This document shows positions 1 through 64,000 of a stretch of DNA of 64,000 bases, one piece after another. The position numbers and the translations under genes are program-made. The stretch covers positions 248,001 through 312,000 of the forward strand of contig JAJFGO010000021.1 of NCBI GenBank assembly GCA_021776095.1. The letters are read 5' to 3'. Each line of letters starts with the position of its first letter. Positions within the stretch are counted from its first letter, which is position 1. Origin of the DNA: Kiloniellaceae bacterium. Lineage in GTDB: Bacteria; Pseudomonadota; Alphaproteobacteria; Kiloniellales; J153. Under the pieces are notes generated by a model. The model saw nothing but the letters and a program-made list of their open reading frames with translations, was not told where the DNA came from and did no database searches.

Positions 1-1
1 G

Positions 2-874
2 GTCCTGCAAGTTCAGGCTGGCGCCGACGGTAAGGTCGCCGGCGTGCTCTATGCCGACAAAGACGGCAACCAACAGGTCCAGAAGGCGCGCGCGGTTTGC
101 GTCGCCGGTAACTCGATCGAGACGCCGCGCCTGCTGCTCAACTCGGCCAATGCGCAGCATCCCGACGGCCTGGCCAATTCCTCGGGCCAGGTCGGCAAGA
201 ACTACATGCGCCACATGACCGGATCGGTTTACGCGACCTTCGACCGGCCGGTGAATATGTACCGCGGCACCACCATGGCCGGCATCGTCACCGACGAATC
301 AATCAACGATCCCTCGCGCGGCTTCGTGGGCGGCTACGAGATGGAGACTCTTGCGCTCGGTCTGCCGTTCATGGCCGCGTTCCTAGACCCGGGTGCCTGG
401 GGCCGGGGCTTCGCCGCCGCCATGGACATGTACGATCACATGGCCGGCATGTGGTTGGTCGGCGAGGACATGCCCCAGGAAACGAATGCGATCACCCTGC
501 ACGGTAGCGAAAAGGACCAATTCGGCCTGCCAGTGCCGAACGTGCACTTCGACGACCACGCCAACGATATCGCCATGCGCAATCATGCCTTCAAGCAAGG
601 CTCGGCGATCTACGAGGCGGCCGGCGCCCTCACGACCATCGAGACGCCGCCCTATCCCTCGACCCACAACCTCGGCACCTGCCGGATGAGCGAGAAGGCA
701 AGCGACGGCGTGTGCAACGGCTTCGGCCAAACCCACGACATCGGCAATCTCTTCATCTCCGACGGCAGCCAGTTCACCACCGGCGGCGCGGAGAACCCGA
801 CCCTGACCATCGTGACATTGGCGATCCGCCAGGCCGACTACATGGCCGAGCAGATGTCTAAGGGCGCCATCTGA
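2..874 (+). CDS. GMC-family FAD-dependent oxidoreductase (3' part; start lies before the window)
   Basis: The reading frame is already open at base 2, so only the C-terminal ~290 residues are present and the FAD-binding N-terminus is missing. The visible part matches the glucose-methanol-choline C-terminal half. There is a substrate-domain stretch 'SIETPRLLLNS', then the active-site His segment 'STHNLGTCRM', then the final 'GGAENPTLTI' segment that holds the second catalytic residue (Asn) and closes the FAD site. Family members oxidise alcohols, sugars or sugar acids with a flavin. The overall look is nearest the gluconate/2-keto-gluconate dehydrogenase large-subunit branch, but the substrate cannot be read from this fragment. 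It is followed by a strong terminator, so it ends its transcription unit. The family call is firm and the substrate unknown. Confidence 0.9.
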   Translation, partial: VLQVQAGADGKVAGVLYADKDGNQQVQKARAVCVAGNSIETPRLLLNSANAQHPDGLANSSGQVGKNYMRHMTGSVYATFDRPVNMYRGTTMAGIVTDESINDPSRGFVGGYEMETLALGLPFMAAFLDPGAWGRGFAAAMDMYDHMAGMWLVGEDMPQETNAITLHGSEKDQFGLPVPNVHFDDHANDIAMRNHAFKQGSAIYEAAGALTTIETPPYPSTHNLGTCRMSEKASDGVCNGFGQTHDIGNLFISDGSQFTTGGAENPTLTIVTLAIRQADYMAEQMSKGAI

Positions 875-927
875 GCGAAACCCGGAGCCTCGGCTCAATC
901 TTTCCCTGTCAACTACCGAAACCTTGG

Positions 928-954
928 CCCCGGGGCATCGCCTCGGGGTTTTTT
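928..954 (+). terminator. Rho-independent terminator after the GMC oxidoreductase gene
   Basis: A 9-base-pair stem (bases 928-936 with 940-948, one G-T wobble) has a three-base loop ATC and is followed directly by six T residues (949-954). It sits 54 bases after the oxidoreductase stop codon and separates that gene from the multicopper oxidase gene. Confidence 0.9.
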
Positions 955-1031
955 ATCGGCCGCGAACATGAGCCCAACCCACTTGCCCAGTGAGGACAGA
1001 GAAACCATGTTAGGGGGTGGAGGAGATCGGC

Positions 1032-2462
1032 ATGACGAGACAGAACAGTGGCCTGAGCCGGCGCGGTTTTTTGGGTGTCTCCGCGGGAGCGGGGCTGTAC
1101 ACGGCCCTGCCGCAGACGGTCCGCGCCGAGGCCGGCGTGGTCGAGTACCGTCTTACGGCCGTGCCCGGGCGCGCGCGCCTCATCAGCCCGGAATTTCCCG
1201 AGACCGATCTGTGGACGTTCTCGGGAATCGTACCGGGCCCGCTCTTACGCCTGAAGCAGGGGGCGCGCCTGCGGGTTCTTATCGAGAACCGCCTGTCCGA
1301 GGCAACGACCGTGCACTGGCACGGCATCCGCCTGCCCAACAACATGGACGGCGTGCCGCACCTCACCCAGGCGCCGATCGAGCCGGGACAGCGCTTCACC
1401 TATGAATTCGATGTCCCGGACGCCGGCACCTATTGGTACCACCCGCATCTGCGCAGCTTCGAGCAAGTGGATCGCGGCCTCGCGGGCCCGCTCATTGTCG
1501 ATGAGCGCGAGCCGATCCGGGTCGACCGCGATATCGTCTGGACCCTCGACGATTGGCGCCTGAACAAACAGGCGCAGATCACGAACGACTTTGGCCATCC
1601 GCACGACATGAGCCATGCCGGGCGGATCGGCAACACGGTGACGATCAACGGCGTGGTGCCGGAGACCTTTGCCGTGCGCGCCGGCGAGCGGATCAGGCTG
1701 CGCCTCATCAATGTCGCCAATGCGCGCGCCTTCAGCCTGAAGTTCGAGGGCCACAAGCCGACCATCGTCGCGCTGGACGGGCAGCCGGTGACGCCGCATC
1801 CGGCGCCGGGCGGCCGGGTCACTCTGGGCGCCGCCATGCGCGCCGATATCGTGCTCGACGCCGAAGGCAAGCCGGGCGAAAGCTTTCAAATCGTCGATGA
1901 CTATTACAGCGAGGGCGCGTATCGCCTGGTCCGCCTGAATTATTCCGACGAGCGCCCGTTACGCGAAAGCCCGTTGGACGCACCGCTGGCGCTCGCGCCC
2001 AACACCATGCCCGAACCCGATATCGAAAACGCCGAGAAGCACTTCATCACGCTCGAAGGCGGCATGATGGGCTCGCTCAAGAACGCCATGATGGATGGCC
2101 GCAAGGTCGACCTGCGCGCGATGATGCACAACGGCAAGGCCTGGACGATCAACGGCGTGGTCGCGACCGGCCATGTCATGGAGCCGATGCTGACCCTGAA
2201 GCTCGGCCATACCTATATCCTGGACATGCGCAACCACACCAGATTCGCGCACCCCATGCATTTTCACGGCCATGCCTTCCGCGTGATCGCGCGTAACGGC
2301 TTGCCCAACACACACCGGGAATGGCTCGATACCGTGCTTCTGGAGCGCAGCGAGGGCGCCGAAGTCGCCTTCGTCGCCGATAACCCGGGCGACTGGATGT
2401 TCCACTGTCACATCCTAGAACACCAGATGGGCGGCATGATGGGCATCATCCGGGTGGTGTGA
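1032..2462 (+). CDS. Tat-exported multicopper oxidase (CueO/laccase-like)
   Basis: A 476-residue periplasmic copper oxidase that couples one-electron oxidation of a substrate (phenols, metal ions such as Cu(I)) to reduction of O2 to water. The N-terminus carries a twin-arginine signal (SRRGFLGV, residues 9-16), as expected for a cofactor-loaded export substrate. All four copper-ligand segments are visible: HWH (95-97), HPH (137-139), a HPMHFHGH segment, and the terminal FHCHILEHQM (about 457-466), with Cys459, His464 and Met466 as type 1 copper ligands. I chose ATG 1032 because GGAGGAG lies 6-7 bases upstream; an in-frame GTG at 1017 would overlap that ribosome binding site. The methionine-rich stretch near residue 345 (GGMMGS...MM) recalls the Met-rich region of CueO, so copper tolerance is a reasonable inference, not proof. 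Confidence 0.94.
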   Translation: MTRQNSGLSRRGFLGVSAGAGLYTALPQTVRAEAGVVEYRLTAVPGRARLISPEFPETDLWTFSGIVPGPLLRLKQGARLRVLIENRLSEATTVHWHGIRLPNNMDGVPHLTQAPIEPGQRFTYEFDVPDAGTYWYHPHLRSFEQVDRGLAGPLIVDEREPIRVDRDIVWTLDDWRLNKQAQITNDFGHPHDMSHAGRIGNTVTINGVVPETFAVRAGERIRLRLINVANARAFSLKFEGHKPTIVALDGQPVTPHPAPGGRVTLGAAMRADIVLDAEGKPGESFQIVDDYYSEGAYRLVRLNYSDERPLRESPLDAPLALAPNTMPEPDIENAEKHFITLEGGMMGSLKNAMMDGRKVDLRAMMHNGKAWTINGVVATGHVMEPMLTLKLGHTYILDMRNHTRFAHPMHFHGHAFRVIARNGLPNTHREWLDTVLLERSEGAEVAFVADNPGDWMFHCHILEHQMGGMMGIIRVV

Positions 2463-2491
2463 GAAGCAAACTTCACAACACGGGCAATCCC

Positions 2492-2809
2492 ATGTCGTAT
2501 GACGAGCTAATACTGGAAGCGATTTCTAAGCGCGCCTCTGTCGAGGTCGTGAGCTTGGTCGAAATTCTTTGGTATGTCGATGGCCGAAATAAGACCCTTC
2601 TCAACTATGACGAGGTGGACGGCGGTCTTCGAAGACTAATTCAGGACAAGAGAATAATTGAGGCAGATCACCTTCAATACCGAGTGCGTTCGGATGGCGA
2701 TGAGGATCGAAGCTTTTCTGGCCTGAATGGGCTGGAATATGAAGCTGCATTGACGGAATACCGCCGTCAGTTTTTCGCAGCCTATTCGGCGCTAAAAGAT
2801 GAGGCCTAG
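2492..2809 (+). CDS. Hypothetical protein, low-GC orphan
   Basis: I do not recognise this 105-residue protein. It is acidic, has no signal peptide or membrane segment, and looks helical. The middle (LLNYDEVDGGLRRLIQDKRI) resembles a small winged-helix or dosage-type helper domain, but I see no diagnostic motif. An in-frame GTG at 2459 would overlap the oxidase stop codon; ATG 2492 is preferred as the protein from there starts 'MSYDELILEAIS'. The ribosome binding site is weak in both cases. Base composition is clearly lower in GC than either neighbour, with many A/T-ending codons, which suggests recent acquisition. Confidence 0.6.
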   Translation: MSYDELILEAISKRASVEVVSLVEILWYVDGRNKTLLNYDEVDGGLRRLIQDKRIIEADHLQYRVRSDGDEDRSFSGLNGLEYEAALTEYRRQFFAAYSALKDEA

Positions 2810-2852
2810 CGGCCTTGAGACGTCATGGACCTTAGAGGATGTTACACGGGTA

Positions 2853-3779
2853 CTAACCGGAGACCGTCCCCATAGAAAAGGGCTTCAGCGCCTCGTAGAC
2901 TTCCGCATTGGCCGGCGTTTCGACGCCAAGCTCGGCGCCCAGGCGCACGATCTCGCCGGTCAGCCAATCCAGTTCCAGGCGCCGGCCGCGCTCCAGATCG
3001 ACCAGCATGGAGGGTTTCACGTGCCGCCCCAGGGTGCCGCTTTGCGCCATCAAGGTTTCGGCCAGGTTGTCATCCAGCGCGATGCCCTTGGCCCGCCCGA
3101 CCGCGGCGGCCTCCGCCATCATGGCGGCCAGGCGGTCCCGGCCGCCGGCATCGTCCAGCACCTCGCCGATGGGCGCGCGCTGGTAACACGCGGCCCCGGC
3201 GAGCGGCGCCAGAAACACGAACTTCTTCCAAATATCGTGGAGGATATCGTCAGAGACCTTGTGCTCGATCCCTGCGCTCATGCAGGCTGAGACCATGCAT
3301 TCAAGGCGCCAGGACTCGGTGCCGTCGAGCTCCGCGAAAGTAATTTGCGCGAGGCGGGAATCGTGCCGGATCACACCCGGCGATTCGATCACCGCGCTGA
3401 TCCGTGCTACACCGCCCAGGACGTACTGCGCCCCCAGGATGTCCGAAAGTTGCCGCGTCACCGAAACCCCGTTCTGAAACGGGATCACGGCCGTATCGTG
3501 GCTCAGCATCGGCTTGATTTGTTCCGCCGCCACCTCGACGTCCCACAGCTTGACGCAGAACAGGACGATATCGGCAGGGCCGATCGCAGCCGGGTCGTCG
3601 GTCACCTCGGGCTTGGCGATATGCAGATCGCCGAGCGGCGATTTGAGCGTCAGGCCGTCGCGCCGCATGGCCTCGCCGTGCGCGCCCCGCGCCACGAAAG
3701 CAACCTCGTTGCCGTCCGCCGCCAGGCGCGCGCCGAAGTAGCCGCCGATACCCCCGGCCCCGATGATCGCATATTTCAT
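2853..3779 (-). CDS. panE: 2-dehydropantoate 2-reductase
   Basis: NADPH-dependent reduction of ketopantoate to pantoate in pantothenate/coenzyme A synthesis; cytosolic. The 308-residue length is normal for the family. The N-terminus starts straight into a Rossmann fold with the dinucleotide motif GAGGIGG (about residues 7-13). The C-terminal half has the family signatures IWKKFVFLAPL (the Lys aligns with the catalytic Lys of E. coli PanE) and SMLVDLERGRRLELDWL. The frame is open well upstream (to 3980), but the chosen ATG gives the usual N-terminus with no extra residues. Several paralogues of this family act on other 2-keto acids, so the exact substrate is inferred. It is divergent from the GNAT gene. 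Confidence 0.88.
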   Translation of the reverse strand: MKYAIIGAGGIGGYFGARLAADGNEVAFVARGAHGEAMRRDGLTLKSPLGDLHIAKPEVTDDPAAIGPADIVLFCVKLWDVEVAAEQIKPMLSHDTAVIPFQNGVSVTRQLSDILGAQYVLGGVARISAVIESPGVIRHDSRLAQITFAELDGTESWRLECMVSACMSAGIEHKVSDDILHDIWKKFVFLAPLAGAACYQRAPIGEVLDDAGGRDRLAAMMAEAAAVGRAKGIALDDNLAETLMAQSGTLGRHVKPSMLVDLERGRRLELDWLTGEIVRLGAELGVETPANAEVYEALKPFSMGTVSG

Positions 3780-3902
3780 GTTTCGCGACTCCGCATTCAG
3801 AACACGGCCCTCACTGCAATTTTTCGACGCCCGCGACCTCGCCCCGAGATACAAGACCGGTGCCAGCTGATAGGCTGCGGATAACGGGGCCGCTAAAGAG
3901 AG

Positions 3903-4379
3903 ATGTTGTCCGAAATGCCGATCACAATCAAACACGCAACGCCTGAAGACGCGGAATGCGTCGCCAAACTCATCGCTCACCTCTTGACCGAGTTGTCGGA
4001 TGGCGGCCCTATCGAAGGCCTATCTACCTATACGTCGATCTGCCGGGATTTGCTCTCCGGCAAAGGGCGATATTGTGCCCTGCTTGCGCGGGACGGCGAT
4101 GACCGGCCGGTCGGTGTCCTAACCCTGTCGGAATGCGCCGCGGTCTATGCCCTGGGCATGTTCGGGGAAATCTCGGAGTTTTATGTCGCGCCGGATTTCC
4201 GCTCGGCAGGGCTGGGGCAGCGATTGCTCGATTGCGCGGCGGACTATGGCCGGACGCGCCGCTGGTCACGACTTGAGGTCTGCGCGCCGGACCTGCCGCG
4301 TTGGGCGCGCAGCGTGCAATTCTATGAGGCGAACGGATTCAGTAACGTCGGTCCGCGCCTCAAAAAACTGCTGCTATAG
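3903..4379 (+). CDS. GNAT-family N-acetyltransferase
   Basis: A 158-residue single-domain acetyltransferase using acetyl-CoA. It shows the GNAT order: an N-terminal beta-alpha unit (ITIKHATPEDAECVAKLI), a central beta-strand ending in 'EFYVAPDFRSAGLGQRLL' in which R-x-x-G-x-G/A forms the pyrophosphate-binding loop, and a C-terminal 'SVQFYEANGF' strand-helix. No substrate can be predicted. It is convergent with the aminotransferase gene, with 39 bases between the stops. A second in-frame ATG at 3915 is possible; the purine-rich AAAGAGAG directly before 3903 is poorly spaced for either start. Confidence 0.88.
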   Translation: MLSEMPITIKHATPEDAECVAKLIAHLLTELSDGGPIEGLSTYTSICRDLLSGKGRYCALLARDGDDRPVGVLTLSECAAVYALGMFGEISEFYVAPDFRSAGLGQRLLDCAADYGRTRRWSRLEVCAPDLPRWARSVQFYEANGFSNVGPRLKKLLL

Positions 4380-4418
4380 AGTCGCAGCTACACCGTCCAT
4401 AACATTACGGCTCGTCCG

Positions 4419-5732
<1,314 letters not shown>

Positions 5733-6284
5733 CTAGGGCCCGGCGGTCAATTGCCGGCGCAGGACCGAGGTGAAGAAATCCGTCTCCTCAGCACTGTCGG
5801 TGCCATGCCGCAAGAGGAAATCGGCGATGTCGCGGCCGGAATACCGCCCGAAAAGCCTGCCGCCGCGCAAGATCAACGTCTTCTGGGCCAGGGCCTCCGC
5901 ACTGGCATGGCAGATGCCGCAGCGGACCTCGAAACGGCCTCGGCCCTGGGCGATGCGCCGCAGGGCACCATAAATCGCGTCGATTTCGCTCTCCTCGGGC
6001 GCCCCGAAATGCCCGCGCATGAACGCACGCAAATCCAGATCGTCGGAGGTAACCAACGCGCCGGTGGCGGTCAACGACAGCCGTTCGCGCACCAAGGGGC
6101 CCGCCCGGTCATGACAGGCACCGCACTTGGCTTGAAACAGGCCGGGGCGCGGCGGCGCTTCGGCGCCGTAGGCCTCCCGGCGCTCCATGGTTTGCGCGCC
6201 CGCCGCGGTCACGGCCTGCCACACACCGCCCAACGCAAGGGCGAGAACGGCGGCGAATAGAATAGCCCGGTCAATCCCGGTCAT
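5733..6284 (-). CDS. Membrane-anchored or periplasmic diheme cytochrome c-like protein
   Basis: A 183-residue protein starting with an N-terminal hydrophobic segment (AILFAAVLALALGGVW, about residues 7-22) that is either a signal peptide or an uncleaved anchor. Two covalent heme sites follow: KCGACH (Cys54, Cys57, His58) and RCGICH (Cys122, Cys125, His126). Candidate distal ligands include several His and Met residues between the two sites. It looks like an electron carrier in the periplasm; the partner is unknown. ATG 6284 was chosen because it puts the hydrophobic segment at the N-terminus, although the frame is open to 6455. It is divergent from the sortase-substrate gene and upstream of aspC on the same strand. 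Confidence 0.82.
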   Translation of the reverse strand: MTGIDRAILFAAVLALALGGVWQAVTAAGAQTMERREAYGAEAPPRPGLFQAKCGACHDRAGPLVRERLSLTATGALVTSDDLDLRAFMRGHFGAPEESEIDAIYGALRRIAQGRGRFEVRCGICHASAEALAQKTLILRGGRLFGRYSGRDIADFLLRHGTDSAEETDFFTSVLRRQLTAGP

Positions 6285-6396
6285 GGCGATGCACCCGAAT
6301 GGGTATTGCGCCGCCAGCATAGCAGGGAACGCCGGCACGGCACACCGGAACCAGGTCAATACGCGCCGCGATCTTGCCGCAATGTTTCGCGGTATT

Positions 6397-6410
6397 GCCG
6401 CTTTTGCGGC
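6397..6410. other. GC-rich hairpin in the cytochrome/sortase-substrate divergent region
   Basis: GCCGC-TTTT-GCGGC forms a perfect five-pair stem within the 197-base divergent intergenic region (6285-6481), followed by more GC-rich dyad sequence. It is not followed by a T run, so a terminator role is unlikely. Function unknown. Confidence 0.35.
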
Positions 6411-6481
6411 GCGCCGCCGCCTCGGCAAATCGTCAGGCATGAACGGGTCGACCATTTCGCAATTTCGGGGGTCCGTATTTC

Positions 6482-8740
6482 ATGCCGCATGTAACCGACA
6501 ACCTTACCTTTACCGGTGTGTTCCCACCGCGCACCGTGGCCTTTTGCCGAAGTGCCGTGGCGACCGTTTTGGCCACCCTGTGCTTGGCGGTTTTATTGCT
6601 TTTGCTCGGCGGCCTCTTTGTCTTGGCGCCGACCCGCATATCCTTCGCGCAAACGCCGCAAAACACGGCCGAGGCGGTGCCGGCGGGGCTTTTCTTCCAT
6701 GCCGACAGGGAGGAGGCCGCCTTGGAGGCGCCGTTGCTCAAGTCCGAGGTGCAAATCGCGGTCAACGGCACGGTCGCACGGGTCAAGCTGCGCCAGCACT
6801 TCCTCAACCCAAGCACCGCCTGGGTCGAGGGTGTCTATGTCTTCCCGCTGCCGGAACGCTCGGCGGTCGACCGGCTTATCCTGTGGGTCGGCGAAAAGCG
6901 CATCAAGGGGCAGATCCTGGAGCGCGCGCAAGCCCGCAAGGCCTACGATACCGCCGCCGCGAAGGGCCAGCGCGCAAGCCTGCTGTCGTCCGAGCGGCCC
7001 AATGTCTTCACCACCTCGGTCGCTAACATCGGGCCGGGCCAAGAGGTCGTGGTCGAGATCGAGTATCAGGACGCGGCGCGCTTCGACGACGGCCTCTATT
7101 CGCTGCGCTTTCCCATGGTGGTCGCGCCACGCTACAGCCCGCCGGGGTCGCTCGAGATGGCGCAAGACGGGGCCACGGCCCTTGCGCCGGTCAGGGGCAC
7201 ACCCGGGCGAGGCCGCGACCTCTTCGGGCCGGTGCGCCATCCCGACGACCCGGTGCCGAGCCCGCTCAGCCTGAGCGTCGCCCTGGACGCGGGCGTCCCG
7301 CTGGCCGGGATTGAGAGCCCCTATCATGCGGTCAATATCCTGGAGACCGACGCCCGCCGCCGCCTGGTCACCCTGGCCGACGGGCCGGTCCCGGCCAACC
7401 GGGACTTCGTGTTGGAATGGCGGCCGGCCCTGGGCGGCGCGCCGCTGGCCAGCGTGTTCGCCCAGGAGGTCGCGGGCGACAGCTTTCTGCTGGTTACTCT
7501 CTTGCCGCCCGCTGGGGACCGCGAGGCAGTGGTCCGCCCACCGCGCGACGTGATCCTGGTGATCGACACCTCCGGCTCAATGCACGGCGCCTCTATGGCG
7601 CAGGCCAAGACCGCCGTGTTGCGCGCGCTCGCCGGGCTGCGCCCGGAGGACCGTTTCAATGTGATCCGCTTCGCCAGCGGCACCAGCAGCCTGTTCGGCG
7701 ACGTGCGGGCTGCCTCGGCTCAGAACCTGCGCCGGGGCGCGCGCTTCGTCGAGACCCTGAAGGCCGAGGGCGGCACCCAAATGATGCCGGCCTTGATCAA
7801 GGCCCTGGCCAAGCCCGCACAGGTCGGCCGTCTGCGCCAGGTGCTGTTTCTGACCGACGGCGCGGTTAGCAACGAGGCCGAACTGTTCGAAATCATCGCC
7901 GGTCTGCTGGGCGAAACGCGGCTTTTCACCGTCGGCATCGGATCCGCGCCGAACAGCTATTTCATGCGCAAGGCCTCGGAACTGGGCCACGGCAGCTTCA
8001 CCCATATCGGCAAGGTCGAAGAGGTTGCGGCGCGCATGGACAGCCTGCTGAGCAAGTTGGAGCAAGCCGCCCTGACCGGCCTCACCACCGCCTGGCCCGT
8101 CTGGGCGGAAACCGGGCCCGAGATCTATCCGTCGCCCCTGCCCGACCTTTACGACGGCGAGCCGGTCAGCTTCACCGCCCGCGTGCCGGGCATGGGGCTG
8201 GCCGCCCTAAAGGGCGCGCTCACCCTCGGCGGTCAACGCGGCGACCAAGGATGGTCCACGCCTTTGGCGCTGGACTCCCTGCACCCGGCCGAAGGGGTCG
8301 CGGCGATCTGGGCCCGGGCAAAGATCGCGCAGATCGAGGACGGTGTCTTCGCCGGGATCGATGAGGAAACCCGGCGCGCCGCGGCCCTCAAGGTCGCCCT
8401 GGACCACCGTCTGGTCACCAAATACAGCAGCCTAGTGGCGATCGACCCAGACCCGGTGCGCCCGGACGATGCCGCACTGCATAGCCAGGACATACCGCGC
8501 GCCTTGCCCGCCGGGTGGGACTTCGATCATGTCTTCGGCGCACAAGTCAAAGAGATGAAGCTGCGCGCCCTGCCGGCGCCGCTCTTGAAGACGGCGCCTT
8601 TCGATAGCGCGCCGATCAGCTTGCCGCAGACCGCCACCCCGGCGGCGCTGCACGCCCTGGCGGCGCTCGCCCTGGTGTGCGGCGGCCTTTACGTCCTGCT
8701 GCTGAGCCGCCGTCTGGGCCGGGCCCATGGCCGCGGCTAA
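6482..8740 (+). CDS. VIT/VWA-domain sortase substrate (marine proteobacterial sortase target protein)
   Basis: A 752-residue exported protein. Order of parts: N-terminal hydrophobic segment (about 24-50); VIT domain (about 75-205); von Willebrand A domain beginning at DVILVIDTSGSM with an intact metal-ion-dependent adhesion site DTSGS (362-366); a beta-rich linker; and at the C-terminus a sorting signal made of LPQTATP (714-720), a hydrophobic span (about 721-741) and a basic tail with RR. The overlap with a sortase gene directly downstream makes it the dedicated substrate. This substrate/sortase pairing is an established family in proteobacteria, and its cell-surface role is not understood. 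VIT/VWA proteins of animals (inter-alpha-trypsin inhibitor) bind matrix components, so adhesion or matrix binding is a plausible inference. Confidence 0.93.
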   Translation: MPHVTDNLTFTGVFPPRTVAFCRSAVATVLATLCLAVLLLLLGGLFVLAPTRISFAQTPQNTAEAVPAGLFFHADREEAALEAPLLKSEVQIAVNGTVARVKLRQHFLNPSTAWVEGVYVFPLPERSAVDRLILWVGEKRIKGQILERAQARKAYDTAAAKGQRASLLSSERPNVFTTSVANIGPGQEVVVEIEYQDAARFDDGLYSLRFPMVVAPRYSPPGSLEMAQDGATALAPVRGTPGRGRDLFGPVRHPDDPVPSPLSLSVALDAGVPLAGIESPYHAVNILETDARRRLVTLADGPVPANRDFVLEWRPALGGAPLASVFAQEVAGDSFLLVTLLPPAGDREAVVRPPRDVILVIDTSGSMHGASMAQAKTAVLRALAGLRPEDRFNVIRFASGTSSLFGDVRAASAQNLRRGARFVETLKAEGGTQMMPALIKALAKPAQVGRLRQVLFLTDGAVSNEAELFEIIAGLLGETRLFTVGIGSAPNSYFMRKASELGHGSFTHIGKVEEVAARMDSLLSKLEQAALTGLTTAWPVWAETGPEIYPSPLPDLYDGEPVSFTARVPGMGLAALKGALTLGGQRGDQGWSTPLALDSLHPAEGVAAIWARAKIAQIEDGVFAGIDEETRRAAALKVALDHRLVTKYSSLVAIDPDPVRPDDAALHSQDIPRALPAGWDFDHVFGAQVKEMKLRALPAPLLKTAPFDSAPISLPQTATPAALHALAALALVCGGLYVLLLSRRLGRAHGRG

Positions 8741-9329
8741 GCATTGGACCCTGGCCGGTGCCGGGGCCCTGCTGATCGGGGTCGGGCTCTGGCAAGCTGG
8801 CGAATCCGCCTATATCGAGGCCAAGGCCTGGCTCGCCCAGGGCCTGCTGTCCGAGGCCTGGGCCGCGACCCTGGACGGAGAGCGCCAAGTTAAGCCTTGG
8901 CCCTGGGCCGACACCTGGCCGGTCGCGCGCCTCCAGGTGCCAGCCTTGGGAATCGAACGGATCGTCCTGGCCGGGGCCAGCGGGCGCACCCTCGCCTTCG
9001 GCCCGGCCCACCTGGACGGCACCGCCCAGGCGGGCGCGCCGGGGCACGCGGTTCTAACCGGGCATCGCGATACCCACTTTCGCTTCCTGCGCGACCTGCG
9101 GCCGGGTATGGAGCTGCGCGTCCAGGGGTCCGACGGCGCCTGGCACAGTTACCGAACCGGGGGCAGCACGGTGCTGGACGCACGCCGGGCCCGTTTGAGC
9201 CAGGATCCGGGCCAGCGCGACCTGACCCTGGTCACCTGCTATCCCTTCGATGCCTTGGTGCCGGGCGGGCCCCTGCGCTATGCGGTTTCCGCGCGGGCCG
9301 AAGGCGTGCCGGCCACCGCCGCTCAATAG
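8727..9329 (+). CDS. Class GN sortase
   Basis: A cysteine transpeptidase of 200 residues that should cleave the LPQTA-type signal of the upstream gene product at the inner membrane. An N-terminal membrane anchor (about residues 7-24) precedes the sortase barrel. The catalytic triad is complete: His113 in TGHRDTHF, Cys171 in TLVTCYPF and Arg184 in GGPLRYAV. The gene overlaps its substrate gene by 14 bases, so the two are translationally coupled. At its 3' end it overlaps the convergent ggt gene by 7 bases. Sortases are rare in Gram-negative bacteria; class GN is the proteobacterial type. The nucleophile that accepts the substrate in a cell without a Gram-positive wall is unknown. Confidence 0.94.
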   Translation: MAAAKHWTLAGAGALLIGVGLWQAGESAYIEAKAWLAQGLLSEAWAATLDGERQVKPWPWADTWPVARLQVPALGIERIVLAGASGRTLAFGPAHLDGTAQAGAPGHAVLTGHRDTHFRFLRDLRPGMELRVQGSDGAWHSYRTGGSTVLDARRARLSQDPGQRDLTLVTCYPFDALVPGGPLRYAVSARAEGVPATAAQ

Positions 9330-10915
9330 CCGAGTGCGCAGCCGTCCTTGCGCGGTTCCGAGGCGCCGGTCAGAACGCCTTCGTCCCAGTCGATCCAAAT
9401 CGCCTGGCCGCCGCCAATCGGTTTCGCCGCGGCCTCGATCTCGTGGCCAAGGGCACGCAAGCCGGCCACTGCGTCCGCCGGAATGCCGCTTTCCACCTCA
9501 ACCGGCCCGTCGGGCTTGGGAAACAGGCGCGGCAAATCGATGGCTTCCTGCAGGTCCAAGCCGAAATCGAGCAGATTGGTCAGGAACCAGGCGTGGCCCA
9601 TGGCCTGAAAATGCCCGCCCATGACCCCGAAGGGCATGACCGCGCGCCCATCCTTCACCGCCATGCCCGGGATCAGGGTATGCATGGGCCGCTTGCCGGG
9701 CGCGATACAGTTGGCATGCCCCTCCATCGTATTGAAGCTCTCACCCCGGTTCTGCAGAACGATCCCGGTCTTCGGGCTGACCAGGCCGGAGCCGAAGGAA
9801 TGGAACAGCGAATTGATGAAGCTGACCGCGTTGCCGTCGCGATCCACAACACACAGATAGACCGTCGAGTGATGGGCCGGAATCGGACCGGGCGGCAACT
9901 GCGCCATGGCGTGCGCCGGGTCTATCCGGGCGCGGTGCGCGGTCGCATAGTCCCTGGACAGCAGTTGCGCGACCGGGACATCGACTTGTTTGGGATCGCC
10001 GAGCAAGTTGGCCCGGTCGTGATAAGCCAGGCGCGCGGCCTCGATCGTGGGGTGCAAGCGTTCGACCGAGAGCGGGTCGCTCAATCCGGGCATGATCTCG
10101 GACAGGATGTTCAGAATTTCCAAGGCGATGATGCCTTGACCGTTGGGCGGGCACTCGAAGATCTCGTATCCGCGATAGGTGGTGGAGATCGGCGTCACGT
10201 ATTCGCCGCGCACACCGGCGAAATCCTCCAAGGTGTGCAAACCGCCCAGGCCGCGCAGATAGCCGACCACATCCTCGGCGACCCGGCCGGTGTAGAAGTG
10301 GTCGCGGCCGTGTTCGGCGATCCCGCTCAAGGTCTCAGCCAGTTCGGGCTGTCGGTGCAGGGTGCCCAAGGCCGGCACCTTGCCGTCCGGCAGGAAGATG
10401 CGCGCCGCCGTCGGATCGCTCGCCAGCAGCTCGGCCGAGCCGGTCCAGTCCACATGGACCCGCGCGGAGACCGGATAGCCATCCCGGGCATAGCCGATCG
10501 CCGGTCCCAGAACCGCGCCCAGATCGCGCGTGCCGTGATCGCGCAAGAGCTGCGACCAGGCGTCGATCGCGCCCGGAACCGTGACCGCGTGGGGCGTTTG
10601 GCGATCGATCTTCTCGACCCCCATCTCGCGCAGGCGGGCGGCTGTGGCCGCCGCCGGCGCCGTGCCGGAGCCGTTGAAGGCAATGATCTCGTCGCTGCCG
10701 CGCGGGGCATAGAGGGCGAAGCAATCGCCGCCAATACCGGTCGATTCGGGCTCGACCACGCATTGCACGGCGCAGGCGGTGATCGCCGCGTCCATGGCGT
10801 TGCCGCCGTCGCGCAATACCTCGATCGCGGCCAGGGTCGCCAGCGGGTGGGAGGTCGCGGCCATGCCGTTGGCCGCCAGCACCGGCGAACGGCCGGCAAG
10901 TTCCAAATTTCTCAT
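9323..10915 (-). CDS. ggt: Gamma-glutamyltransferase
   Basis: An N-terminal nucleophile hydrolase precursor (530 residues) that self-cleaves into large and small subunits and transfers or hydrolyses the gamma-glutamyl group of glutathione. The N-terminus has the usual 'GMAATSHPLATLAAIEVLRDGGNAMDAA' pattern. The autoprocessing and nucleophilic threonine should be the Thr of HHSTVYLCVVD, which opens the small subunit. The start is supported by AGGAG upstream of ATG 10915. No Sec signal peptide is visible, unlike periplasmic E. coli GGT, so this copy may be cytoplasmic and could act on another gamma-glutamyl compound or be a cephalosporin-acylase-like relative. Confidence 0.9.
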   Translation of the reverse strand: MRNLELAGRSPVLAANGMAATSHPLATLAAIEVLRDGGNAMDAAITACAVQCVVEPESTGIGGDCFALYAPRGSDEIIAFNGSGTAPAAATAARLREMGVEKIDRQTPHAVTVPGAIDAWSQLLRDHGTRDLGAVLGPAIGYARDGYPVSARVHVDWTGSAELLASDPTAARIFLPDGKVPALGTLHRQPELAETLSGIAEHGRDHFYTGRVAEDVVGYLRGLGGLHTLEDFAGVRGEYVTPISTTYRGYEIFECPPNGQGIIALEILNILSEIMPGLSDPLSVERLHPTIEAARLAYHDRANLLGDPKQVDVPVAQLLSRDYATAHRARIDPAHAMAQLPPGPIPAHHSTVYLCVVDRDGNAVSFINSLFHSFGSGLVSPKTGIVLQNRGESFNTMEGHANCIAPGKRPMHTLIPGMAVKDGRAVMPFGVMGGHFQAMGHAWFLTNLLDFGLDLQEAIDLPRLFPKPDGPVEVESGIPADAVAGLRALGHEIEAAAKPIGGGQAIWIDWDEGVLTGASEPRKDGCALGY

Positions 10916-11102
10916 CGTATCTCCTCGAAGGCTTTGACCCATCAGGCCAAATGGCGCCGGGCGGCACAAACAAAATCGACCCATCCGGTCTGGACAAGGA
11001 ATTGCGTGCTCAGGAACCGCCGGATCTAGGGGATGGAGCCAGGTATACCCACGTAGAATTTATGCTTACGGATTCTTAAATGGGCGCGGCGCAAGATTAG
11101 GC

Positions 11103-12077
11103 ATGCCGAATAGTGTGGATATCCCGGCCCGACCGACCATCGGCCTTGCATTGGGCAGCGGGGTCGCGCGGGGCTGGGCTCATCTGGGCGTGATTCGCGC
11201 GCTGGAGCGCTATGGCTTCCAGCCCCAGATCATCGCCGGCACCTCGATCGGCGCCCTGGTTGGCGGGTCCTATTTGGCCGGCCATCTCGATGCCCTCGAG
11301 GACTGGGCGCGCGGGCTCAACAAAGTCCGAATCATCTCCTACCTCGATTTCCGCGTGCGTAGCGGCGGCATGATCCGTGGCCAAGCCCTGGTCGAGGCCA
11401 TGGAAAAGCACCTGGCCGGCCTGAACATCGAGGATTTCGGCAAGCCTTTCGCCGCGATCGCCACCGATCTCCTGACCGGCCACGAGGTCTGGTTGCGCAA
11501 GGGGCCGTTGGTCGAGGCAATCCGCACCTCTTTCTCCCTGCCCGGCATCTTCGAGCCGATGCGCGTCGGCGGGCGCTGGCTGGTCGATGGCGCGCTGGTC
11601 AACCCTGTGCCGGTCTCGGTCTGCCGGGCCATGGGCGCGCAGATGACCATCGGGGTCAATCTCAACGCGGATCTGATCGGCAAGGCGCGGCGTCCCGGCA
11701 TGGATTTTCAAAGCATCGCCGGCTTCGATCTTCTGGAAGAGCTGGACCAAGGCACCCAACCCGCGCCCGGTTCGAAGCTGACCGGCTTGACCCGGCGCAT
11801 CTTCAAACGCCAGGCCAGCAACCCGAGCCTGTTCGGCGTCATGATCTCGTCCCTCAATATCGTGCAGGATCGGATCACCCGGTCACGCTTGGCGGGCGAG
11901 CCGCCCGACGTTCACATCACCCCGCGTCTGGGCAATATCGGCCTGGTGGAATTCGATCGCGCCGACGAAATCATCGCCGAGGGCGAAGCCGCGGTCGAAC
12001 GGGTGCTGCCGGAGCTGCGCGCCGCCTACGGGATTTTCGGCCACGACCTCGCCAGCGCCGCGACCAACGGCAAGTAA
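11103..12077 (+). CDS. Patatin-like phospholipase (RssA/NTE type)
   Basis: A 324-residue serine hydrolase of the patatin fold. The oxyanion loop GLALGSGVARGWAHLG, the nucleophile elbow GTSIG (Ser48) and the DGA motif with catalytic Asp162 are all present, so the Ser-Asp dyad is complete. Such proteins hydrolyse acyl chains of membrane lipids or lysophospholipids. There is no signal peptide, so it acts in the cytoplasm or at the inner face of the membrane. It is convergent with tdh with only 31 bases between stops. The physiological substrate is unknown. Confidence 0.9.
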   Translation: MPNSVDIPARPTIGLALGSGVARGWAHLGVIRALERYGFQPQIIAGTSIGALVGGSYLAGHLDALEDWARGLNKVRIISYLDFRVRSGGMIRGQALVEAMEKHLAGLNIEDFGKPFAAIATDLLTGHEVWLRKGPLVEAIRTSFSLPGIFEPMRVGGRWLVDGALVNPVPVSVCRAMGAQMTIGVNLNADLIGKARRPGMDFQSIAGFDLLEELDQGTQPAPGSKLTGLTRRIFKRQASNPSLFGVMISSLNIVQDRITRSRLAGEPPDVHITPRLGNIGLVEFDRADEIIAEGEAAVERVLPELRAAYGIFGHDLASAATNGK

Positions 12078-12094
12078 TCGTTTCTCTTGTTTGC

Positions 12095-12108
12095 GCGCCG
12101 GGTGGCGC
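12095..12108. other. Hairpin between convergent patatin and tdh genes
   Basis: GCGCC-GGGT-GGCGC is a five-pair perfect stem in the 31-base gap between the two stops. There is no clear T run on either side, so it may aid termination or transcript stability only weakly. Confidence 0.35.
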
Positions 12109-13134
12109 TCACTGCCAATCCAAGATCACCTTGCCGGATTGACCTGACCGCATGATGTTGAAGCCGTCCTGAAAGGCGTCGATCGCGAAATGGTGGGTTA
12201 GGATCGCGGAAATATCGAGGCCGCTCTGCAGCATGGTGGTCATCTTGTACCAGGTCTCGAACATCTCGCGCCCATAGACACCCTTCAGGGTCAGCCCCTT
12301 GAAGATGACCTGAGTCCAATCGATCGCCGCCGATTCCGGTGGGATGCCCAAGATGGCGACGTTGCCGCCATGGTTCATGGTGCGCAGCATGTCACGGAAC
12401 GCCTGCGGGTTGCCGGACATTTCCAAGCCGACATCGAAGCCCTCGCGCATGCCGAGCTCTTTCATTGTGTCGTCCAGGTTGCCTTCGGTGACGTTGACCG
12501 TGCGGGTCGCGCTCATCTTGGCGGCCAGGCTCAGCCGATAGTCGTTGACGTCGGTCACCACGATATGACGCGCGCCGACATGCCGCGCGATCGCGCTCGC
12601 CATGATGCCGATCGGTCCCGCGCCGGTGATCAGCACGTCCTCACCGACCATGTCGAAGGACAGCGCCGTGTGAGTCGCATTGCCGAGTGGGTCGAGGATC
12701 GCGGCGATGTCGTCGGTGATGTCCTCCGGCAAGGGAAAGGCATTGACCGCCGGGATACTCAGGTATTCGGCGAAGCAGCCCGACCGGTTGACGCCGACCC
12801 CGGCCGTGTTGCGGCACAGATGGCGCCGCCCGGCCCGGCAATTGCGGCAATGCCCGCAGGTGATATGACCCTCGCCGGAGACCCGCTCGCCGATGGTGAA
12901 GCCCTTCACCTCGCTGCCGATCTCCACGACCTCCCCGGCGAACTCATGACCCACGACCATGGGCACGGGGATGGTTTTTTGCGACCAGGTGTCCCAATTG
13001 TAGATGTGCACGTCGGTACCGCAGATCGCGGTCTTGCGGATCTTGACCAACACATCGTTGTGACCAACCTGCGGCACGGGAACGTCTTCCATCCAGATGC
13101 CCGGTTCCGCCTTCGCCTTGACCAGCGCTTTCAT
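12109..13134 (-). CDS. tdh: L-threonine 3-dehydrogenase
   Basis: A zinc medium-chain dehydrogenase that oxidises L-threonine to 2-amino-3-ketobutyrate with NAD+. With ATG 13134 the protein is 341 residues, the same length as the E. coli enzyme. Visible features are the catalytic zinc cysteine in [14 protein letters not shown], the structural zinc cluster with four Cys in [15 protein letters not shown], and the NAD-binding GAGPIG. An in-frame start at 13149 would add MERET but would remove the GGAG upstream of 13134. It lies 52 bases after kbl on the same strand. The two gene products work in sequence to make glycine and acetyl-CoA. Confidence 0.96.
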
Positions 13135-13186
13135 CGTTTCGCGCTCCACATTTTCGTTCCTAAACTGATCATCGCGCCAAGCGACT

Positions 13187-14377
13187 CTAACCGATCACGC
13201 CAAGGTCGCGGCCGACCTTGGCGAAGGCGGCGAGCGCACGATCGATTTGTTCGGGCGTGTGCGCCGCCGACATCTGGGTCCGGATACGTGCCTGTCCCTT
13301 TGGCACCACCGGGAACGAAAAGCCGATCACGTAGATCCCCTCGCCAAGCAAGCGTTCGGCCATCTCGGCGGCCAACTTAGCCTCGCCCAGCATGACCGGG
13401 ATTATCGGGTGACCGCCACCGGCAAGCGTGAAGCCTTGCGCGGTCATGCCGTCGCGGAACCGCGCGCTGTTCGCGGCCAGGCTCTGGCGCAGTTCGCCGC
13501 TCGCCTCCAAAAGGTCGAGAACCTTGAGCGTGGTCGCCGCGATCACCGGGGCGATACTGTTGGAAAAGAGATAGGGCCGGGAGCGCTGCCGCAACCATTC
13601 GACGATCGGTCCGCGCGCCGCGGTGTAGCCGCCCGAGGCGCCACCCAAAGCCTTGCCCAAGGTGCCGGTGAGGATATCGACCCGGCCCTCGACGCCGCAG
13701 TGTTCCGGCGTGCCGCGCCCGGCCTCGCCCATGAAGCCGACGGCATGGGAATCGTCGACCATGACCATGGCGCCGTGCGCCTCCGCCAGGTCGCAGATCG
13801 CCGGCAGGTTGGCGATGATGCCGTCCATGGAGAAGACGCCATCGGTCGCGATCAATTTAAAACGGCAATCGCGCGCCGCCTCGAGCTGACGCTGTAGATC
13901 GGCCATGTCGTTGTTCGCGTAGCGCAAGCGTTTGGCTTTGCACAGGCGCACGCCGTCGATGATGCTGGCGTGGTTCAGGGCGTCGCTGATAACCGCATCT
14001 TCTTCGCCCAGAAGGGTTTCGAACAGCCCCGTGTTGGCGTCGAAACACGAGGAATAAAGGATCGTGTCCTCCATCCCCAGGAACGCGGAGATCCGGCCTT
14101 CGAGTTCACGGTGAATATCCTGGGTGCCGCATATAAAGCGCACCGAAGACATGCCGTAGCCCCGGCTGTCTAGCGCCGCCTTGGCGGCCGCGACCAGGGC
14201 CGGATGGTTGGAGAGCCCCAAGTAGTTGTTGGCGCAGAAGTTGATCGCCTCTTGCCCATCGGCCAGGCGGATCGCGGCATCCTGAGGCGAGGCGATGACC
14301 CGCTCCGCCTTGTACAGGCCGGCCTCGCGCAGAGCGCGGGTCTCGCCCGTTAGGTGCTCGAGTAATCCCTTGTCCAT
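13187..14377 (-). CDS. kbl: 2-amino-3-ketobutyrate CoA ligase (glycine C-acetyltransferase)
   Basis: A PLP enzyme of the alpha-oxoamine synthase family, 396 residues (E. coli Kbl is 398). It splits the unstable product of Tdh with CoA into glycine and acetyl-CoA. Visible features are the N-terminal '[15 protein letters not shown]', the [11 protein letters not shown] segment holding the cofactor Asp/His, and the PLP lysine in [10 protein letters not shown]. It is the first gene of a kbl-tdh operon, as in many proteobacteria, which excludes the related 5-aminolevulinate synthase and AONS functions on context. Confidence 0.96.
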
Positions 14378-14453
14378 GCTCGTTTCGCCTCTGTCCAGTT
14401 AGCGCGAGGTTATGGCGCCGCGCGCCGGCGCAAGCAAGCGCACGGTGGACCGG

Positions 14454-14840
14454 TCACCCCAAAGGCGGTGGCGGCCAAGCCAGAAACACCCCGCCCAGCA
14501 GGGCCTCGATCGCCAAGTAAATCAAGCTTGTGGCGCCGGGCAGCCCATCGACCAAAAGCGAGTAAAGCCGCGAGACCACCACAGCGGCCATGACCACGCC
14601 GAGCGCCAGTACCAGCATCCGGGAGCGTTCCAGGTCCCAACAGGCCCACAGGGCCAGCATGCCGACGGCCGCCATGGTGGCGTTCAGGCCGCGCAGGTGG
14701 CTGCGGGCGTCGGTCGCGTCCGCGATCAGCCAGGTCCGGCCGATCTTGATTTGAAAGACACCGGCCAAACCGGGCCCCAGCAAGCCAATGCCGAGCAATA
14801 CCAGCAAGCAATACAGGACACCCATGTGTCCCAAACTCAT
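14454..14840 (-). CDS. DUF4345-type small membrane protein
   Basis: A 128-residue protein with four predicted membrane segments, matching the DUF4345 pattern: first helix with 'GLLGPGLAGVF', a conserved 'DATDARSHLRGLNATMAAVG' loop-helix, then 'SRLYSLLVDGLP'. Function is unknown for the family. Its ATG overlaps the stop of the upstream antiporter gene in an ATGA arrangement, so the two are translationally coupled and may act together. The frame continues upstream to 15035 but that part lies inside the antiporter gene and is not protein-like. Confidence 0.8.
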   Translation of the reverse strand: MSLGHMGVLYCLLVLLGIGLLGPGLAGVFQIKIGRTWLIADATDARSHLRGLNATMAAVGMLALWACWDLERSRMLVLALGVVMAAVVVSRLYSLLVDGLPGATSLIYLAIEALLGGVFLAWPPPPLG

Positions 14841-16501
14841 GCCCCGCCCCCCCGGCGCGGTGCGCCGACCTCCGGCAAGGCCTCGCCCATGGCGTCCATC
14901 AAGGACCCGGCAAGGGCGAATCCGGTCTCGACCAGTTCCGGGATCACCGTATGGGCGCCCAAGCGGCGCAGCTCCTGGGCGTGGGCGTCGTCGCGTGCCC
15001 GGGCATAGACCTTCAGCTCGGGAAAAATATAGCAAACCGTCGCGACGATCTGCGCCGTGGTCGCTGCGTTATTCAAGGTCAGCACCAGGGAGCGCGCGGT
15101 CTCCACATGAAGGGCGGCCAGAATCTCCGGCTTGGAAATATCGCCGTAGTAAACCGGATGCCCGCTGGCGCGCGCCTGGGCGATGCAGTGCGGATCGAGG
15201 TCGACGGCGACAAAAGGAATGCCGGCGCCGTGCAGCCGCGCCGCGACCGCGCCGCCGACCCGGCCGAAGCCGGCAATCACCACATGGCCGGATCGAAATT
15301 CGGTCTCGATGGCGGCTTCGCCGACCTCGGCCGCCTCAGCCGCTTCCAGGTGTTGCGCCGCCCGCGCGCCCAGATTGGCCAGGAACGGCGTGGCGACCAG
15401 CGACAGACCCACCACCACAAGCAGGGTCTGTCCGATCCCGGTTTCGACGACGCCGCCCGCCATGGCGGCACCCAAGAGCACGAAGGCGAACTCGCCGCCT
15501 TGGGCCAAGACTAATCCGAGCCGCAAGCTCTGCGCCTTATTGAATCCGAATACCAAGCTGAGCAGGGCCAATAGCACGGTCTTGCCGAGCAGCAGGGCGA
15601 CCAAGAGCAGGCTGATCAGCCACACCTGCTGCAAGATCAAGGCGAGATCGATGCTCATACCGACGGTGATGAAGAAGAGCCCGAGCAAGAGCCCGCGTAA
15701 CGGCTGAATGACCGCACCGACCTGATGCCGGTAGGTAGTCTCGGCCAGCAGCATGCCGGCCAGAAAGGCGCCGAAGGCCATGGACATGCCGGCAAGCTGC
15801 GCGACTAGTCCGGTGCCAAGCACCACCAGCAAGGTCAAGGCGGCGAAGATCTCCGGATTGCGTATCTCCGCGACCGGCCAAAAAACATGGCGCAACACGA
15901 TCCGCCCGACACCCAGAAGCGCGATCACCGCAACGACCATCTTCAAGCCGGCCAGGCCCAAGGCGGCCGGGATCGAGTCGGCACCCATGCCGAGCGCGAC
16001 CACCACAACCAGAAAAGGCGCGACTGCCAGGTCTTGGACCAGAAGAATTGCGAAGGCCGCACGGCCAAAGCGCGAGGTGATCTCGCCGCGTTCGGAAAGC
16101 AACTGCAGAACGATGGCGGTCGAAGACAGCGCCAAACCGCCCCCGATCACAACCGCTGGCGCCGTGGGCAGGCCGGCCAGGAGGGCGACGCCCGCGATCG
16201 CCGCGGCGGTGACCAAGACCTGGGCGGCGCCCAGCCCGAACACCGGAGCCGACATGACCTTGATCCGTTCGAGCGGCAGTTCCAGCCCGATGGTGAACAT
16301 CAGAAAGACCACGCCGAATTCGGCCAAGGCGCGGGTCGCCTCAAGGTCTTGAATCAGGCCCAGGCCGGTCGGCCCGATCACCGCACCGGCGATCAAATAG
16401 CCGAGCACGGATCCGAGGCGCAGCCGCAACGAGGCGACCACCCCCACGACCGCCGCCGCGAGGATGACAATAACCTGAAGCAAGTAACCGGCGTCATGCA
16501 T
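14837..16501 (-). CDS. CPA2-family monovalent cation:proton antiporter with TrkA-N domain (KefB/YbaL-like)
   Basis: A 554-residue membrane transporter. The N-terminal ~380 residues contain about 12 hydrophobic segments of the Na+/H+ exchanger fold, starting with 'YLLQVIVILAAAVVGVV' and including 'GYLIAGAVIGPTGLGLI' and 'FLMFTIGLEL', both typical of the CPA2 family. A cytoplasmic RCK/TrkA-N nucleotide-binding domain follows (VVIAGFGRVGGAVAARL, GxGxxG type). It probably exchanges K+ or Na+ for H+ under control of a bound nucleotide. No separate KefG/KefF-type subunit is nearby; the DUF4345 gene overlapping its 3' end is the only likely partner. Confidence 0.92.
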   Translation of the reverse strand: MHDAGYLLQVIVILAAAVVGVVASLRLRLGSVLGYLIAGAVIGPTGLGLIQDLEATRALAEFGVVFLMFTIGLELPLERIKVMSAPVFGLGAAQVLVTAAAIAGVALLAGLPTAPAVVIGGGLALSSTAIVLQLLSERGEITSRFGRAAFAILLVQDLAVAPFLVVVVALGMGADSIPAALGLAGLKMVVAVIALLGVGRIVLRHVFWPVAEIRNPEIFAALTLLVVLGTGLVAQLAGMSMAFGAFLAGMLLAETTYRHQVGAVIQPLRGLLLGLFFITVGMSIDLALILQQVWLISLLLVALLLGKTVLLALLSLVFGFNKAQSLRLGLVLAQGGEFAFVLLGAAMAGGVVETGIGQTLLVVVGLSLVATPFLANLGARAAQHLEAAEAAEVGEAAIETEFRSGHVVIAGFGRVGGAVAARLHGAGIPFVAVDLDPHCIAQARASGHPVYYGDISKPEILAALHVETARSLVLTLNNAATTAQIVATVCYIFPELKVYARARDDAHAQELRRLGAHTVIPELVETGFALAGSLMDAMGEALPEVGAPRRGGGA

Positions 16502-16595
16502 GGGCGGGCGGCATCCACGGCAAAGGACGTTATAGCCGTGCCCATGTTACCGGGCGCGGCCCGCCACGCACAGCCCCGCGCCCGTCTTCGACGAC

Positions 16596-17981
16596 TTATT
16601 GTCGCAACGGCGGTGGCCGATCGGGCGCGCGCACGCCCAGGCGTTGCAGCCCCAAATCCCGCGCCTGGCGAAAATCCTTAATCGCCGGTTGCTTCTGGCC
16701 CTTGGCCTGATAGGCGAAACCCCGGTTGTAGAAAGCGCCGGCGAAGGTCGGCTGGCTGCCAATGGCGGCGCTGTAGTCGGCAATCGATTCGTCATAGCGG
16801 CGCAGGAAATGAAGCACGTTGCCCCGATTGAAATGGGCGTCGCCCAGATGCTCCAGGGTCAGCTTCTTCGATTCGATCGCCTCGCTATAGCGCTTTACCG
16901 CCTGCTCATAGTCGCCGTTCTTGGCGGCCTCGAAGGCATCGCGAAACGCGGCATAGCCGTCGTTGGAACGTCCGGTCTTGGTTGGGGTTGCGGGCGCCCG
17001 TGCGATTTGCCGACCCTTGGCCGAAACATTTGACGCGCCGGCGGGCGCCGCCGGCTTGGCCAGGCGCGAAATAACGCCGCCGATATCAAAGCCGCCCGAC
17101 GTACGCGCCTCAGGCAGCTTTGCGTCCGGCGCCGCCTCGGGTTCCGGCGCGGCCAAGGTGGCAAGCTTAGAGGCCTGCGCGGGCTTAGGCTTTGGGGCCG
17201 GCACCGCCACGTCCTGCTTGGGGGCGGCGGGCTGTTCATCGCTGATCGCCGGAGGCGCGGGTTCAGTTGCCATGGGCGGCGGCTCGCTGGCCTCTGGTTC
17301 GGCTGGGGCCGCGACCTCCGCAGTCGCTTGACCCTGCGGATCGGGCTCGGGCCGGGCCGTTTCCAATTTCGAGTCCGGTACGGCCGGCTCAGCTTCGGTT
17401 CGCTCCGCTTTTGCTGGCTCCGCTTGGGCGGGTTCTGCCTGGGTCACCTCAGAGGGGGCCGGCGTGGCGGCGGTCGGCGGCGTCTGGGCCCTGTCCGGGG
17501 CGCCGGAGTCCGCCTCGGCCAAATCCGCCGACTTTGGTTCCGGCAGTCTTGGCTCAGGTGACGCCAATTCCGGCGCCGGCCCGGGCGCCGTCGGCTCCAC
17601 TGCGGTGGGCGCCGGTGCCGCTGGTTCCGGCGTGCTTGGTGCCGCCTCGGCCGAACGGCTGGAGCGCATCTCGGTAAAAGAGGCCGAGACCGCCAGAATT
17701 TCCGCCACCAAGTCCGGCGTCATCGCACCGTCAGGCTGCAAGGCGGCAAAATTCTGATACAGCCTGACCGCCGCGCGAGTCTTCTCGTCGATCTCGCCAT
17801 CGATCTTGCCAGGGTCGAAATTGAGCGCCGCCAGGGCTTTTTCCAGGGCCAGGGCTTGATCCCGGGTCAGTTCCGCGCTCGCCGGCGCAAGGCCTTGGGC
17901 GCTAAGGGGCAACGGCGTGGCCATAGCGCACACGCCCGCCAAGGCGAGCGCGCAGCGCCCTATCCGCCCTTTGATTCCCAT
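16596..17981 (-). CDS. Exported TPR protein with peptidoglycan-binding-like domain and Pro/Ala/Glu linker
   Basis: A 461-residue protein in four parts. A signal peptide ends near SAQG (about residue 30). A helical domain (about 38-95, 'LEKALAALNFDPGKIDGEIDEKTRAAVRLYQ') resembles PG_binding_1. A long low-complexity linker rich in Pro, Ala and Glu (about 110-320) would be disordered and span distance. At least three tetratricopeptide repeats follow near the C-terminus (about 345-450). It would sit in the periplasm, holding the cell wall with one end and a protein partner with the other. The partner is unknown. It stands alone between the creatininase gene and the antiporter gene on the same strand. 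Confidence 0.8.
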   Translation of the reverse strand: MGIKGRIGRCALALAGVCAMATPLPLSAQGLAPASAELTRDQALALEKALAALNFDPGKIDGEIDEKTRAAVRLYQNFAALQPDGAMTPDLVAEILAVSASFTEMRSSRSAEAAPSTPEPAAPAPTAVEPTAPGPAPELASPEPRLPEPKSADLAEADSGAPDRAQTPPTAATPAPSEVTQAEPAQAEPAKAERTEAEPAVPDSKLETARPEPDPQGQATAEVAAPAEPEASEPPPMATEPAPPAISDEQPAAPKQDVAVPAPKPKPAQASKLATLAAPEPEAAPDAKLPEARTSGGFDIGGVISRLAKPAAPAGASNVSAKGRQIARAPATPTKTGRSNDGYAAFRDAFEAAKNGDYEQAVKRYSEAIESKKLTLEHLGDAHFNRGNVLHFLRRYDESIADYSAAIGSQPTFAGAFYNRGFAYQAKGQKQPAIKDFRQARDLGLQRLGVRAPDRPPPLRQ

Positions 17982-18039
17982 GGTCCGATTCTAGGCCAAA
18001 ATTACCCGCTGGGCCAAGGCCGCGCCGCGCGCGGCACCG

Positions 18040-18813
18040 TCACTCCGCGTCCAAAAACCGCCGGTAGTCCGCCGCGACTTCGTCGACGGCCGTTTCGTAG
18101 ATCCGTTTGCCCGCCTCGGGCGAGGCCAGGGCCGGGTTCGATCCGATCCGGCCGTCGGGAAACCGGCGCCGATAATCTTCCGAATCGTGGATCGGCCCCT
18201 TGGGCGCGATCTCCGGCGTCAGCGCCGCGCGCTTGATCGATTCGGGAAATGCGAATTGGGTCAGCGATACTTCCGACGGCGTCGCGTGGCTGCCTTCGGC
18301 GTCGCCGTAGAGCTCTTCCGACAAAGCCTTGATCGCCGGCCCGTCGAACCAGTTTTTGAGATGGCAGCGCAGCGCGCGGCTGTTGCGCCCGGATCCCTCC
18401 TCGGGGCCGTGCAAGCTGCGGTCGGCATAAACCTCGGCAAAGGCGGCGCCCAGGGTGGCGATGTTCCCGCCATGGCCGTTGACGAAGAAAATCCGGTCGA
18501 AGCCATGGCGCGCCAGGGATTGCACCGTGTCGCGCACGACGGCGATTAGGGTCGAGGGCCGCAAGGTGATGCTGCCCGCGAAGCCCAGATGATGTTGCGC
18601 CATGCCGACTGAGATGGTCGGCGCGACCAGGACATCGAGGGCTTCGCCGACGCCGCGCCCGACCACCTCCGCGCACAAGGCATCGGTCCCGATCAGGCCG
18701 TTGGGGCCGTGCTGCTCGGTCGAACCGATCGGCACGACGATGCCGGTGCTGTGCTTAAGGCGGTCCTCGACCTCGGGCCAGGCGCAAAGGTGCAGTAACA
18801 TGAACGTCCCCAT
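18040..18813 (-). CDS. Creatininase-family amidohydrolase
   Basis: A 257-residue cytosolic metal-dependent amidohydrolase of the creatininase/MftE/FAPy-hydrolase superfamily. Metal-ligand motifs are present: GSTEQHGP (Glu and His), GTDA (Asp) and NGHGGN (His), plus a downstream Glu-rich 'HATPSEVSLTQF' segment. GGAAAGGA lies just before ATG 18813; the longer open frame to 18999 has no ribosome binding site and no family similarity. Substrate is unknown. Relatives hydrolyse creatinine, formamidopyrimidines or peptides of mycofactocin, and none of those contexts is present here. Confidence 0.88.
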   Translation of the reverse strand: MGTFMLLHLCAWPEVEDRLKHSTGIVVPIGSTEQHGPNGLIGTDALCAEVVGRGVGEALDVLVAPTISVGMAQHHLGFAGSITLRPSTLIAVVRDTVQSLARHGFDRIFFVNGHGGNIATLGAAFAEVYADRSLHGPEEGSGRNSRALRCHLKNWFDGPAIKALSEELYGDAEGSHATPSEVSLTQFAFPESIKRAALTPEIAPKGPIHDSEDYRRRFPDGRIGSNPALASPEAGKRIYETAVDEVAADYRRFLDAE

Positions 18814-18924
18814 TTCCTTTCCGGATTCCGCCTCCCATGGACGGCGCGGTATCCTAATCCAGATCCCGGCGGATGGAAATTGCCGGGGGGCTACCCGGAA
18901 AGGCCCAAATTTACGGCCGGACCG

Positions 18925-18930
18925 TTGACA
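18925..18930 (+). promoter_or_regulatory. Possible -35 element upstream of the M23 peptidase gene
   Basis: A perfect TTGACA lies 135 bases before the peptidase start in the 251-base divergent gap 18814-19064. No convincing -10 hexamer sits 16-18 bases downstream, so this is only a weak candidate. The rest of the gap shows nothing else recognisable. Confidence 0.3.
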
Positions 18931-19064
18931 GGCGCGGCCAAGATCCGCATGGTCGGCGCGGACCCGGAATTGGGCGGACCGGCGTGATTCGGCTAACAAA
19001 ATATTACCGATTTGTGCCTTATGCTCGACTTAGGATCCCAGAGTAGCGAATCGGGGGCGGTGAA

Positions 19065-20480
19065 TTGTTCACCCATGACTTTCCGACAGTCCGCCTGAAG
19101 TACATCTTGAAGATCGCGTTTGCGGCCGCGATCGTCGCGGCGCCGCTCGCCGTCGCCACCGGGATGACCCTGTGGCCCGGCGCCACCTGGCACAGCGGGC
19201 CGATCGGCCAGGACCTGGAGCAGGACCAGGCGCGCGGCATGCACGCAGTTGGCTACGCGGCGGGCGCCATGACGGCCGGCTCCGAAGCCGACCCGGCCGG
19301 CGCGCTGGCTGCCGCCGAGGAGAGCGAGGCCCAGCCGGCGATCGTCCGGCAAACCCTAATCGTGGCGCGCGGCGACACCCTTATGGGCCTGCTGGTGGAC
19401 GCCGGGATCGACCGGCGCGAGGCGCACCAGGCCATCACCGCCCTGCAAGAGGTTTTCCGTCCGCGCGACCTGCGGATCGGACAGGGTATCGAGCTGAGCC
19501 TGGCCCCGGCCCGTGGCCTGGAAATTCAAAACGGCGGCGCGCAGCCGCGCTTAATCTCGGTCGGCCTTCAGCCCAGCGTCGAGCGCGACGTGCAGGTGTC
19601 GCGCGAAGGCGACGCGGGCTTCATGGCCCGATCGATCGAGCGCCCCTTGGAACGGCGCACCGTTGGCACCGCCGGCACCATCGAAAGCAATCTGTCCGAG
19701 GCCGGCCAGGCAGCGGGCATGCCGGTGAAGGTTCTAGCCGAACTGATCCGCATGTACAGCTTCGACGTCGATTTCCAGCGCGACCTGCGCACCGGCGACC
19801 GCTTCGAAGTGCTTTATAACGCGTTGTTCGAGGAAACCGGCGACCTGGCCAAGCCGGAGGATATCGTCTACGCGGCGCTGACCCTCTCGGGCAAGCGCAT
19901 CGAGCTTTACCACTTCCAACCCAAGGGCGGCACGGTCGACTACTACGACCCCAAGGGCGATTCGGTGCGAAAGACCCTGATGCGCACACCGATCGACGGG
20001 GCGCGGCTATCCTCGGGCTTCGGCAAGCGCCGGCACCCGGTGCTCGGCTATACCAAGATGCACCGCGGGGTCGATTTCGCCGCGCCGCGCGGCACGCCGA
20101 TCTACGCCGCCGGCGACGGCGTGATCGAATCCGCCGGGCGCAACGGCAGCTACGGCAAGTACGTGCGCATCCGCCACAATGGCACCTACAAGACCGCCTA
20201 TGCCCACATGCGCCGGATCGCCAAGGGCGTGCGCAAGGGCAAGCGCGTGCGTCAGGGTCAGGTCATCGGCTACGTCGGCACGACCGGCCGCTCGACCGGC
20301 CCGCACCTGCACTACGAGGTTCTGGTGAACGGCCGCCAGGTCAGCCCGCGCAAGATCAAGCTGCCCTCGGGCGAGAAGTTGAAGGGCAAGAAACTGCAAG
20401 CCTTCATGGTCCGCCGGGCGGAGATCGACACTCTGCGCGCGGAGCACTTTGACGGGGCACTTCTGGTCAAGGCCGACTAA
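19065..20480 (+). CDS. M23-family (LytM-type) cell wall endopeptidase
   Basis: A 471-residue zinc endopeptidase that cuts peptide cross-links in peptidoglycan. One N-terminal membrane segment (about 13-30) anchors it in the inner membrane. A LysM/OapA-like region follows (about 105-150: TLIVARGDTLMGLLVDAGI), then a long beta-rich domain, and last the catalytic LytM domain with HRGVD (His333, Asp337) and HLHYE (His414, His416). All zinc ligands and the catalytic His are present, so it should be active, unlike EnvC/NlpD-type activators. The start appears to be TTG at 19065; this is the only start giving a sensible N-terminal anchor. It resembles MepM/YebA in layout. Confidence 0.9.
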   Translation: MFTHDFPTVRLKYILKIAFAAAIVAAPLAVATGMTLWPGATWHSGPIGQDLEQDQARGMHAVGYAAGAMTAGSEADPAGALAAAEESEAQPAIVRQTLIVARGDTLMGLLVDAGIDRREAHQAITALQEVFRPRDLRIGQGIELSLAPARGLEIQNGGAQPRLISVGLQPSVERDVQVSREGDAGFMARSIERPLERRTVGTAGTIESNLSEAGQAAGMPVKVLAELIRMYSFDVDFQRDLRTGDRFEVLYNALFEETGDLAKPEDIVYAALTLSGKRIELYHFQPKGGTVDYYDPKGDSVRKTLMRTPIDGARLSSGFGKRRHPVLGYTKMHRGVDFAAPRGTPIYAAGDGVIESAGRNGSYGKYVRIRHNGTYKTAYAHMRRIAKGVRKGKRVRQGQVIGYVGTTGRSTGPHLHYEVLVNGRQVSPRKIKLPSGEKLKGKKLQAFMVRRAEIDTLRAEHFDGALLVKAD

Positions 20481-20490
20481 GCGGCCGCCC

Positions 20491-20507
20491 CCGCCGCGAA
20501 CCGGCGG
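20491..20507. other. GC hairpin between convergent M23 peptidase and ltaE genes
   Basis: CCGCCG-CGAAC-CGGCGG is a six-pair perfect stem that fills most of the 27-base gap between the two stop codons. It lacks a T run but is placed where a bidirectional transcript end would be expected. Confidence 0.45.
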
Positions 20508-21578
20508 CTATCCCCTATCGGCGTAGAAGGCGCGCACCGCCTCGATAACAGCCTCGACATCGCCATCGCGGATATCGCGGTGCAGGACGATACGCATCTC
20601 CGGCACCTGCCCACCGATCAGAATCCCCCGATCCGTTAGGAACCGGCGAAGCGCCCCGTGGTCGGCCGGCGCCGGGGTAACGAAGACCATATTGGTCGCC
20701 TGGCGCGCCGAGAGTCGCGCTAGCGCCGGCAGTTCGGATAGGGCCTCGGCCAGGGCCTTCGCGCGGCGATGATCCTCTGCCAGGCCGGCGATATGATGGT
20801 CGAGCGCGTAAAGACCGGCGGCGGCGAGCACGCCCACTTGACGCATGGCCCCGCCCAGGATCTTCCGGTTGCGGCGCGCCGCTTTCATGGTCTTTTCGTC
20901 CCCGACCAGGACCGTACCGGCCGGGGTCCCCAGGCCCTTGGACAGGCAGATAGAGACTGTATCGGCAACTTCGGCCAGCGCGGCGGCCGGCACATCGAGC
21001 GCCGTGACCGCGTTGAACAGCCGCGCCCCATCCAGGTGGACGGCAAGGCCATGGGCGCGGCCCACATCCGCGGCGGCCTGCATCTTGGCCAGGGGCACCG
21101 CCGCGCCGGACACGGTGTTCTCCAGGCACAGCAGGCGGCTGCACGCATAGTGCGAATCGTCGGGCTTGACCGCCGCCTCGATGGCGCCGGGGTCCAAGGA
21201 ACCGTCCGGCCCGGTGCCGATCGGGCATAGGGCGACACCGCCCAGCACCGAGGCCCCACCGGCCTCGTCATGGAAGCTATGATAGCGATCCCCGACGATG
21301 ATCTCGTCGCCGCGGCCGCAGTGAGCCAGGATCGCGGCCAGATTGCTCTGGGTCCCGGTGGGAAAGAAAACCCCGGCGGGCTTGCCCAGCAGGGCGGCGG
21401 TGCGTTCTTCCAGCTCGCGCGCCGTTGGGTCCTCGCCATAAACGTCGTCGCCGACACGGGCCTCGCTCATGGCCCGGCGCATCCCGGCATCGGGCTTGGT
21501 CACCGTGTCGCTGCGCAAATCGACGATGTTGGACCCGGCCTCGGTGTCGGCGGCCGCGTCAGTCATTTGGGCGTACAT
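20508..21578 (-). CDS. ltaE: Low-specificity L-threonine aldolase
   Basis: A PLP enzyme of fold type I, 356 residues, that splits L-threonine or L-allo-threonine (and other beta-hydroxy amino acids) into glycine and an aldehyde. Signatures are IVDLRSDTVTKPD at the N-terminus, GDDVYGEDPT, the HLDGARLFNA strand, and the PLP lysine in CLSKGLGTPAG (Lys214). Its start codon lies 11 bases after the stop of a putative Fe/2OG hydroxylase gene, forming a two-gene operon. That link suggests the true substrate may be a beta-hydroxylated amino acid made by the neighbour rather than threonine. A second possible start (MTDAAAD) lies four codons downstream. Confidence 0.93.
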   Translation of the reverse strand: MYAQMTDAAADTEAGSNIVDLRSDTVTKPDAGMRRAMSEARVGDDVYGEDPTARELEERTAALLGKPAGVFFPTGTQSNLAAILAHCGRGDEIIVGDRYHSFHDEAGGASVLGGVALCPIGTGPDGSLDPGAIEAAVKPDDSHYACSRLLCLENTVSGAAVPLAKMQAAADVGRAHGLAVHLDGARLFNAVTALDVPAAALAEVADTVSICLSKGLGTPAGTVLVGDEKTMKAARRNRKILGGAMRQVGVLAAAGLYALDHHIAGLAEDHRRAKALAEALSELPALARLSARQATNMVFVTPAPADHGALRRFLTDRGILIGGQVPEMRIVLHRDIRDGDVEAVIEAVRAFYADRG

Positions 21579-21589
21579 GGCTATAAGAC

Positions 21590-22264
21590 CTATTGCGATG
21601 GTTTCCAGGGAATGGCCGCGACGATATGCACCCGGGGGTACAGCCCGCCGTTCAGCGCCGTATGGTAACCGCGCGTGTCCGTGAAATAAACCGAGCCGTC
21701 CGCCGGCAAGTGGGTCACGTGGTGATTCACGACGAAAAGCGACCCCGGATTGCTGACAATGGGTATGTGGATACGCGGCTCCGGGTCCCGGTGCCAGGAA
21801 TTGCAGTTGTAGAGCCCCTTGGAGAGGATGCGCATACGGCCGATCGGAAAGCGCTCGGTGAGGTCGGCGTGAACCTGTTCGAAATAGGTGCCGTTATAGG
21901 CGGGCACCAATTCGCTGAAGGCCGCCTCGTCCACGAAATCCTCGCGTGGCTCCTCCAGGTAACGCTCGTCGGCGCGCAACCAATAGCGGCCCGAAAGATC
22001 GTTTTCGCTCCATTCGCGCTGACCCGGGCGCTGGGTCAGTGGCAGGGCGGCGAAGCCTTCCTCTTGCATGCCGCCCATGTAGTCTTGGTCGCGGGTGCAG
22101 TCGTCCAAGGCCTGACGCAACTTGTCGATGTCGAAGCGCAACGCGAGCTTCTGAATACCGGGGCCCGGCTTGAAGCGCGCCACGGATTCCGTTTCCGGCG
22201 GCCTCGCCAACCATGCCGCCACGGCGGCCACATCCCGCTCGACCACCCCTTGCTCCTTCGACAT
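21590..22264 (-). CDS. Putative Fe(II)/2-oxoglutarate oxygenase (aspartyl/asparaginyl beta-hydroxylase-like)
   Basis: A 224-residue protein whose C-terminal third has the double-stranded beta-helix signature of AspH-type oxygenases. It includes NSWHRDPEPRIHIPI with metal ligands His158 and Asp160, then a 'VTHLPADGSVYFTD' turn, then the distal ligand His201 in RGYHTALNGG and the 2OG-binding Arg211 in YPRVHIV. The N-terminal half is unassigned. No signal peptide is present. The start at ATG 22264 has GGAG eight bases upstream. It is the first gene of an operon with ltaE and faces a LysR regulator across a gap holding a LysR-type operator. The natural substrate is unknown; a free amino acid or a small peptide is likely from the context. 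Confidence 0.75.
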   Translation of the reverse strand: MSKEQGVVERDVAAVAAWLARPPETESVARFKPGPGIQKLALRFDIDKLRQALDDCTRDQDYMGGMQEEGFAALPLTQRPGQREWSENDLSGRYWLRADERYLEEPREDFVDEAAFSELVPAYNGTYFEQVHADLTERFPIGRMRILSKGLYNCNSWHRDPEPRIHIPIVSNPGSLFVVNHHVTHLPADGSVYFTDTRGYHTALNGGLYPRVHIVAAIPWKPSQ

Positions 22265-22347
22265 CGTTCGGTCTCCAGCCCATTTCATTCTCGGACTCTA
22301 TCAATGCCGAGAGAGAAACGAGATTGGTAGCAATTTTTTCGCATGAC

Positions 22348-22368
22348 TTGATATCATAATTCGATCAA
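22348..22368. promoter_or_regulatory. LysR-type operator (TTGAT-N11-ATCAA)
   Basis: A perfect inverted repeat with five-base arms spaced by 11 bases, containing the T-N11-A core of LysR-family sites. It lies 33 bases before the lysR start and 83 bases before the hydroxylase start, inside the 137-base AT-rich divergent gap. This position suits autorepression plus activation of the hydroxylase-ltaE operon. Confidence 0.7.
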
Positions 22369-22401
22369 CTTATAGAAACCCCCGCCAAAGAGAGGACGCC
22401 C

Positions 22402-23295
22402 ATGCGGCGCAGCATCCCGTCCATCACCAGCTTACTATGCTTCGAAGCGGGGGCACGGAGCGGCGGCTTCACCCAGGCGGCACGCGATCTGAATATGACC
22501 CAAAGCGCGGTCAGCCGGCAGATCAAGCTGCTGGAGGCATTTCTCGGTCAGCAACTCTTCGTGCGGGTCCGGCAACGGGTCCGGTTGACCCCGGCGGGGC
22601 GGCGGCTGTTTCGGGATATGGCGCCCCAGTTGGAATCCCTGGAAGCGACGATCCTGGGCATTCGCACCTTCGATCGGACCAGCGGTTCGATCAACGTGGG
22701 GGTCTACCCCACCCTGGGCAGTCGTTGGCTGATGCCCATTTTGGTCGAATTCGCCAAGGTCCAGTCGCAAACCACGGTCAACACCATCACCTACCTCAGC
22801 AACGCCGAACTCAACCCCGAATTGGACGATCTCGCCGTGGTCCAAGGCGACCCACCCTGGCCCGGATACCGCGCAGACTACCTCATGCCCGAGGATCTGG
22901 GGGTGGTCGGGGCGCCGTCCCTGATCGACGGGCCGCTGAGCGACCCACACCAGCTATTTTCCCATCGGATCCTGCAACACGCCACCCGGCCCCTGTCTTG
23001 GCCGACCTGGTTTAAGGATCTGGGCGCGCCGTTCGATCACACCCCGGCCGGGCCCATGTTCAGCCAATTCGAAATGCTGATCGAGGCTCTGGTGAGCGGC
23101 CATGGCCTGGCCATGGTGCCGCTGCTGCTGGTGGCGCGGGAATTGGCCGACGGGCGGCTAACCTTGGCGCACCCGCACATCGCGTGCCCGGCGAGCGCCT
23201 ATTACCTGCTGACCCCCGATCACAAGGCGGCAACGCCAAAGATCGAACCGCTGCGCCGCTGGCTTCTGGAAAATCACGGCGCCAGGGCAAGGTAA
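22402..23295 (+). CDS. LysR-family transcriptional regulator
   Basis: A 297-residue regulator. The N-terminal winged helix-turn-helix (about residues 4-63) is complete: FEAGARSGGFTQAARDLNMTQ followed by SAVSRQIKLLEAFLG, then VRLTPAGRRLF. The rest is a periplasmic-binding-protein-like effector domain with the GcvA-branch look (SINVGVYPTLGSRWLMPIL near residue 95, and GHGLAMVPLLL near 235). It is divergent from the hydroxylase-ltaE operon, so it most likely controls that operon in response to its substrate or product. GcvA-type regulators respond to glycine or purines, which would fit an aldolase that releases glycine; this is inference. Confidence 0.93.
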   Translation: MRRSIPSITSLLCFEAGARSGGFTQAARDLNMTQSAVSRQIKLLEAFLGQQLFVRVRQRVRLTPAGRRLFRDMAPQLESLEATILGIRTFDRTSGSINVGVYPTLGSRWLMPILVEFAKVQSQTTVNTITYLSNAELNPELDDLAVVQGDPPWPGYRADYLMPEDLGVVGAPSLIDGPLSDPHQLFSHRILQHATRPLSWPTWFKDLGAPFDHTPAGPMFSQFEMLIEALVSGHGLAMVPLLLVARELADGRLTLAHPHIACPASAYYLLTPDHKAATPKIEPLRRWLLENHGARAR

Positions 23296-23371
23296 CCTGC
23301 CCAAAGCGCCAAAAAAAATTCAATCCAAGGTTGTTGTCTGCTACCTTTACGAATTATGCCAATTGTCACGA

Positions 23372-23386
23372 CGTAGCGACGCTACG
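23372..23386. repeat. Small perfect inverted repeat upstream of the lipoprotein operon
   Basis: CGTAGC-GAC-GCTACG, a six-base dyad with a three-base spacer, sits 55 bases before the lipoprotein start in the AT-rich 145-base gap 23296-23440. It may be an operator or a leader hairpin. There is no T run after it, so it is not a terminator. Confidence 0.45.
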
Positions 23387-23440
23387 GAAATTAGCGAAGC
23401 ATCCAATTGAAGCAACTATGAAAGCAGGAGGGGAATTGAG

Positions 23441-24139
23441 ATGAGCCATCCATGCTTTTCTTTAAAAGTGATTTTGTTGGCCGTCGCCATCGCGGGATTA
23501 GCCGCCTGCGATGTGGTGCCAAAAGAAGCGGTCACGCTTTCCAACACAGTCGGCAGAGACTTGGAGGAGGTCCATCGGGCGCACCGTGATTTGGCCGAAC
23601 TTCATTTCAGCCGCATTGAGGACGATATCAACCGCTTCATCGACCAGACCTACCGGCCGGCCTTTATCAAAATATTCGCCGAGGAATTCAGATTGGCAGC
23701 GCAGATGACTATGATCTTAGCGCGAGGCCCGGAGCATTTTTTGCCAGTGCTGACCCTATTTGTTGAGAAGGCAGTTGAGCGCACAGAAAAGAAACGTGCC
23801 GAGCTACTCGGTCCTATCCAGATGCAGAAAAAGACGGTGATTGAGGAGATCGACAACGCTCATCGCCAGATACAAGCCGCCCAAGCGATTGTGACCGGCC
23901 ATCTCGCCTCGGTCCGCAATGTTCGGGAAGTGCAAAACGAACTTCTCACGAAAGTCGGCCTCGGCGATTTGCGGGCGAAGATCGCGACAAAAACCGCCGA
24001 CATATCGACGAAGGTCGCCGGCTTTATTAAAACCGGTGAAGAGATTGAAAGCGGGGCCGACACCATCGCCGGCAAGATCGCCGGGATCGACGCCGAAATC
24101 GATAAATTGAAAGAGGCCGTTACCAGCGTTCCAAACTGA
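23441..24139 (+). CDS. Uncharacterised coiled-coil lipoprotein
   Basis: A 232-residue protein with a type II signal peptide (about residues 1-23) ending in the lipobox GLAAC, with the acylated Cys followed by Asp. In E. coli an Asp at +2 keeps a lipoprotein in the inner membrane; whether that rule holds here is unproven. The mature part is almost all helix with heptad patterns: an amphipathic segment around residues 40-115 and a long coiled coil around 115-230, ending 'GIDAEIDKLKEAVTSVP'. Strong AGGAGGGG sits before the ATG. It forms an operon with the small gene that follows. I do not recognise a family. Base composition is a little lower in GC than the surroundings. Confidence 0.75.
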   Translation: MSHPCFSLKVILLAVAIAGLAACDVVPKEAVTLSNTVGRDLEEVHRAHRDLAELHFSRIEDDINRFIDQTYRPAFIKIFAEEFRLAAQMTMILARGPEHFLPVLTLFVEKAVERTEKKRAELLGPIQMQKKTVIEEIDNAHRQIQAAQAIVTGHLASVRNVREVQNELLTKVGLGDLRAKIATKTADISTKVAGFIKTGEEIESGADTIAGKIAGIDAEIDKLKEAVTSVPN

Positions 24140-24151
24140 CGGGAGGGAATC

Positions 24152-24460
24152 ATGCCCGACGATATCGATCTCAACGCATTGTTCGCCGAAATGGATGCGG
24201 CGGCGGATCGTGCAGAGGCCGCGATGAACGGCAAGTTCAGTGAATTCTATCGGGGACTGCGGAAACTTTCCCCTGAGGAAATTGACGGCATCACGCCGGA
24301 CACGACCGATCAGAAGGAATACGAGCGGTTGATCGGCCTGGTCCAGGCCGCGACCCAGCAGAACCTAGCCCAGGCCCAGCTCATCACGCGGGTCAAGGCG
24401 CTTGGCGATGTCGCCGTGCGCATCGCCAAGAAGGTGCCGAGTTTCGCCGCGTTACTGTAG
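24152..24460 (+). CDS. Uncharacterised small helical protein, partner of the lipoprotein
   Basis: A 102-residue soluble protein with no signal or membrane segment, helical throughout, with an acidic N-terminus (MPDDIDLNALFAEMDAAADRAEAAM) and a more basic C-terminus. Strong GGGAGGG precedes its ATG 12 bases after the lipoprotein stop, so the pair is co-translated. Both predicted proteins are helical and could interact only if the lipoprotein's topology allowed it, because one is exported and the other is not. Function unknown. Confidence 0.7.
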   Translation: MPDDIDLNALFAEMDAAADRAEAAMNGKFSEFYRGLRKLSPEEIDGITPDTTDQKEYERLIGLVQAATQQNLAQAQLITRVKALGDVAVRIAKKVPSFAALL

Positions 24461-24479
24461 CGGCAGGGCGGAGACGCGC

Positions 24480-24983
24480 CTAGTCCCAGCCGACGCAGTA
24501 GGGCTCGGGTGCGAGGTCGCTGGGTTCGCCGGCCTCGCCGGGCAGCGGGAAGCGGGTCTTGAAGTTGAAGGCGTGCGCGCTCGGCCCGTGCCGGTTTAAG
24601 CGGGCCAGGCGTTCCATGCCCTGCTGAGCCGTTGGCCGGGTGCCCACCTCGACCCACCACAAGACCTGATAGGCGCCGCTTGGCGGCACGAACCACTCCC
24701 GCCGCCGTGTCATGACCTCGCGGTGCGCGGACTTGTAGGCGAACTCGAACAGGGTTTCGGGGCTCTGCCAAACCGACATATTGACGACCAAGTTGGGATC
24801 GTCGCTGACCTTGATGTCGGTCGCGTTGCCGCTATCGCTTTGCAGCCGCCATACGAATCCGGGGCTGCGTTCGGCCAGCCCGTTGATGTCGTCGAGCTGG
24901 GCCATGAAGTCGGCGATACGCGGATCGTCCAAGGCAAAGCGTGCAGTCGCAATGTTGAACTGAGCGAGATGCCAATCGGTCAA
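24480..24983 (-). CDS. DUF3291-domain protein
   Basis: A 167-residue protein of the dimeric alpha/beta-barrel-like DUF3291 family, recognised from 'WHLAQFNIATARFALDDPRIADF' at the N-terminus, 'NMSVWQSPETLFEFAYKSAHREVM' in the middle and 'FVLWWVEVG'-like strand (here YQVLWWVEVGTRPT). Relatives resemble antibiotic-biosynthesis monooxygenase or heme-degrading folds, but no activity is established. The start is TTG, supported by GGGAGG five bases upstream. It is convergent with the lipoprotein operon and lies downstream of clpB's 3' end... on the same strand it stands alone. Confidence 0.82.
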   Translation of the reverse strand: MTDWHLAQFNIATARFALDDPRIADFMAQLDDINGLAERSPGFVWRLQSDSGNATDIKVSDDPNLVVNMSVWQSPETLFEFAYKSAHREVMTRRREWFVPPSGAYQVLWWVEVGTRPTAQQGMERLARLNRHGPSAHAFNFKTRFPLPGEAGEPSDLAPEPYCVGWD

Positions 24984-25034
24984 ACTTACCTCCCAGGTTT
25001 CGGCGGATCGATTGACTCAGATTACCGCGTTCGC

Positions 25035-27626
<2,592 letters not shown>

Positions 27627-27761
27627 GCTTGTGCGCCCTCCTCGTCCGCACCCGCGCAAGGCGGCATACAGTCGACAATGCAAAAGTTAATATTTAGCCA
27701 CGGCCAAACCTATTGGCCCGCGGCTCCCCAAGCGTTGACCTAAGTCACCCGCCTAAATTGG

Positions 27762-27789
27762 ATATGGGGTGTGCCCAAAATGACACAAG
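27762..27789 (-). promoter_or_regulatory. RpoH (sigma-32) heat-shock promoter of clpB
   Basis: On the minus strand, -35 CTTGTGT (27789-27783), a 13-base spacer, and -10 CCCCATAT (27769-27762). The E. coli sigma-32 consensus is CTTGAAA, 13-14 bases, CCCCATNT, so the -10 is a full match and the -35 keeps the essential CTTG. Predicted transcripts would have a leader of about 130 bases before clpB. Confidence 0.8.
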
Positions 27790-27978
27790 GGCGCGTCGAA
27801 TGCGGAAGCGCATCGGAGACGGGCACAGCAGGTCCGGTTTTGCCTTGCCGGCCGAAACCTGATCAGATGGGTGCTGGGAATTGGCAACAAGGGCGTCAGA
27901 TCGCCCTCCGCCCAAGCTTGTTGGGCATCATAGACGGCCAAAGCGGCATCGAACGGGAAACGGGCGGCAGGTATCCCC

Positions 27979-28098
27979 ATGAGATCTTTCTTCGACAAAT
28001 TTTTGGACTTCTGGGGCGAGCTAACCCTTTGGAACCAGTTCGGACTAGCGTTCATTGCCGGCGCCGGTTTGCTGGTCCTGATCTATTTCCTGATCTGA
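27979..28098 (+). CDS. Small single-span membrane protein (39 residues)
   Basis: ATG at 27979 opens a 39-codon frame: MRSFFDKFLDFWGELTLWNQ followed by a hydrophobic C-terminal span of about 19 residues rich in Phe, Ala, Gly, Leu and Ile, and a TGA at 28096-28098. The aromatic amphipathic N-terminus and single C-terminal span are typical of small membrane proteins that regulate a larger partner. The ribosome binding site is weak (GGCAGG). The region between clpB and the MOSC gene otherwise holds only long frames with no protein character. No family recognised. Confidence 0.55.
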   Translation: MRSFFDKFLDFWGELTLWNQFGLAFIAGAGLLVLIYFLI

Positions 28099-28172
28099 TC
28101 CGATAGCTAGGCTCGGTTGACAGCCGCGAGGGTGCGGGCTTAGCTGCCCGCCCCTGTCCCGGGAGAGAGCTT

Positions 28173-28934
28173 TTGACCATCGAAATTGCCGAGATCTGCC
28201 GCTATCCGCTGAAGGGCTTGAACGCGGAAAAGCTGGAAAGCGTCGCTCTGACGCCCGGCGAGGGCCTGCCCCACGACCGGCGCTTCGCTGTCGCCCACGG
28301 CTCGACCCACTTCGACACCGCCGCGCCGGAATGGATGCCAAAGACCAATTTCCTGTGCCTCCTGCGCGACGAAAAGCTGGCGCAGCTGCGCGCTGACTTC
28401 GATCCCGAGAGCGAGATGCTGGCGATCAACCGGGGCGGCAAGCAAGTGGTGCGTGCCAAGGCAACCGAGGCCATGGGCCAGACCTTGATCGGGCAGTTCT
28501 TCGCCGGTTTCATGGGCCCGGCGGCACGCGGCACACCAAAGCTGATCGAAGCGGAGGGACATATGTTTTCCGACGTCCCCGACAAGGTGGTCTCGATCAT
28601 CAACCTGGCCAGTGTCAAAGACCTGGAACGCATCGTGCGCCGGCCGATCGATCCCTTGCGGTTCCGGGCCAACTTCTACATCACCGGGGTGCCCGCCTGG
28701 TCGGAATTCGTCTGGGTCGGACAGCAGATCGGCCTGGGCCCGGCCCGCCTGCAGGTGCTCAAGCGGATCGAACGCTGCGGCGCGACCAATGTCGATCCGG
28801 AAACCGCCGAGCGCGACATGAACCTGCCGCGCGCCCTGCAACAGGGCTTTCGCCACGTCCATATGGGAATTTACGCGCGGGTGGATTCGGGCGGTGAGGT
28901 CAAGCGCGCCGACGAACTCAGCCCGCCCGCGTAA
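28173..28934 (+). CDS. MOSC-domain protein
   Basis: A 253-residue protein with an N-terminal MOSC_N beta-barrel ('EIAEICRYPLKGLNAEKLESVALTPGEGLPHDRRFAV') and a MOSC core ending with 'RPIDPLRFRANFYI', 'CGATNVDPETAERDMNLPRAL' and 'HVHMGIYARVDSGGEVKRAD'. The Cys in 'RCGATNVDP' is the conserved position that binds molybdopterin or sulfur in YiiM/mARC-type proteins. It is likely a molybdenum-cofactor sulfur-transfer or N-reductase type protein. Start TTG 28173 has GGGAGAGAG six bases upstream. Confidence 0.88.
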   Translation: MTIEIAEICRYPLKGLNAEKLESVALTPGEGLPHDRRFAVAHGSTHFDTAAPEWMPKTNFLCLLRDEKLAQLRADFDPESEMLAINRGGKQVVRAKATEAMGQTLIGQFFAGFMGPAARGTPKLIEAEGHMFSDVPDKVVSIINLASVKDLERIVRRPIDPLRFRANFYITGVPAWSEFVWVGQQIGLGPARLQVLKRIERCGATNVDPETAERDMNLPRALQQGFRHVHMGIYARVDSGGEVKRADELSPPA

Positions 28935-28941
28935 TAGTCCC

Positions 28942-28957
28942 GCGCCTAGCTAGGCGC
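28942..28957. repeat. 16-base perfect palindrome at the MOSC/DUF4167 convergent junction
   Basis: GCGCCTAGCTAGGCGC reads the same on both strands. It begins 8 bases after the MOSC stop and contains the DUF4167 stop codon. With no loop it would make a cruciform rather than a normal terminator. It could be a protein-binding site or chance. Confidence 0.5.
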
Positions 28958-29630
28958 CGGCCGGCTCGCTATCCGGGTCGCTTTCCGCCGGAATATCGGC
29001 GTCCACTTTATCCTGGGGTTTGGCCACCGGCTTTTTGACCGCGACCGGCTGGTCCTGACCGTTGCCCGCTTGCGCAGGCCGGGGCGCCCGCCGCGGCGCG
29101 CGACGACGCGGAGCGGCTGCTTCCTTGCTAAGAACCCGGTCCAATCCCTCACGATCGTCCGGGCCCTGGCCTCGCGCCGCCGGTGCAGGTTGCACTGGTT
29201 GCGCCGCTTGGTCGGCCGGCCTGGGTTGCCGAGCGCCATCCCCCGCCCCGCCATCGGCGGTATCGGGGCCGGGCGCCGTGTTGGCGCCGCGCCCATCGCC
29301 ACTGCGGTCGTTGGTATCGCGCGCGCCGGCATCGCGACCATCACCCTCCTGACGTGGCGGGCGGCGATCCCCGGTTTCCGGATCTGTGCTTGAATTTACG
29401 ATCCGGAAATAGTGTTCCGCGTGCTGGAAGTAGGTCTCGGCCACGACCCGGTCGCCTGACGACAAGGCGTCGCGGGCCAAGCCTATATATTTTTCATAGA
29501 CTTGATGCGCGTTTCCACGAATGCGTCCTTCGGGGCCGCTGCTGTCGAAGCTGTTCGGCCGCGAAGGGCCGCCATGCTGCTTACGATTCGGCCGCCCGCG
29601 CGGCCGTCGTCCGTTAGGTCCTTGTCTCAT
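28950..29630 (-). CDS. DUF4167-domain protein (basic N-terminal RNA-binding-like domain)
   Basis: A 226-residue protein typical of Alphaproteobacteria. The N-terminus is very basic and glycine/arginine/asparagine rich (QGPNGRRPRGRPNRKQHGG), followed by the conserved DUF4167 helix pair (about residues 38-80: GNAHQVYEKYIGLARDALSSGD and VVAETYFQHAEHYFRIV). The rest is a low-complexity tail rich in Asp, Arg, Ala and Pro with a Lys-rich end. A role in nucleic-acid or ribosome binding is inferred from charge. TTG precedes the ATG at 29630; the ATG is preferred. A terminator-like element ends 22 bases before its start codon, so expression may be controlled by attenuation. Confidence 0.85.
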   Translation of the reverse strand: MRQGPNGRRPRGRPNRKQHGGPSRPNSFDSSGPEGRIRGNAHQVYEKYIGLARDALSSGDRVVAETYFQHAEHYFRIVNSSTDPETGDRRPPRQEGDGRDAGARDTNDRSGDGRGANTAPGPDTADGGAGDGARQPRPADQAAQPVQPAPAARGQGPDDREGLDRVLSKEAAAPRRRAPRRAPRPAQAGNGQDQPVAVKKPVAKPQDKVDADIPAESDPDSEPAGA

Positions 29631-29652
29631 CAACCACTTACTTCTGGTGACT

Positions 29653-29706
29653 AAAAAAAATGGGCTCGCCTATCAGCAAAGCCGCCATTCCGGCGATTTC
29701 GCGAGC
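29653..29706 (-). terminator. Terminator/attenuator in the DUF4167 leader
   Basis: On the minus strand, outer arms GCTCGC (29706-29701) and GCGAGC (29669-29664) enclose an inner hairpin CGCC-GGAAT-GGCG (29695-29683), followed by CCCA and eight T residues (29660-29653). The DUF4167 ATG starts at 29630, 22 bases after the T run. It could end transcripts from prmC, or attenuate DUF4167. Confidence 0.6.
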
Positions 29707-29728
29707 TCGGGGCCACAGACACGGTATC

Positions 29729-29780
29729 GGGGGTCGTGGAGCGTCTCTTCGGACGCGAGAGCCTTCTGCTCTCCACCCCC
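29729..29780 (-). ncRNA. Candidate structured RNA, three-way junction, between prmC and DUF4167
   Basis: Outer arms GGGG/CCCC (29777-29780 with 29730-29733) and GTGGA/TCCAC (29736-29740 with 29772-29776), separated by a two-base bulge, enclose two hairpins: GAGC-AGAAG-GCTC (29759-29771) and GCGTC-N6-GACGC (29741-29756). The dyad applies to both strands. The minus strand is favoured because a terminator-like element follows on that strand. Together with 29653-29706 this makes a leader RNA or small RNA of about 130 bases. Confidence 0.45.
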
Positions 29781-29809
29781 AATCTAGTGGGGAACCCCCT
29801 TCATTCCAA

Positions 29810-30739
29810 CTACTTTTTTACGTTACCTTCGATTTGCGAGCCAGACCGGGGACCAGCCAGGTGCCCAATCAGGCATCGCTCCGTGCCGCTCAGGTCGGCG
29901 ATGCGCTCGATCGCGCCTAAACCCGATTGCGTCATGAGACGGCTCACCTCGTCTCCTTGGCCGGCACCGATCTCCAAGGCCAATAAACCATCGGGGGCCA
30001 ATAAACCGGCCGCCCGGGGAATGAGTTTGCGATAGCTGTTCAGACCGTCGAGCCCGGCATCGAGCGCGAGACGCGGATCGTAACGCGCGACTTCTGGGCT
30101 CAAGCTTTCGATCTCGCCAGCGACTATATATGGAGGATTGCTAACAATTACTTGCCAAATGCCCGCCAAGCCGCCGGTCCAATCGGCTTGGACGAAACGC
30201 GCCCGCCCGGACAGTCCCAAGCGCACGGCATTATCGCGCGCGGCCGCCAGGGCCCCCGGGTTCAAATCCGTCCCCAAACCTTCGGCGGCCGTAAGTTCCG
30301 ACAGAAGCGCGAGCAAGAGGCAACCGCTGCCCGTGCCCAGATCCAGGATGCGACAGGGCTGCGTGCCCCGCGCGACCCGCGCCAGGACGCCAGCCACCAG
30401 GGTTTCGCTATCGGGGCGTGGGTCCAGGGTATCGGGCGTGATGCGAAACTCCAGGCCCCAGAATTCGCGCCGGCCGAGGATGCGCGATACCGGCTCATGG
30501 CGCGCCCGGCGGTCGATCAGACGATCCGCCGCCACGCCCTGCGCCGCGCTGAGTGTGCGTTCGGGATAGGCCAGGACCTGGGCCGGCGCCAAGTCCAGGG
30601 CCACGGCCAGCAGCAAGCGGGCATCGCGCCGCGCGCCTTCGATCCCGACCGCGCGCAAGCGGGCGCTGGCGCGCTCCAGTGTTTGGCCCAAGGTGAGGCC
30701 GCCGGCCGCCGCGCGGCCCCGTAGGGTCGCGCCACTCAA
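29810..30739 (-). CDS. prmC: Peptide chain release factor N(5)-glutamine methyltransferase
   Basis: Methylates the glutamine of the GGQ motif in release factors 1 and 2 using S-adenosylmethionine. 309 residues. An N-terminal helical domain binds the release factor ([20 protein letters not shown]). The C-terminal Rossmann domain holds the SAM motif [15 protein letters not shown] and the catalytic NPPY in [10 protein letters not shown]. The start appears to be TTG 30739, overlapping the prfA stop codon by four bases (TTGA), so the enzyme is made together with its substrate RF1. Confidence 0.95.
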
Positions 30740-31812
30740 TGCAGCGCCGCCAAGCGGGCCGCCTGATCCTCGGCGGTCAGGGCATCTATGAACTCGTCCA
30801 GCGCCTCTCCGATCAAGACCTTTTCGAGCTTGTAGAGCGTGAGTTGGATGCGATGGTCGGTGACCCGCCCTTGCGGGAAATTATAGGTCCGGATCCGCTC
30901 CGAGCGGTCGCCGCTGCCGACCTGGCTGCGCCGGCTCTCGGCCTGGGCGTCTTCCTGCTCTTGGCGCTTGTGGTCGTAGAGCCGGGCCCGCAACACCTTC
31001 ATGGCCTTGGCGCGGTTCTTGTGCTGCGATTTTTCGTCCTGGCACTGCACCACCACGCCGCTGGGTAGGTGTGTGATGCGCACCGCGCTGTCGGTCGTGT
31101 TCACATGCTGGCCGCCGGCCCCTTGCGAGCGATAGGTATCGACGCGCAGGTCTTTGTCTTCGATCTCGATATCCACTTCCTCGGCCTCGGGTAGGACCGC
31201 AACGGTCGCCGCCGAGGTGTGGATACGACCGCCCGATTCCGTGGCCGGCACCCGCTGTACCCGGTGCACGCCGGATTCGAATTTGAGGCGCGCGAACACG
31301 CCCCGGCCGGAGATGACCGCGCTCGCTTCCTTGCAGCCGCCGATATCGGTCTCGCCATAGTCGATGATCTCGAAACGCCAGCGATGAAGATCGGCAAAAC
31401 GTTGATACATGCGAAACAACTCGGCCGCGAACAGCGCCGCTTCCTCCCCCCCGGTGCCGGCGCGCACTTCCAGGATCGCGTTCCGTTCGTCGGCCTCGTC
31501 GCGCGGCAGTAGTAAAACCTGCACCTCTTGCTCCAACGCGGGCAGGCGCGCCTTCAGGTCGCGGAACTCTTCCTCGGCCAAGGTCCGCATTTCCGTGTCG
31601 CCTTGGGGATCGACGATAATTCCGGCCAAGTCGGCCATTTCGCTTTGCGCGTCACGCAAGGCGGTCACGCCCTCGACGATCGGGGTCAGATCCGCGTACT
31701 CCTTGAGCATACGGGTATAGTCGTCGGATCCGGGCTCCGCGTGGGTCGCGACCAGATCGCTGAGCTCTTGATAGCGTATCAGAACGCTGTCCAGTTTCTC
31801 GTGCAGGCTCAC
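30736..31812 (-). CDS. prfA: Peptide chain release factor 1
   Basis: Class I release factor, 358 residues, reading UAA and UAG. The tripeptide determinant of RF1 (PxT type, in RVPATESGG) and the catalytic GGQ (GAGGQHVNT) are both present. The start is GTG 31812, overlapping the hemA stop by four bases (GTGA), and the gene ends in a four-base overlap with prmC. The hemA-prfA-prmC order is conserved across proteobacteria. Confidence 0.97.
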
Positions 31813-33128
31813 GTGCTCTTGTCCTCCGGCGGCCCCGTCTCGGGCGCGCTTTGTTCGGTTTCGCCGTCGAGACCGAACAGGTGTTTCATAGCCTCGTCCA
31901 GTTCGGGCATCGGCTGGCTGCCCGCAGCGCCATCTTGCGCCGCGGCGCGCAGGGCCAGCGTCGGATCGTGCAGCAGGCGGTTGACCAGACGCCGGGTCGC
32001 TTCCTCCGCGTCCAGCCCCTCACCCGAGAGGATTTCGGCCCGGACCGCTTCAAAATGCCGGCGCAGCGCAACCACCGAGGGCACCGCGCCGCGCGCCGCG
32101 TGCTGACGCACGAAGCCGGCCACTTCATCGGCGACGATGGCGCAGGCCGTACTCAGCGCGCTTTCCCGCGAGGCCAGGCCGCGCACCGCGATCCGTTCCA
32201 GGTCCTCCAGATCGTAAACGAAGGCGCCGTCCAGATCGTTCACCGCCGGCTCGATGTCGCGCGGCACGGCGGCGTCGATAAAATAGATGGGCGCGCGCCG
32301 GCGGGCCCGCAATGCCTGCTCCGCCTGGGCCAGAGTTACGCCAAAGCGCCCGCTGCCCGCCGCCGCAACGACGATATCGGCGCCCGCCAAGGCCTCCGGC
32401 AGCTCTTCCCACGGGCGGTAATGGCAGGCGAGACGATGGGCAGCGGCAGCGGCGCGCGCCGGCACCTCATGCAAGATGGCCATGTCGCGCACCCCGGCCG
32501 TCTTGAGTTCCCCAGCCATGAACTCGCCCATTTCGCCCAAACCAATCACCAAGGCGGCGCAACGCCCCAGATCGCCGTGCACGTCACGCGCCACCAAGGT
32601 CGCCGATGCCCCCAAGGAGACCGTGTAGCGGCCAATGTCGGACTCGCTGCGGACCCGCTTGGCCGCTTGGTAGGCAGCCTGGAGCATGGGCTCGAGGCCG
32701 GGCCCGACCAGGCTCAGGGCGGCGGCCCGCCGGTGGCAGTCCTTGACCTGGCCCAGAATCTGGGGTTCGCCGATGACTTGGCTTTCCATGCCGGCCGCGA
32801 CCGCGAAAAGATGCGCCAAGGCAGGAGCCCCGTGACGTTGGCGCACGTGGTCGCGCAGCGCGGCGGTCTGGACCCCAGCTTCCTCCGCCAAGACGCCGAG
32901 CAGCCCATCCGCCGCCGCCGGCCGCGCCGACACCGCGAATAGCTCGACCCTTTCGCAGGTGGCCAGCGCCAGGGCATCGTCGAAGCGCATGGCCTGCACG
33001 CGGCGCAGCAGAGAATCAGGATCCGGCTCTTCGGCGAAAAAGCGATCGTGCAGCGCAGGGCCAGCCGCGTCTTGGGTCAAGCCGATCGAGACAAGAAGGT
33101 CGAGAGGGTGCTGTGGCGCGCCGGCCAT
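31809..33128 (-). CDS. hemA: Glutamyl-tRNA reductase
   Basis: First step of C5 heme synthesis: reduces glutamyl-tRNA to glutamate-1-semialdehyde with NADPH. About 439 residues. The nucleophilic Cys and substrate Arg are in the [11 protein letters not shown] segment (ATCxR pattern). Other signatures are [20 protein letters not shown], and a Rossmann domain with [10 protein letters not shown]. The usual 'HxTAPVxxRE' segment near the N-terminus is altered here ([15 protein letters not shown]), so the N-terminal domain has diverged. ATG 33128 lies 8 bases after the hisS stop; an in-frame GTG at 33164 would overlap hisS by 28 bases. Having hemA implies the C5 route, whereas many alphaproteobacteria use 5-aminolevulinate synthase. 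Confidence 0.93.
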
Positions 33129-33136
33129 GGCGCCCG

Positions 33137-34396
33137 CTATCGGAATTTGGCGAGACGCTCGCACAGGGCATCCAGGGGGACGAGTTCCTGTTGGCCCGAT
33201 TCAAGGTCTCTAACCGTAGCGGCGTTCTGTGCCAGTTCGTCCTCGCCCATTAGAATGGCGGCCCGTGCCCCCAGCTTGTCCGCCCGCTTCATCCGCTTCT
33301 TGAGGTTGCCGCTGAAGCCGAGCTCGATCGCGAATCCGGCACGGCGCAAATCCTGGGTCACGCTCAGCGCCTTGAGTTGGGCCTGCGCGCCGACCGGCAC
33401 CACGGCAATGGGTCCCGGCCCCGGCGGCGGCGCAGCCATCAGCATGGACAAGCGCTCGATACCCGCGGCCCAACCGACACCCGGCGTGGCGGGGCCGCCC
33501 AGGAGCTCGATCAGGCCGTCATAGCGTCCACCGCCTAGAACGCTGGCCTGGGCGCCTAGATCCTCTGTCGTGAACTCGAAGATAGTGTGCGAGTAGTAAT
33601 CCAACCCGCGCACCAGATAGGGGTTGAGCGTATAGGCGATACCCAAGGCATCGAGTCCTTCACGCACGATCGCGAAAAAATCCACGCTGGCCTGATTGAG
33701 ATGGGCGGTCAGGGCCGGTGCCCCCGCCGCGATCTCTTTGTCGCCCTCGTCCTTGGAATCCAGGATGCGCAGGGGATTTCGGGTCAGCCGCGCTTGGCTG
33801 TCTTGGGATAACTTGCCGCGATGATCGCTGAAATAATCGACCAGCACACTACGGTAGGCCTGCCGGCTCTCCGCATCGCCCAGGGTATTCAACTCCATGG
33901 TCGTCCGCGCGCGCACGCCGAGCTCTTCAAGTATGTGCCATCCGAGCGCGGCAATCTCGACGTCGCCCAAGGGATCCGCGACGCCCAGAAGTTCCACGTT
34001 GATCTGATGGAACTGACGCCAGCGGCCTTTTTGCGGCCGGTCGTAACGGAACATGGGGCCGTGGCAAAAAAACTTGAGCGGCAACTCGTGAGCCAAGCCT
34101 TGAGACAGCAAGGCACGCGCAACGGCCGCCGTCGCTTCCGGTCGTAAGGTGATCTGTTCGCCACCGCGATCGGTGAAGCTGTACATTTCCTTGGAAACCA
34201 CGTCCGAAGTCTCACCCAACGGGCGGCTAAAGACCTCGGTAAACTCGAAGATCGGCGTCGCCATCTCCCGGTAGCCATAACGCGCGCACAGATCCTGCGC
34301 TGTATCCACCACCTGGCGAAACCGACGCATATCTTCGGGCAAAATATCTCGTGTGCCGCGGACCGGCTGCAGCGCTGGCAAACTCGTTCTCCGCAA
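33137..34396 (-). CDS. hisS: Histidyl-tRNA synthetase
   Basis: Class II aminoacyl-tRNA synthetase, 419 residues. Motifs include PVRGTRDILPED at the N-terminus, motif 2 with 'FRYDRPQKGRWRQFHQINVELLG', the histidine-binding 'RGLDYYSHTIFE', motif 3 'GGRYDGLIELLGG...PGVGWAAGIERL', and the anticodon-binding C-terminal domain. It starts three bases after the ispG stop, apparently at TTG 34396, with no good ribosome binding site; translational coupling with ispG is likely. Confidence 0.96.
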   Translation of the reverse strand: MRRTSLPALQPVRGTRDILPEDMRRFRQVVDTAQDLCARYGYREMATPIFEFTEVFSRPLGETSDVVSKEMYSFTDRGGEQITLRPEATAAVARALLSQGLAHELPLKFFCHGPMFRYDRPQKGRWRQFHQINVELLGVADPLGDVEIAALGWHILEELGVRARTTMELNTLGDAESRQAYRSVLVDYFSDHRGKLSQDSQARLTRNPLRILDSKDEGDKEIAAGAPALTAHLNQASVDFFAIVREGLDALGIAYTLNPYLVRGLDYYSHTIFEFTTEDLGAQASVLGGGRYDGLIELLGGPATPGVGWAAGIERLSMLMAAPPPGPGPIAVVPVGAQAQLKALSVTQDLRRAGFAIELGFSGNLKKRMKRADKLGARAAILMGEDELAQNAATVRDLESGQQELVPLDALCERLAKFR

Positions 34397-34399
34397 TAA

Positions 34400-35536
34400 C
34401 TAAGAGGCGGCGCGCTGTTCAGACGCTTCGATCTCGGCCGTGGCCGCTTCGATCTCGGCGGCCTTCGCTTCGACCAGCGCGACCAGGTGATCGACGATGT
34501 TCTTGTCCTTCAAGCGATGGTCCGGCAGGCCGGCGATATAGACCTGATGGGTGCCGTTGCCGCCGCCGGTGAAGCCGATATCGGTTTCACGCGCCTCGCC
34601 CGGGCCGTTGACAACGCAGCCGATGACCGAAATCGTCATGGGCGTCGTAATGTGGGCCAGACGCTGCTCCAAAACCTCGACCGTCTTGATGACCTCGAAC
34701 TGCTGACGCGCGCAAGACGGGCAGGAGATCACGTTGACGCCGCGGTGCCGCAGGTTAAGCGCCTTGAGCATGTCAAACCCGACCTTGACCTCTTCGACCG
34801 GATCGGCCGAGAGCGACACCCGCACGGTGTCGCCGATGCCGGCCCATAACAGGGCGCCCAGTCCGATCGAGGATTTGATCGTGCCGCTGCGTAGGCCACC
34901 CGCCTCGGTCACACCGATATGCAGGGGATAGTCGCAGGCATCGGCCAGGCCGTGATAGGCGGCGACCGCTAGAAACACGTCCGAGGCCTTGCAGGAAATC
35001 TTGAATTCGAAGAAATCCTGGTCCTCCAGAACCCGGGCGTGATTGAGGCCGCTTTCGACCATGGCCTCCGGGCAGGGCTCACCGTATTTTTCCAGAAGGT
35101 CGCGCTCCAAGGAGCCGGCGTTGACGCCGATTCGCATGGAACAGCCGTGATCCTTGGCCGCTTGCACGACGGCGCGCACCCGTTCGCTGGAGCCGATATT
35201 GCCGGGGTTGATGCGCAGGCAAGCGGCGCCCGCCTCGGCCGCCTCGATCGCCCGTTTATAGTGGAAATGGATGTCGGCCACGATCGGCACATCGACCTGG
35301 CGCACGATCTGTTTCAGCGCCTTGGTCGAGTCTTCGTCCGGGCAGGAGACCCGCACGATGTCCGCGCCCGCCGCCTCCAGAGCCTTAACCTGCGCAACCG
35401 TCGCCGCCACGTCCGAAGTCAGGGTATTGGTCATAGACTGGACGCTGATCGGCGCGTCGCCGCCGACGGCGACCTTGCCGACCTGGATCTGACGGCACTT
35501 GCGGCGCTGGATTTCGCGATAGGGCCGGACGCTCAT
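34400..35536 (-). CDS. ispG: 4-hydroxy-3-methylbut-2-en-1-yl diphosphate synthase
   Basis: The penultimate enzyme of the MEP isoprenoid pathway, using a [4Fe-4S] cluster to open the cyclodiphosphate. 378 residues from ATG 35536. The TIM barrel starts '[20 protein letters not shown]'. Cluster ligands are visible as CPSC near residue 280 and the single Cys in [13 protein letters not shown], followed by the Glu of the same segment. The frame is open to 35632 but only the 35536 start gives the family N-terminus. It is transcribed with hisS, three bases apart. Confidence 0.96.
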
Positions 35537-35721
35537 AAGGCGGCCTCTCGGGTCAGATTTCGTATTGATCGCGCGCCCTTGGCCGGCACGCGGACTGAGC
35601 CCGAACATGCGCCCTGGGCTCGAAAAGTTCAAGGCCGGGCTGTGGCGGCGGCAGGGGGTTGGGTAGGCCGGTCAGCCCGATCGGAACAGCCCCGGGAGCC
35701 TTCCAACCCGACCTGGGTTTG

Positions 35722-37065
35722 CTACTGCCGTGAGTCCTGGTTCAGCAGGATCGAGGGGTCGAGAGCGATCTGCCGGCGCACCGCGCCAATCGGCCCCAAG
35801 GGGGCCAGCCGGATACCGTCGACCTCTAGCTCGATGCCGCCGGCATTGCCGGTCAGCAGGGTCAAGCCAGCCTGGTCGGGCACGCGATAGGTATCGCCGC
35901 TGCGCAGCACCCGTGTCAGCAGCAGACCGTCTTGTCTGTCGCGGACCTGCACCCAGCTGTCCTGCAGGGCGCGCAGCACGATGCGGGAATCCTGGTTGCC
36001 TTCGCCGTAGACCTGTGGCGCTCGCTCGCCGAGCGGGGCGAAGTCCTGCGGCGCGGAGGGCGGCGCGGGGATGACCACGGTCGGCTCGCCGATCTCCGCC
36101 TCCTGGGTCGACGCCTGCGCGTCGGCCAGGGTTTCGGCGCGGTTGAGCGACGCCAACTCCGGCGCGGGCTCGGAACTGATGGGCGGCCCCTCCGAAACGC
36201 CGGTCGCGGTTACCCCCGCTGTGTCAACTTTAGGACTATTGTCCGTGAACTCGTTGTCGGTCGGCAGGGCGGCCACCTGGGTCGATTGGGCCGGTCGCGG
36301 ATCGCGCACAGGCGCACTGTCTTGAACCTGCGGCGCGGCGGCCGCGGGGGCCGGGACCGCTTCGGTCTCGACCGGGTCGGACTGGGCAACCGCGGCACTC
36401 GGCGCCTCAGCCGGTTCCGCCGCCGCCTCAACGACCGGCTCGGCGACCGTTTCGAAGACCGGGTCCGGCTTGGCCAGCGGTGGCGCGGCCATTTGGGTCG
36501 ATTTCGCGGGCGGATCTTCGGAGACCGCCTGAATCGGCGTTTCGACCGGCGCCACAGGTTCGACGTTTTCGTCGTCGACAAGAGTCTGAATCTGCTCCGG
36601 CATGCCGGGGATCAAATCGGCCACGCTGCGGCCCTGATTGGTCATGTAGAACCAGCCGCCATAGGCCACGGCCAGCAAAGTCACCGAAATCAGGATAATC
36701 GCACCGCCGGGGATGCGCCCTTCGGCCACCGGCTCCGGAAAGATCAGTTCGGTCCGCTGTTCCGGCGCCTTGGCTTCGTCCTTGAAGCGGTCGACGATGT
36801 TGTTCGCGTTGAGGCCCAGGTATTCGGCGTAGGTGCGCAGGAAACCCAGGGCATAGGCGGTGCCGGGCAGCTTATCGAAAGACCCGGATTCAAGGGCCTC
36901 GAGGTAGGCTTGGCGGATCCGCAAGACCTGCGCGACCGAGCGCACGTCCTGGCCGTGGTTCTCGCGCGCCCGGCGCAGGACGGCGGCGACACTTTCCCGG
37001 CTGTCCGCCGGGGCCCCGTCGGGGCCGAAACGTCCGACGTGAACGTTGTCTTCTCGCTTATTCAT
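35722..37065 (-). CDS. RodZ-like helix-turn-helix/DUF4115 membrane protein
   Basis: A 447-residue bitopic protein. A cytoplasmic Cro-like helix-turn-helix (about residues 20-90, 'VAAVLRRARENHGQDVRSVAQVLRIRQAYLEALE') is followed by one membrane helix (about 127-147, AIILISVTLLAVAYGGWFYM), a long Pro/Ala/Glu/Val-rich periplasmic linker, and a C-terminal DUF4115 beta domain (about 365-445). RodZ links MreB filaments to the wall-elongation machinery. mreB is not in the window. The start could be ATG 37065 or GTG 37074. Confidence 0.88.
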   Translation of the reverse strand: MNKREDNVHVGRFGPDGAPADSRESVAAVLRRARENHGQDVRSVAQVLRIRQAYLEALESGSFDKLPGTAYALGFLRTYAEYLGLNANNIVDRFKDEAKAPEQRTELIFPEPVAEGRIPGGAIILISVTLLAVAYGGWFYMTNQGRSVADLIPGMPEQIQTLVDDENVEPVAPVETPIQAVSEDPPAKSTQMAAPPLAKPDPVFETVAEPVVEAAAEPAEAPSAAVAQSDPVETEAVPAPAAAAPQVQDSAPVRDPRPAQSTQVAALPTDNEFTDNSPKVDTAGVTATGVSEGPPISSEPAPELASLNRAETLADAQASTQEAEIGEPTVVIPAPPSAPQDFAPLGERAPQVYGEGNQDSRIVLRALQDSWVQVRDRQDGLLLTRVLRSGDTYRVPDQAGLTLLTGNAGGIELEVDGIRLAPLGPIGAVRRQIALDPSILLNQDSRQ

Positions 37066-37234
37066 GAAATTCACGGATGTTCACCGTCTTTGGCCAAGGT
37101 CGACCCAGGTCTCCGGCCATGGCCCAGCCAAGCACCGGTGCCGCGCGGGCCGCAGCATTACCGGACTTTTTACCATTCCCGTTATTACTAGTCTTTTAAC
37201 AGGGTGTGCTCGAGCCGGACAATCCCGGCGACAT

Positions 37235-37253
37235 CGGGCCCCAAACGGGCCCG
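37235..37253 (-). other. GC hairpin downstream of lysC
   Basis: CGGGCCC-CAAAC-GGGCCCG (seven pairs) starts 9 bases past the lysC stop on the minus strand. There is no T run, so it is not a classical terminator; it may stabilise the mRNA end or stop transcription weakly. The remainder of the gap 37066-37234 shows nothing else. Confidence 0.45.
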
Positions 37254-37262
37254 GTCAGGCGC

Positions 37263-38483
37263 CTAGGTGGCGTCCAGGCCGTAGGCACTGTGCAGGCTGC
37301 GCACCGCCAGCTCGGTGTATTCCTCGGCGACCAGAACACTGACCTTGATCTCGGAGGTTGAGATCACCTGTATGTTGATGCCCTTTTCGGCAAGGGTCTT
37401 GAACATACTTTGCGCAACCCCCGCATGCGAGCGCATGCCGACCCCGATGACGGAAACCTTGACCACATTGGAATCGGCCTTCAATTCGCCATAGCCCAAA
37501 TCCGGCTGCTGGTCTTTCAGGACCACGACCGCGCGATCCAGATCGCTCTTGCGCACCGTGAAGGTCATCCCGGTGGTTTTGTCGTCGACCGCCGCGTTCT
37601 GCACGATCATATCGACGTTGATCCCAGCGTCGGCCAAAGGGCCGAATATGCGCGCCGCCGTGCCGGGACGGTCCGGAACATTGGTCAAGGTGACCTTCGC
37701 CTCGTCCCGGCTATAGGCGATGCCGCTCACAATTGCCTTTTCCACAATCTCATCCTCATCAACCACTAGGGTACCCGGCAACCTCTCGAAACTGGAGCGA
37801 ACCTGCAACCGGACCCGGTGCTTCATCGCCATCTCAACCGAGCGGGTCTGCAGCACCTTCGCGCCCAGGGACGCCATTTCGAGCATTTCTTCGTAAGTGA
37901 TCTTATCCAGCTTGCGCGCCTTGGCGACGATGCGCGGATCGGTCGTATAGACCCCATCCACGTCGGTATAGATGTCGCATCGGTCGGCGCCGAGCGCCGC
38001 CGCCAGGGCAACCGCCGAGGTATCCGAGCCGCCGCGCCCTAAGGTGGTGATCCGACCACGGGAATCGACGCCCTGAAAGCCCGCGACCACCGCGACCTGG
38101 CCCTCGGCGAAACGGCGCACCAAATCGGTTGTATCGACATCTTCGATGCGGGCATTGCCGTGGGCCTCGTCCGTGCGCAGGGGAATCTGCCAGCCGAGCC
38201 ACGAGCGCGCCGGCACGCCGATGTCCTGGAGCACCACGGCCAATAATCCGGCGGTCACCTGCTCGCCCGAGGAGACCACAACGTCGTATTCGCGCAGATC
38301 GCAGAGTTTCGCCGCATGATCGACGTAATCGACCAGTTGGTTGGTCACGCCGGACATGGCGGAGACGATGACGGCGACCTCATGGCCCGCGTCCGCCTCA
38401 ATCTTGACCTGCTGCGCGACCTCGCGAATCCGCACCAGGTCGCCGACCGAGGTGCCGCCATATTTCATCACGATGCGGGCCAT
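37263..38483 (-). CDS. lysC: Aspartate kinase
   Basis: Phosphorylates aspartate at the entry to lysine, methionine, threonine and diaminopimelate synthesis. 406 residues with the substrate-binding 'VMKYGGTSVGD' at the N-terminus and 'GRGGSDTSAVALAAALGA' in the kinase core; two ACT domains (about 265-400, one starting 'VTLTNVPDRPGTAARIF', one 'SVIGVGMRSHAGVAQSMF') provide feedback control by lysine and/or threonine. The frame is open far upstream (to 38942), overlapping the divergent ubiG gene, but ATG 38483 gives the normal N-terminus. Confidence 0.97.
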   Translation of the reverse strand: MARIVMKYGGTSVGDLVRIREVAQQVKIEADAGHEVAVIVSAMSGVTNQLVDYVDHAAKLCDLREYDVVVSSGEQVTAGLLAVVLQDIGVPARSWLGWQIPLRTDEAHGNARIEDVDTTDLVRRFAEGQVAVVAGFQGVDSRGRITTLGRGGSDTSAVALAAALGADRCDIYTDVDGVYTTDPRIVAKARKLDKITYEEMLEMASLGAKVLQTRSVEMAMKHRVRLQVRSSFERLPGTLVVDEDEIVEKAIVSGIAYSRDEAKVTLTNVPDRPGTAARIFGPLADAGINVDMIVQNAAVDDKTTGMTFTVRKSDLDRAVVVLKDQQPDLGYGELKADSNVVKVSVIGVGMRSHAGVAQSMFKTLAEKGINIQVISTSEIKVSVLVAEEYTELAVRSLHSAYGLDAT

Positions 38484-38619
38484 GTAATTGGCGTCCTGTC
38501 CGCGTTCCGGGCCGGTTTCATGCCCAGCCGTCCGGTTGCCCCCGGGGGGGCGGGCGGCTATGGATACTCGCATCCGGGGGCGCCAGGCAAGGGCGGCCCG
38601 GACCCCGAAGGGAGGGCCC

Positions 38620-39405
38620 ATGACCAAGGCGCGGGCACAGTCAAGCGGCACACCTCGGCGCGCCAGCGTCGACGCGGATGAAATCGCGAAGTTCGCCGCC
38701 ATGGCCGAGGCCTGGTGGGACCCGAACGGCAAATTCCGTCCCCTGCACCAGCTCAATCCGACGCGCCTGCGCTTCATCCGCGACCGGGTCTGCGCGCATC
38801 TGGGCCGCGATCCCTTGGCCGCCCGGCCGTTGGAGAGCCTGCGAGTCTTGGATATCGGCTGTGGCGGCGGCCTGCTCTGCGAGCCGCTGAGCCGCCTAGG
38901 CGCGCGCGTGACCGGGATCGACGCGGCCAACAAGAATATCAAGATCGCCCGTCACCACGCCGCCGAAACCGGATTGGAGATCGACTACCGCTGCCTCGCG
39001 GCCGAGGACTTGGCCGAGACCGGGGCGGCTTTCGACCTGGTTTTAAACATGGAGGTGGTCGAGCATGTCGCTGATGTCGGCGGATTCCTGGCGGCCTGCG
39101 GCGCCCTGGTCGCGCCGGGCGGCGCCAGCGTGGCGGCGACCCTGAACCGGACGCCCAAGTCCTATCTGCTGGCCATCGTCGGCGCCGAGTATGTCCTGCG
39201 TTGGCTGCCGCGCGGCACCCACGACTGGCGCAGGTTCCTGCGGCCGTCGGAGCTAGCCGCCCACCTGCGCCGCGCCGGGTTGGAGGTTCGGGAGATGACC
39301 GGGGTCACCTACAACCCACTCAACGCCGCCTGGCGGCTGAGCCGCGATTTGGACGTGAACTACATGGTCTTCGCGGTGAAGGGCGCGCCGCCCGGCCCGG
39401 CCTGA
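38620..39405 (+). CDS. ubiG: Ubiquinone biosynthesis O-methyltransferase (3-demethylubiquinone-9 3-methyltransferase)
   Basis: SAM-dependent methyltransferase, 261 residues, performing both O-methylations of ubiquinone synthesis. Signatures are '[29 protein letters not shown]' typical of UbiG, the SAM motif [18 protein letters not shown], and [14 protein letters not shown] 38620 has GGAGG six bases upstream. Divergent from lysC across 136 bases, an arrangement common in this order of bacteria. Confidence 0.96.
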
Positions 39406-39422
39406 GCGGTTCCGGCAGAGTT

Positions 39423-39866
39423 TCAGGAATCTTCGCGCGGGACCCAAGGTATCTGGCCGAAGTCGACGCCTTCCTCGCTCAGCGCCTCCGCCTGCTCGTC
39501 GGAGGTTTCGCCGTAAATGTTCCGCGAATCGGCCTCACCATAATGAATCTTGCGGGCTTCCTCGGCGAAGCGCGGCCCCACGTAATCGAAGTTTTCCTCA
39601 ATTTTTTGGCGCAGTTCGCCCAGCGCCTTCTTGACCTCGCCGGCCTTCTTGGTCTCCATGGCGGCCTTGTGGGTCATGACCGGGCCGTCGTCCTTGGCTG
39701 TACCTTTCGACAGGCGCGGCGCCATCAGGGCCTTTTCGATCTTGCGGTTGCCGCAAGTTGGACAAGCCAAGGCCCCAGCCGCCTCCTGCTTTTCGTAGGT
39801 GGCACTATCGCGAAACCAAGCCTCGAAGACATGGTCTTTCCGGCATTTCAAGTTGTAGACGATCAT
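39423..39866 (-). CDS. DUF1178 family protein
   Basis: A 147-residue protein with the family N-terminus 'MIVYNLKCRKDHVFEAWFRDSATYEKQEAAG', a zinc-ribbon-like pair CPTCG with the earlier Cys at residue 8, and the C-terminal 'EEARKIHYGEADSRNIYGE'. The function of the family is unknown. ATG 39866 is preferred over an in-frame GTG at 39875. It is convergent with ubiG. Confidence 0.88.
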   Translation of the reverse strand: MIVYNLKCRKDHVFEAWFRDSATYEKQEAAGALACPTCGNRKIEKALMAPRLSKGTAKDDGPVMTHKAAMETKKAGEVKKALGELRQKIEENFDYVGPRFAEEARKIHYGEADSRNIYGETSDEQAEALSEEGVDFGQIPWVPREDS

Positions 39867-39993
39867 CGCGTGCACAGACCTAGTGAATTAAATTGTCCGA
39901 ATCTTGAACGCCTTGGTCTAAAAATGGTCGGTCTCGCGCCGGCCGGCAAGAGGTAATGCGGAGGCCGGCTAAATTATAGGTCATCAAACGATT

Positions 39994-40512
39994 TTGACAC
40001 CCTCCGCCTGGATCGCGCGTTTTGCCGCTTCAGTGCCCAGGGGCGGCCCGGTCCTCGACCTCGCGTGCGGGGCCGGTCGCCACACCCGCCTGTTTCTAAG
40101 CCGTGGACATCCGGTAGTCGCAGTCGATTTGGATACCTCGCACCTGGCCGATCTGGCCGACGCGTCAGGGTTAGAGATCAGGGAGGCGGACCTGGAGGAC
40201 GGCGGCCCGTTTCCCCTGACCGAACGGCGTTTCGCCGGGATCGTGGTGACCAACTACCTGTATCGGCCACTGTTTCCTGCCTTGATCCAGGCGGTGGCAC
40301 CGGACGGTGTCCTGATCTATGAGACCTTCGCCAAGGGTAACGAGCGATTCGGGCGCCCACGTAACCCCGATCACCTGCTCGACCCCGGCGAGTTATTGGA
40401 GGCCGTGCGCGGGCGTCTGCGGATTTTGGCCTACGAAGACCTGACGGTCGAAGCCCCCCGACCGGCCGTGGTCCAGCGAATCTGCGCGCGCCGCGAAATC
40501 GTCACTACCTAG
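39994..40512 (+). CDS. Class I SAM-dependent methyltransferase
   Basis: A compact 172-residue methyltransferase with SAM motif I LDLACGAGRHTRLFL, motif II acidic 'AVDLDTSHL' and a motif IV-like region (GIVVTNYLYRPLFPAL). Its look is TehB-like; substrate unknown. The start appears to be TTG 39994 and no ribosome binding site is visible, so it could be leaderless or start elsewhere. It is convergent with the sensor kinase gene. Confidence 0.82.
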   Translation: MTPSAWIARFAASVPRGGPVLDLACGAGRHTRLFLSRGHPVVAVDLDTSHLADLADASGLEIREADLEDGGPFPLTERRFAGIVVTNYLYRPLFPALIQAVAPDGVLIYETFAKGNERFGRPRNPDHLLDPGELLEAVRGRLRILAYEDLTVEAPRPAVVQRICARREIVTT

Positions 40513-40520
40513 TGCCGGCC

Positions 40521-42482
40521 TCAGCCCACCTGATCGCCCCGCATTGCCATGGCAATCTTGCTGTGCGCACCGGGTACGACGCGGTCTGCCGGGAAACGTA
40601 GAATCACCGTCGTGCCGATGCCACGCTCGCTCAGCAGCTCCAGCGTTCCCCCGTGCAACTCCATGAGAGCCTTGGAGAGCGGCAAGCCGAGGCCAGTCCC
40701 TTCGTATTTGCGGTCCAGCCCGGAATCGACTTGCTGAAACGGCGCCAGGGCAATTGGAATTTCCTCCGGCGACATGCCAATACCGGTATCGACGACGGTA
40801 ATCACGTGTCCGGCACCGGGGTCGCACGCGACCTCTAAAGAAACCGTGCCACCGGACATCGTAAACTTGATTGCGTTAGTGAGAATATTGGTGAGGATCT
40901 GCACCAACTTGCGACGATCGGCGCGGATATCCGGCAGGCCGTCCGGAACGTGAACACTAAGCTCGACCTCCGCCTTTTGGATATGGGCTTGAACCAGCAC
41001 CTCCACATCCAACAGCAACAGGCCGATCGCGATGGTTTCCTGTTCCAATTCGCTGGTGCCGGATTCGATCTTTGAAAGATCGAGTATGTCGTTGATGAGT
41101 GCGAGAAGATGCCTGCCCGAGGCGTGGATATCCTTGGCGTAGTCCACATATTTGGGATCTCCGACGGTCCCGAACATCTCGGATTCGATGATCTCGGAGT
41201 ATCCGATAACGGCGTTTAGCGGGGTGCGAAGCTCGTGACTCATGTTGGCCAGAAAGGCCGATTTCGCCTGGTTGGCTAGCTCCGCCTTGTTCTTGGACAG
41301 GCGCAGGTCTTCCTCGAATTGCTTCAGGTAAGTAACGTCTTGCCCAATGCCCCGATAACCCTTGAAGTTTCCATCGGGATCGAAAGTGGGCTTGCCGCTG
41401 ATTGACAACCAGACCTCATTCCCGTCGGACTTGGTTCGAGGGTGGGTGAACCCACGAAACGCCCGATGGGCCGACAGATCGTCTAGATGCTGTTGCCAGA
41501 ATTCGGGATCGACACCCGGTATTCCCGTTTCCTCGCGGGTTTTGCCCAACAGCTTCTCGCTCGGCACGCCGGTCACTTGAGTAAAGCGCTCCGAAAAGTA
41601 GGAGAAGCGTAGATTTTCATCCATCTCCCAGAACCAGTCGGATGCCGCCTGCGCGAAGTCCTCGAATCGTTGCTCGCGCTCGCGCAAGTTGCTCCGGTAT
41701 CGCCCGGTCAAGCGCCGAACAAGATTGTCGTAGGCGTCCGTAATGTCGCCCAGTTCGTCCCACCCGCGCGACCTGGAGGCGAATTGATCCGCGGTCTCCG
41801 GGTTCTCCTTCGCTAGGAGCATCAAGGTGCGCAGATCCAGGACCGGCTTCAGGATGGTCAAGGCCAGGGCCGCCATGGTGGCGCCGCAAACGAAGAGAGC
41901 AATCAAAACAACCAAGCCGGTAATCCGCCACACGAAGTCTTGAAGCTCAGTCGCGAGGTGGCTGTTGTCCAACCTGATTACGGCGGTGACAGGCGCATAG
42001 GATTCTCCCATGTTCGAGAATACTTCGTAGCGCGTGCCTTTATCACCGGGAGTCAGGATGCCGGTCCCCGCGCGCACCGCCTCATAGTCGTGAAGCGGCG
42101 CTTCGCCGAAGGTTCCAAGAACTGTGCCGTCCGGCGAATAAAGGCGAAAGCCGACCAAGGGCCACAGCCAGGCGAATGCTTGCGCGTCGAAGGCATGCTC
42201 ATCGACCGAAAGGTCGGGGCCATGACCCCGCCAATACAGCGCCGAGGTCAATCCAGTGCGGCCCGACGACGCCAGCCCGTCGAGCAGTTCCTGTTGCCTT
42301 TTGAAATAGGACGGAACGAGGATTAGGGCTTCGACAATTAGGATGCTGAGAAAAACGATGACTGTGATCCGCCAGCACAACCGGCAACGGAACAGAGATA
42401 GATAACCATACACCGAGCCACCTATGGACTGCGCAAGCCCATGGCCATGTGCGGCTTTATCCTTTGTATCTCGATTGCCCAT
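40521..42482 (-). CDS. PAS-domain sensor histidine kinase (orphan)
   Basis: A 653-residue inner-membrane kinase. Two membrane helices (about 38-57 and 187-210) flank a periplasmic sensor region of about 130 residues; then HAMP (about 208-262), PAS (about 272-390), HisKA with the phosphorylated His416 in NMSHELRTPLNA, and the HATPase_c domain with DTGIGM and GTGLGLPLSKAL motifs. No response regulator gene or receiver domain is nearby, so its partner is encoded elsewhere. The frame is open to 42536; ATG 42482 was chosen. Confidence 0.92.
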   Translation of the reverse strand: MGNRDTKDKAAHGHGLAQSIGGSVYGYLSLFRCRLCWRITVIVFLSILIVEALILVPSYFKRQQELLDGLASSGRTGLTSALYWRGHGPDLSVDEHAFDAQAFAWLWPLVGFRLYSPDGTVLGTFGEAPLHDYEAVRAGTGILTPGDKGTRYEVFSNMGESYAPVTAVIRLDNSHLATELQDFVWRITGLVVLIALFVCGATMAALALTILKPVLDLRTLMLLAKENPETADQFASRSRGWDELGDITDAYDNLVRRLTGRYRSNLREREQRFEDFAQAASDWFWEMDENLRFSYFSERFTQVTGVPSEKLLGKTREETGIPGVDPEFWQQHLDDLSAHRAFRGFTHPRTKSDGNEVWLSISGKPTFDPDGNFKGYRGIGQDVTYLKQFEEDLRLSKNKAELANQAKSAFLANMSHELRTPLNAVIGYSEIIESEMFGTVGDPKYVDYAKDIHASGRHLLALINDILDLSKIESGTSELEQETIAIGLLLLDVEVLVQAHIQKAEVELSVHVPDGLPDIRADRRKLVQILTNILTNAIKFTMSGGTVSLEVACDPGAGHVITVVDTGIGMSPEEIPIALAPFQQVDSGLDRKYEGTGLGLPLSKALMELHGGTLELLSERGIGTTVILRFPADRVVPGAHSKIAMAMRGDQVG

Positions 42483-42600
42483 TTTCCCGGCGTCGACACC
42501 GGCACTGGCCTTGGCGCGCCACAATGTCCCTAGCAAACCGAAGTCTTCGCAAGCGTGTCGTTAACGCTACGACAATCCCGTTAAGGCATTGTTTAGGATG

Positions 42601-43416
42601 TTAGACTTTGGCCGCCGTGCCAGGCGGCACCACGGGGCGATCGTGGGTCAGCGCCGGAACCATGCGCCGCGCCTTTTCGATGCGCGCCTGATCGATCTGG
42701 GCCAGGGTCACGCCCGGCATCTCGCCCCCGTCGGCCAAGACCTCGCCCCAAGGCGCCACGATCAGCGAATGACCATAGGTTTCGCGCCCTTCCGTGTGGG
42801 TGCCGCACTGGGCCGGGGCGAAGACGAAACAGCCGGTCTCGATGGCCCGCGCGCGCAGCAGGACGTGCCAGTGCGCCTGGCCGGTAAAGCGGGTGAAGGC
42901 CGACGGCACGCTGAGAAAATCGGCCCCGGCTTGGGCCAAGGTGCGATAGAGATAGGGGAAACGCAGATCGTAACAGACCGTCATGCCCAAGCGGCCCCAA
43001 GGCAAATCCGCCAGAACTGCTCGGTCGCCGGGCCGGTAAGCCTTGGATTCGCGATAGCTCTGCCCGTCCGGAATCTCTACGTCGAACATGTGCATCTTGT
43101 CGTAGCGCGCGGCAACCCGGCCCTTGGGATCGAACAGGATGGAGCGATTCGCGGCCTTGTCGTCGGCGACCTTGACCACCAGAGAGCCGATCAGCAGCCA
43201 GACGCCCAACTCCGCCGCCAGGTCGCCGAAGGCGGCCACCGACATATCGGCCTCTTCCGCCGCGGCTTTCTCGAACATGAGGGCGCGGCGCGGCTCCATC
43301 ATGTTCGTGGTCTCGGGCGTCATGATGAGCTCGGCGCCCTGCGCCCTGGCCTGTCGGATCGCCTTGGATGCGGCAGCCAGATTCTCCGCCGGGTCGCGCC
43401 CGGCGGTCATTTGCAC
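42601..43416 (-). CDS. Carbon-nitrogen hydrolase (Nit2/omega-amidase-like)
   Basis: Nitrilase-superfamily amidase with the complete Glu-Lys-Cys triad: Glu in MTPETTN, Lys in YDKMHMFD, Cys in VCYDLRFP. 271 residues from GTG 43416. Family members usually begin six to ten residues earlier with an 'FxAAxVQM' strand, and here the in-frame codons upstream of 43416 spell just that (TFTAAC), so the true start may be a CTG at 43443 overlapping the glutaredoxin stop codon, with AAAGAGG upstream. Nit2 relatives hydrolyse alpha-ketoglutaramate or deaminated glutathione. Confidence 0.9.
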   Translation of the reverse strand: MQMTAGRDPAENLAAASKAIRQARAQGAELIMTPETTNMMEPRRALMFEKAAAEEADMSVAAFGDLAAELGVWLLIGSLVVKVADDKAANRSILFDPKGRVAARYDKMHMFDVEIPDGQSYRESKAYRPGDRAVLADLPWGRLGMTVCYDLRFPYLYRTLAQAGADFLSVPSAFTRFTGQAHWHVLLRARAIETGCFVFAPAQCGTHTEGRETYGHSLIVAPWGEVLADGGEMPGVTLAQIDQARIEKARRMVPALTHDRPVVPPGTAAKV

Positions 43417-43435
43417 GCAGGCGGCGGTGAAGGTG

Positions 43436-43708
43436 TTAGCCAGCGGGCGCCTCTTTCAGGATTTCGGCCAGCCGGCCCTCCGCCTCCAGGGCATAGATCT
43501 CGTCGCAATTGCCGAGGTGCTGCCCATCCACGAAGATCTGCGGCACGCTGGTCCGCCCGCCGCTTCGTTCGATCATTTCCTGGCGTTTACCAGGGCTGAG
43601 CATGACGTCGATTTCCTCGAACGCAGCCCCCTTACTTTCCAGTAACTTTTTGGCCCGGTAGCAAAACGGGCACAACATCGAAGAATAGATTTCAATCCGC
43701 CGCGTCAT
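43436..43708 (-). CDS. grxC: Glutaredoxin 3
   Basis: A 90-residue thioltransferase with active site CPFC (residues 13-16) and the 'TSVPQIFVDGQHLGNCDEIYAL' segment, in which the cis-Pro and GxCD glutathione-binding residues are seen. It reduces disulphides with glutathione. It lies directly upstream of the nitrilase-family gene; the pairing of grxC with a deaminated-glutathione-type amidase is common in this group and suggests a link with glutathione repair. Confidence 0.96.
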   Translation of the reverse strand: MTRRIEIYSSMLCPFCYRAKKLLESKGAAFEEIDVMLSPGKRQEMIERSGGRTSVPQIFVDGQHLGNCDEIYALEAEGRLAEILKEAPAG

Positions 43709-43812
43709 TCACGAACTCCGCCAGGGCCTAGCCCGAGCCATCCCGGACCCGGCATATTAGATGTAATCGGCCTAACAGGAAATTACAGGCCCGTGACACG
43801 GAAAGCCAAGCA

Positions 43813-44559
43813 TCAGTCGGCGCGCAGGACCCGCGCCAAGACCAGCACGTCGACCGCCGCCGCCCCACCCCGGCGTAGGGTCCGGGTGCAGGCCGCCACC
43901 GTGGCCCCGGTCGTCAGAACGTCGTCGACCAAGAGGACCCGGCGCCCGGCCAGGCAGGCCGCGCGCGCCGGCTTGACCGCGAAGGCGCCAGCCACGTTGC
44001 GCCGCCGCGCGGCCCGGCTCAAGCGACCCTGGGAGGGGGTGAAGCGGCGGCGCACCAGCAAGTCAGAGATCACCGGCCGGCCGCTCTCCCGCCCCACAGC
44101 GTGGGCCAGAAGCGCCGCCTGATTGTAGCGCCGGGCAAGCAGCCGCCAGCGATGCAGGGGCACCGGGGCGATCACCTCGGCCGCCTCGATAAGCTCCGCC
44201 CCGGCGCGGGCCAGCCAGGCACCGAAGGCGGGCGCGCCTTCGCTCCGGTCGCCGTGCTTGAAGCCCAGGATCAGGCGCTTGCTAGCCTCGTTGTAGCGCA
44301 TGACCGCGCGGGCCCGCGTAAAGCGGGGCGGTTCGTGGGTGCAGGCCCCGCACAGGGCGCCCGGCCCCAAATCGTATTCGAACGGCAGCCCGCAGCACGC
44401 GCAGAGCGGCGGCGCCAGAAAGGCAATTTCGGCCCAACACGTCCCGCACAAGGCACCGCTGCGCTCGACCAGCGCGCCGCAGGACAGGCAACGCGGCGGC
44501 AACACCGCATTGAGCGCGAGCTGCGGTAATTTGCGCCAAAGTTCTGTTGCCTGAAGCAT
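43813..44559 (-). CDS. comF: ComF-family phosphoribosyltransferase-like protein
   Basis: A 248-residue protein with an N-terminal double zinc ribbon (CLSCGALVERSGALCGTCW, then CACCGLPF and CGAC) and a type I phosphoribosyltransferase domain ending in the PRPP-binding loop LLVDDVLTTGAT. ComF is needed for DNA uptake in competent species; in other bacteria its role is unclear. The next gene upstream in the cluster is comF-associated methyltransferase (divergent), matching the usual order. Confidence 0.92.
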   Translation of the reverse strand: MLQATELWRKLPQLALNAVLPPRCLSCGALVERSGALCGTCWAEIAFLAPPLCACCGLPFEYDLGPGALCGACTHEPPRFTRARAVMRYNEASKRLILGFKHGDRSEGAPAFGAWLARAGAELIEAAEVIAPVPLHRWRLLARRYNQAALLAHAVGRESGRPVISDLLVRRRFTPSQGRLSRAARRRNVAGAFAVKPARAACLAGRRVLLVDDVLTTGATVAACTRTLRRGGAAAVDVLVLARVLRAD

Positions 44560-44604
44560 GGGCGAAGTCTTCGCCCTTGGGCGGCCACTGTCAAATGCGG
44601 CCGC

Positions 44605-45687
44605 CTAGCGGCGATAACGTTCGACAGCCTCTTCGTTCCAATCCATGCCGAGGCCGGGGCCGCGCGGCGTGACGCGACCCTCCGTCACAACCATGGGTTC
44701 GCTCAGAATCGCGTCCGCCATGTTGAGATACTCGAGCCAATGCGCCGTCGGCGTGACTGCCAGAACGTGTGCGCTCGCCTCGATGAAGATGTGACTCGAA
44801 ACCGGTACGCTCGCGGTCTCCGCCACGCCCATGGCGCGCAGCCATCCGGTTATGCCGCCGATCTTCATTAAGTCCGGCATGGCGTAGTCGCAGGCGCCCG
44901 CCTCGATCGCCTTGGCCATATCGAGCGGAAACCACCAGTTCTCGCCGGTTTGGATTGGAACCGGCGAGGCGGACCGTACTTTTGCATGACCGTGAATGTC
45001 CTCGGCCGGGACCGGTTCCTCGATCCAGGTGAGGTCGTGTTTGGCCAGGCATTCAATTCGCCGTATGGCATCCGGCACGCTGAGGGACTGATTGTAATCG
45101 ACCATGAGGGCGATATCCGGTCCCAGAATATCGCGCACGGCCGCGACGGTTTCCTGGTCTTGCCGCAGGCTACCGCCCCCGATCTTGATTTTGATTCCGC
45201 GGAACCCACGCTCGAGCGATTGCTCCAGGGCCGGCCGGTCCGCCACCGGATCGACGAGCCCAAAACTGTCGTAGGCCTGAATGCCGATCGCCTCGCCACC
45301 CAAAAGCTGGACCACAGGCACACCCTGCGCCCGACCCAGCGCATCCCAAAGGGCCATGTCCAACCCGGCCAGAGCCATGCCCACCAGACCTTGGCGGCCA
45401 AGCAGCCGGAACCTGGATTCGAAGCCCCGCATCCTCTCGACGGGGCTGACCGTCTTGCCCTTGATCTCATCCGTGAGATTGGTCAGGAACTGCGCGATCG
45501 GCGCGAGCGCCGCCGGCACGTATGCGAAAACATAGGCCCGGCCGGTGACGCCTTCCTCAGTCAAGATGTCGATCAGGACCAGCGGTGCCACCGGAATTTC
45601 GCCCACGGCGGTACGAAGCGGCCGCGCCAAGGGGGCTTCGACGCATCGAACATCGAGGGCGCGGATGGTCGGCAAGGAATCGGACAT
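44605..45687 (-). CDS. Mandelate racemase/muconate lactonizing enzyme family protein
   Basis: Enolase-superfamily enzyme, 360 residues. Catalytic and metal ligands are visible: Lys pair in GIKIKIGG, Asp in LMVDYNQSL, Glu in WIEEPVP, Glu in QTGENWW, and the second-base His in SSHIFIEAS. The KxK/His-Asp layout is that of mandelate racemase-type enzymes, so racemisation or dehydration of a hydroxy acid is expected, with substrate unknown. GGAGG precedes ATG 45687. It interrupts an otherwise conserved comF/methyltransferase neighbourhood, so it may be an insertion specific to this lineage. Confidence 0.9.
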   Translation of the reverse strand: MSDSLPTIRALDVRCVEAPLARPLRTAVGEIPVAPLVLIDILTEEGVTGRAYVFAYVPAALAPIAQFLTNLTDEIKGKTVSPVERMRGFESRFRLLGRQGLVGMALAGLDMALWDALGRAQGVPVVQLLGGEAIGIQAYDSFGLVDPVADRPALEQSLERGFRGIKIKIGGGSLRQDQETVAAVRDILGPDIALMVDYNQSLSVPDAIRRIECLAKHDLTWIEEPVPAEDIHGHAKVRSASPVPIQTGENWWFPLDMAKAIEAGACDYAMPDLMKIGGITGWLRAMGVAETASVPVSSHIFIEASAHVLAVTPTAHWLEYLNMADAILSEPMVVTEGRVTPRGPGLGMDWNEEAVERYRR

Positions 45688-45800
45688 GGCTGCCTCCAAG
45701 GATCTCACGGCATTCGGCGGGACCCAGGCTAGGCCGGCAGCGCGGCCAGGTAAACTCACTCGTCGGTTGCCTTTGCTCCGGGCCGGACCATAGTGGCGCC

Positions 45801-46718
45801 ATGCCCGATACCATGACCATATTCGACCGCCGGAGCGTGCGCCGGCACCGCGCCCGCGCCGCGCCGCAGATCGAATTCCACGGATTTCTGTTCCGGGAGG
45901 TGGCCGGGCGTCTGGCGGAGCGCCTGGAGGATGTCACCCGGCGCTTTCCATGTGCCCTGGATCTGGGCTGCCACGGGGGCGAGATCGCGGGTGCGCTAGC
46001 CGGGCGCGGCGGAATCGAAACACTGGTGCAAAGCGACCTGGCGCCGGAGATGGCGCGCGCCGCCGCGCGCAAGGGGCGCCCCAGCCTGGCCGCAGACGAG
46101 GAGGCCTTGCCCTTCGCCCCGGCCAGCTTCGATCTTGCGTTGAGCGCGCTCAGCCTGCACTGGGTCAACGACCTGCCGGGCACCTTGCTTCAGCTTCGTC
46201 AGATCCTAAAGCCGGACGGCTTGCTGCTCGCCGCCATGCTGGGCGGCGAGACTCTGCGCGAATTGCGCACGGCCTTAATGGAGGCAGAGATCGCCGAGGA
46301 GGACGGCGCCAGCCCGCGGGTCTCGCCCTTCGCGGACGTGCGCGACGTGGGCGGCCTGTTGCAGCGCGCCGGTTTCGCCCTGCCGGTGGTCGACAAGGAT
46401 ACCATCCCGGTGAGCTATCCCAACGCGCTCGCGCTTATGGGCGATCTACGCGCCATGGGCGAAACCAATGCGGTGCACACCCGGCGCAAGACCGCGTCCC
46501 GCCGGTCGACCTTGCTGCGCGCGGCGGCGCTTTACGAAGAGAACTTCGCCGATGCCCAGGGCCGCCTGACCGCGACCTTCGAGGTGATATACCTGACCGC
46601 CTGGGCGCCCGCCCCGGACCAGCCCAAACCACTACGCCCCGGCAGCGCGCAAACCCGCCTCGCCGACGCCCTAGGCACCACCGAACGCCCGGCGGGCGAC
46701 AAGACGGGGCGAGGCTAG
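45801..46718 (+). CDS. NDUFAF5/BioC-like SAM-dependent methyltransferase
   Basis: A 305-residue methyltransferase with motif I ALDLGCHGGEIAGALA, 'LSALSLHWVNDLPGTL', and the proline-rich C-terminus 'PAPDQPKPLRPGSAQTRLADAL' typical of the alphaproteobacterial family related to mitochondrial NDUFAF5 (complex I assembly). The target here is unproven. ATG 45801 lies at the end of a 113-base divergent gap shared with the enolase-family gene. Confidence 0.88.
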   Translation: MPDTMTIFDRRSVRRHRARAAPQIEFHGFLFREVAGRLAERLEDVTRRFPCALDLGCHGGEIAGALAGRGGIETLVQSDLAPEMARAAARKGRPSLAADEEALPFAPASFDLALSALSLHWVNDLPGTLLQLRQILKPDGLLLAAMLGGETLRELRTALMEAEIAEEDGASPRVSPFADVRDVGGLLQRAGFALPVVDKDTIPVSYPNALALMGDLRAMGETNAVHTRRKTASRRSTLLRAAALYEENFADAQGRLTATFEVIYLTAWAPAPDQPKPLRPGSAQTRLADALGTTERPAGDKTGRG

Positions 46719-46801
46719 CGGAGGCTCGTCATAATTTCGGCCTTGACCCGGCGCTGCGCCTTGGGGCGGTTTAGCGGTAGCGTGGCCTGCAAGGTTCAGC
46801 C

Positions 46802-47740
46802 ATGAGTCCGGACGTCTTAGATAAGCTGGAGCAAAGGCTCGGCCGGCTCCATGCCAGGCAGCGCCTCGGCATCGAGACCGACGACGAGGCCCGCGTTTTC
46901 GGCGGCGGCCTGAATTTCTTTCATATCGAGAACTGGTATTCGGTTCATTCGGTGATCCGGAACTGCCTGCGGTTGAGCGGCTTGTATTGGCGCGGACTGC
47001 GGAACGCGGAGCAGGTGGTGCTTCGGCAAAACACGGTCAAGCTGCCCGGTCTGCCCGCGCCTTTCGACGGCTATACCATCCTGCACATCAGCGACATGCA
47101 CGTGGACATGAGCCAAGGCGCCATGCGCCATGTGACGCAGTTGGCGGGTGAATTGGCTTACGACGCCTGCGTCCTGACCGGCGATTTCAGGGGCAAGACC
47201 TACGGCCCCATCGAGGCGACCCTGAACGGCCTGAAGGAGGTCTGCGCGCATATCGAAAGTCCGATTTACGGCGTCCTCGGCAATCACGATACGATTCTCA
47301 TGGTGCCCGGAATGGAAGAGATCGGCATCCGCATGCTGCTGAATGAATGTGAGGCCATCGAGCGGGATGGTGCGCGCCTTCACATGGCCGGCATCGACGA
47401 CGCCCATTACTTCCGGGTCGACAATATCGAAAAGGCCGCCGAGAGAATCCCCCACGACGAGGTTTCAATCCTGCTGTCGCACACACCGGAAGTATACCGG
47501 CAAGCGGCCCATGCCGCCTTTGACGTAATGTTGAGCGGACACACCCACGGCGGACAGATCTGCCTGCCGGGCTCGGTCCCGATCACCTTGGACGCGAAGT
47601 TACCCCGGCGCATGGGATCGGGTGCCTGGCGCTATGGCGAGATGCAAGGATACACCTCGGTCGGCGCCGGATCCTGCATCGTGCCGGTACGGCTCAACTG
47701 CCCACCCGAAATCACCTTGCATCGCCTGGTGCGGGGTTAG
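46802..47740 (+). CDS. Metallophosphoesterase
   Basis: A 312-residue phosphoesterase of the YaeI/calcineurin-like fold with all five motifs: HISDMHVD, LTGDFRG, GNHDT, LSHTPE and GHTHGGQ. There is no clear membrane anchor or signal peptide; an N-terminal helical region (about 1-85) precedes the catalytic domain. It may act on UDP-diacylglucosamine or a nucleotide/phospholipid, but the substrate is not known. Its 3' end overlaps the convergent membrane-protein gene by four bases. Confidence 0.9.
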   Translation: MSPDVLDKLEQRLGRLHARQRLGIETDDEARVFGGGLNFFHIENWYSVHSVIRNCLRLSGLYWRGLRNAEQVVLRQNTVKLPGLPAPFDGYTILHISDMHVDMSQGAMRHVTQLAGELAYDACVLTGDFRGKTYGPIEATLNGLKEVCAHIESPIYGVLGNHDTILMVPGMEEIGIRMLLNECEAIERDGARLHMAGIDDAHYFRVDNIEKAAERIPHDEVSILLSHTPEVYRQAAHAAFDVMLSGHTHGGQICLPGSVPITLDAKLPRRMGSGAWRYGEMQGYTSVGAGSCIVPVRLNCPPEITLHRLVRG

Positions 47741-48225
47741 TACGGCCGATCGCGGATCTTGAGCTTGTAGAGCAGGCGCGACAGCAAGAGCTCAGCGACG
47801 AAAAAAGCCGCTACCGTAGCCGCGATATCGATGGCGGTTAGGGAGAGCGCGTTTCGGCAGACCAGAAGCGGAAACAAGGATTCCGGCACCTGATCGAGGC
47901 CGAGCGCCTGGCTGCTGGGCGCAAGGTTCATGCGGCGCTTCAGGAAACTGGAAAACAGATCGCCGATCATGGCAGCCGCCGCGACCGCCGCCCCGGTTTC
48001 CATATTCAGGCCGATCAGCGGCGCCAGCACGGCGGTAACGACGATCGCCAGCGCCAAACCGCGCAGGGTCTTGGAAACGCCGAACACCGGCCGGCCATCG
48101 AAGAAGCGGATACCGCAATCGAGCGGACACGCGAAGCGGGCCCCGAAGATTTTCTTGGCCAGAACCGGCGTCCCGTTCGCCAAGGCCAAGAGGGCCAAGA
48201 CTTGGGCAATGACAATTGGCTGCAT
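47737..48225 (-). CDS. CDP-archaeol synthase-like membrane protein
   Basis: A 162-residue integral membrane protein with four to five hydrophobic segments and the CarS-family pattern: LANGTPVLAKKIFG, an LDCGIRFFDGRPVFGVSKTLRG segment, and LGLDQVPESLFPLL. In archaea CarS puts CMP onto archaetidic acid-type lipids; bacterial members have unclear function. ATG 48225 is chosen over 48243. It is convergent with the metallophosphoesterase gene with a four-base overlap. Confidence 0.8.
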   Translation of the reverse strand: MQPIVIAQVLALLALANGTPVLAKKIFGARFACPLDCGIRFFDGRPVFGVSKTLRGLALAIVVTAVLAPLIGLNMETGAAVAAAAMIGDLFSSFLKRRMNLAPSSQALGLDQVPESLFPLLVCRNALSLTAIDIAATVAAFFVAELLLSRLLYKLKIRDRPY

Positions 48226-48363
48226 GGCGCGATGGTATGCCATCGGCCCCCATGGCGTCACCTTTTCGCGGATTGACCGAGCGCCACGCCCTCCCGATTA
48301 TCGCGATGACTGAATGACAACCCTGAGGCGGATCGAGCTCCGCACGCAATTGAAGGCCAACGA

Positions 48364-49005
48364 GTGGATAAACCAAAGTTTCTCTTGTTCGATTTGGGCG
48401 GTGTTCTCGTCGAATTCATCGGCTTGACAGAGGTCAGGAAACTGCTCGACGTTGACCCCGGACCGGATGGCATCAGGCATCGCTGGGTTACCTCCCGGTC
48501 CATTATCGAGTTCGAAAGGGGCGAATGCGGGCCGGAGGCATTTTCGCGCAATTTTGTCGACGAATGGCGTCTTGCGCTCGATCCTGCGTCTTTTCTCAAG
48601 ATGTTTCGGTCCTGGATCAAGCCGCCGTTTCCAGGCGTCGAGAGCTTTCTGGCCGCTCTACGCCCAAGCTTCGGTTTGGCGTGTTTGAGCAACACGAACG
48701 AACTCCATTAGCATGCCATGCTCGACGAAGGCGGGCTGCGCCAGTCTCTCGACAAACATTATGCCTCTCATCTGATTGGAAAGACCAAGCCGGACCGTGA
48801 CGTCTTTGCCTTCGTGGTCCGGGATTTGGGCTGCGACCCCACCGAGCTTATCTTTTTCGACGATGGGGCTGAAAACGTCGAAGGGGCCCGGGACGCGGGA
48901 CTTCTCGCTTACCGGGTTGAAGGACTCCGCGAACTCGAAACGCAGGCAATCCATCTGGGCCTGCTCCGCCCCGGTTATCTGCCGGCAGTGGTGGCGGGCG
49001 ATTAA
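48364..49005 (+). pseudogene. HAD-family hydrolase interrupted by an in-frame TAG
   Basis: GTG 48364 opens a frame with the HAD motif I DLGGVL and motif II LSNTNELH, but a TAG at 48709-48711 follows. The same frame continues after it for 97 codons with motif III GKTKPDR and motif IV IFFDDGAENVEGA. Related proteins have Trp at the position after SNTNxLH, so a TGG to TAG change fits. Without suppression only an inactive first half (115 residues) and, if ATG 48718 restarts, a second half (95 residues) would be made. Confidence 0.85.
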
Positions 49006-49152
49006 TCAACCGCCGCGCCGTAGATTGGGCAGACACCGAAAACGCACCGTCCTCACCAAGATGTGATTTCGGCCTCGTTTCACCGCGACAATTTTGGGAT
49101 CATCTCCTGCATAGGATGAGTCGATTTCCTCTTGGACTTAGGAACCGCCGCC

Positions 49153-49608
49153 ATGTCGATTCGACGCTTGTTTATCGCCGTGTTGCTGCCGGCCGCGATG
49201 CTGGTGCACGCCCTGCCCGCCGCCGCGAAGGAGCCGGTCTTCACCGCCAGCTTCAGCGATCTGGCAATCCGGGGCTACGACCCGGTCGCCTATTTCACCG
49301 AAGGCCGGCCGACGGAAGGAAAAGACGGCTTCGAGTTCGACTGGAAGGGCGCGACCTGGCGCTTCGCCAATCAGGAGAATCTGGATGCCTTCAAGGCCAA
49401 CCCCGCCGCCTATGCGCCGCAATTCGGCGGCTATTGCGCCTGGGCCGTATCTCAAGGCTATACCGCCTCCACGGTTCCCGAAGCCTGGCGGATCGTGGAC
49501 GGCAAGCTGTATCTGAACTACAGCAAGGGCGTGCAGGCCAGATGGGAACAGGATGTCCCCGGCAATATCGCCAAGGCGAACCGGAACTGGCCCACGGTTC
49601 TGGAATAA
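49153..49608 (+). CDS. Exported YHS-domain protein
   Basis: A 151-residue protein with a signal peptide (about residues 1-26, cut near AAAKE) and a YHS-type metal-binding domain: 'IRGYDPVAYFTEG', 'FEFDWKGATWRFANQENLDAFKANPAAYAPQFGGYCAWAVSQG', with a conserved single Cys. YHS domains are thought to bind copper or another metal. It acts in the periplasm. ATG 49153 has AGGA upstream; an in-frame start at 49132 adds MDLGTAA. Confidence 0.85.
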   Translation: MSIRRLFIAVLLPAAMLVHALPAAAKEPVFTASFSDLAIRGYDPVAYFTEGRPTEGKDGFEFDWKGATWRFANQENLDAFKANPAAYAPQFGGYCAWAVSQGYTASTVPEAWRIVDGKLYLNYSKGVQARWEQDVPGNIAKANRNWPTVLE

Positions 49609-49636
49609 TTCCGGCGGGCGTACAACCGACCCTGCT

Positions 49637-49693
49637 CTCGCCCTTCGATAGGCTCAGGGCGAGGTCCTCATGCTGAGCCTGTCGAAGGGCGAG
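49637..49693. repeat. Long intergenic inverted repeat (dispersed-repeat type)
   Basis: Two 21-base arms (49637-49657 and 49673-49693) match at 20 of 21 positions, the mismatch being a G-T wobble, with a 15-base loop. The core CCCTTCGAxAGGCTCAG is a widespread intergenic repeat of alphaproteobacterial genomes. It lies between convergent YHS and mutT genes and could end transcription from both sides. Confidence 0.85.
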
Positions 49694-49764
49694 GGCCGCT
49701 CTACGCTGCCGCGCTTCATTGGCCCGTCGGAATAACCCGGCACGCCGACAACCGATAGGACGAC

Positions 49765-50247
49765 TTAGAGCAAGTCCCGCAATAGCGGTATGAGCGGCGC
49801 GTCGGCCGGCGGCATGGCGTAGTCGCCCAGACGCGGCGGACGGACCCAGGCGAGGTCCTGGCCTTCGCGCGCACTGGGCGTGCCGTGCCAGGTTCGGCAG
49901 ACGTAAAGCGGCATCAGGAGATGAAAGTCCTCGTAGGCGTGCGAGGCGAAACCGATCGGCGCCAGGCAGCTTTGCCGGGTGTCGATGCCAAGCTCCTCTC
50001 TTAGCTCGCGCACCAAGGCCTGTTCAGGAGTTTCGCCCGCCTGCACCTTGCCGCCGGGAAACTCCCACAGGCCGGCCATGGCTTTGCCCTCGGGCCGTTT
50101 GGCCAGCAGCACCCGACCGTCCACATCGACCAGCGCCACGGCGGCCACCAGCAACATGGGCTGGGCCGGAGCCGAAGTCCGCCGCTCCGCGCTCCAGCAG
50201 CCGTCCTGGTTGGGCGAGGTCGCCCGGTCAGCTCCGGTAGTCGGCAT
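49765..50247 (-). CDS. mutT: Nudix hydrolase, probable 8-oxo-dGTP diphosphatase
   Basis: A 160-residue sanitising hydrolase with the Nudix box 'GKVQAGETPEQALVRELREE' (GX5EX7REUXEEXGU form). The product removes 8-oxo-dGTP from the nucleotide pool. The 5' end overlaps the argJ 3' end by 20 bases if ATG 50247 is used. An internal ATG at 50157 gives a 130-residue protein of typical MutT length and is a real alternative. The argJ-mutT order is conserved. Confidence 0.9.
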   Translation of the reverse strand: MPTTGADRATSPNQDGCWSAERRTSAPAQPMLLVAAVALVDVDGRVLLAKRPEGKAMAGLWEFPGGKVQAGETPEQALVRELREELGIDTRQSCLAPIGFASHAYEDFHLLMPLYVCRTWHGTPSAREGQDLAWVRPPRLGDYAMPPADAPLIPLLRDLL

Positions 50248-51460
50248 TGATATCGATGTAGCCGTGGGTCAGGTCGCAGGTCCAAACGGTGGCCCGGCCG
50301 TTCCCGACCCCGACGTCGACCTCGATCGAGATGTCCCGGCCTTTCATGTGGCGGGCGACCGGCGCCTCGTCGTAGCCGGGCGCGACCAAGCCGGCGCGCG
50401 CAACCTCGATCCCGCCGATGCGGATCGCCAGGCGGTCGCGATCGGCCTTTTCGCCGGCCTTGCCGACGGCCATGACAACGCGGCCCCAGTTCGGGTCCTC
50501 GCCCGCTATGGCGGTCTTGACCAGCGGCGAATTGCCGATTGCCAGGCCGATCCGCCGCGCCGCGCGCTTCGACGTAGCGCCGGAAACCGCGATAGTGACG
50601 AACTTTTGTGCGCCCTCTCCATCGCGCACAACCTGTTGCGCCAGGTCGCGCAATAGATCGTTCAATGCGGCGCGGAAGCTCTTGAGCAGAGGATCGCCCG
50701 GCGCCGAGACCCGCCGGTGCTTGGCTTGACCGCTGGCGCAAAGAAGCAGCGTATCGCTGGTCGAGGTGTCGCCATCCACGGTAATCGCGTTGAAGCTGTC
50801 GTCGGCACCGCGCGCGAGCAGGCTTTGCAGCACCTTGGCCGGGATCTTGGCATCGGTGAACACGAAGGACAGCATGGTCGCCATGTCCGGGGCGATCATG
50901 CCCGAGCCCTTGGCGATGCCGTTGAGGGTAACGGGCACGCCGTCGATTTCCGCCCGGCGGGTCGCGCCCTTGGGATAGGTATCCGTGGTCATGATGGCGC
51001 GTGCCGCCTCCGGCCAGGCTACCGGATCCAAGGCGGCTTTGAGGCCGGCCAGGGCCGCGGTGACCCGCGCGTCCGGCAGGGGCTCGCCGATCACCCCGGT
51101 CGAGGCAACATAGACCTGGGTCTTCTTGGCCTCGAAGAGATCGGCGGTGGCCTGCACCGTGCGCTCGACCGAGGCCAGGCCGGCGGCCCCGGTGAAGGCA
51201 TTGGCGTTGCCGGAATTGATCAGGATCGCCCGGCCGCGCCCGCCCTTGAGCGCGCGCCGGCACCACAAGATCGGCGCCGAGGCGGTCAATGAGCGAGTTA
51301 AGACTCCGGCCACCGCCGTGCCCGGCGCCAGTTCGATCAGGCAAACGTCGGCGCGCTCGCGGTAGCGCACGCCGCAAGCCGCAGTGGCCAGGCGAACCCC
51401 AGCCAGCGGCGGCAATTTAGGAAAGCCCGCCGGCGCTAGGGGCGAAACCGTCGAGACCAT
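50228..51460 (-). CDS. argJ: Bifunctional glutamate N-acetyltransferase/amino-acid acetyltransferase
   Basis: Recycles the acetyl group in arginine synthesis by moving it from acetylornithine to glutamate. 410 residues. The self-cleavage motif is in GSGMIAPDMATML, where the chain is cut before the Thr to give alpha and beta chains. 'GNANAFTGAAGL' and 'AISGATSKRAARRIGLAIGNSPLVKTA'-like stretches are also present. ATG 51460 gives the family N-terminus although the frame is open to 51604. Confidence 0.96.
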   Translation of the reverse strand: MVSTVSPLAPAGFPKLPPLAGVRLATAACGVRYRERADVCLIELAPGTAVAGVLTRSLTASAPILWCRRALKGGRGRAILINSGNANAFTGAAGLASVERTVQATADLFEAKKTQVYVASTGVIGEPLPDARVTAALAGLKAALDPVAWPEAARAIMTTDTYPKGATRRAEIDGVPVTLNGIAKGSGMIAPDMATMLSFVFTDAKIPAKVLQSLLARGADDSFNAITVDGDTSTSDTLLLCASGQAKHRRVSAPGDPLLKSFRAALNDLLRDLAQQVVRDGEGAQKFVTIAVSGATSKRAARRIGLAIGNSPLVKTAIAGEDPNWGRVVMAVGKAGEKADRDRLAIRIGGIEVARAGLVAPGYDEAPVARHMKGRDISIEVDVGVGNGRATVWTCDLTHGYIDINADYRS

Positions 51461-51485
51461 GGCACGAACCCGGCTTTGGCGGCGA

Positions 51486-52373
51486 CTATTGTGCCGCGGC
51501 CGGCGCAGCCCCGGCCGGCAGCATGGATTTGCCCTCGGCCGTGATTTCGATCTCGGCCTTGTCGCGCAGGCCTTGCAACACGGTGTCCACGTTCTCGCGG
51601 GCAAAGTCCTGGCGCAATTGCGGCTCTATATCCTCAAAACTGGGCTGGGCGACATCGCGCCGGTCCTCGACCTTGATAACGTGCCAACCAAACTGGGTTT
51701 CGACCGGGTCCTTGGTGTATTCGCCGGGCTGCAGCGCGTTGGCCGCAGCGGTGAATTCGGGCACCATCTGATCGTCGGTGAAATAACCCAAATCGCCGCC
51801 GCGCGGGCCTGAGGGGCCGGTCGAATGTTCCGTGGCGGTCCCCGCGAAGTCGGCGCCGCCGTCCAGCTTGCCGATGATCTCGCGCGCCTCGTCCTCGGTC
51901 TTGAGCAGGATATGGCGGGCATTCTGCTCCGTGACCGGCGGATTGGCGGCCAGGTATGCTGTGTAGCGGGTGCGCAGGGCTTCCTCGGTCATGCCTTCGT
52001 CGACAGCCCGCTCGATCCAAACTTCGCGGATCACCCGGTCCTCCAACTCGGCCATTCGCTTCTTGACCTCTTCGTCCTCGGCCAGGCCGTCGGCGCGGCC
52101 GGCGGCATTGGCCAGCTTGAAATCGACCAGACGCTGCACCAAAAGTGGGTAAACCTGCATTATTTGGGACTGAAACTGCTGCGGCAGGGTGCCGGCCAAG
52201 GCAAAGACCGCGGAGCGGCGAATTTCTTCGCCATTGACCCGGGCCACGATCGGATCGTCCTCGCCCTCGGGGCTCTGGGTTTGGGCCGAGAGGCCGAGCG
52301 GAAAGGCCACCATGGCCAAGGCCAGGGCTAATGCCAGGGTCGGGCCAGCCGGAAAAAAACGGGGCAATTGCAT
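51486..52373 (-). CDS. Parvulin-type peptidylprolyl isomerase (PpiC/SurA-like), exported
   Basis: A 295-residue periplasmic chaperone-isomerase. A signal peptide (about 1-29) is followed by a helical SurA-N-like region and a rotamase domain (about 148-240: 'ARHILLKTEDEAREIIGKL', then 'GPRGGDLGYFTDDQMVPEF', then 'TQFGWHVIKV'). It helps fold outer membrane proteins. CAGGAG lies 6 bases before ATG 52373. It is the first gene of the ppiC-argJ-mutT unit and divergent from secA. Confidence 0.93.
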   Translation of the reverse strand: MQLPRFFPAGPTLALALALAMVAFPLGLSAQTQSPEGEDDPIVARVNGEEIRRSAVFALAGTLPQQFQSQIMQVYPLLVQRLVDFKLANAAGRADGLAEDEEVKKRMAELEDRVIREVWIERAVDEGMTEEALRTRYTAYLAANPPVTEQNARHILLKTEDEAREIIGKLDGGADFAGTATEHSTGPSGPRGGDLGYFTDDQMVPEFTAAANALQPGEYTKDPVETQFGWHVIKVEDRRDVAQPSFEDIEPQLRQDFARENVDTVLQGLRDKAEIEITAEGKSMLPAGAAPAAAQ

Positions 52374-52569
52374 GGGAATCTCCTGAATCGAAACGCGGAC
52401 GGGCCATAGGCGCGTGCCGCGCGAGGCCTTGGTTTGGCCGCATCATGCATGCCCGGGCCAGCGGCACAAGAGTGGGCGCGCGGGCCTCGCGCCTTCTTGA
52501 AACGCGGGCCGGACCGCCCCTGGGGCCTTTCAGGCCTGCCCGGGGCCCCAACGCCGGCCGGTCCTAGCG

Positions 52570-52598
52570 TTGACAGAACCCGTCGTGCCCCCTATGTG
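52570..52598 (+). promoter_or_regulatory. Candidate sigma-70 promoter of secA
   Basis: A perfect -35 TTGACA (52570-52575), a 17-base spacer and a weak -10 TATGTG (52593-52598), 54 bases before the secA ATG. The gap 52374-52651 is the divergent promoter region for PpiC and secA. Confidence 0.6.
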
Positions 52599-52608
52599 TG
52601 ACCTTGAG

Positions 52609-52630
52609 AACCGGCGCTTTCCCGCCGGTT
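52609..52630 (+). other. Hairpin in the secA leader
   Basis: AACCGGCG-CTTTCC-CGCCGGTT: eight perfect pairs with a six-base loop, lying just downstream of the promoter and 22 bases before the secA ATG. There is no T run. It could influence mRNA stability or translation. Confidence 0.6.
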
Positions 52631-52651
52631 ACCCCGCCTTGAGGTTATCCC

Positions 52652-55423
52652 ATGCTCGGCGCGCTGGCGAAGCGGCTGTTCGGATCCGCGAACGAACGAT
52701 TCCTGAAGGGCTTAAGCGCCTCGGTCGAGGCGATCAACGCCCTGGAACCGGAATTCGAGGCCCTGAGCGACGATGACTTGCGGGCCCGCACCGCGGCCTT
52801 TCGGGAACGCGCCACCAAGGGCGAAAACCTAGAGGATATGCTGGTCGAGGCCTTCGCCACCGTGCGCGAGGGCGCCAAGCGTACCCTGGGTCAGCGCCAT
52901 TTCGACGTGCAGCTCATGGGCGGCGTTGTCCTGCACCAGGGCATGATCGCCGAAATGAAAACCGGCGAGGGCAAAACCCTGGTCGCCACCCTGGCGGTCT
53001 ACCTGAATGCCCTGGCCGGACGCGGCGTTCACGTTGTCACGGTCAACGACTACCTGGCTAAGCGCGATTCCGAATGGATGGGCCGGATCTACAATTTCCT
53101 GGGCCTCAGCGTCGGCTGCATCGTGCACGGCCTGAACGACAACGAGCGCCGCGCGGCCTATGCCTGCGACGTGACCTACGGCACCAACAACGAATTCGGA
53201 TTCGACTACCTGCGCGACAACATGAAATTCCAGCTGGAGGACATGGTTCAGCGGGAATTCAATTTCGCCATCGTGGACGAGGTTGACTCGATCCTGATCG
53301 ACGAGGCCCGCACGCCCCTGATCATTTCTGGGCCGGCCGAAGATTCCTCGGAAATGTACACCAAGATCAACACGGTGATCCCGCGCCTCGAAGACGATCA
53401 CTACGAAAAGGACGAAAAGGCCCGCAGCGTTGCCTTGACCGACAGCGGAACCGAACGGGTCGAGGAGTTGCTGCGCGGCGACGGTTTGATGGGCGAGGGA
53501 TCGCTTTACGATATCGAGAACGTCAACTTGGTGCACCACGTCAACCAGGCCCTGCGCGCGCACAAGCTGTTCCAGCGCGACACCGATTACATCGTCAAGG
53601 ACAGCAAGGTCATCATCATCGACGAGTTCACCGGTCGCATGATGGAGGGGCGGCGCTATTCGGAGGGGCTGCACCAGGCGCTGGAAGCCAAGGAAGGCGC
53701 GTCGATTCAGAACGAGAACCAGACCCTCGCTTCGATCACCTTCCAGAATTATTTCCGGCTCTATCCCAAGCTCGCGGGTATGACCGGAACCGCCATGACC
53801 GAGGCCTCGGAGTTCCTGGACATCTACAAGTTGGAAGTGATCGAGATTCCGACCAACCTGCCGTGTATACGCGACGACAGCGACGACGAGGTTTACCGCA
53901 CCGGCAAGGAAAAATTCGATGCCATCCTGGAGGTAGTTCAGGACTGCCAGGGCCGCGAGCAGCCGGTGCTGGTTGGCACAGTGTCGATCGACAAGTCCGA
54001 AGCGCTGGCCGCGGAGCTGAAGAAGCACAAGATCACACATCAGGTTCTCAATGCCCGGTATCACGAGCAGGAGGCCCAAATCATCGCCCAGGCCGGCACC
54101 CCGGGCGCGGTGACCATCGCCACCAACATGGCCGGTCGCGGCACAGATATCCAACTCGGCGGCAACTATGAGATGCGGGTCTGGCAGGAAGCCGACCCGA
54201 TCGAGGATCCGGCGGCGCGCGAGAAGAAGATCGAGCAGATCAAATCCGAGATCGCGGCGGCGCGCGAGGTGGTGCTGGCGGCCGGCGGCCTGATGATTAT
54301 CGGCACCGAGCGCCACGAAAGCCGGCGCATCGACAATCAGCTACGCGGCCGTGGCGGCCGCCAGGGCGACCCCGGCGCCTCCAAGTTCTTTCTGAGCTTG
54401 GAAGACGATCTGATGCGCATCTTCGGGTCGGAACGCATGGATACCATGTTGCGCCGCCTGGGCCTGCAGGACGGCGAGGCCATCGTCCATCCTTGGGTCA
54501 ACAAGGCGCTCGAAAAAGCGCAGCAGAAGGTCGAGGCGCGCAACTTCGAGATCCGCAAGAACCTGCTCAAATACGACGACGTGATGAACGACCAGCGCAA
54601 GGTGATCTACGAGCAGCGTAAGGACATGATGCGCGCCGAAGACGTTCACGAGGCGGTCGTCGACATGCGCCAGCAATTGATCGAAGATCTGGTCGCCCGC
54701 CATATTCCCGCCGGCACCTATGCCGAACAATGGGACGGGCCGGGCCTGCATGCGGAAACCCTGCGTATCGTCGGGGCCGATCTGCCGATCAGCGACTGGA
54801 TCGCGGAAGAAGGCATTGCCGATCAAGAAATCCACGAGCGCATCGCGGCCGAGTTCAACCGCCGCATGGCGGCTAAGACGGCGAACTACGGCGAGCCGGT
54901 CATGCGATCGCTGGAAAAGCAACTTCTGCTCATGGTCCTGGACAAGCAGTGGAAGGACCATCTGCTGTCGCTCGACCATCTGCGTCATGGCATCGTCTTG
55001 CGCGCCTATGCGCAGCGCGATCCCTTGAACGAATACAAACGCGAGGCCTTCGAGTTGTTCGAGCACATGCTGGCCGAGGTACGCGACGAGGTGACCATGC
55101 TCTTGACGCGGGTCGAACTGCGCGCGTCGGAGCCGGAGGCCGCCATGGTGCAACGCGGCCCGCAGGCCATGCACGAGACACGCCAGGATCCGGCTTTGGC
55201 CGGCGCGGGCAACGGCGCGGACCTGGCCGAAGCCCACGCGGGCGGCGTCGCGACCGCCGAGCGCCCCCGGGCACGTCCGGGGCCCCGCCCCGTCGCGACC
55301 CGCCAAGCGGCGGCCCAGATCGATCCCAACGACCCCACGACCTGGGGCAAGGTGCCGCGCAACGCCGCCTGCCCCTGCGGTTCCGGTAAGAAGTACAAAC
55401 ACTGCCACGGCAAGTTGAACTAG
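52652..55423 (+). CDS. secA: Preprotein translocase subunit SecA
   Basis: The ATPase motor of Sec export, 923 residues. Walker A MKTGEGKT is at about 102-109 and Walker B in [16 protein letters not shown]. The C-terminal zinc-binding SEC-C motif ([13 protein letters not shown]) that binds SecB and phospholipid is intact; the tail just before it is Ala/Gly/Arg rich. The GAGG upstream and the normal N-terminus '[19 protein letters not shown]' support ATG 52652. Confidence 0.98.
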
Positions 55424-55454
55424 CCAGCCCACCCCACTAACCCATGGTCCGTGG

Positions 55455-56819
55455 ATGATCGCTCGGCGCATCGGCGGCGCGCTGGTTGTCTTGGCGGCCG
55501 CCGCCATTGCCTTTCTAGGCACCGGCATCGAGGGCGATCGCACCGCGCTGGCCCTGGTCGTGCTGGCGATCGGGCTGTGGGCGACCGCGGCCATTCCCGA
55601 ACACGTCACCGCGCTCATATTCTTCGCACTGACCATGTTTTTCGCCGTAGCGCCGGCTTCGGTCACCTTTGCCGGATTTCACACTGCGGCGACCTGGCTA
55701 ATCTTCGGCGGCCTGGTGGTCGGCGTCGCGGTCAACGTGACCGGCCTGGGCGCGCGCATCGCCAACCGCCTGGCCGCGGCCTTCGGGCGCAGCTACGCCG
55801 GTACCGTGTTCGCCATGTTGTCGGTCGGCGTCGCCTTGGCCTTCGTCATGCCGTCGTCCATGGGCCGGGTCATGTTGCTCATGCCGATCGCCCAGGCGCT
55901 GGGGCAACGCCTCGGTTTCGCCGAACGCTCGAAGGGGCGCACGGCGATCGTCGCGGCCACGGTTTCCGGTGCCTTTCTGATTCCCTTCAGCATATTGCCG
56001 GCCAACGTGCCCAATGTGGTCCTGATGGGCGTGGCCGAGGATATTCACGGTTACGTGCCCAGGTACGGCGAGTGGTTGCTGCTGCATTTCCCGGTCCTGG
56101 GCCTGCTCAAGGCGGCCGCCGTCGGGGGCATCGTTCTGTTGTTCTTTCCCGACCGCATGCCGCCGCGCGTGGCCACGGCCGATGAACCGCCAGGCAAATT
56201 GAGCCCGGCGGAGTGGCGCCTGAGCCTGATCCTGGCCTTGGCGCTGGCCGGCTGGGTCACCGATTTCGCGCACGGCATCTCACCGGCCTGGATCTCGCTC
56301 ACCGCCGCAGCGGCCTGCCTGTTGCCCGGGATCGGCGTGCTTGGCACCGCGGACTTCGGCAAGGTCAACTTCGCGTCCCTGGTTTATGTGGCGGGCATCT
56401 TGGGGGTCGGCACGCTGATTGCCGAGTCCGGCTGGGGCGCGCGCCTGGGCGAGGCCTTGATCGCCATCGCGCCGCTCGACCCGGCCCGGCCTTTCGGCAA
56501 CTTCGCGGCGATCACCGGCATGGGCATGGGTGTCGGCCTGGGTGTCACCCTGCCCGGCGTGCCGGCGGTCATGACCCCCTTCGCGGAGACCCTGGCGGAA
56601 GCCGCGGGCCTGTCGCTGACCAGCGTCCTCATGCTTCAGGTGCTCAGCTTTTCGACCCCGCTACTGGCCTATCAGGCGCCGCCGCTGGCGGTCGCAATCC
56701 AACTCGGTTGGGTTTCGCTCGCCGACATGACCAAGCTGATGCCCGCGGTCGCGGCGGTCACCGTCGTCGTGCTCTTCCCGCTCGACTATCTGTGGTGGCG
56801 CCTGCTTGGCTTGATTTGA
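55455..56819 (+). CDS. DASS/SLC13-family anion symporter
   Basis: A 454-residue membrane transporter with about 11 hydrophobic segments and the DASS landmarks: 'IGLWATAAIPEHVTALIFFALTMFFAVAP', 'TWLIFGGLVVGVAVNVTGLG' and 'LAFVMPSSMGRVMLLMPIAQALG' (the SNT-type loop is replaced by MPSSMGR). Family members move dicarboxylates, tricarboxylates or sulfate with Na+. It lies 31 bases after secA but is not functionally linked to it; it faces the TPP enzyme gene with a one-base gap between stops, so it may import that pathway's substrate. Confidence 0.86.
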   Translation: MIARRIGGALVVLAAAAIAFLGTGIEGDRTALALVVLAIGLWATAAIPEHVTALIFFALTMFFAVAPASVTFAGFHTAATWLIFGGLVVGVAVNVTGLGARIANRLAAAFGRSYAGTVFAMLSVGVALAFVMPSSMGRVMLLMPIAQALGQRLGFAERSKGRTAIVAATVSGAFLIPFSILPANVPNVVLMGVAEDIHGYVPRYGEWLLLHFPVLGLLKAAAVGGIVLLFFPDRMPPRVATADEPPGKLSPAEWRLSLILALALAGWVTDFAHGISPAWISLTAAAACLLPGIGVLGTADFGKVNFASLVYVAGILGVGTLIAESGWGARLGEALIAIAPLDPARPFGNFAAITGMGMGVGLGVTLPGVPAVMTPFAETLAEAAGLSLTSVLMLQVLSFSTPLLAYQAPPLAVAIQLGWVSLADMTKLMPAVAAVTVVVLFPLDYLWWRLLGLI

Positions 56820-56820
56820 T

Positions 56821-58431
56821 CTAGAATCTTCCGTCGTAGGCCTTGGCGCCGATATGGGCGGCAATGACGGTGAAGGTTTTGGCACTCAAGCCCTCGACCA
56901 CCGCATCGCGTAGCGCGGCGCGGTCGCGGACTGCGACACCGCGCCCGCCCATGGCCTGCGCGACGGCGGGAAAATCGCTGGCGCCGAAATCGACACCCAG
57001 ATTTCGCTTGCCCGACTTGCGCTGCTTGAGCTCGATCAAGGCGAGGGACGCGTCGACGAACACCACCACCACCACCGGCAAGGCCAGGTCGCGCAAGCTC
57101 GCCAATTCCCCCAGCACCATCTCGAGACCCGCGTCGCCGGTGAAGGCGACCACGGCGCGTTCGGGCGCTGCGATCTTGGCGCCGATGGCCAGCGGCAGGG
57201 CGCAGCCCATGGTACATAACCCGGTCGATTGCAGCAGCGTACGCGGCAAGGGGCATTGCCAGACCTGACTGAGCAGGATGCGGTGGGCGCCACTGTCCAC
57301 TGTGGCCACGGCATCTTGTGGCACGGCCTTGCGCACCTCATCGACGATGGCCGCCGGGCCCCATGTCTCGTCCGGCGCGAAGGCTTGTATCAACTCTTTG
57401 CGGACCTGGGCCGGCCGGCCGTTCGACCAAGTGTTCTGCGGCGCCGTCGAATCGCCGAGCGCCTTCAGACCGGCGCCGATATCGCCGGCAAAACACAGGC
57501 TGGCCCCGTGCACGCCGTGCGCTTGAAGTTTGGCCGTGAACTCGATCACCGGTTTGGCCTCGGGGTCCCAAGCGTCACACCAGCCGTGGCGCATCTCGAT
57601 GGGGTCGTAGCCCACCAGAAGGATCAGGTCGCTGGCCTCGATCACCGGCATGAGGTGGGCATCCGCGACCGGTGACAATCCGGCGCCGCCGAGCGCCAAA
57701 GTCTCGGTTTCGGGCAGGATACCCTTGGCTTTGTAGGTGGTGATCACCGGCACACCGTAGTCCCGGGCGAAGGCGGCGACAGCCGCTTCCGCGTTCTGGG
57801 CCAGAACCTCAAGCCCGGCGATCATGACTGGCCGGCGCGCAGCCAATAAGGCCCGCCGGGCGGCCTCCAGGTCCGGGCCTTCGGCCGGCGTGACCGGCGC
57901 GGCGCGCGGGACGCGCACCGGCTTGGGCGCGGCCTGTGCCTTGTCCGCGACCGAGATCGGCACATCGATGTGAACCGGGCCGGGGCGACCTTCCCGTGCG
58001 ATGAACAGCGCCTTCTCGACCACTTTCTCGACCGCGCCGTCGTGGAGAGTGAAGCTCGCCTTGGTGATGGGGCCGAGCAAGGCCCGATGATCGAAGACCT
58101 GATGGGTATAACCCTCGGCCTCCGCCGGATCGACGCAACCGGTCAGGAAAATCAGCGGCACCCGGTCCTGCTCGGCGTTGGCAATCACGTTGACCGCGTT
58201 GGCGACTCCCGGGCCCAGGGTGGCGACCAAGATGCCCGGCGCGCCGGTCACGTGATAGGTGCCCTCGGCCATGAAACCGCCGGCGTTTTCGTGTTTGCAC
58301 AGCCGGAAGTCGATGCCGGCGTCGGCCAAGGCATGCATCACGGTCAAGACCTCGCCGCCGGGAATGCCGAAGCCATGGCGGCAGCCCGCGTCGTGAAGCG
58401 CATGGGCAAGGATATCGGCGGCGGTCGGCAT
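56821..58431 (-). CDS. Acetolactate-synthase-like thiamine pyrophosphate enzyme
   Basis: A 536-residue TPP enzyme with N-terminal PYR domain (HENAGGFMAEG holds the cofactor-activating Glu), a central DHS-like domain, and a C-terminal PP domain. The TPP motif normally reads GDG followed by NN about 25 residues later; here it is GDAGLEMVLGELASL and then VDASLALIELKQ, so one Gly and the Asn pair are changed. The substrate is likely not pyruvate alone. It is the last gene of a leftward run that starts at 63047. Confidence 0.85.
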   Translation of the reverse strand: MPTAADILAHALHDAGCRHGFGIPGGEVLTVMHALADAGIDFRLCKHENAGGFMAEGTYHVTGAPGILVATLGPGVANAVNVIANAEQDRVPLIFLTGCVDPAEAEGYTHQVFDHRALLGPITKASFTLHDGAVEKVVEKALFIAREGRPGPVHIDVPISVADKAQAAPKPVRVPRAAPVTPAEGPDLEAARRALLAARRPVMIAGLEVLAQNAEAAVAAFARDYGVPVITTYKAKGILPETETLALGGAGLSPVADAHLMPVIEASDLILLVGYDPIEMRHGWCDAWDPEAKPVIEFTAKLQAHGVHGASLCFAGDIGAGLKALGDSTAPQNTWSNGRPAQVRKELIQAFAPDETWGPAAIVDEVRKAVPQDAVATVDSGAHRILLSQVWQCPLPRTLLQSTGLCTMGCALPLAIGAKIAAPERAVVAFTGDAGLEMVLGELASLRDLALPVVVVVFVDASLALIELKQRKSGKRNLGVDFGASDFPAVAQAMGGRGVAVRDRAALRDAVVEGLSAKTFTVIAAHIGAKAYDGRF

Positions 58432-58453
58432 GCTAGGCTCTCTTGAAATCGGA

Positions 58454-59650
58454 TTATCGCGCGAGGTTGAGATACCCGTCGCGGGTTTGCGGCAGCTTGC
58501 GTTCGAGCAGGCGGCCAGCGATCAAGGTGCGCAGGACCTGGGCCGTGCCGCCGCCAATGGTGAACATCCGCGCGTCGCGGGTCATGCGCTCCAGGGCGTT
58601 GTTGCGCGAATACCCGGCGGCGCCGAAAAGTTGCAAGGCGTCGTTGGTCACCTTAATCGCCATTTCGGAGGCGAAGACCTTGGCCTGCGCCGCCTCCAAG
58701 GGGTCGGGGAACCCATCGCACTCGGCGGCCTTGTGAATCAAGGCGCGGGCCGCCTCGATCTGGGTCGCCATGTCGGCCAACATCCATTGCAGGCCCTGAA
58801 ACTCGCAGATCGGGCGGCCGAACTGCTCGCGCTCCTGCACATAGACGAGGGCCTGTTCGTAGGCCCCGACCGCGATCCCGAAAGCGACCGTGGCGGCGCC
58901 GACCCGTTGCCCGTTGTAGGCATTCATGAGTTGCGCGAAGCCCCGCCGCAGGCCCTGCGGCGGTTGGACCAGCATGTCGGCCGGCACCTCCAGATTTTCG
59001 AAGAATACTTGGGTCTCCGGAATGCCGCGCAGACCCATGGTCGGCTCGCGCGCGCCGATGGTCAGGCCCTTGGGCGTGCCGGCATCGGCGTCGCGCACGA
59101 CGATAAAGCCGCCGATGCCTTGCTCCGTGGCGCCGTCGAAGATCCGCGCGAAAATCAGATGCAGCCGCGACACGCCGCCGCCCGTGATCCAATGCTTTTG
59201 ACCGTTTAAGACATAGCGGTCGCCGCGCTTTTCGGCCCGGGTGGTCATGTCGGTCGCGGCCGAGCCGGCGTCCGGCTCGGTAATGCAGATCGCCGGCTTG
59301 TCGCCGTCCAAGACCAAGCCGGCGGCCAGGCGCTTTTGCGCCTCGGCGCCGTAGGTCATGACGGTGCCGATGGCGCCCATGTTGGCCTCGACCACGATGC
59401 GCGCGGTCACGCCGCAGACCTTGGCCATTTCCTCGATCACGAGGGCGGTATCCAGGTAGTTCAGGCCCTGACCGCCATAGCTTTCGGGGATCGTCATGCC
59501 GAAGAAGCCGGCGTCGCGCAGATCGCGCACGTTATCCCAGGGGTATTGCTCGCTCCGGTCGACCTCGGCCGCGCGCGGGGCGATCTTGGTCTGGGCCAGC
59601 TCGCGCGCGCGCGCCCGCAGGGCAAGCCGCGACTCATTCAAACGAACCAT
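58454..59650 (-). CDS. Acyl-CoA dehydrogenase
   Basis: A flavoprotein of 398 residues that introduces an alpha,beta double bond in an acyl-CoA thioester. Signatures include 'AICITEPDAGSAATDMTTRAEKRGDRYVLNGQKHWITGG', 'GLRGIPETQVFF' and the terminal 'GAAGYSRNNALERMTRDARMFTIGGGTAQ'. The chain length it prefers is unclear. AGAGAGG precedes ATG 59650; the frame is open upstream into accA, but that part is out of frame with any known protein. It lies 32 bases downstream of accA. Confidence 0.95.
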   Translation of the reverse strand: MVRLNESRLALRARARELAQTKIAPRAAEVDRSEQYPWDNVRDLRDAGFFGMTIPESYGGQGLNYLDTALVIEEMAKVCGVTARIVVEANMGAIGTVMTYGAEAQKRLAAGLVLDGDKPAICITEPDAGSAATDMTTRAEKRGDRYVLNGQKHWITGGGVSRLHLIFARIFDGATEQGIGGFIVVRDADAGTPKGLTIGAREPTMGLRGIPETQVFFENLEVPADMLVQPPQGLRRGFAQLMNAYNGQRVGAATVAFGIAVGAYEQALVYVQEREQFGRPICEFQGLQWMLADMATQIEAARALIHKAAECDGFPDPLEAAQAKVFASEMAIKVTNDALQLFGAAGYSRNNALERMTRDARMFTIGGGTAQVLRTLIAGRLLERKLPQTRDGYLNLAR

Positions 59651-59682
59651 GAAACGACCTCTCTGCGGAGGAACGCGCCGAT

Positions 59683-60639
59683 TCAGGCGGCGCCCGCCCG
59701 CCCCATCTCCAAGTATTTGTCGCGCCGAGTTGTGCGCAGCGCTTGATCGTCTAGGTCGCGCAGCTCGAGAAGATGGCGCTCGACCGCGTCGCCCACGGCC
59801 TCGATGGCCTCGCGCTTGCCGCGCTGCGCCCCGCCAAGCGGTTCGCGCACGATTTCGTCGATCACCCGCAGCCGCAGCAAATCCTGCGCCGTCAGTTTCA
59901 TGGCCTCGGCCGCTTCCTGCGCCTGTTCGCCGCTGCGCCAGAGGATCGAGGCGCAGCCCTCGGGCGAGATGACCGAATAGATCGAATGCTCCAGCATGAT
60001 CACCCGATTGGCCGTGGCGATGGCGATCGCCCCACCGGACCCGCCTTCGCCAATGACGACCGAAATCAAAGGCACGCCCAGGCCCAGGCTGATCTGGATG
60101 CAGCGCGCGATGGCCTCGGCCTGGCCGCGTTCCTCGGCGCCGATCCCGGGATAGGCCCCGGCGGTATCCACCAGGGTAATGACCGGAATCGCGAAGCGAT
60201 CGGCCAGGGCCATCAGGCGCTGGGTCTTGCGATAGCCCTCCGGCCGCGCCATGCCGAAGTTGTGGCGCACGCGGCTGGCCGTGTCGCGGCCCTTTTCCTG
60301 GCCCATGACAACCACCGAATGCCCCCGGAATCGGCCCAGACCGCCCAGGATCGCCTGGTCCTCCCCGAACAGGCGATCGCCGGCCAGAGGCGTGAAGTCC
60401 TCGATCAAATTGGCGATGTAGTCGGAGACGTGCGGGCGTTCGGGATGGCGCGCAACCTGGGTCTTCTGCCAGGGCGTCAGCTTGGCATAGCTCTGCCGCA
60501 GCAGGCGGTCCGCCTTGGTTTGGAGCTTCGCCACCTCCTCGGCGATATTCATCTCGCCGTCGTTGGAGATATGGCGCAATTCCTCGATCTTGCCTTCCAG
60601 ATCGGCGATCGGTTTTTCGAAATCCAGGAACGTCTGCAT
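59683..60639 (-). CDS. accA: Acetyl-CoA carboxylase carboxyltransferase subunit alpha
   Basis: A 318-residue subunit that transfers the carboxyl group to acetyl-CoA with AccD in fatty acid synthesis. '[21 protein letters not shown]' N-terminus, oxyanion glycines in [15 protein letters not shown], and '[14 protein letters not shown]' are typical. A housekeeping gene placed in a catabolic-looking operon is unusual; accD, accB and accC are not in the window. Confidence 0.97.
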
Positions 60640-60700
60640 GGGTTAAGTCTCTAGCACAGCGGTACTGCCGAGGCGATGGCAAAGCTCCACCGGCGCGGAC

Positions 60701-61879
60701 CTATACGACGTTGACTTCGCGGAGCGCCCGGCCGGCCGGAATGCGGTCGAAAGAAAAGGCGGAAAGGTCGAGAGTGCGGTAACGCCGGTGCACGATCAGC
60801 TCTGCCAAGGCGCGCCCGGCGGCTGGGCTCTGCTGAATGCCGTGGCCGCTGAATCCGTTGCAGAACAGAAAGTTGCCGAGATCCGGATGGGGCCCCAGGA
60901 CCGCGTTCTGATCGAAGGTATTGTAGTCGTAGTGCCCGGCCCAAGCGCCGGTCGCCTTGATCGCCGCGAAGGCGGGCACACGCGCCGCCAGCACCGGCCA
61001 AATGACCTCCTCGAACAGGCTGTGATCCGGCTCCAGGTCCGTGCTGTCCGGGTCTTGGTCTTCGGGCGGGGAGAGGATGGCAAGGTATTGTGCGCCCTCC
61101 GGCCGCACGGCGACGCCGCTTGGGTCGACGGTCAGAGGCAAGGGCGGCAAGGGCTCCCGGCAGTCGAAGACGAAGGTCGTGCGCTTGCGCGGCCGAACCG
61201 GCAGTTCGATGCCGGCGAGCGCCGCCAGCGCCCCGGCCCAGGGACCAGCGGCGTTGACCAGTATCCCACAACCGAGTCGCCGGCCGGCGCGCAGGCGAAC
61301 CCCCGCGACGCCCGCGCCCGCTCGGTCGATCGCACAGATTTCGTCGGCCACATAGACCGCGCCCAGGGCCCGGGCCTTGCGCCGGAAAGCATGCAACAGA
61401 GCGCTGGGATCGATCCAACCCTCGTTGCGCGCGCCAAAGGCCCCGGCGGCGATGTCCGACACCTCAAGCCAGGGAAACCGGGCCACCAAGGCCGGCGGAT
61501 CAAGCAAGTCAACCGCGGCACCCAGGGCGCGTTGCGCCGCCACATTGTCCCGCAAGACGGCTTGACCGGCCGCGCTGGCCAGGAAGAGATAGCCGCGTTC
61601 GCGAAAGGCCAAGTCGGGCGCCTCGCCGTCGACCGCCAGGGTCTCGCCCGCGGCGCGAACGAAGTCCGTAGCAAAGAGGGACATGCGCACGTTTTCCGGG
61701 GTCGAGAACTGTTGCCGAATTCCGCCCCAGGACCGGGTGGTGGCACAGTCCGCGTAGCTGGGGTCGCGCTCGACCACCAGAACCGTGCCGTCGAAATCCG
61801 GGTCCGCGCCCAGGAAATAGGCGATGGCGCTGCCCATCACACCGCCCCCGGCGACAATGACGTCGTAGTGTTCGCTCAT
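60701..61879 (-). CDS. FAD-dependent oxidoreductase of the DAO family
   Basis: A 392-residue flavoprotein with the FAD motif VIVAGGGVMGSAIAYFLG (about 8-25), 'TTRSWGGIRQQFSTPENVRMSL' and the C-terminal 'GLFSGHGIQQSPAAGRALAEL'-like segment (here NGFSGHGIQQSPAAGRAL). Members oxidise amino acids, sarcosine or glycerol-3-phosphate-type substrates. ATG 61879 was chosen; the open frame to 62353 belongs to another gene. It is co-transcribed with the TPP decarboxylase pair upstream, 23 bases apart. Confidence 0.92.
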   Translation of the reverse strand: MSEHYDVIVAGGGVMGSAIAYFLGADPDFDGTVLVVERDPSYADCATTRSWGGIRQQFSTPENVRMSLFATDFVRAAGETLAVDGEAPDLAFRERGYLFLASAAGQAVLRDNVAAQRALGAAVDLLDPPALVARFPWLEVSDIAAGAFGARNEGWIDPSALLHAFRRKARALGAVYVADEICAIDRAGAGVAGVRLRAGRRLGCGILVNAAGPWAGALAALAGIELPVRPRKRTTFVFDCREPLPPLPLTVDPSGVAVRPEGAQYLAILSPPEDQDPDSTDLEPDHSLFEEVIWPVLAARVPAFAAIKATGAWAGHYDYNTFDQNAVLGPHPDLGNFLFCNGFSGHGIQQSPAAGRALAELIVHRRYRTLDLSAFSFDRIPAGRALREVNVV

Positions 61880-61902
61880 GGCCGATTCCGCGCCGCAGGC
61901 AA

Positions 61903-62508
61903 TTAAGGACCGGCGTCCGGGCCCAACAACGCGGCGCGGAAGCGGCCCTTGAGATGGGCGCCGTCCTTGGGCGGTAGCACCAGGGGCAAGTCCTCGACCC
62001 GGACCTTGATGTCGAAGAACAGGGGACCGGCCTCGTTTCGAATGCGTGGCAAGGCTTCTTCGAGGCCCGCCTGGTCGAACACATCGGCAGCGACCGGAAA
62101 GCCGCAACCGACCGCGATGGCGGCTAGATCGGCGGGCCCGGCGGTGTGCGTCGCCTGCATGCCGGTCTCGCCATAGCGTTCGTTGTCGAGGACCACGACC
62201 GTCAGGTTCTTGGGCGCTTGCAAGGCGATGGTCGCCAAGGCGCCAAGGCCCATGAGCATTTCGCCGTCGCCGGTGACCACCAGGACGCGGCGCGCCGGCT
62301 GCGCCAGCGCCAGGCCCAGGCCGATCATCGCGGCACCGCCCATGGCGCCCCACAGGGGGAAGCTCAAGGGATGATCCCCGGCCGCGGTCGCATCCCAGGC
62401 CGGCGCGCCCAGGCCCGTCACGACCAGCAGATCGCCACGATCGGCCAAAAGGCGTGCGACCACCTCGCGACGGCGCAGCGGATATTGCGTGCTTTGGGAG
62501 GACAACAT
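61903..62508 (-). CDS. TPP-dependent decarboxylase, beta subunit (sulfopyruvate/phosphonopyruvate decarboxylase type)
   Basis: A 201-residue protein equal to the PP domain of a TPP decarboxylase: 'PLWGAMGGAAMIGLGLALAQPARRVLVVTGDGEMLMGLGAL' with the TPP motif GDG then VLDNERYGETG in the NN position. ATG 62508 is preferred because GAGG sits five bases upstream; GTG 62523 forms a GTGA overlap with the upstream gene's stop. It works with the alpha subunit to decarboxylate a 3-sulfo- or 3-phosphonopyruvate-like 2-keto acid; the true substrate is not known. Confidence 0.9.
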   Translation of the reverse strand: MLSSQSTQYPLRRREVVARLLADRGDLLVVTGLGAPAWDATAAGDHPLSFPLWGAMGGAAMIGLGLALAQPARRVLVVTGDGEMLMGLGALATIALQAPKNLTVVVLDNERYGETGMQATHTAGPADLAAIAVGCGFPVAADVFDQAGLEEALPRIRNEAGPLFFDIKVRVEDLPLVLPPKDGAHLKGRFRAALLGPDAGP

Positions 62509-62519
62509 CTCCACCTCGC

Positions 62520-63047
62520 TCACCTCCCGAAGGTCTTGGCGCCGAGGACGCGTTGCGAAATCAGCACCGCCGCGCTGGCCGGACCATTGAAGACCATGCG
62601 CGCCGCAGCATTGACGGTTTCGCCGATCTCCGCCGCCTGCGCCACCTCGAAAACCATGGTGCCGGTGGCACGCAGGACCTCCGGCGTCGCCTGCCCCATG
62701 GGCACTTGCCAAGGATTGAACTCGCCCCACTGGCCACGCATGGTCACCAGCATCAACAAGGGGAATTGGCAGGTCCGCGCGAGCGAGAGCATATTCACGC
62801 AGTTGCCCACGCCACTGCTTTGCATAAGGAGGACACCGCGCTGCCCGCCCAGCCAGGCCCCGGCCAAAAGCGCGATACCCTCTTCTTCCGTGGTCAAGGG
62901 GACCGAGGCCATCTGCCCATCTTCGGCGCAGGCGTTGATCAACTCGCGGTGCCCGGCATCGGGCACGTAGGTAACCTGCCGCACCTGATGTTCGCGCAGA
63001 ACCGCGTGAACTTCGTCCGACCAATGCGCTGTCTCAGCCTGTTCCAT
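62520..63047 (-). CDS. TPP-dependent decarboxylase, alpha subunit (sulfopyruvate/phosphonopyruvate decarboxylase type)
   Basis: A 175-residue PYR-domain protein with the cofactor-activating Glu in TTEEEGIALLAGAWLGG and 'LLMQSSGVGNCVNMLSLA', as in ComD/phosphonopyruvate decarboxylases. It is the first gene of the operon. ATG 63047 has TTGAGGGG before it; an in-frame TTG at 63056 is the alternative. With the beta subunit it forms the split enzyme. It is divergent from the hydantoinase gene. Confidence 0.9.
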   Translation of the reverse strand: MEQAETAHWSDEVHAVLREHQVRQVTYVPDAGHRELINACAEDGQMASVPLTTEEEGIALLAGAWLGGQRGVLLMQSSGVGNCVNMLSLARTCQFPLLMLVTMRGQWGEFNPWQVPMGQATPEVLRATGTMVFEVAQAAEIGETVNAAARMVFNGPASAAVLISQRVLGAKTFGR

Positions 63048-63221
63048 GCCCCTCAATCCGTTCGGCTTGCTCCGTGCCTTTGTTTTATCGTGTCGGCCGG
63101 GCGGGCGCCACCGCTACCCACTCTTGCGCGCGCGCGCCGGACCGGCTTACGCTGGTTCACTGCGGATAGAGCAGATTTGGATTTGCTCTGGTTGTTTGTC
63201 TTAGAGCGGATCGACCCAATC

Positions 63222-64000
63222 ATGAATGCCTCATCGGGCCAGGCCCGACTAGCCGTCGATATCGGCGGCACATTTACCGATGTCGTCCTTGAAATGGGCG
63301 AAACACTGGTCACGGCTAAGGTTCTGACCACACCCAGACAGCCTCAGGACGGTGTGCTGGCCGGCGTGGCCAAGGTCATGGCCGAGGCCGACCTCGCCCC
63401 GGGCCAGGTCGGCTTGATCATCCACGGGACGACCCTGGCGACCAACGCGTTGATCGAGCGCAAAGGCGCCAAGACCGCGCTGATTACCACCGAGGGCCTG
63501 CGCGATTCCCTGGAGATGGCCTACGAAAACCGTTTCGCCCAATACGATATTGCGATCGACCGGCCGGAGCCCCTGGTGCCGCGCTATCTGCGCTGGCCGG
63601 TGCGCGAGAGGCTGAACGCGGCGGGAGAGATCTTGCGCCCGCTGGACGAGGCCTCGGTCGAAGCCCTGGTCCCGCTGATCCGCGATGAAGGGGTGGAGAG
63701 CGTCGCCATCGGCCTGATCCACGCCTACGCCAACCCTGCGCACGAGCGCCGGGTGGCAGAGGTCCTGCGCGCCGCCCTGCCCGAGCTTAGCCTGACCCTA
63801 TCGTGCGAGGCCTGCCCGGAAATCCGCGAGTACGAACGGCAATCGACGACCTGCGCCAACGCCTATGTCCGGCCTTTAATGGCGCGTTACCTGACCGGCC
63901 TGGAATCGGCCTTGCGGGCCGGCGGTTTCACCTGCCCGTTTCTGCTCATGACGTCCGGCGGTGGCTTGACCAGCTTCGAGGCGGCGGTCCAGTTTCCGAT
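63222..64000 (+). CDS. Hydantoinase/oxoprolinase family protein, subunit A (5' part; cut by the window end)
   Basis: ATG 63222 opens a frame that runs off the window (260 codons seen). The N-terminus 'RLAVDIGGTFTDVVLEMG' is the ATP-binding/acetate-kinase-like signature of HyuA; 'IIHGTTLATNALIERKGAKTALITTEGLRD' follows. HyuA with HyuB opens hydantoins, 5-oxoproline or acetone-type substrates using ATP. The 174-base gap from 63048 to 63221 is a divergent promoter region. HyuB should follow beyond the window. Confidence 0.95.
   Translation, partial: MNASSGQARLAVDIGGTFTDVVLEMGETLVTAKVLTTPRQPQDGVLAGVAKVMAEADLAPGQVGLIIHGTTLATNALIERKGAKTALITTEGLRDSLEMAYENRFAQYDIAIDRPEPLVPRYLRWPVRERLNAAGEILRPLDEASVEALVPLIRDEGVESVAIGLIHAYANPAHERRVAEVLRAALPELSLTLSCEACPEIREYERQSTTCANAYVRPLMARYLTGLESALRAGGFTCPFLLMTSGGGLTSFEAAVQFP

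Follow-up and report, generated by a model that had tools for sequence, protein, structure and literature searches.

The window, i.e. the whole 64,000 nt stretch of DNA analysed here, carries on its forward strand a sortase gene placed directly behind the gene of a VIT/VWA protein. The target ORF spans 6482..8740 (+; 752 aa) and the sortase ORF 8727..9329 (+; 200 aa), both opening with ATG and having 14 bases (8727-8740) in common, just as the initial annotation had it. Its assignment of the pair to the class GN sortases and their dedicated targets also holds, i.e. both proteins score over the curated cut-offs: the target reaches 679.7 bits with TIGR03788 (marine_srt_targ; cut-off 551.65) and the sortase 213.2 bits with TIGR03784 (class GN sortase; cut-off 158.25), and the latter adjoins a dedicated target gene, as described for its family. 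Each protein is the sole match of its kind in its own genome (E<=0.001 in both cases). Judged by sequence, the pair is a standard, intact example of the described sortase/target kind, with the following features:

6482..8740, + strand: sortase target protein (TIGR03788, single own-genome match)
6527..6616, + strand: N-terminal hydrophobic helix, residues 16-45 (helix in the structure model)
6740..7066, + strand: VIT domain, residues 87-195 (PF08487, 2.6e-33)
7547..7996, + strand: VWA domain, residues 356-505 (PF13768, 1.2e-19; invariant metal-site columns)
8621..8641, + strand: sorting motif LPQTATP, residues 714-720 (tail sequence)
8642..8737, + strand: predicted C-terminal membrane helix (721-744) and basic tail (sequence and model)
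8727..9329, + strand: class GN sortase, with N-terminal helix 2-49 as putative membrane anchor (TIGR03784, model)
9063..9065, + strand: catalytic His113 (81/81 aligned sortases)
9237..9239, + strand: catalytic Cys171 (80/81 aligned sortases)
9276..9278, + strand: catalytic Arg184 (81/81 aligned sortases)

The modelled N-terminal helix of the target is probably a signal peptide, which signal peptidase may cleave between SFA and QT, a site placed by eye. At the other end the protein reads SLPQTATPAALHALAALALVCGGLYVLLLSRRLGRAHGRG, in which residue 714 opens the motif and the modelled helix spans residues 721-744. Sequence and model therefore agree with the earlier description of this tail as LPQTATP, then a hydrophobic span and a basic end, which is the arrangement of LPXTG-like motif, helix and basic tail at the C-terminus that characterizes TIGR03788. 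The VWA metal site, which had been called intact, is invariant at all five residues in the aligned targets (D362, S364 and S366, 76/76 each; T432 and D459, 75/75 each), and a role in adhesion may be surmised from it. The target model (pLDDT 80.2) predicts an inter-alpha-inhibitor heavy-chain fold, matching heavy chain 1 (6fpy) with a Z score of 26.1 over 512 residues at 4.6 Å, on a par with the VWA domain of heavy chain 4; matches by sequence are to PARP4 (1.9e-32), ITIH4 (1.2e-20) and 6fpy (8.9e-11). The order of VIT, VWA and C-terminal domain is that of the ITIH1 and ITIH4 heavy chains, to which the bacterial target adds a sortase tail.

Sortase-type enzymes are best known from Gram-positive bacteria. 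The three catalytic residues named in the initial annotation, i.e. H113, C171 and R184, form the Cys-His-Arg set of TIGR03784 and are in register with those of 81/81, 80/81 and 81/81 sortases, respectively, the window included. Structure comparison of the sortase model (pLDDT 92.9) gave matches in sortase classes A, C, D, E and F, the best being the class D sortase 4d70 (Z 18.6, 143 residues, 2.0 Å) in a tie with class C and class E chains that lie within 1 Z. Class D sortases, which occur in Gram-positive bacteria, also share an LPxTA-type motif (going by the model name) and provide the next-best NCBIfam models, but the window sortase remains below their cut-offs, with 64.5 vs 165 bits for NF033746 and 69.9 vs 140 bits for the LPxTATN-specific SrtD NF058671. 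The enzyme appears to act on the adjoining target alone.

The relatives compared here (labelled L) are the best 80 of 552 confirmed sortase loci from a scan of named genomes. A target lies in the same stretch as the sortase in 77/80 of them; of the remaining three, L012 and L064 end at a contig end and L046 holds 200 Ns. In 78/78 fetched loci with a GN sortase and in the window, the sortase gene is on the same strand as the target gene and downstream of it. Among 397 Pseudomonadota genomes, a sortase (E<=1e-20) was found in 42, being over the sortase cut-off in 37, and the identical 42 genomes hold a target over its cut-off (hypergeometric 9e-58, kinship being ignored). The pairing of sortase and target is near-exclusive and one-to-one. 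The genome of the window is probably alphaproteobacterial, the nearest named relatives among these best 80 of 552 loci being Kiloniellales. In the target tree the window groups with seven other alphaproteobacterial rows (99, starred), whereas in the sortase tree it forms a trio with two gammaproteobacterial rows that have long branches (95, starred), its nearest rows by path being alphaproteobacterial; this conflict probably stems from long branches. A limitation of GN sortases to halotolerant proteobacteria has been stated (PMC10581121), which we do not follow, the best 80 of 552 loci including Nitrospirota and one Rokubacteriota record (by MAG titles).

By likeness to LPxTG and LPxTA sortases, the expected scissile bond is that between T717 and A718. 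Of these positions and their neighbours, A718 and T719 are nearly invariant among target motifs: position 5 is Ala in 70/74 and position 6 Thr in 68/74 rows of the first target set, two of these rows (L069, L081) having a motif wrongly placed by the script. At position 4, 128 of 155 sortase-substrate pairs have Thr, 24 Gly, 2 Ser and 1 Ala. Therefore, the recognized core of GN substrates looks like [T/G]AT. The proposal that close homologues would keep LPxTA stands in part, i.e. L002, L003 and L004 retain LPQTATP, but Gly takes the place of Thr in the nearer relatives L008 (LPRGATP) and L067 (LPQGATP), and the motif is therefore better written LPx[T/G]AT. Gly in place of the expected scissile Thr, as in 24/155 substrates, sits oddly with the assumed cut site.

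A coupling of this Thr/Gly choice with sortase position 111 was also considered, this being the top column in 77 pairs and the fifth in 155. Gly occupies position 111 in 12/24 Gly-type pairs vs 4/131 other pairs, with position 4 labelled by eye from the tails for L069, L071, L074, L078, L081 and the entire second set, and with L032, whose target is interrupted, excluded. Because supported branches hold only 2 independent pairs (sign test p = 1), we do not claim this coupling.

The window's own genome contains 24 matches to LPxTAT-coding DNA, vs 40 for a reversed-pattern control. Reading all 24 in frame, only that of the window precedes a hydrophobic span, a basic tail and a stop, so that no second substrate with the LPxTAT pattern, to which this count refers, was found in the genome.

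In the full proteobacterial dedicated sortase system, TIGR03784 and TIGR03788 are joined by the histidine kinase TIGR03785, the response regulator TIGR03787 and PdsO (TIGR03789). The window resembles this system in its adjacent pair, over the cut-offs, with the tail motif and a single substrate found, and differs from it in that kinase and PdsO stay below their cut-offs in the window's genome (best 160.6 vs 612.2 bits and 61.5 vs 152.2 bits, respectively). The kinase (E<=1e-100) occurs in 30/397 genomes and is over the cut-off in 19; at the former threshold it is present in 19/19 sortase genomes outside the window's class, in 11 genomes without sortase and in 0/23 same-class genomes with the pair, the window's own included. 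In cis, kinase and/or regulator accompany 0/17 alphaproteobacterial and 36/63 other loci, and the target is directly preceded by an OmpA-family gene in 15/80, these being counts on the best 80 of 552 loci that contig ends lower; by two profiles, 0/17 of the alphaproteobacterial loci in this set have an OmpA-family gene. Two OmpA-family proteins were scanned, one (L045) being over the pdsO cut-off with 153.7 vs 152.2 and the other (L068) under it with 48.3 and a Pal-like best model. Given 0/23 for the kinase and 0/17 for partners in cis, gene content therefore indicates that the window's lineage runs the pair without kinase, regulator and OmpA partners in cis.

The divergent cytochrome gene, which had been regarded as perhaps linked to the pair, encodes two CxxCH motifs, in keeping with its diheme label. 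Its likely start, placed by eye, is the Met at 6284, which leaves a gap to the target of about 197 bp, not 26. No homologue (E<=0.01) was present among ORFs of at least 80 aa in the best 80 of 552 loci or in the 94 fetched loci, many of these stretches ending at contig ends, and the cytochrome was dropped as a partner for lack of conservation beside the pair. An aminotransferase gene is found in 9/80 (best 80 of 552 loci); we take it as synteny because it is always on the opposite strand and belongs to a metabolic family.

The target family is not restricted to GN sortase loci. Six of the 397 genomes lack a GN sortase (E<=1e-20) and carry a target that scores 404-435 bits, under the cut-off; in 6/6 of these an exosortase gene lies beside the target. 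In two order-level samples, targets at E<=1e-60 were found in 10/220 and 50/219 genomes. The resulting census of 95 VIT/VWA loci (window included, 13 repeats removed) has a GN sortase beside the target in 79, an exosortase in 12, a rhombosortase in three and none in one (L203, which ends at a contig end), the thresholds of 1e-100 and 1e-60 being such that VIT/VWA proteins without any sorting enzyme may be hidden from it. Among the exosortases, six score 610-688 bits as XrtT (cut-off 250); the other six are XrtQ-like, of which five exceed the cut-off of 270 and L178 falls short of it at 207.4. The three rhombosortases score 94.8-107.1 bits (cut-off 84).

The tails follow the enzymes: Pro-Glu-Pro precedes the helix in 11/11 exosortase-locus targets with a visible end (L183 is cut), a Gly/Ser-rich tail is present in 3/3 rhombosortase-locus targets, and P-x-[T/G/S], a loose script motif that was misplaced in L164, in 76/78 fetched GN targets, with AQTAT (L161) and LPQAST (L220) as variants seen by eye. 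Two GN tails (L158 and L199) likewise contain PEP, but away from the helix start. A CreB/CreC-related regulator and kinase follow the target in 5/6 XrtT loci, the sixth locus being cut.

In a tree of the VIT-VWA core, built by a quick method with SH-aLRT only from 87 of 166 rows (GN rows thinned to <62% identity, truncated L183 excluded), each enzyme group forms one block, i.e. GN sortase (99, starred), exosortase (83) and rhombosortase (100, starred), with 2 changes. Repeated enzyme swapping was rejected on account of these single blocks. A branch length of 2.0 for the rhombosortase group leaves its strict orthology uncertain.

Three unrelated enzymes serve one protein family, a pattern largely published in 2011. 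Haft 2011 (PMC3237569) describes bacterial vault/VWA/inter-alpha-inhibitor homologues with GlyGly-CTERM, PEP-CTERM or LPXTG tails, of which those with LPXTG tails adjoin the dedicated Gram-negative sortase TIGR03784 and are given as the only LPXTG examples in their genomes. Therefore, the three-way pattern is not new; to the same family and three tail types we add the typing of XrtT and XrtQ, the counts over 95 loci and the tree. The initial annotation had not seen the pattern. Rhombosortase is an intramembrane serine protease unrelated to sortase; the targets of the rhombosortase/GlyGly-CTERM system likewise end in motif, helix and basic tail, and VIT/VWA targets adjoin it in 3 loci.

That neither the acceptor nor the biological role is established, as the initial annotation held, is consistent with the open-licence literature searched, which gives neither and in which we came across no experimental study of a GN sortase. 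In 2023 the role of this class was still given as unknown (PMC10581121), and a transcriptome table lists the Ensifer adhaerens sortase target as a homologue of SMc01580 (PMC6637203), a gene of Sinorhizobium meliloti 1021. Searches of this literature for XrtQ/XrtT and for sortase with 'VIT domain' returned nothing relevant, these being weak zeros because the 2011 paper uses other words.

Export, removal of the helix and transfer to an amine would follow from general sortase chemistry and from the anatomy of the protein. The VIT/VWA protein would be exported, its C-terminal helix keeping it in the inner membrane; Cys171 of the membrane-anchored GN sortase would then attack between LPQT and ATP, the C-terminal helix would be discarded, and the acyl end at Thr717 would pass to a lipid amine of the envelope, most likely the head group of phosphatidylethanolamine. 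The product would be lipid-anchored, have the fold of a heavy chain and retain an intact site for metal-dependent binding. We give this lipid-amine conjugation as a whole, from export and Cys171 cleavage to lipid acceptor and anchored product, an even chance of being correct.

As three enzymes serve one family, the simplest assumption is that the acceptor is open to all three, and phosphatidylethanolamine would be predicted from published studies of rhombosortase and archaeosortase, which suggest ethanolamine lipids. For the rhombosortase-processed VesB of Vibrio cholerae, ethanolamine or glycerophosphoethanolamine has been reported on the C-terminal Gly, and one intact mass fits phosphatidylethanolamine (PMC6219818). 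Homologues of PssA and PssD take part in the maturation of substrates of archaeosortase, the superfamily of which includes exosortase, and archaetidylethanolamine has been put forward as the anchor (PMC7157517). Against a lipid acceptor, the analogy spans unrelated enzymes, and the intact lipid is a proposal in both reports. By this analogy phosphatidylethanolamine may be the acceptor, at somewhat short of an even chance.

Reattachment of proteins to the cell wall is described for class A sortases (PMC3237569). The acyl end could instead go, as in Gram-positive bacteria, to lipid II or a peptidoglycan peptide stem, leaving the protein peptidoglycan-bound in the periplasm. The OmpA-family gene directly upstream of the target in 15/80 loci (best 80 of 552), with the L045 protein over the pdsO cut-off, would suit such an acceptor too and tells against the lipid reading. 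However, 0/17 alphaproteobacterial loci of that set have an OmpA-family gene by the two profiles, PdsO is not over its cut-off in the window's genome, and exosortase and rhombosortase serve the same family, the rhombosortase product being of ethanolamine type (PMC6219818), which makes attachment to peptidoglycan rather unlikely. If, on the other hand, the sortase were a protease only, water would resolve the intermediate and the protein would be released to the periplasm or secreted, an outcome achievable by all three enzyme classes and in line with kinase, regulator and OmpA partner being in cis in 0/17 alphaproteobacterial loci (best 80 of 552). Such an enzyme would be needless for simple release, however, and sortases normally transpeptidate, so that we consider release quite unlikely.

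The C-termini of animal inter-alpha-inhibitor heavy chains are esterified to glycosaminoglycans. That the C-terminus of the target is similarly joined to a surface polysaccharide would accord with its heavy-chain fold over 512 residues, its homology to ITIH4 and PARP4 and the description of PEP-CTERM proteins as exopolysaccharide-associated (PMC1569441), but no glycan-synthesis family was seen by eye among the 14 recurrent neighbour clusters inspected, and we regard this as improbable. Pilin-like polymerization of the substrate, which the class C sortases among the fold matches might suggest, is very improbable, as one substrate was found and no Lys column reaches at least 95% in 76 aligned targets, with K525 alone reaching 80% (66/75). 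Overall, we rank the lipid amine first, peptidoglycan second, release third and polysaccharide fourth.

With lipid-amine transfer as the preferred reading, it is tempting to speculate, as a tentative and rather doubtful conjecture, that the GN sortase conjugates phosphatidylethanolamine to the Thr terminus of a VIT/VWA protein resembling a heavy chain, and that sortase, exosortase and rhombosortase were recruited for one product. The window pair is of note chiefly because it offers a clean test of the acceptor: with one substrate, one enzyme, adjoining genes and enzymes replaced in nature, the question can be addressed by a single mass-spectrometry experiment. Should the product be a lipid conjugate, a lipidating branch would be added to the sortase family and three C-terminal sorting systems would be linked; if the conjecture is true, three unrelated superfamilies make one ethanolamine-lipid-anchored, metal-site protein of the Gram-negative envelope.

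Two-component genes accompany both the sortase and the exosortase lineages, with gene families that differ between the two. At five loci where the exosortase type XrtT adjoins the VIT/VWA target in place of the class GN sortase (L123 and L179-L182), the gene order is exosortase, VIT/VWA target, and then a regulator and a kinase related to CreB/CreC. Among the 397 sampled Pseudomonadota genomes, the sortase-system histidine kinase (TIGR03785) was also found at E<=1e-100 in 11 genomes (e.g. G151, G224 and G266) from which both the GN sortase (E<=1e-20) and its target (E<=1e-100) are absent; there it may serve some further function or be a remnant.

A Nitrospira locus (L046) harbours a GN sortase, and no recognisable target was found within the stretch examined there, which includes 200 Ns.

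Upstream of the VIT/VWA target gene in the window lies a divergent gene:

5733-6284, reverse strand, small cytochrome with two CxxCH motifs

Its start is probably the Met at 6284 rather than position 6455, and no homologue of it was present in the neighbourhoods examined.

The genome that holds the window encodes two further C-terminal sorting enzymes, both scoring above the respective cut-offs:

G000:C96:26236-26985 (L170), exosortase A, 312 bits (cut-off 208)
G000:C63:5920-6375 (L225), rhombosortase, 106.8 bits (cut-off 84)

Together with the class GN sortase, this genome therefore carries three unrelated C-terminal sorting enzymes.
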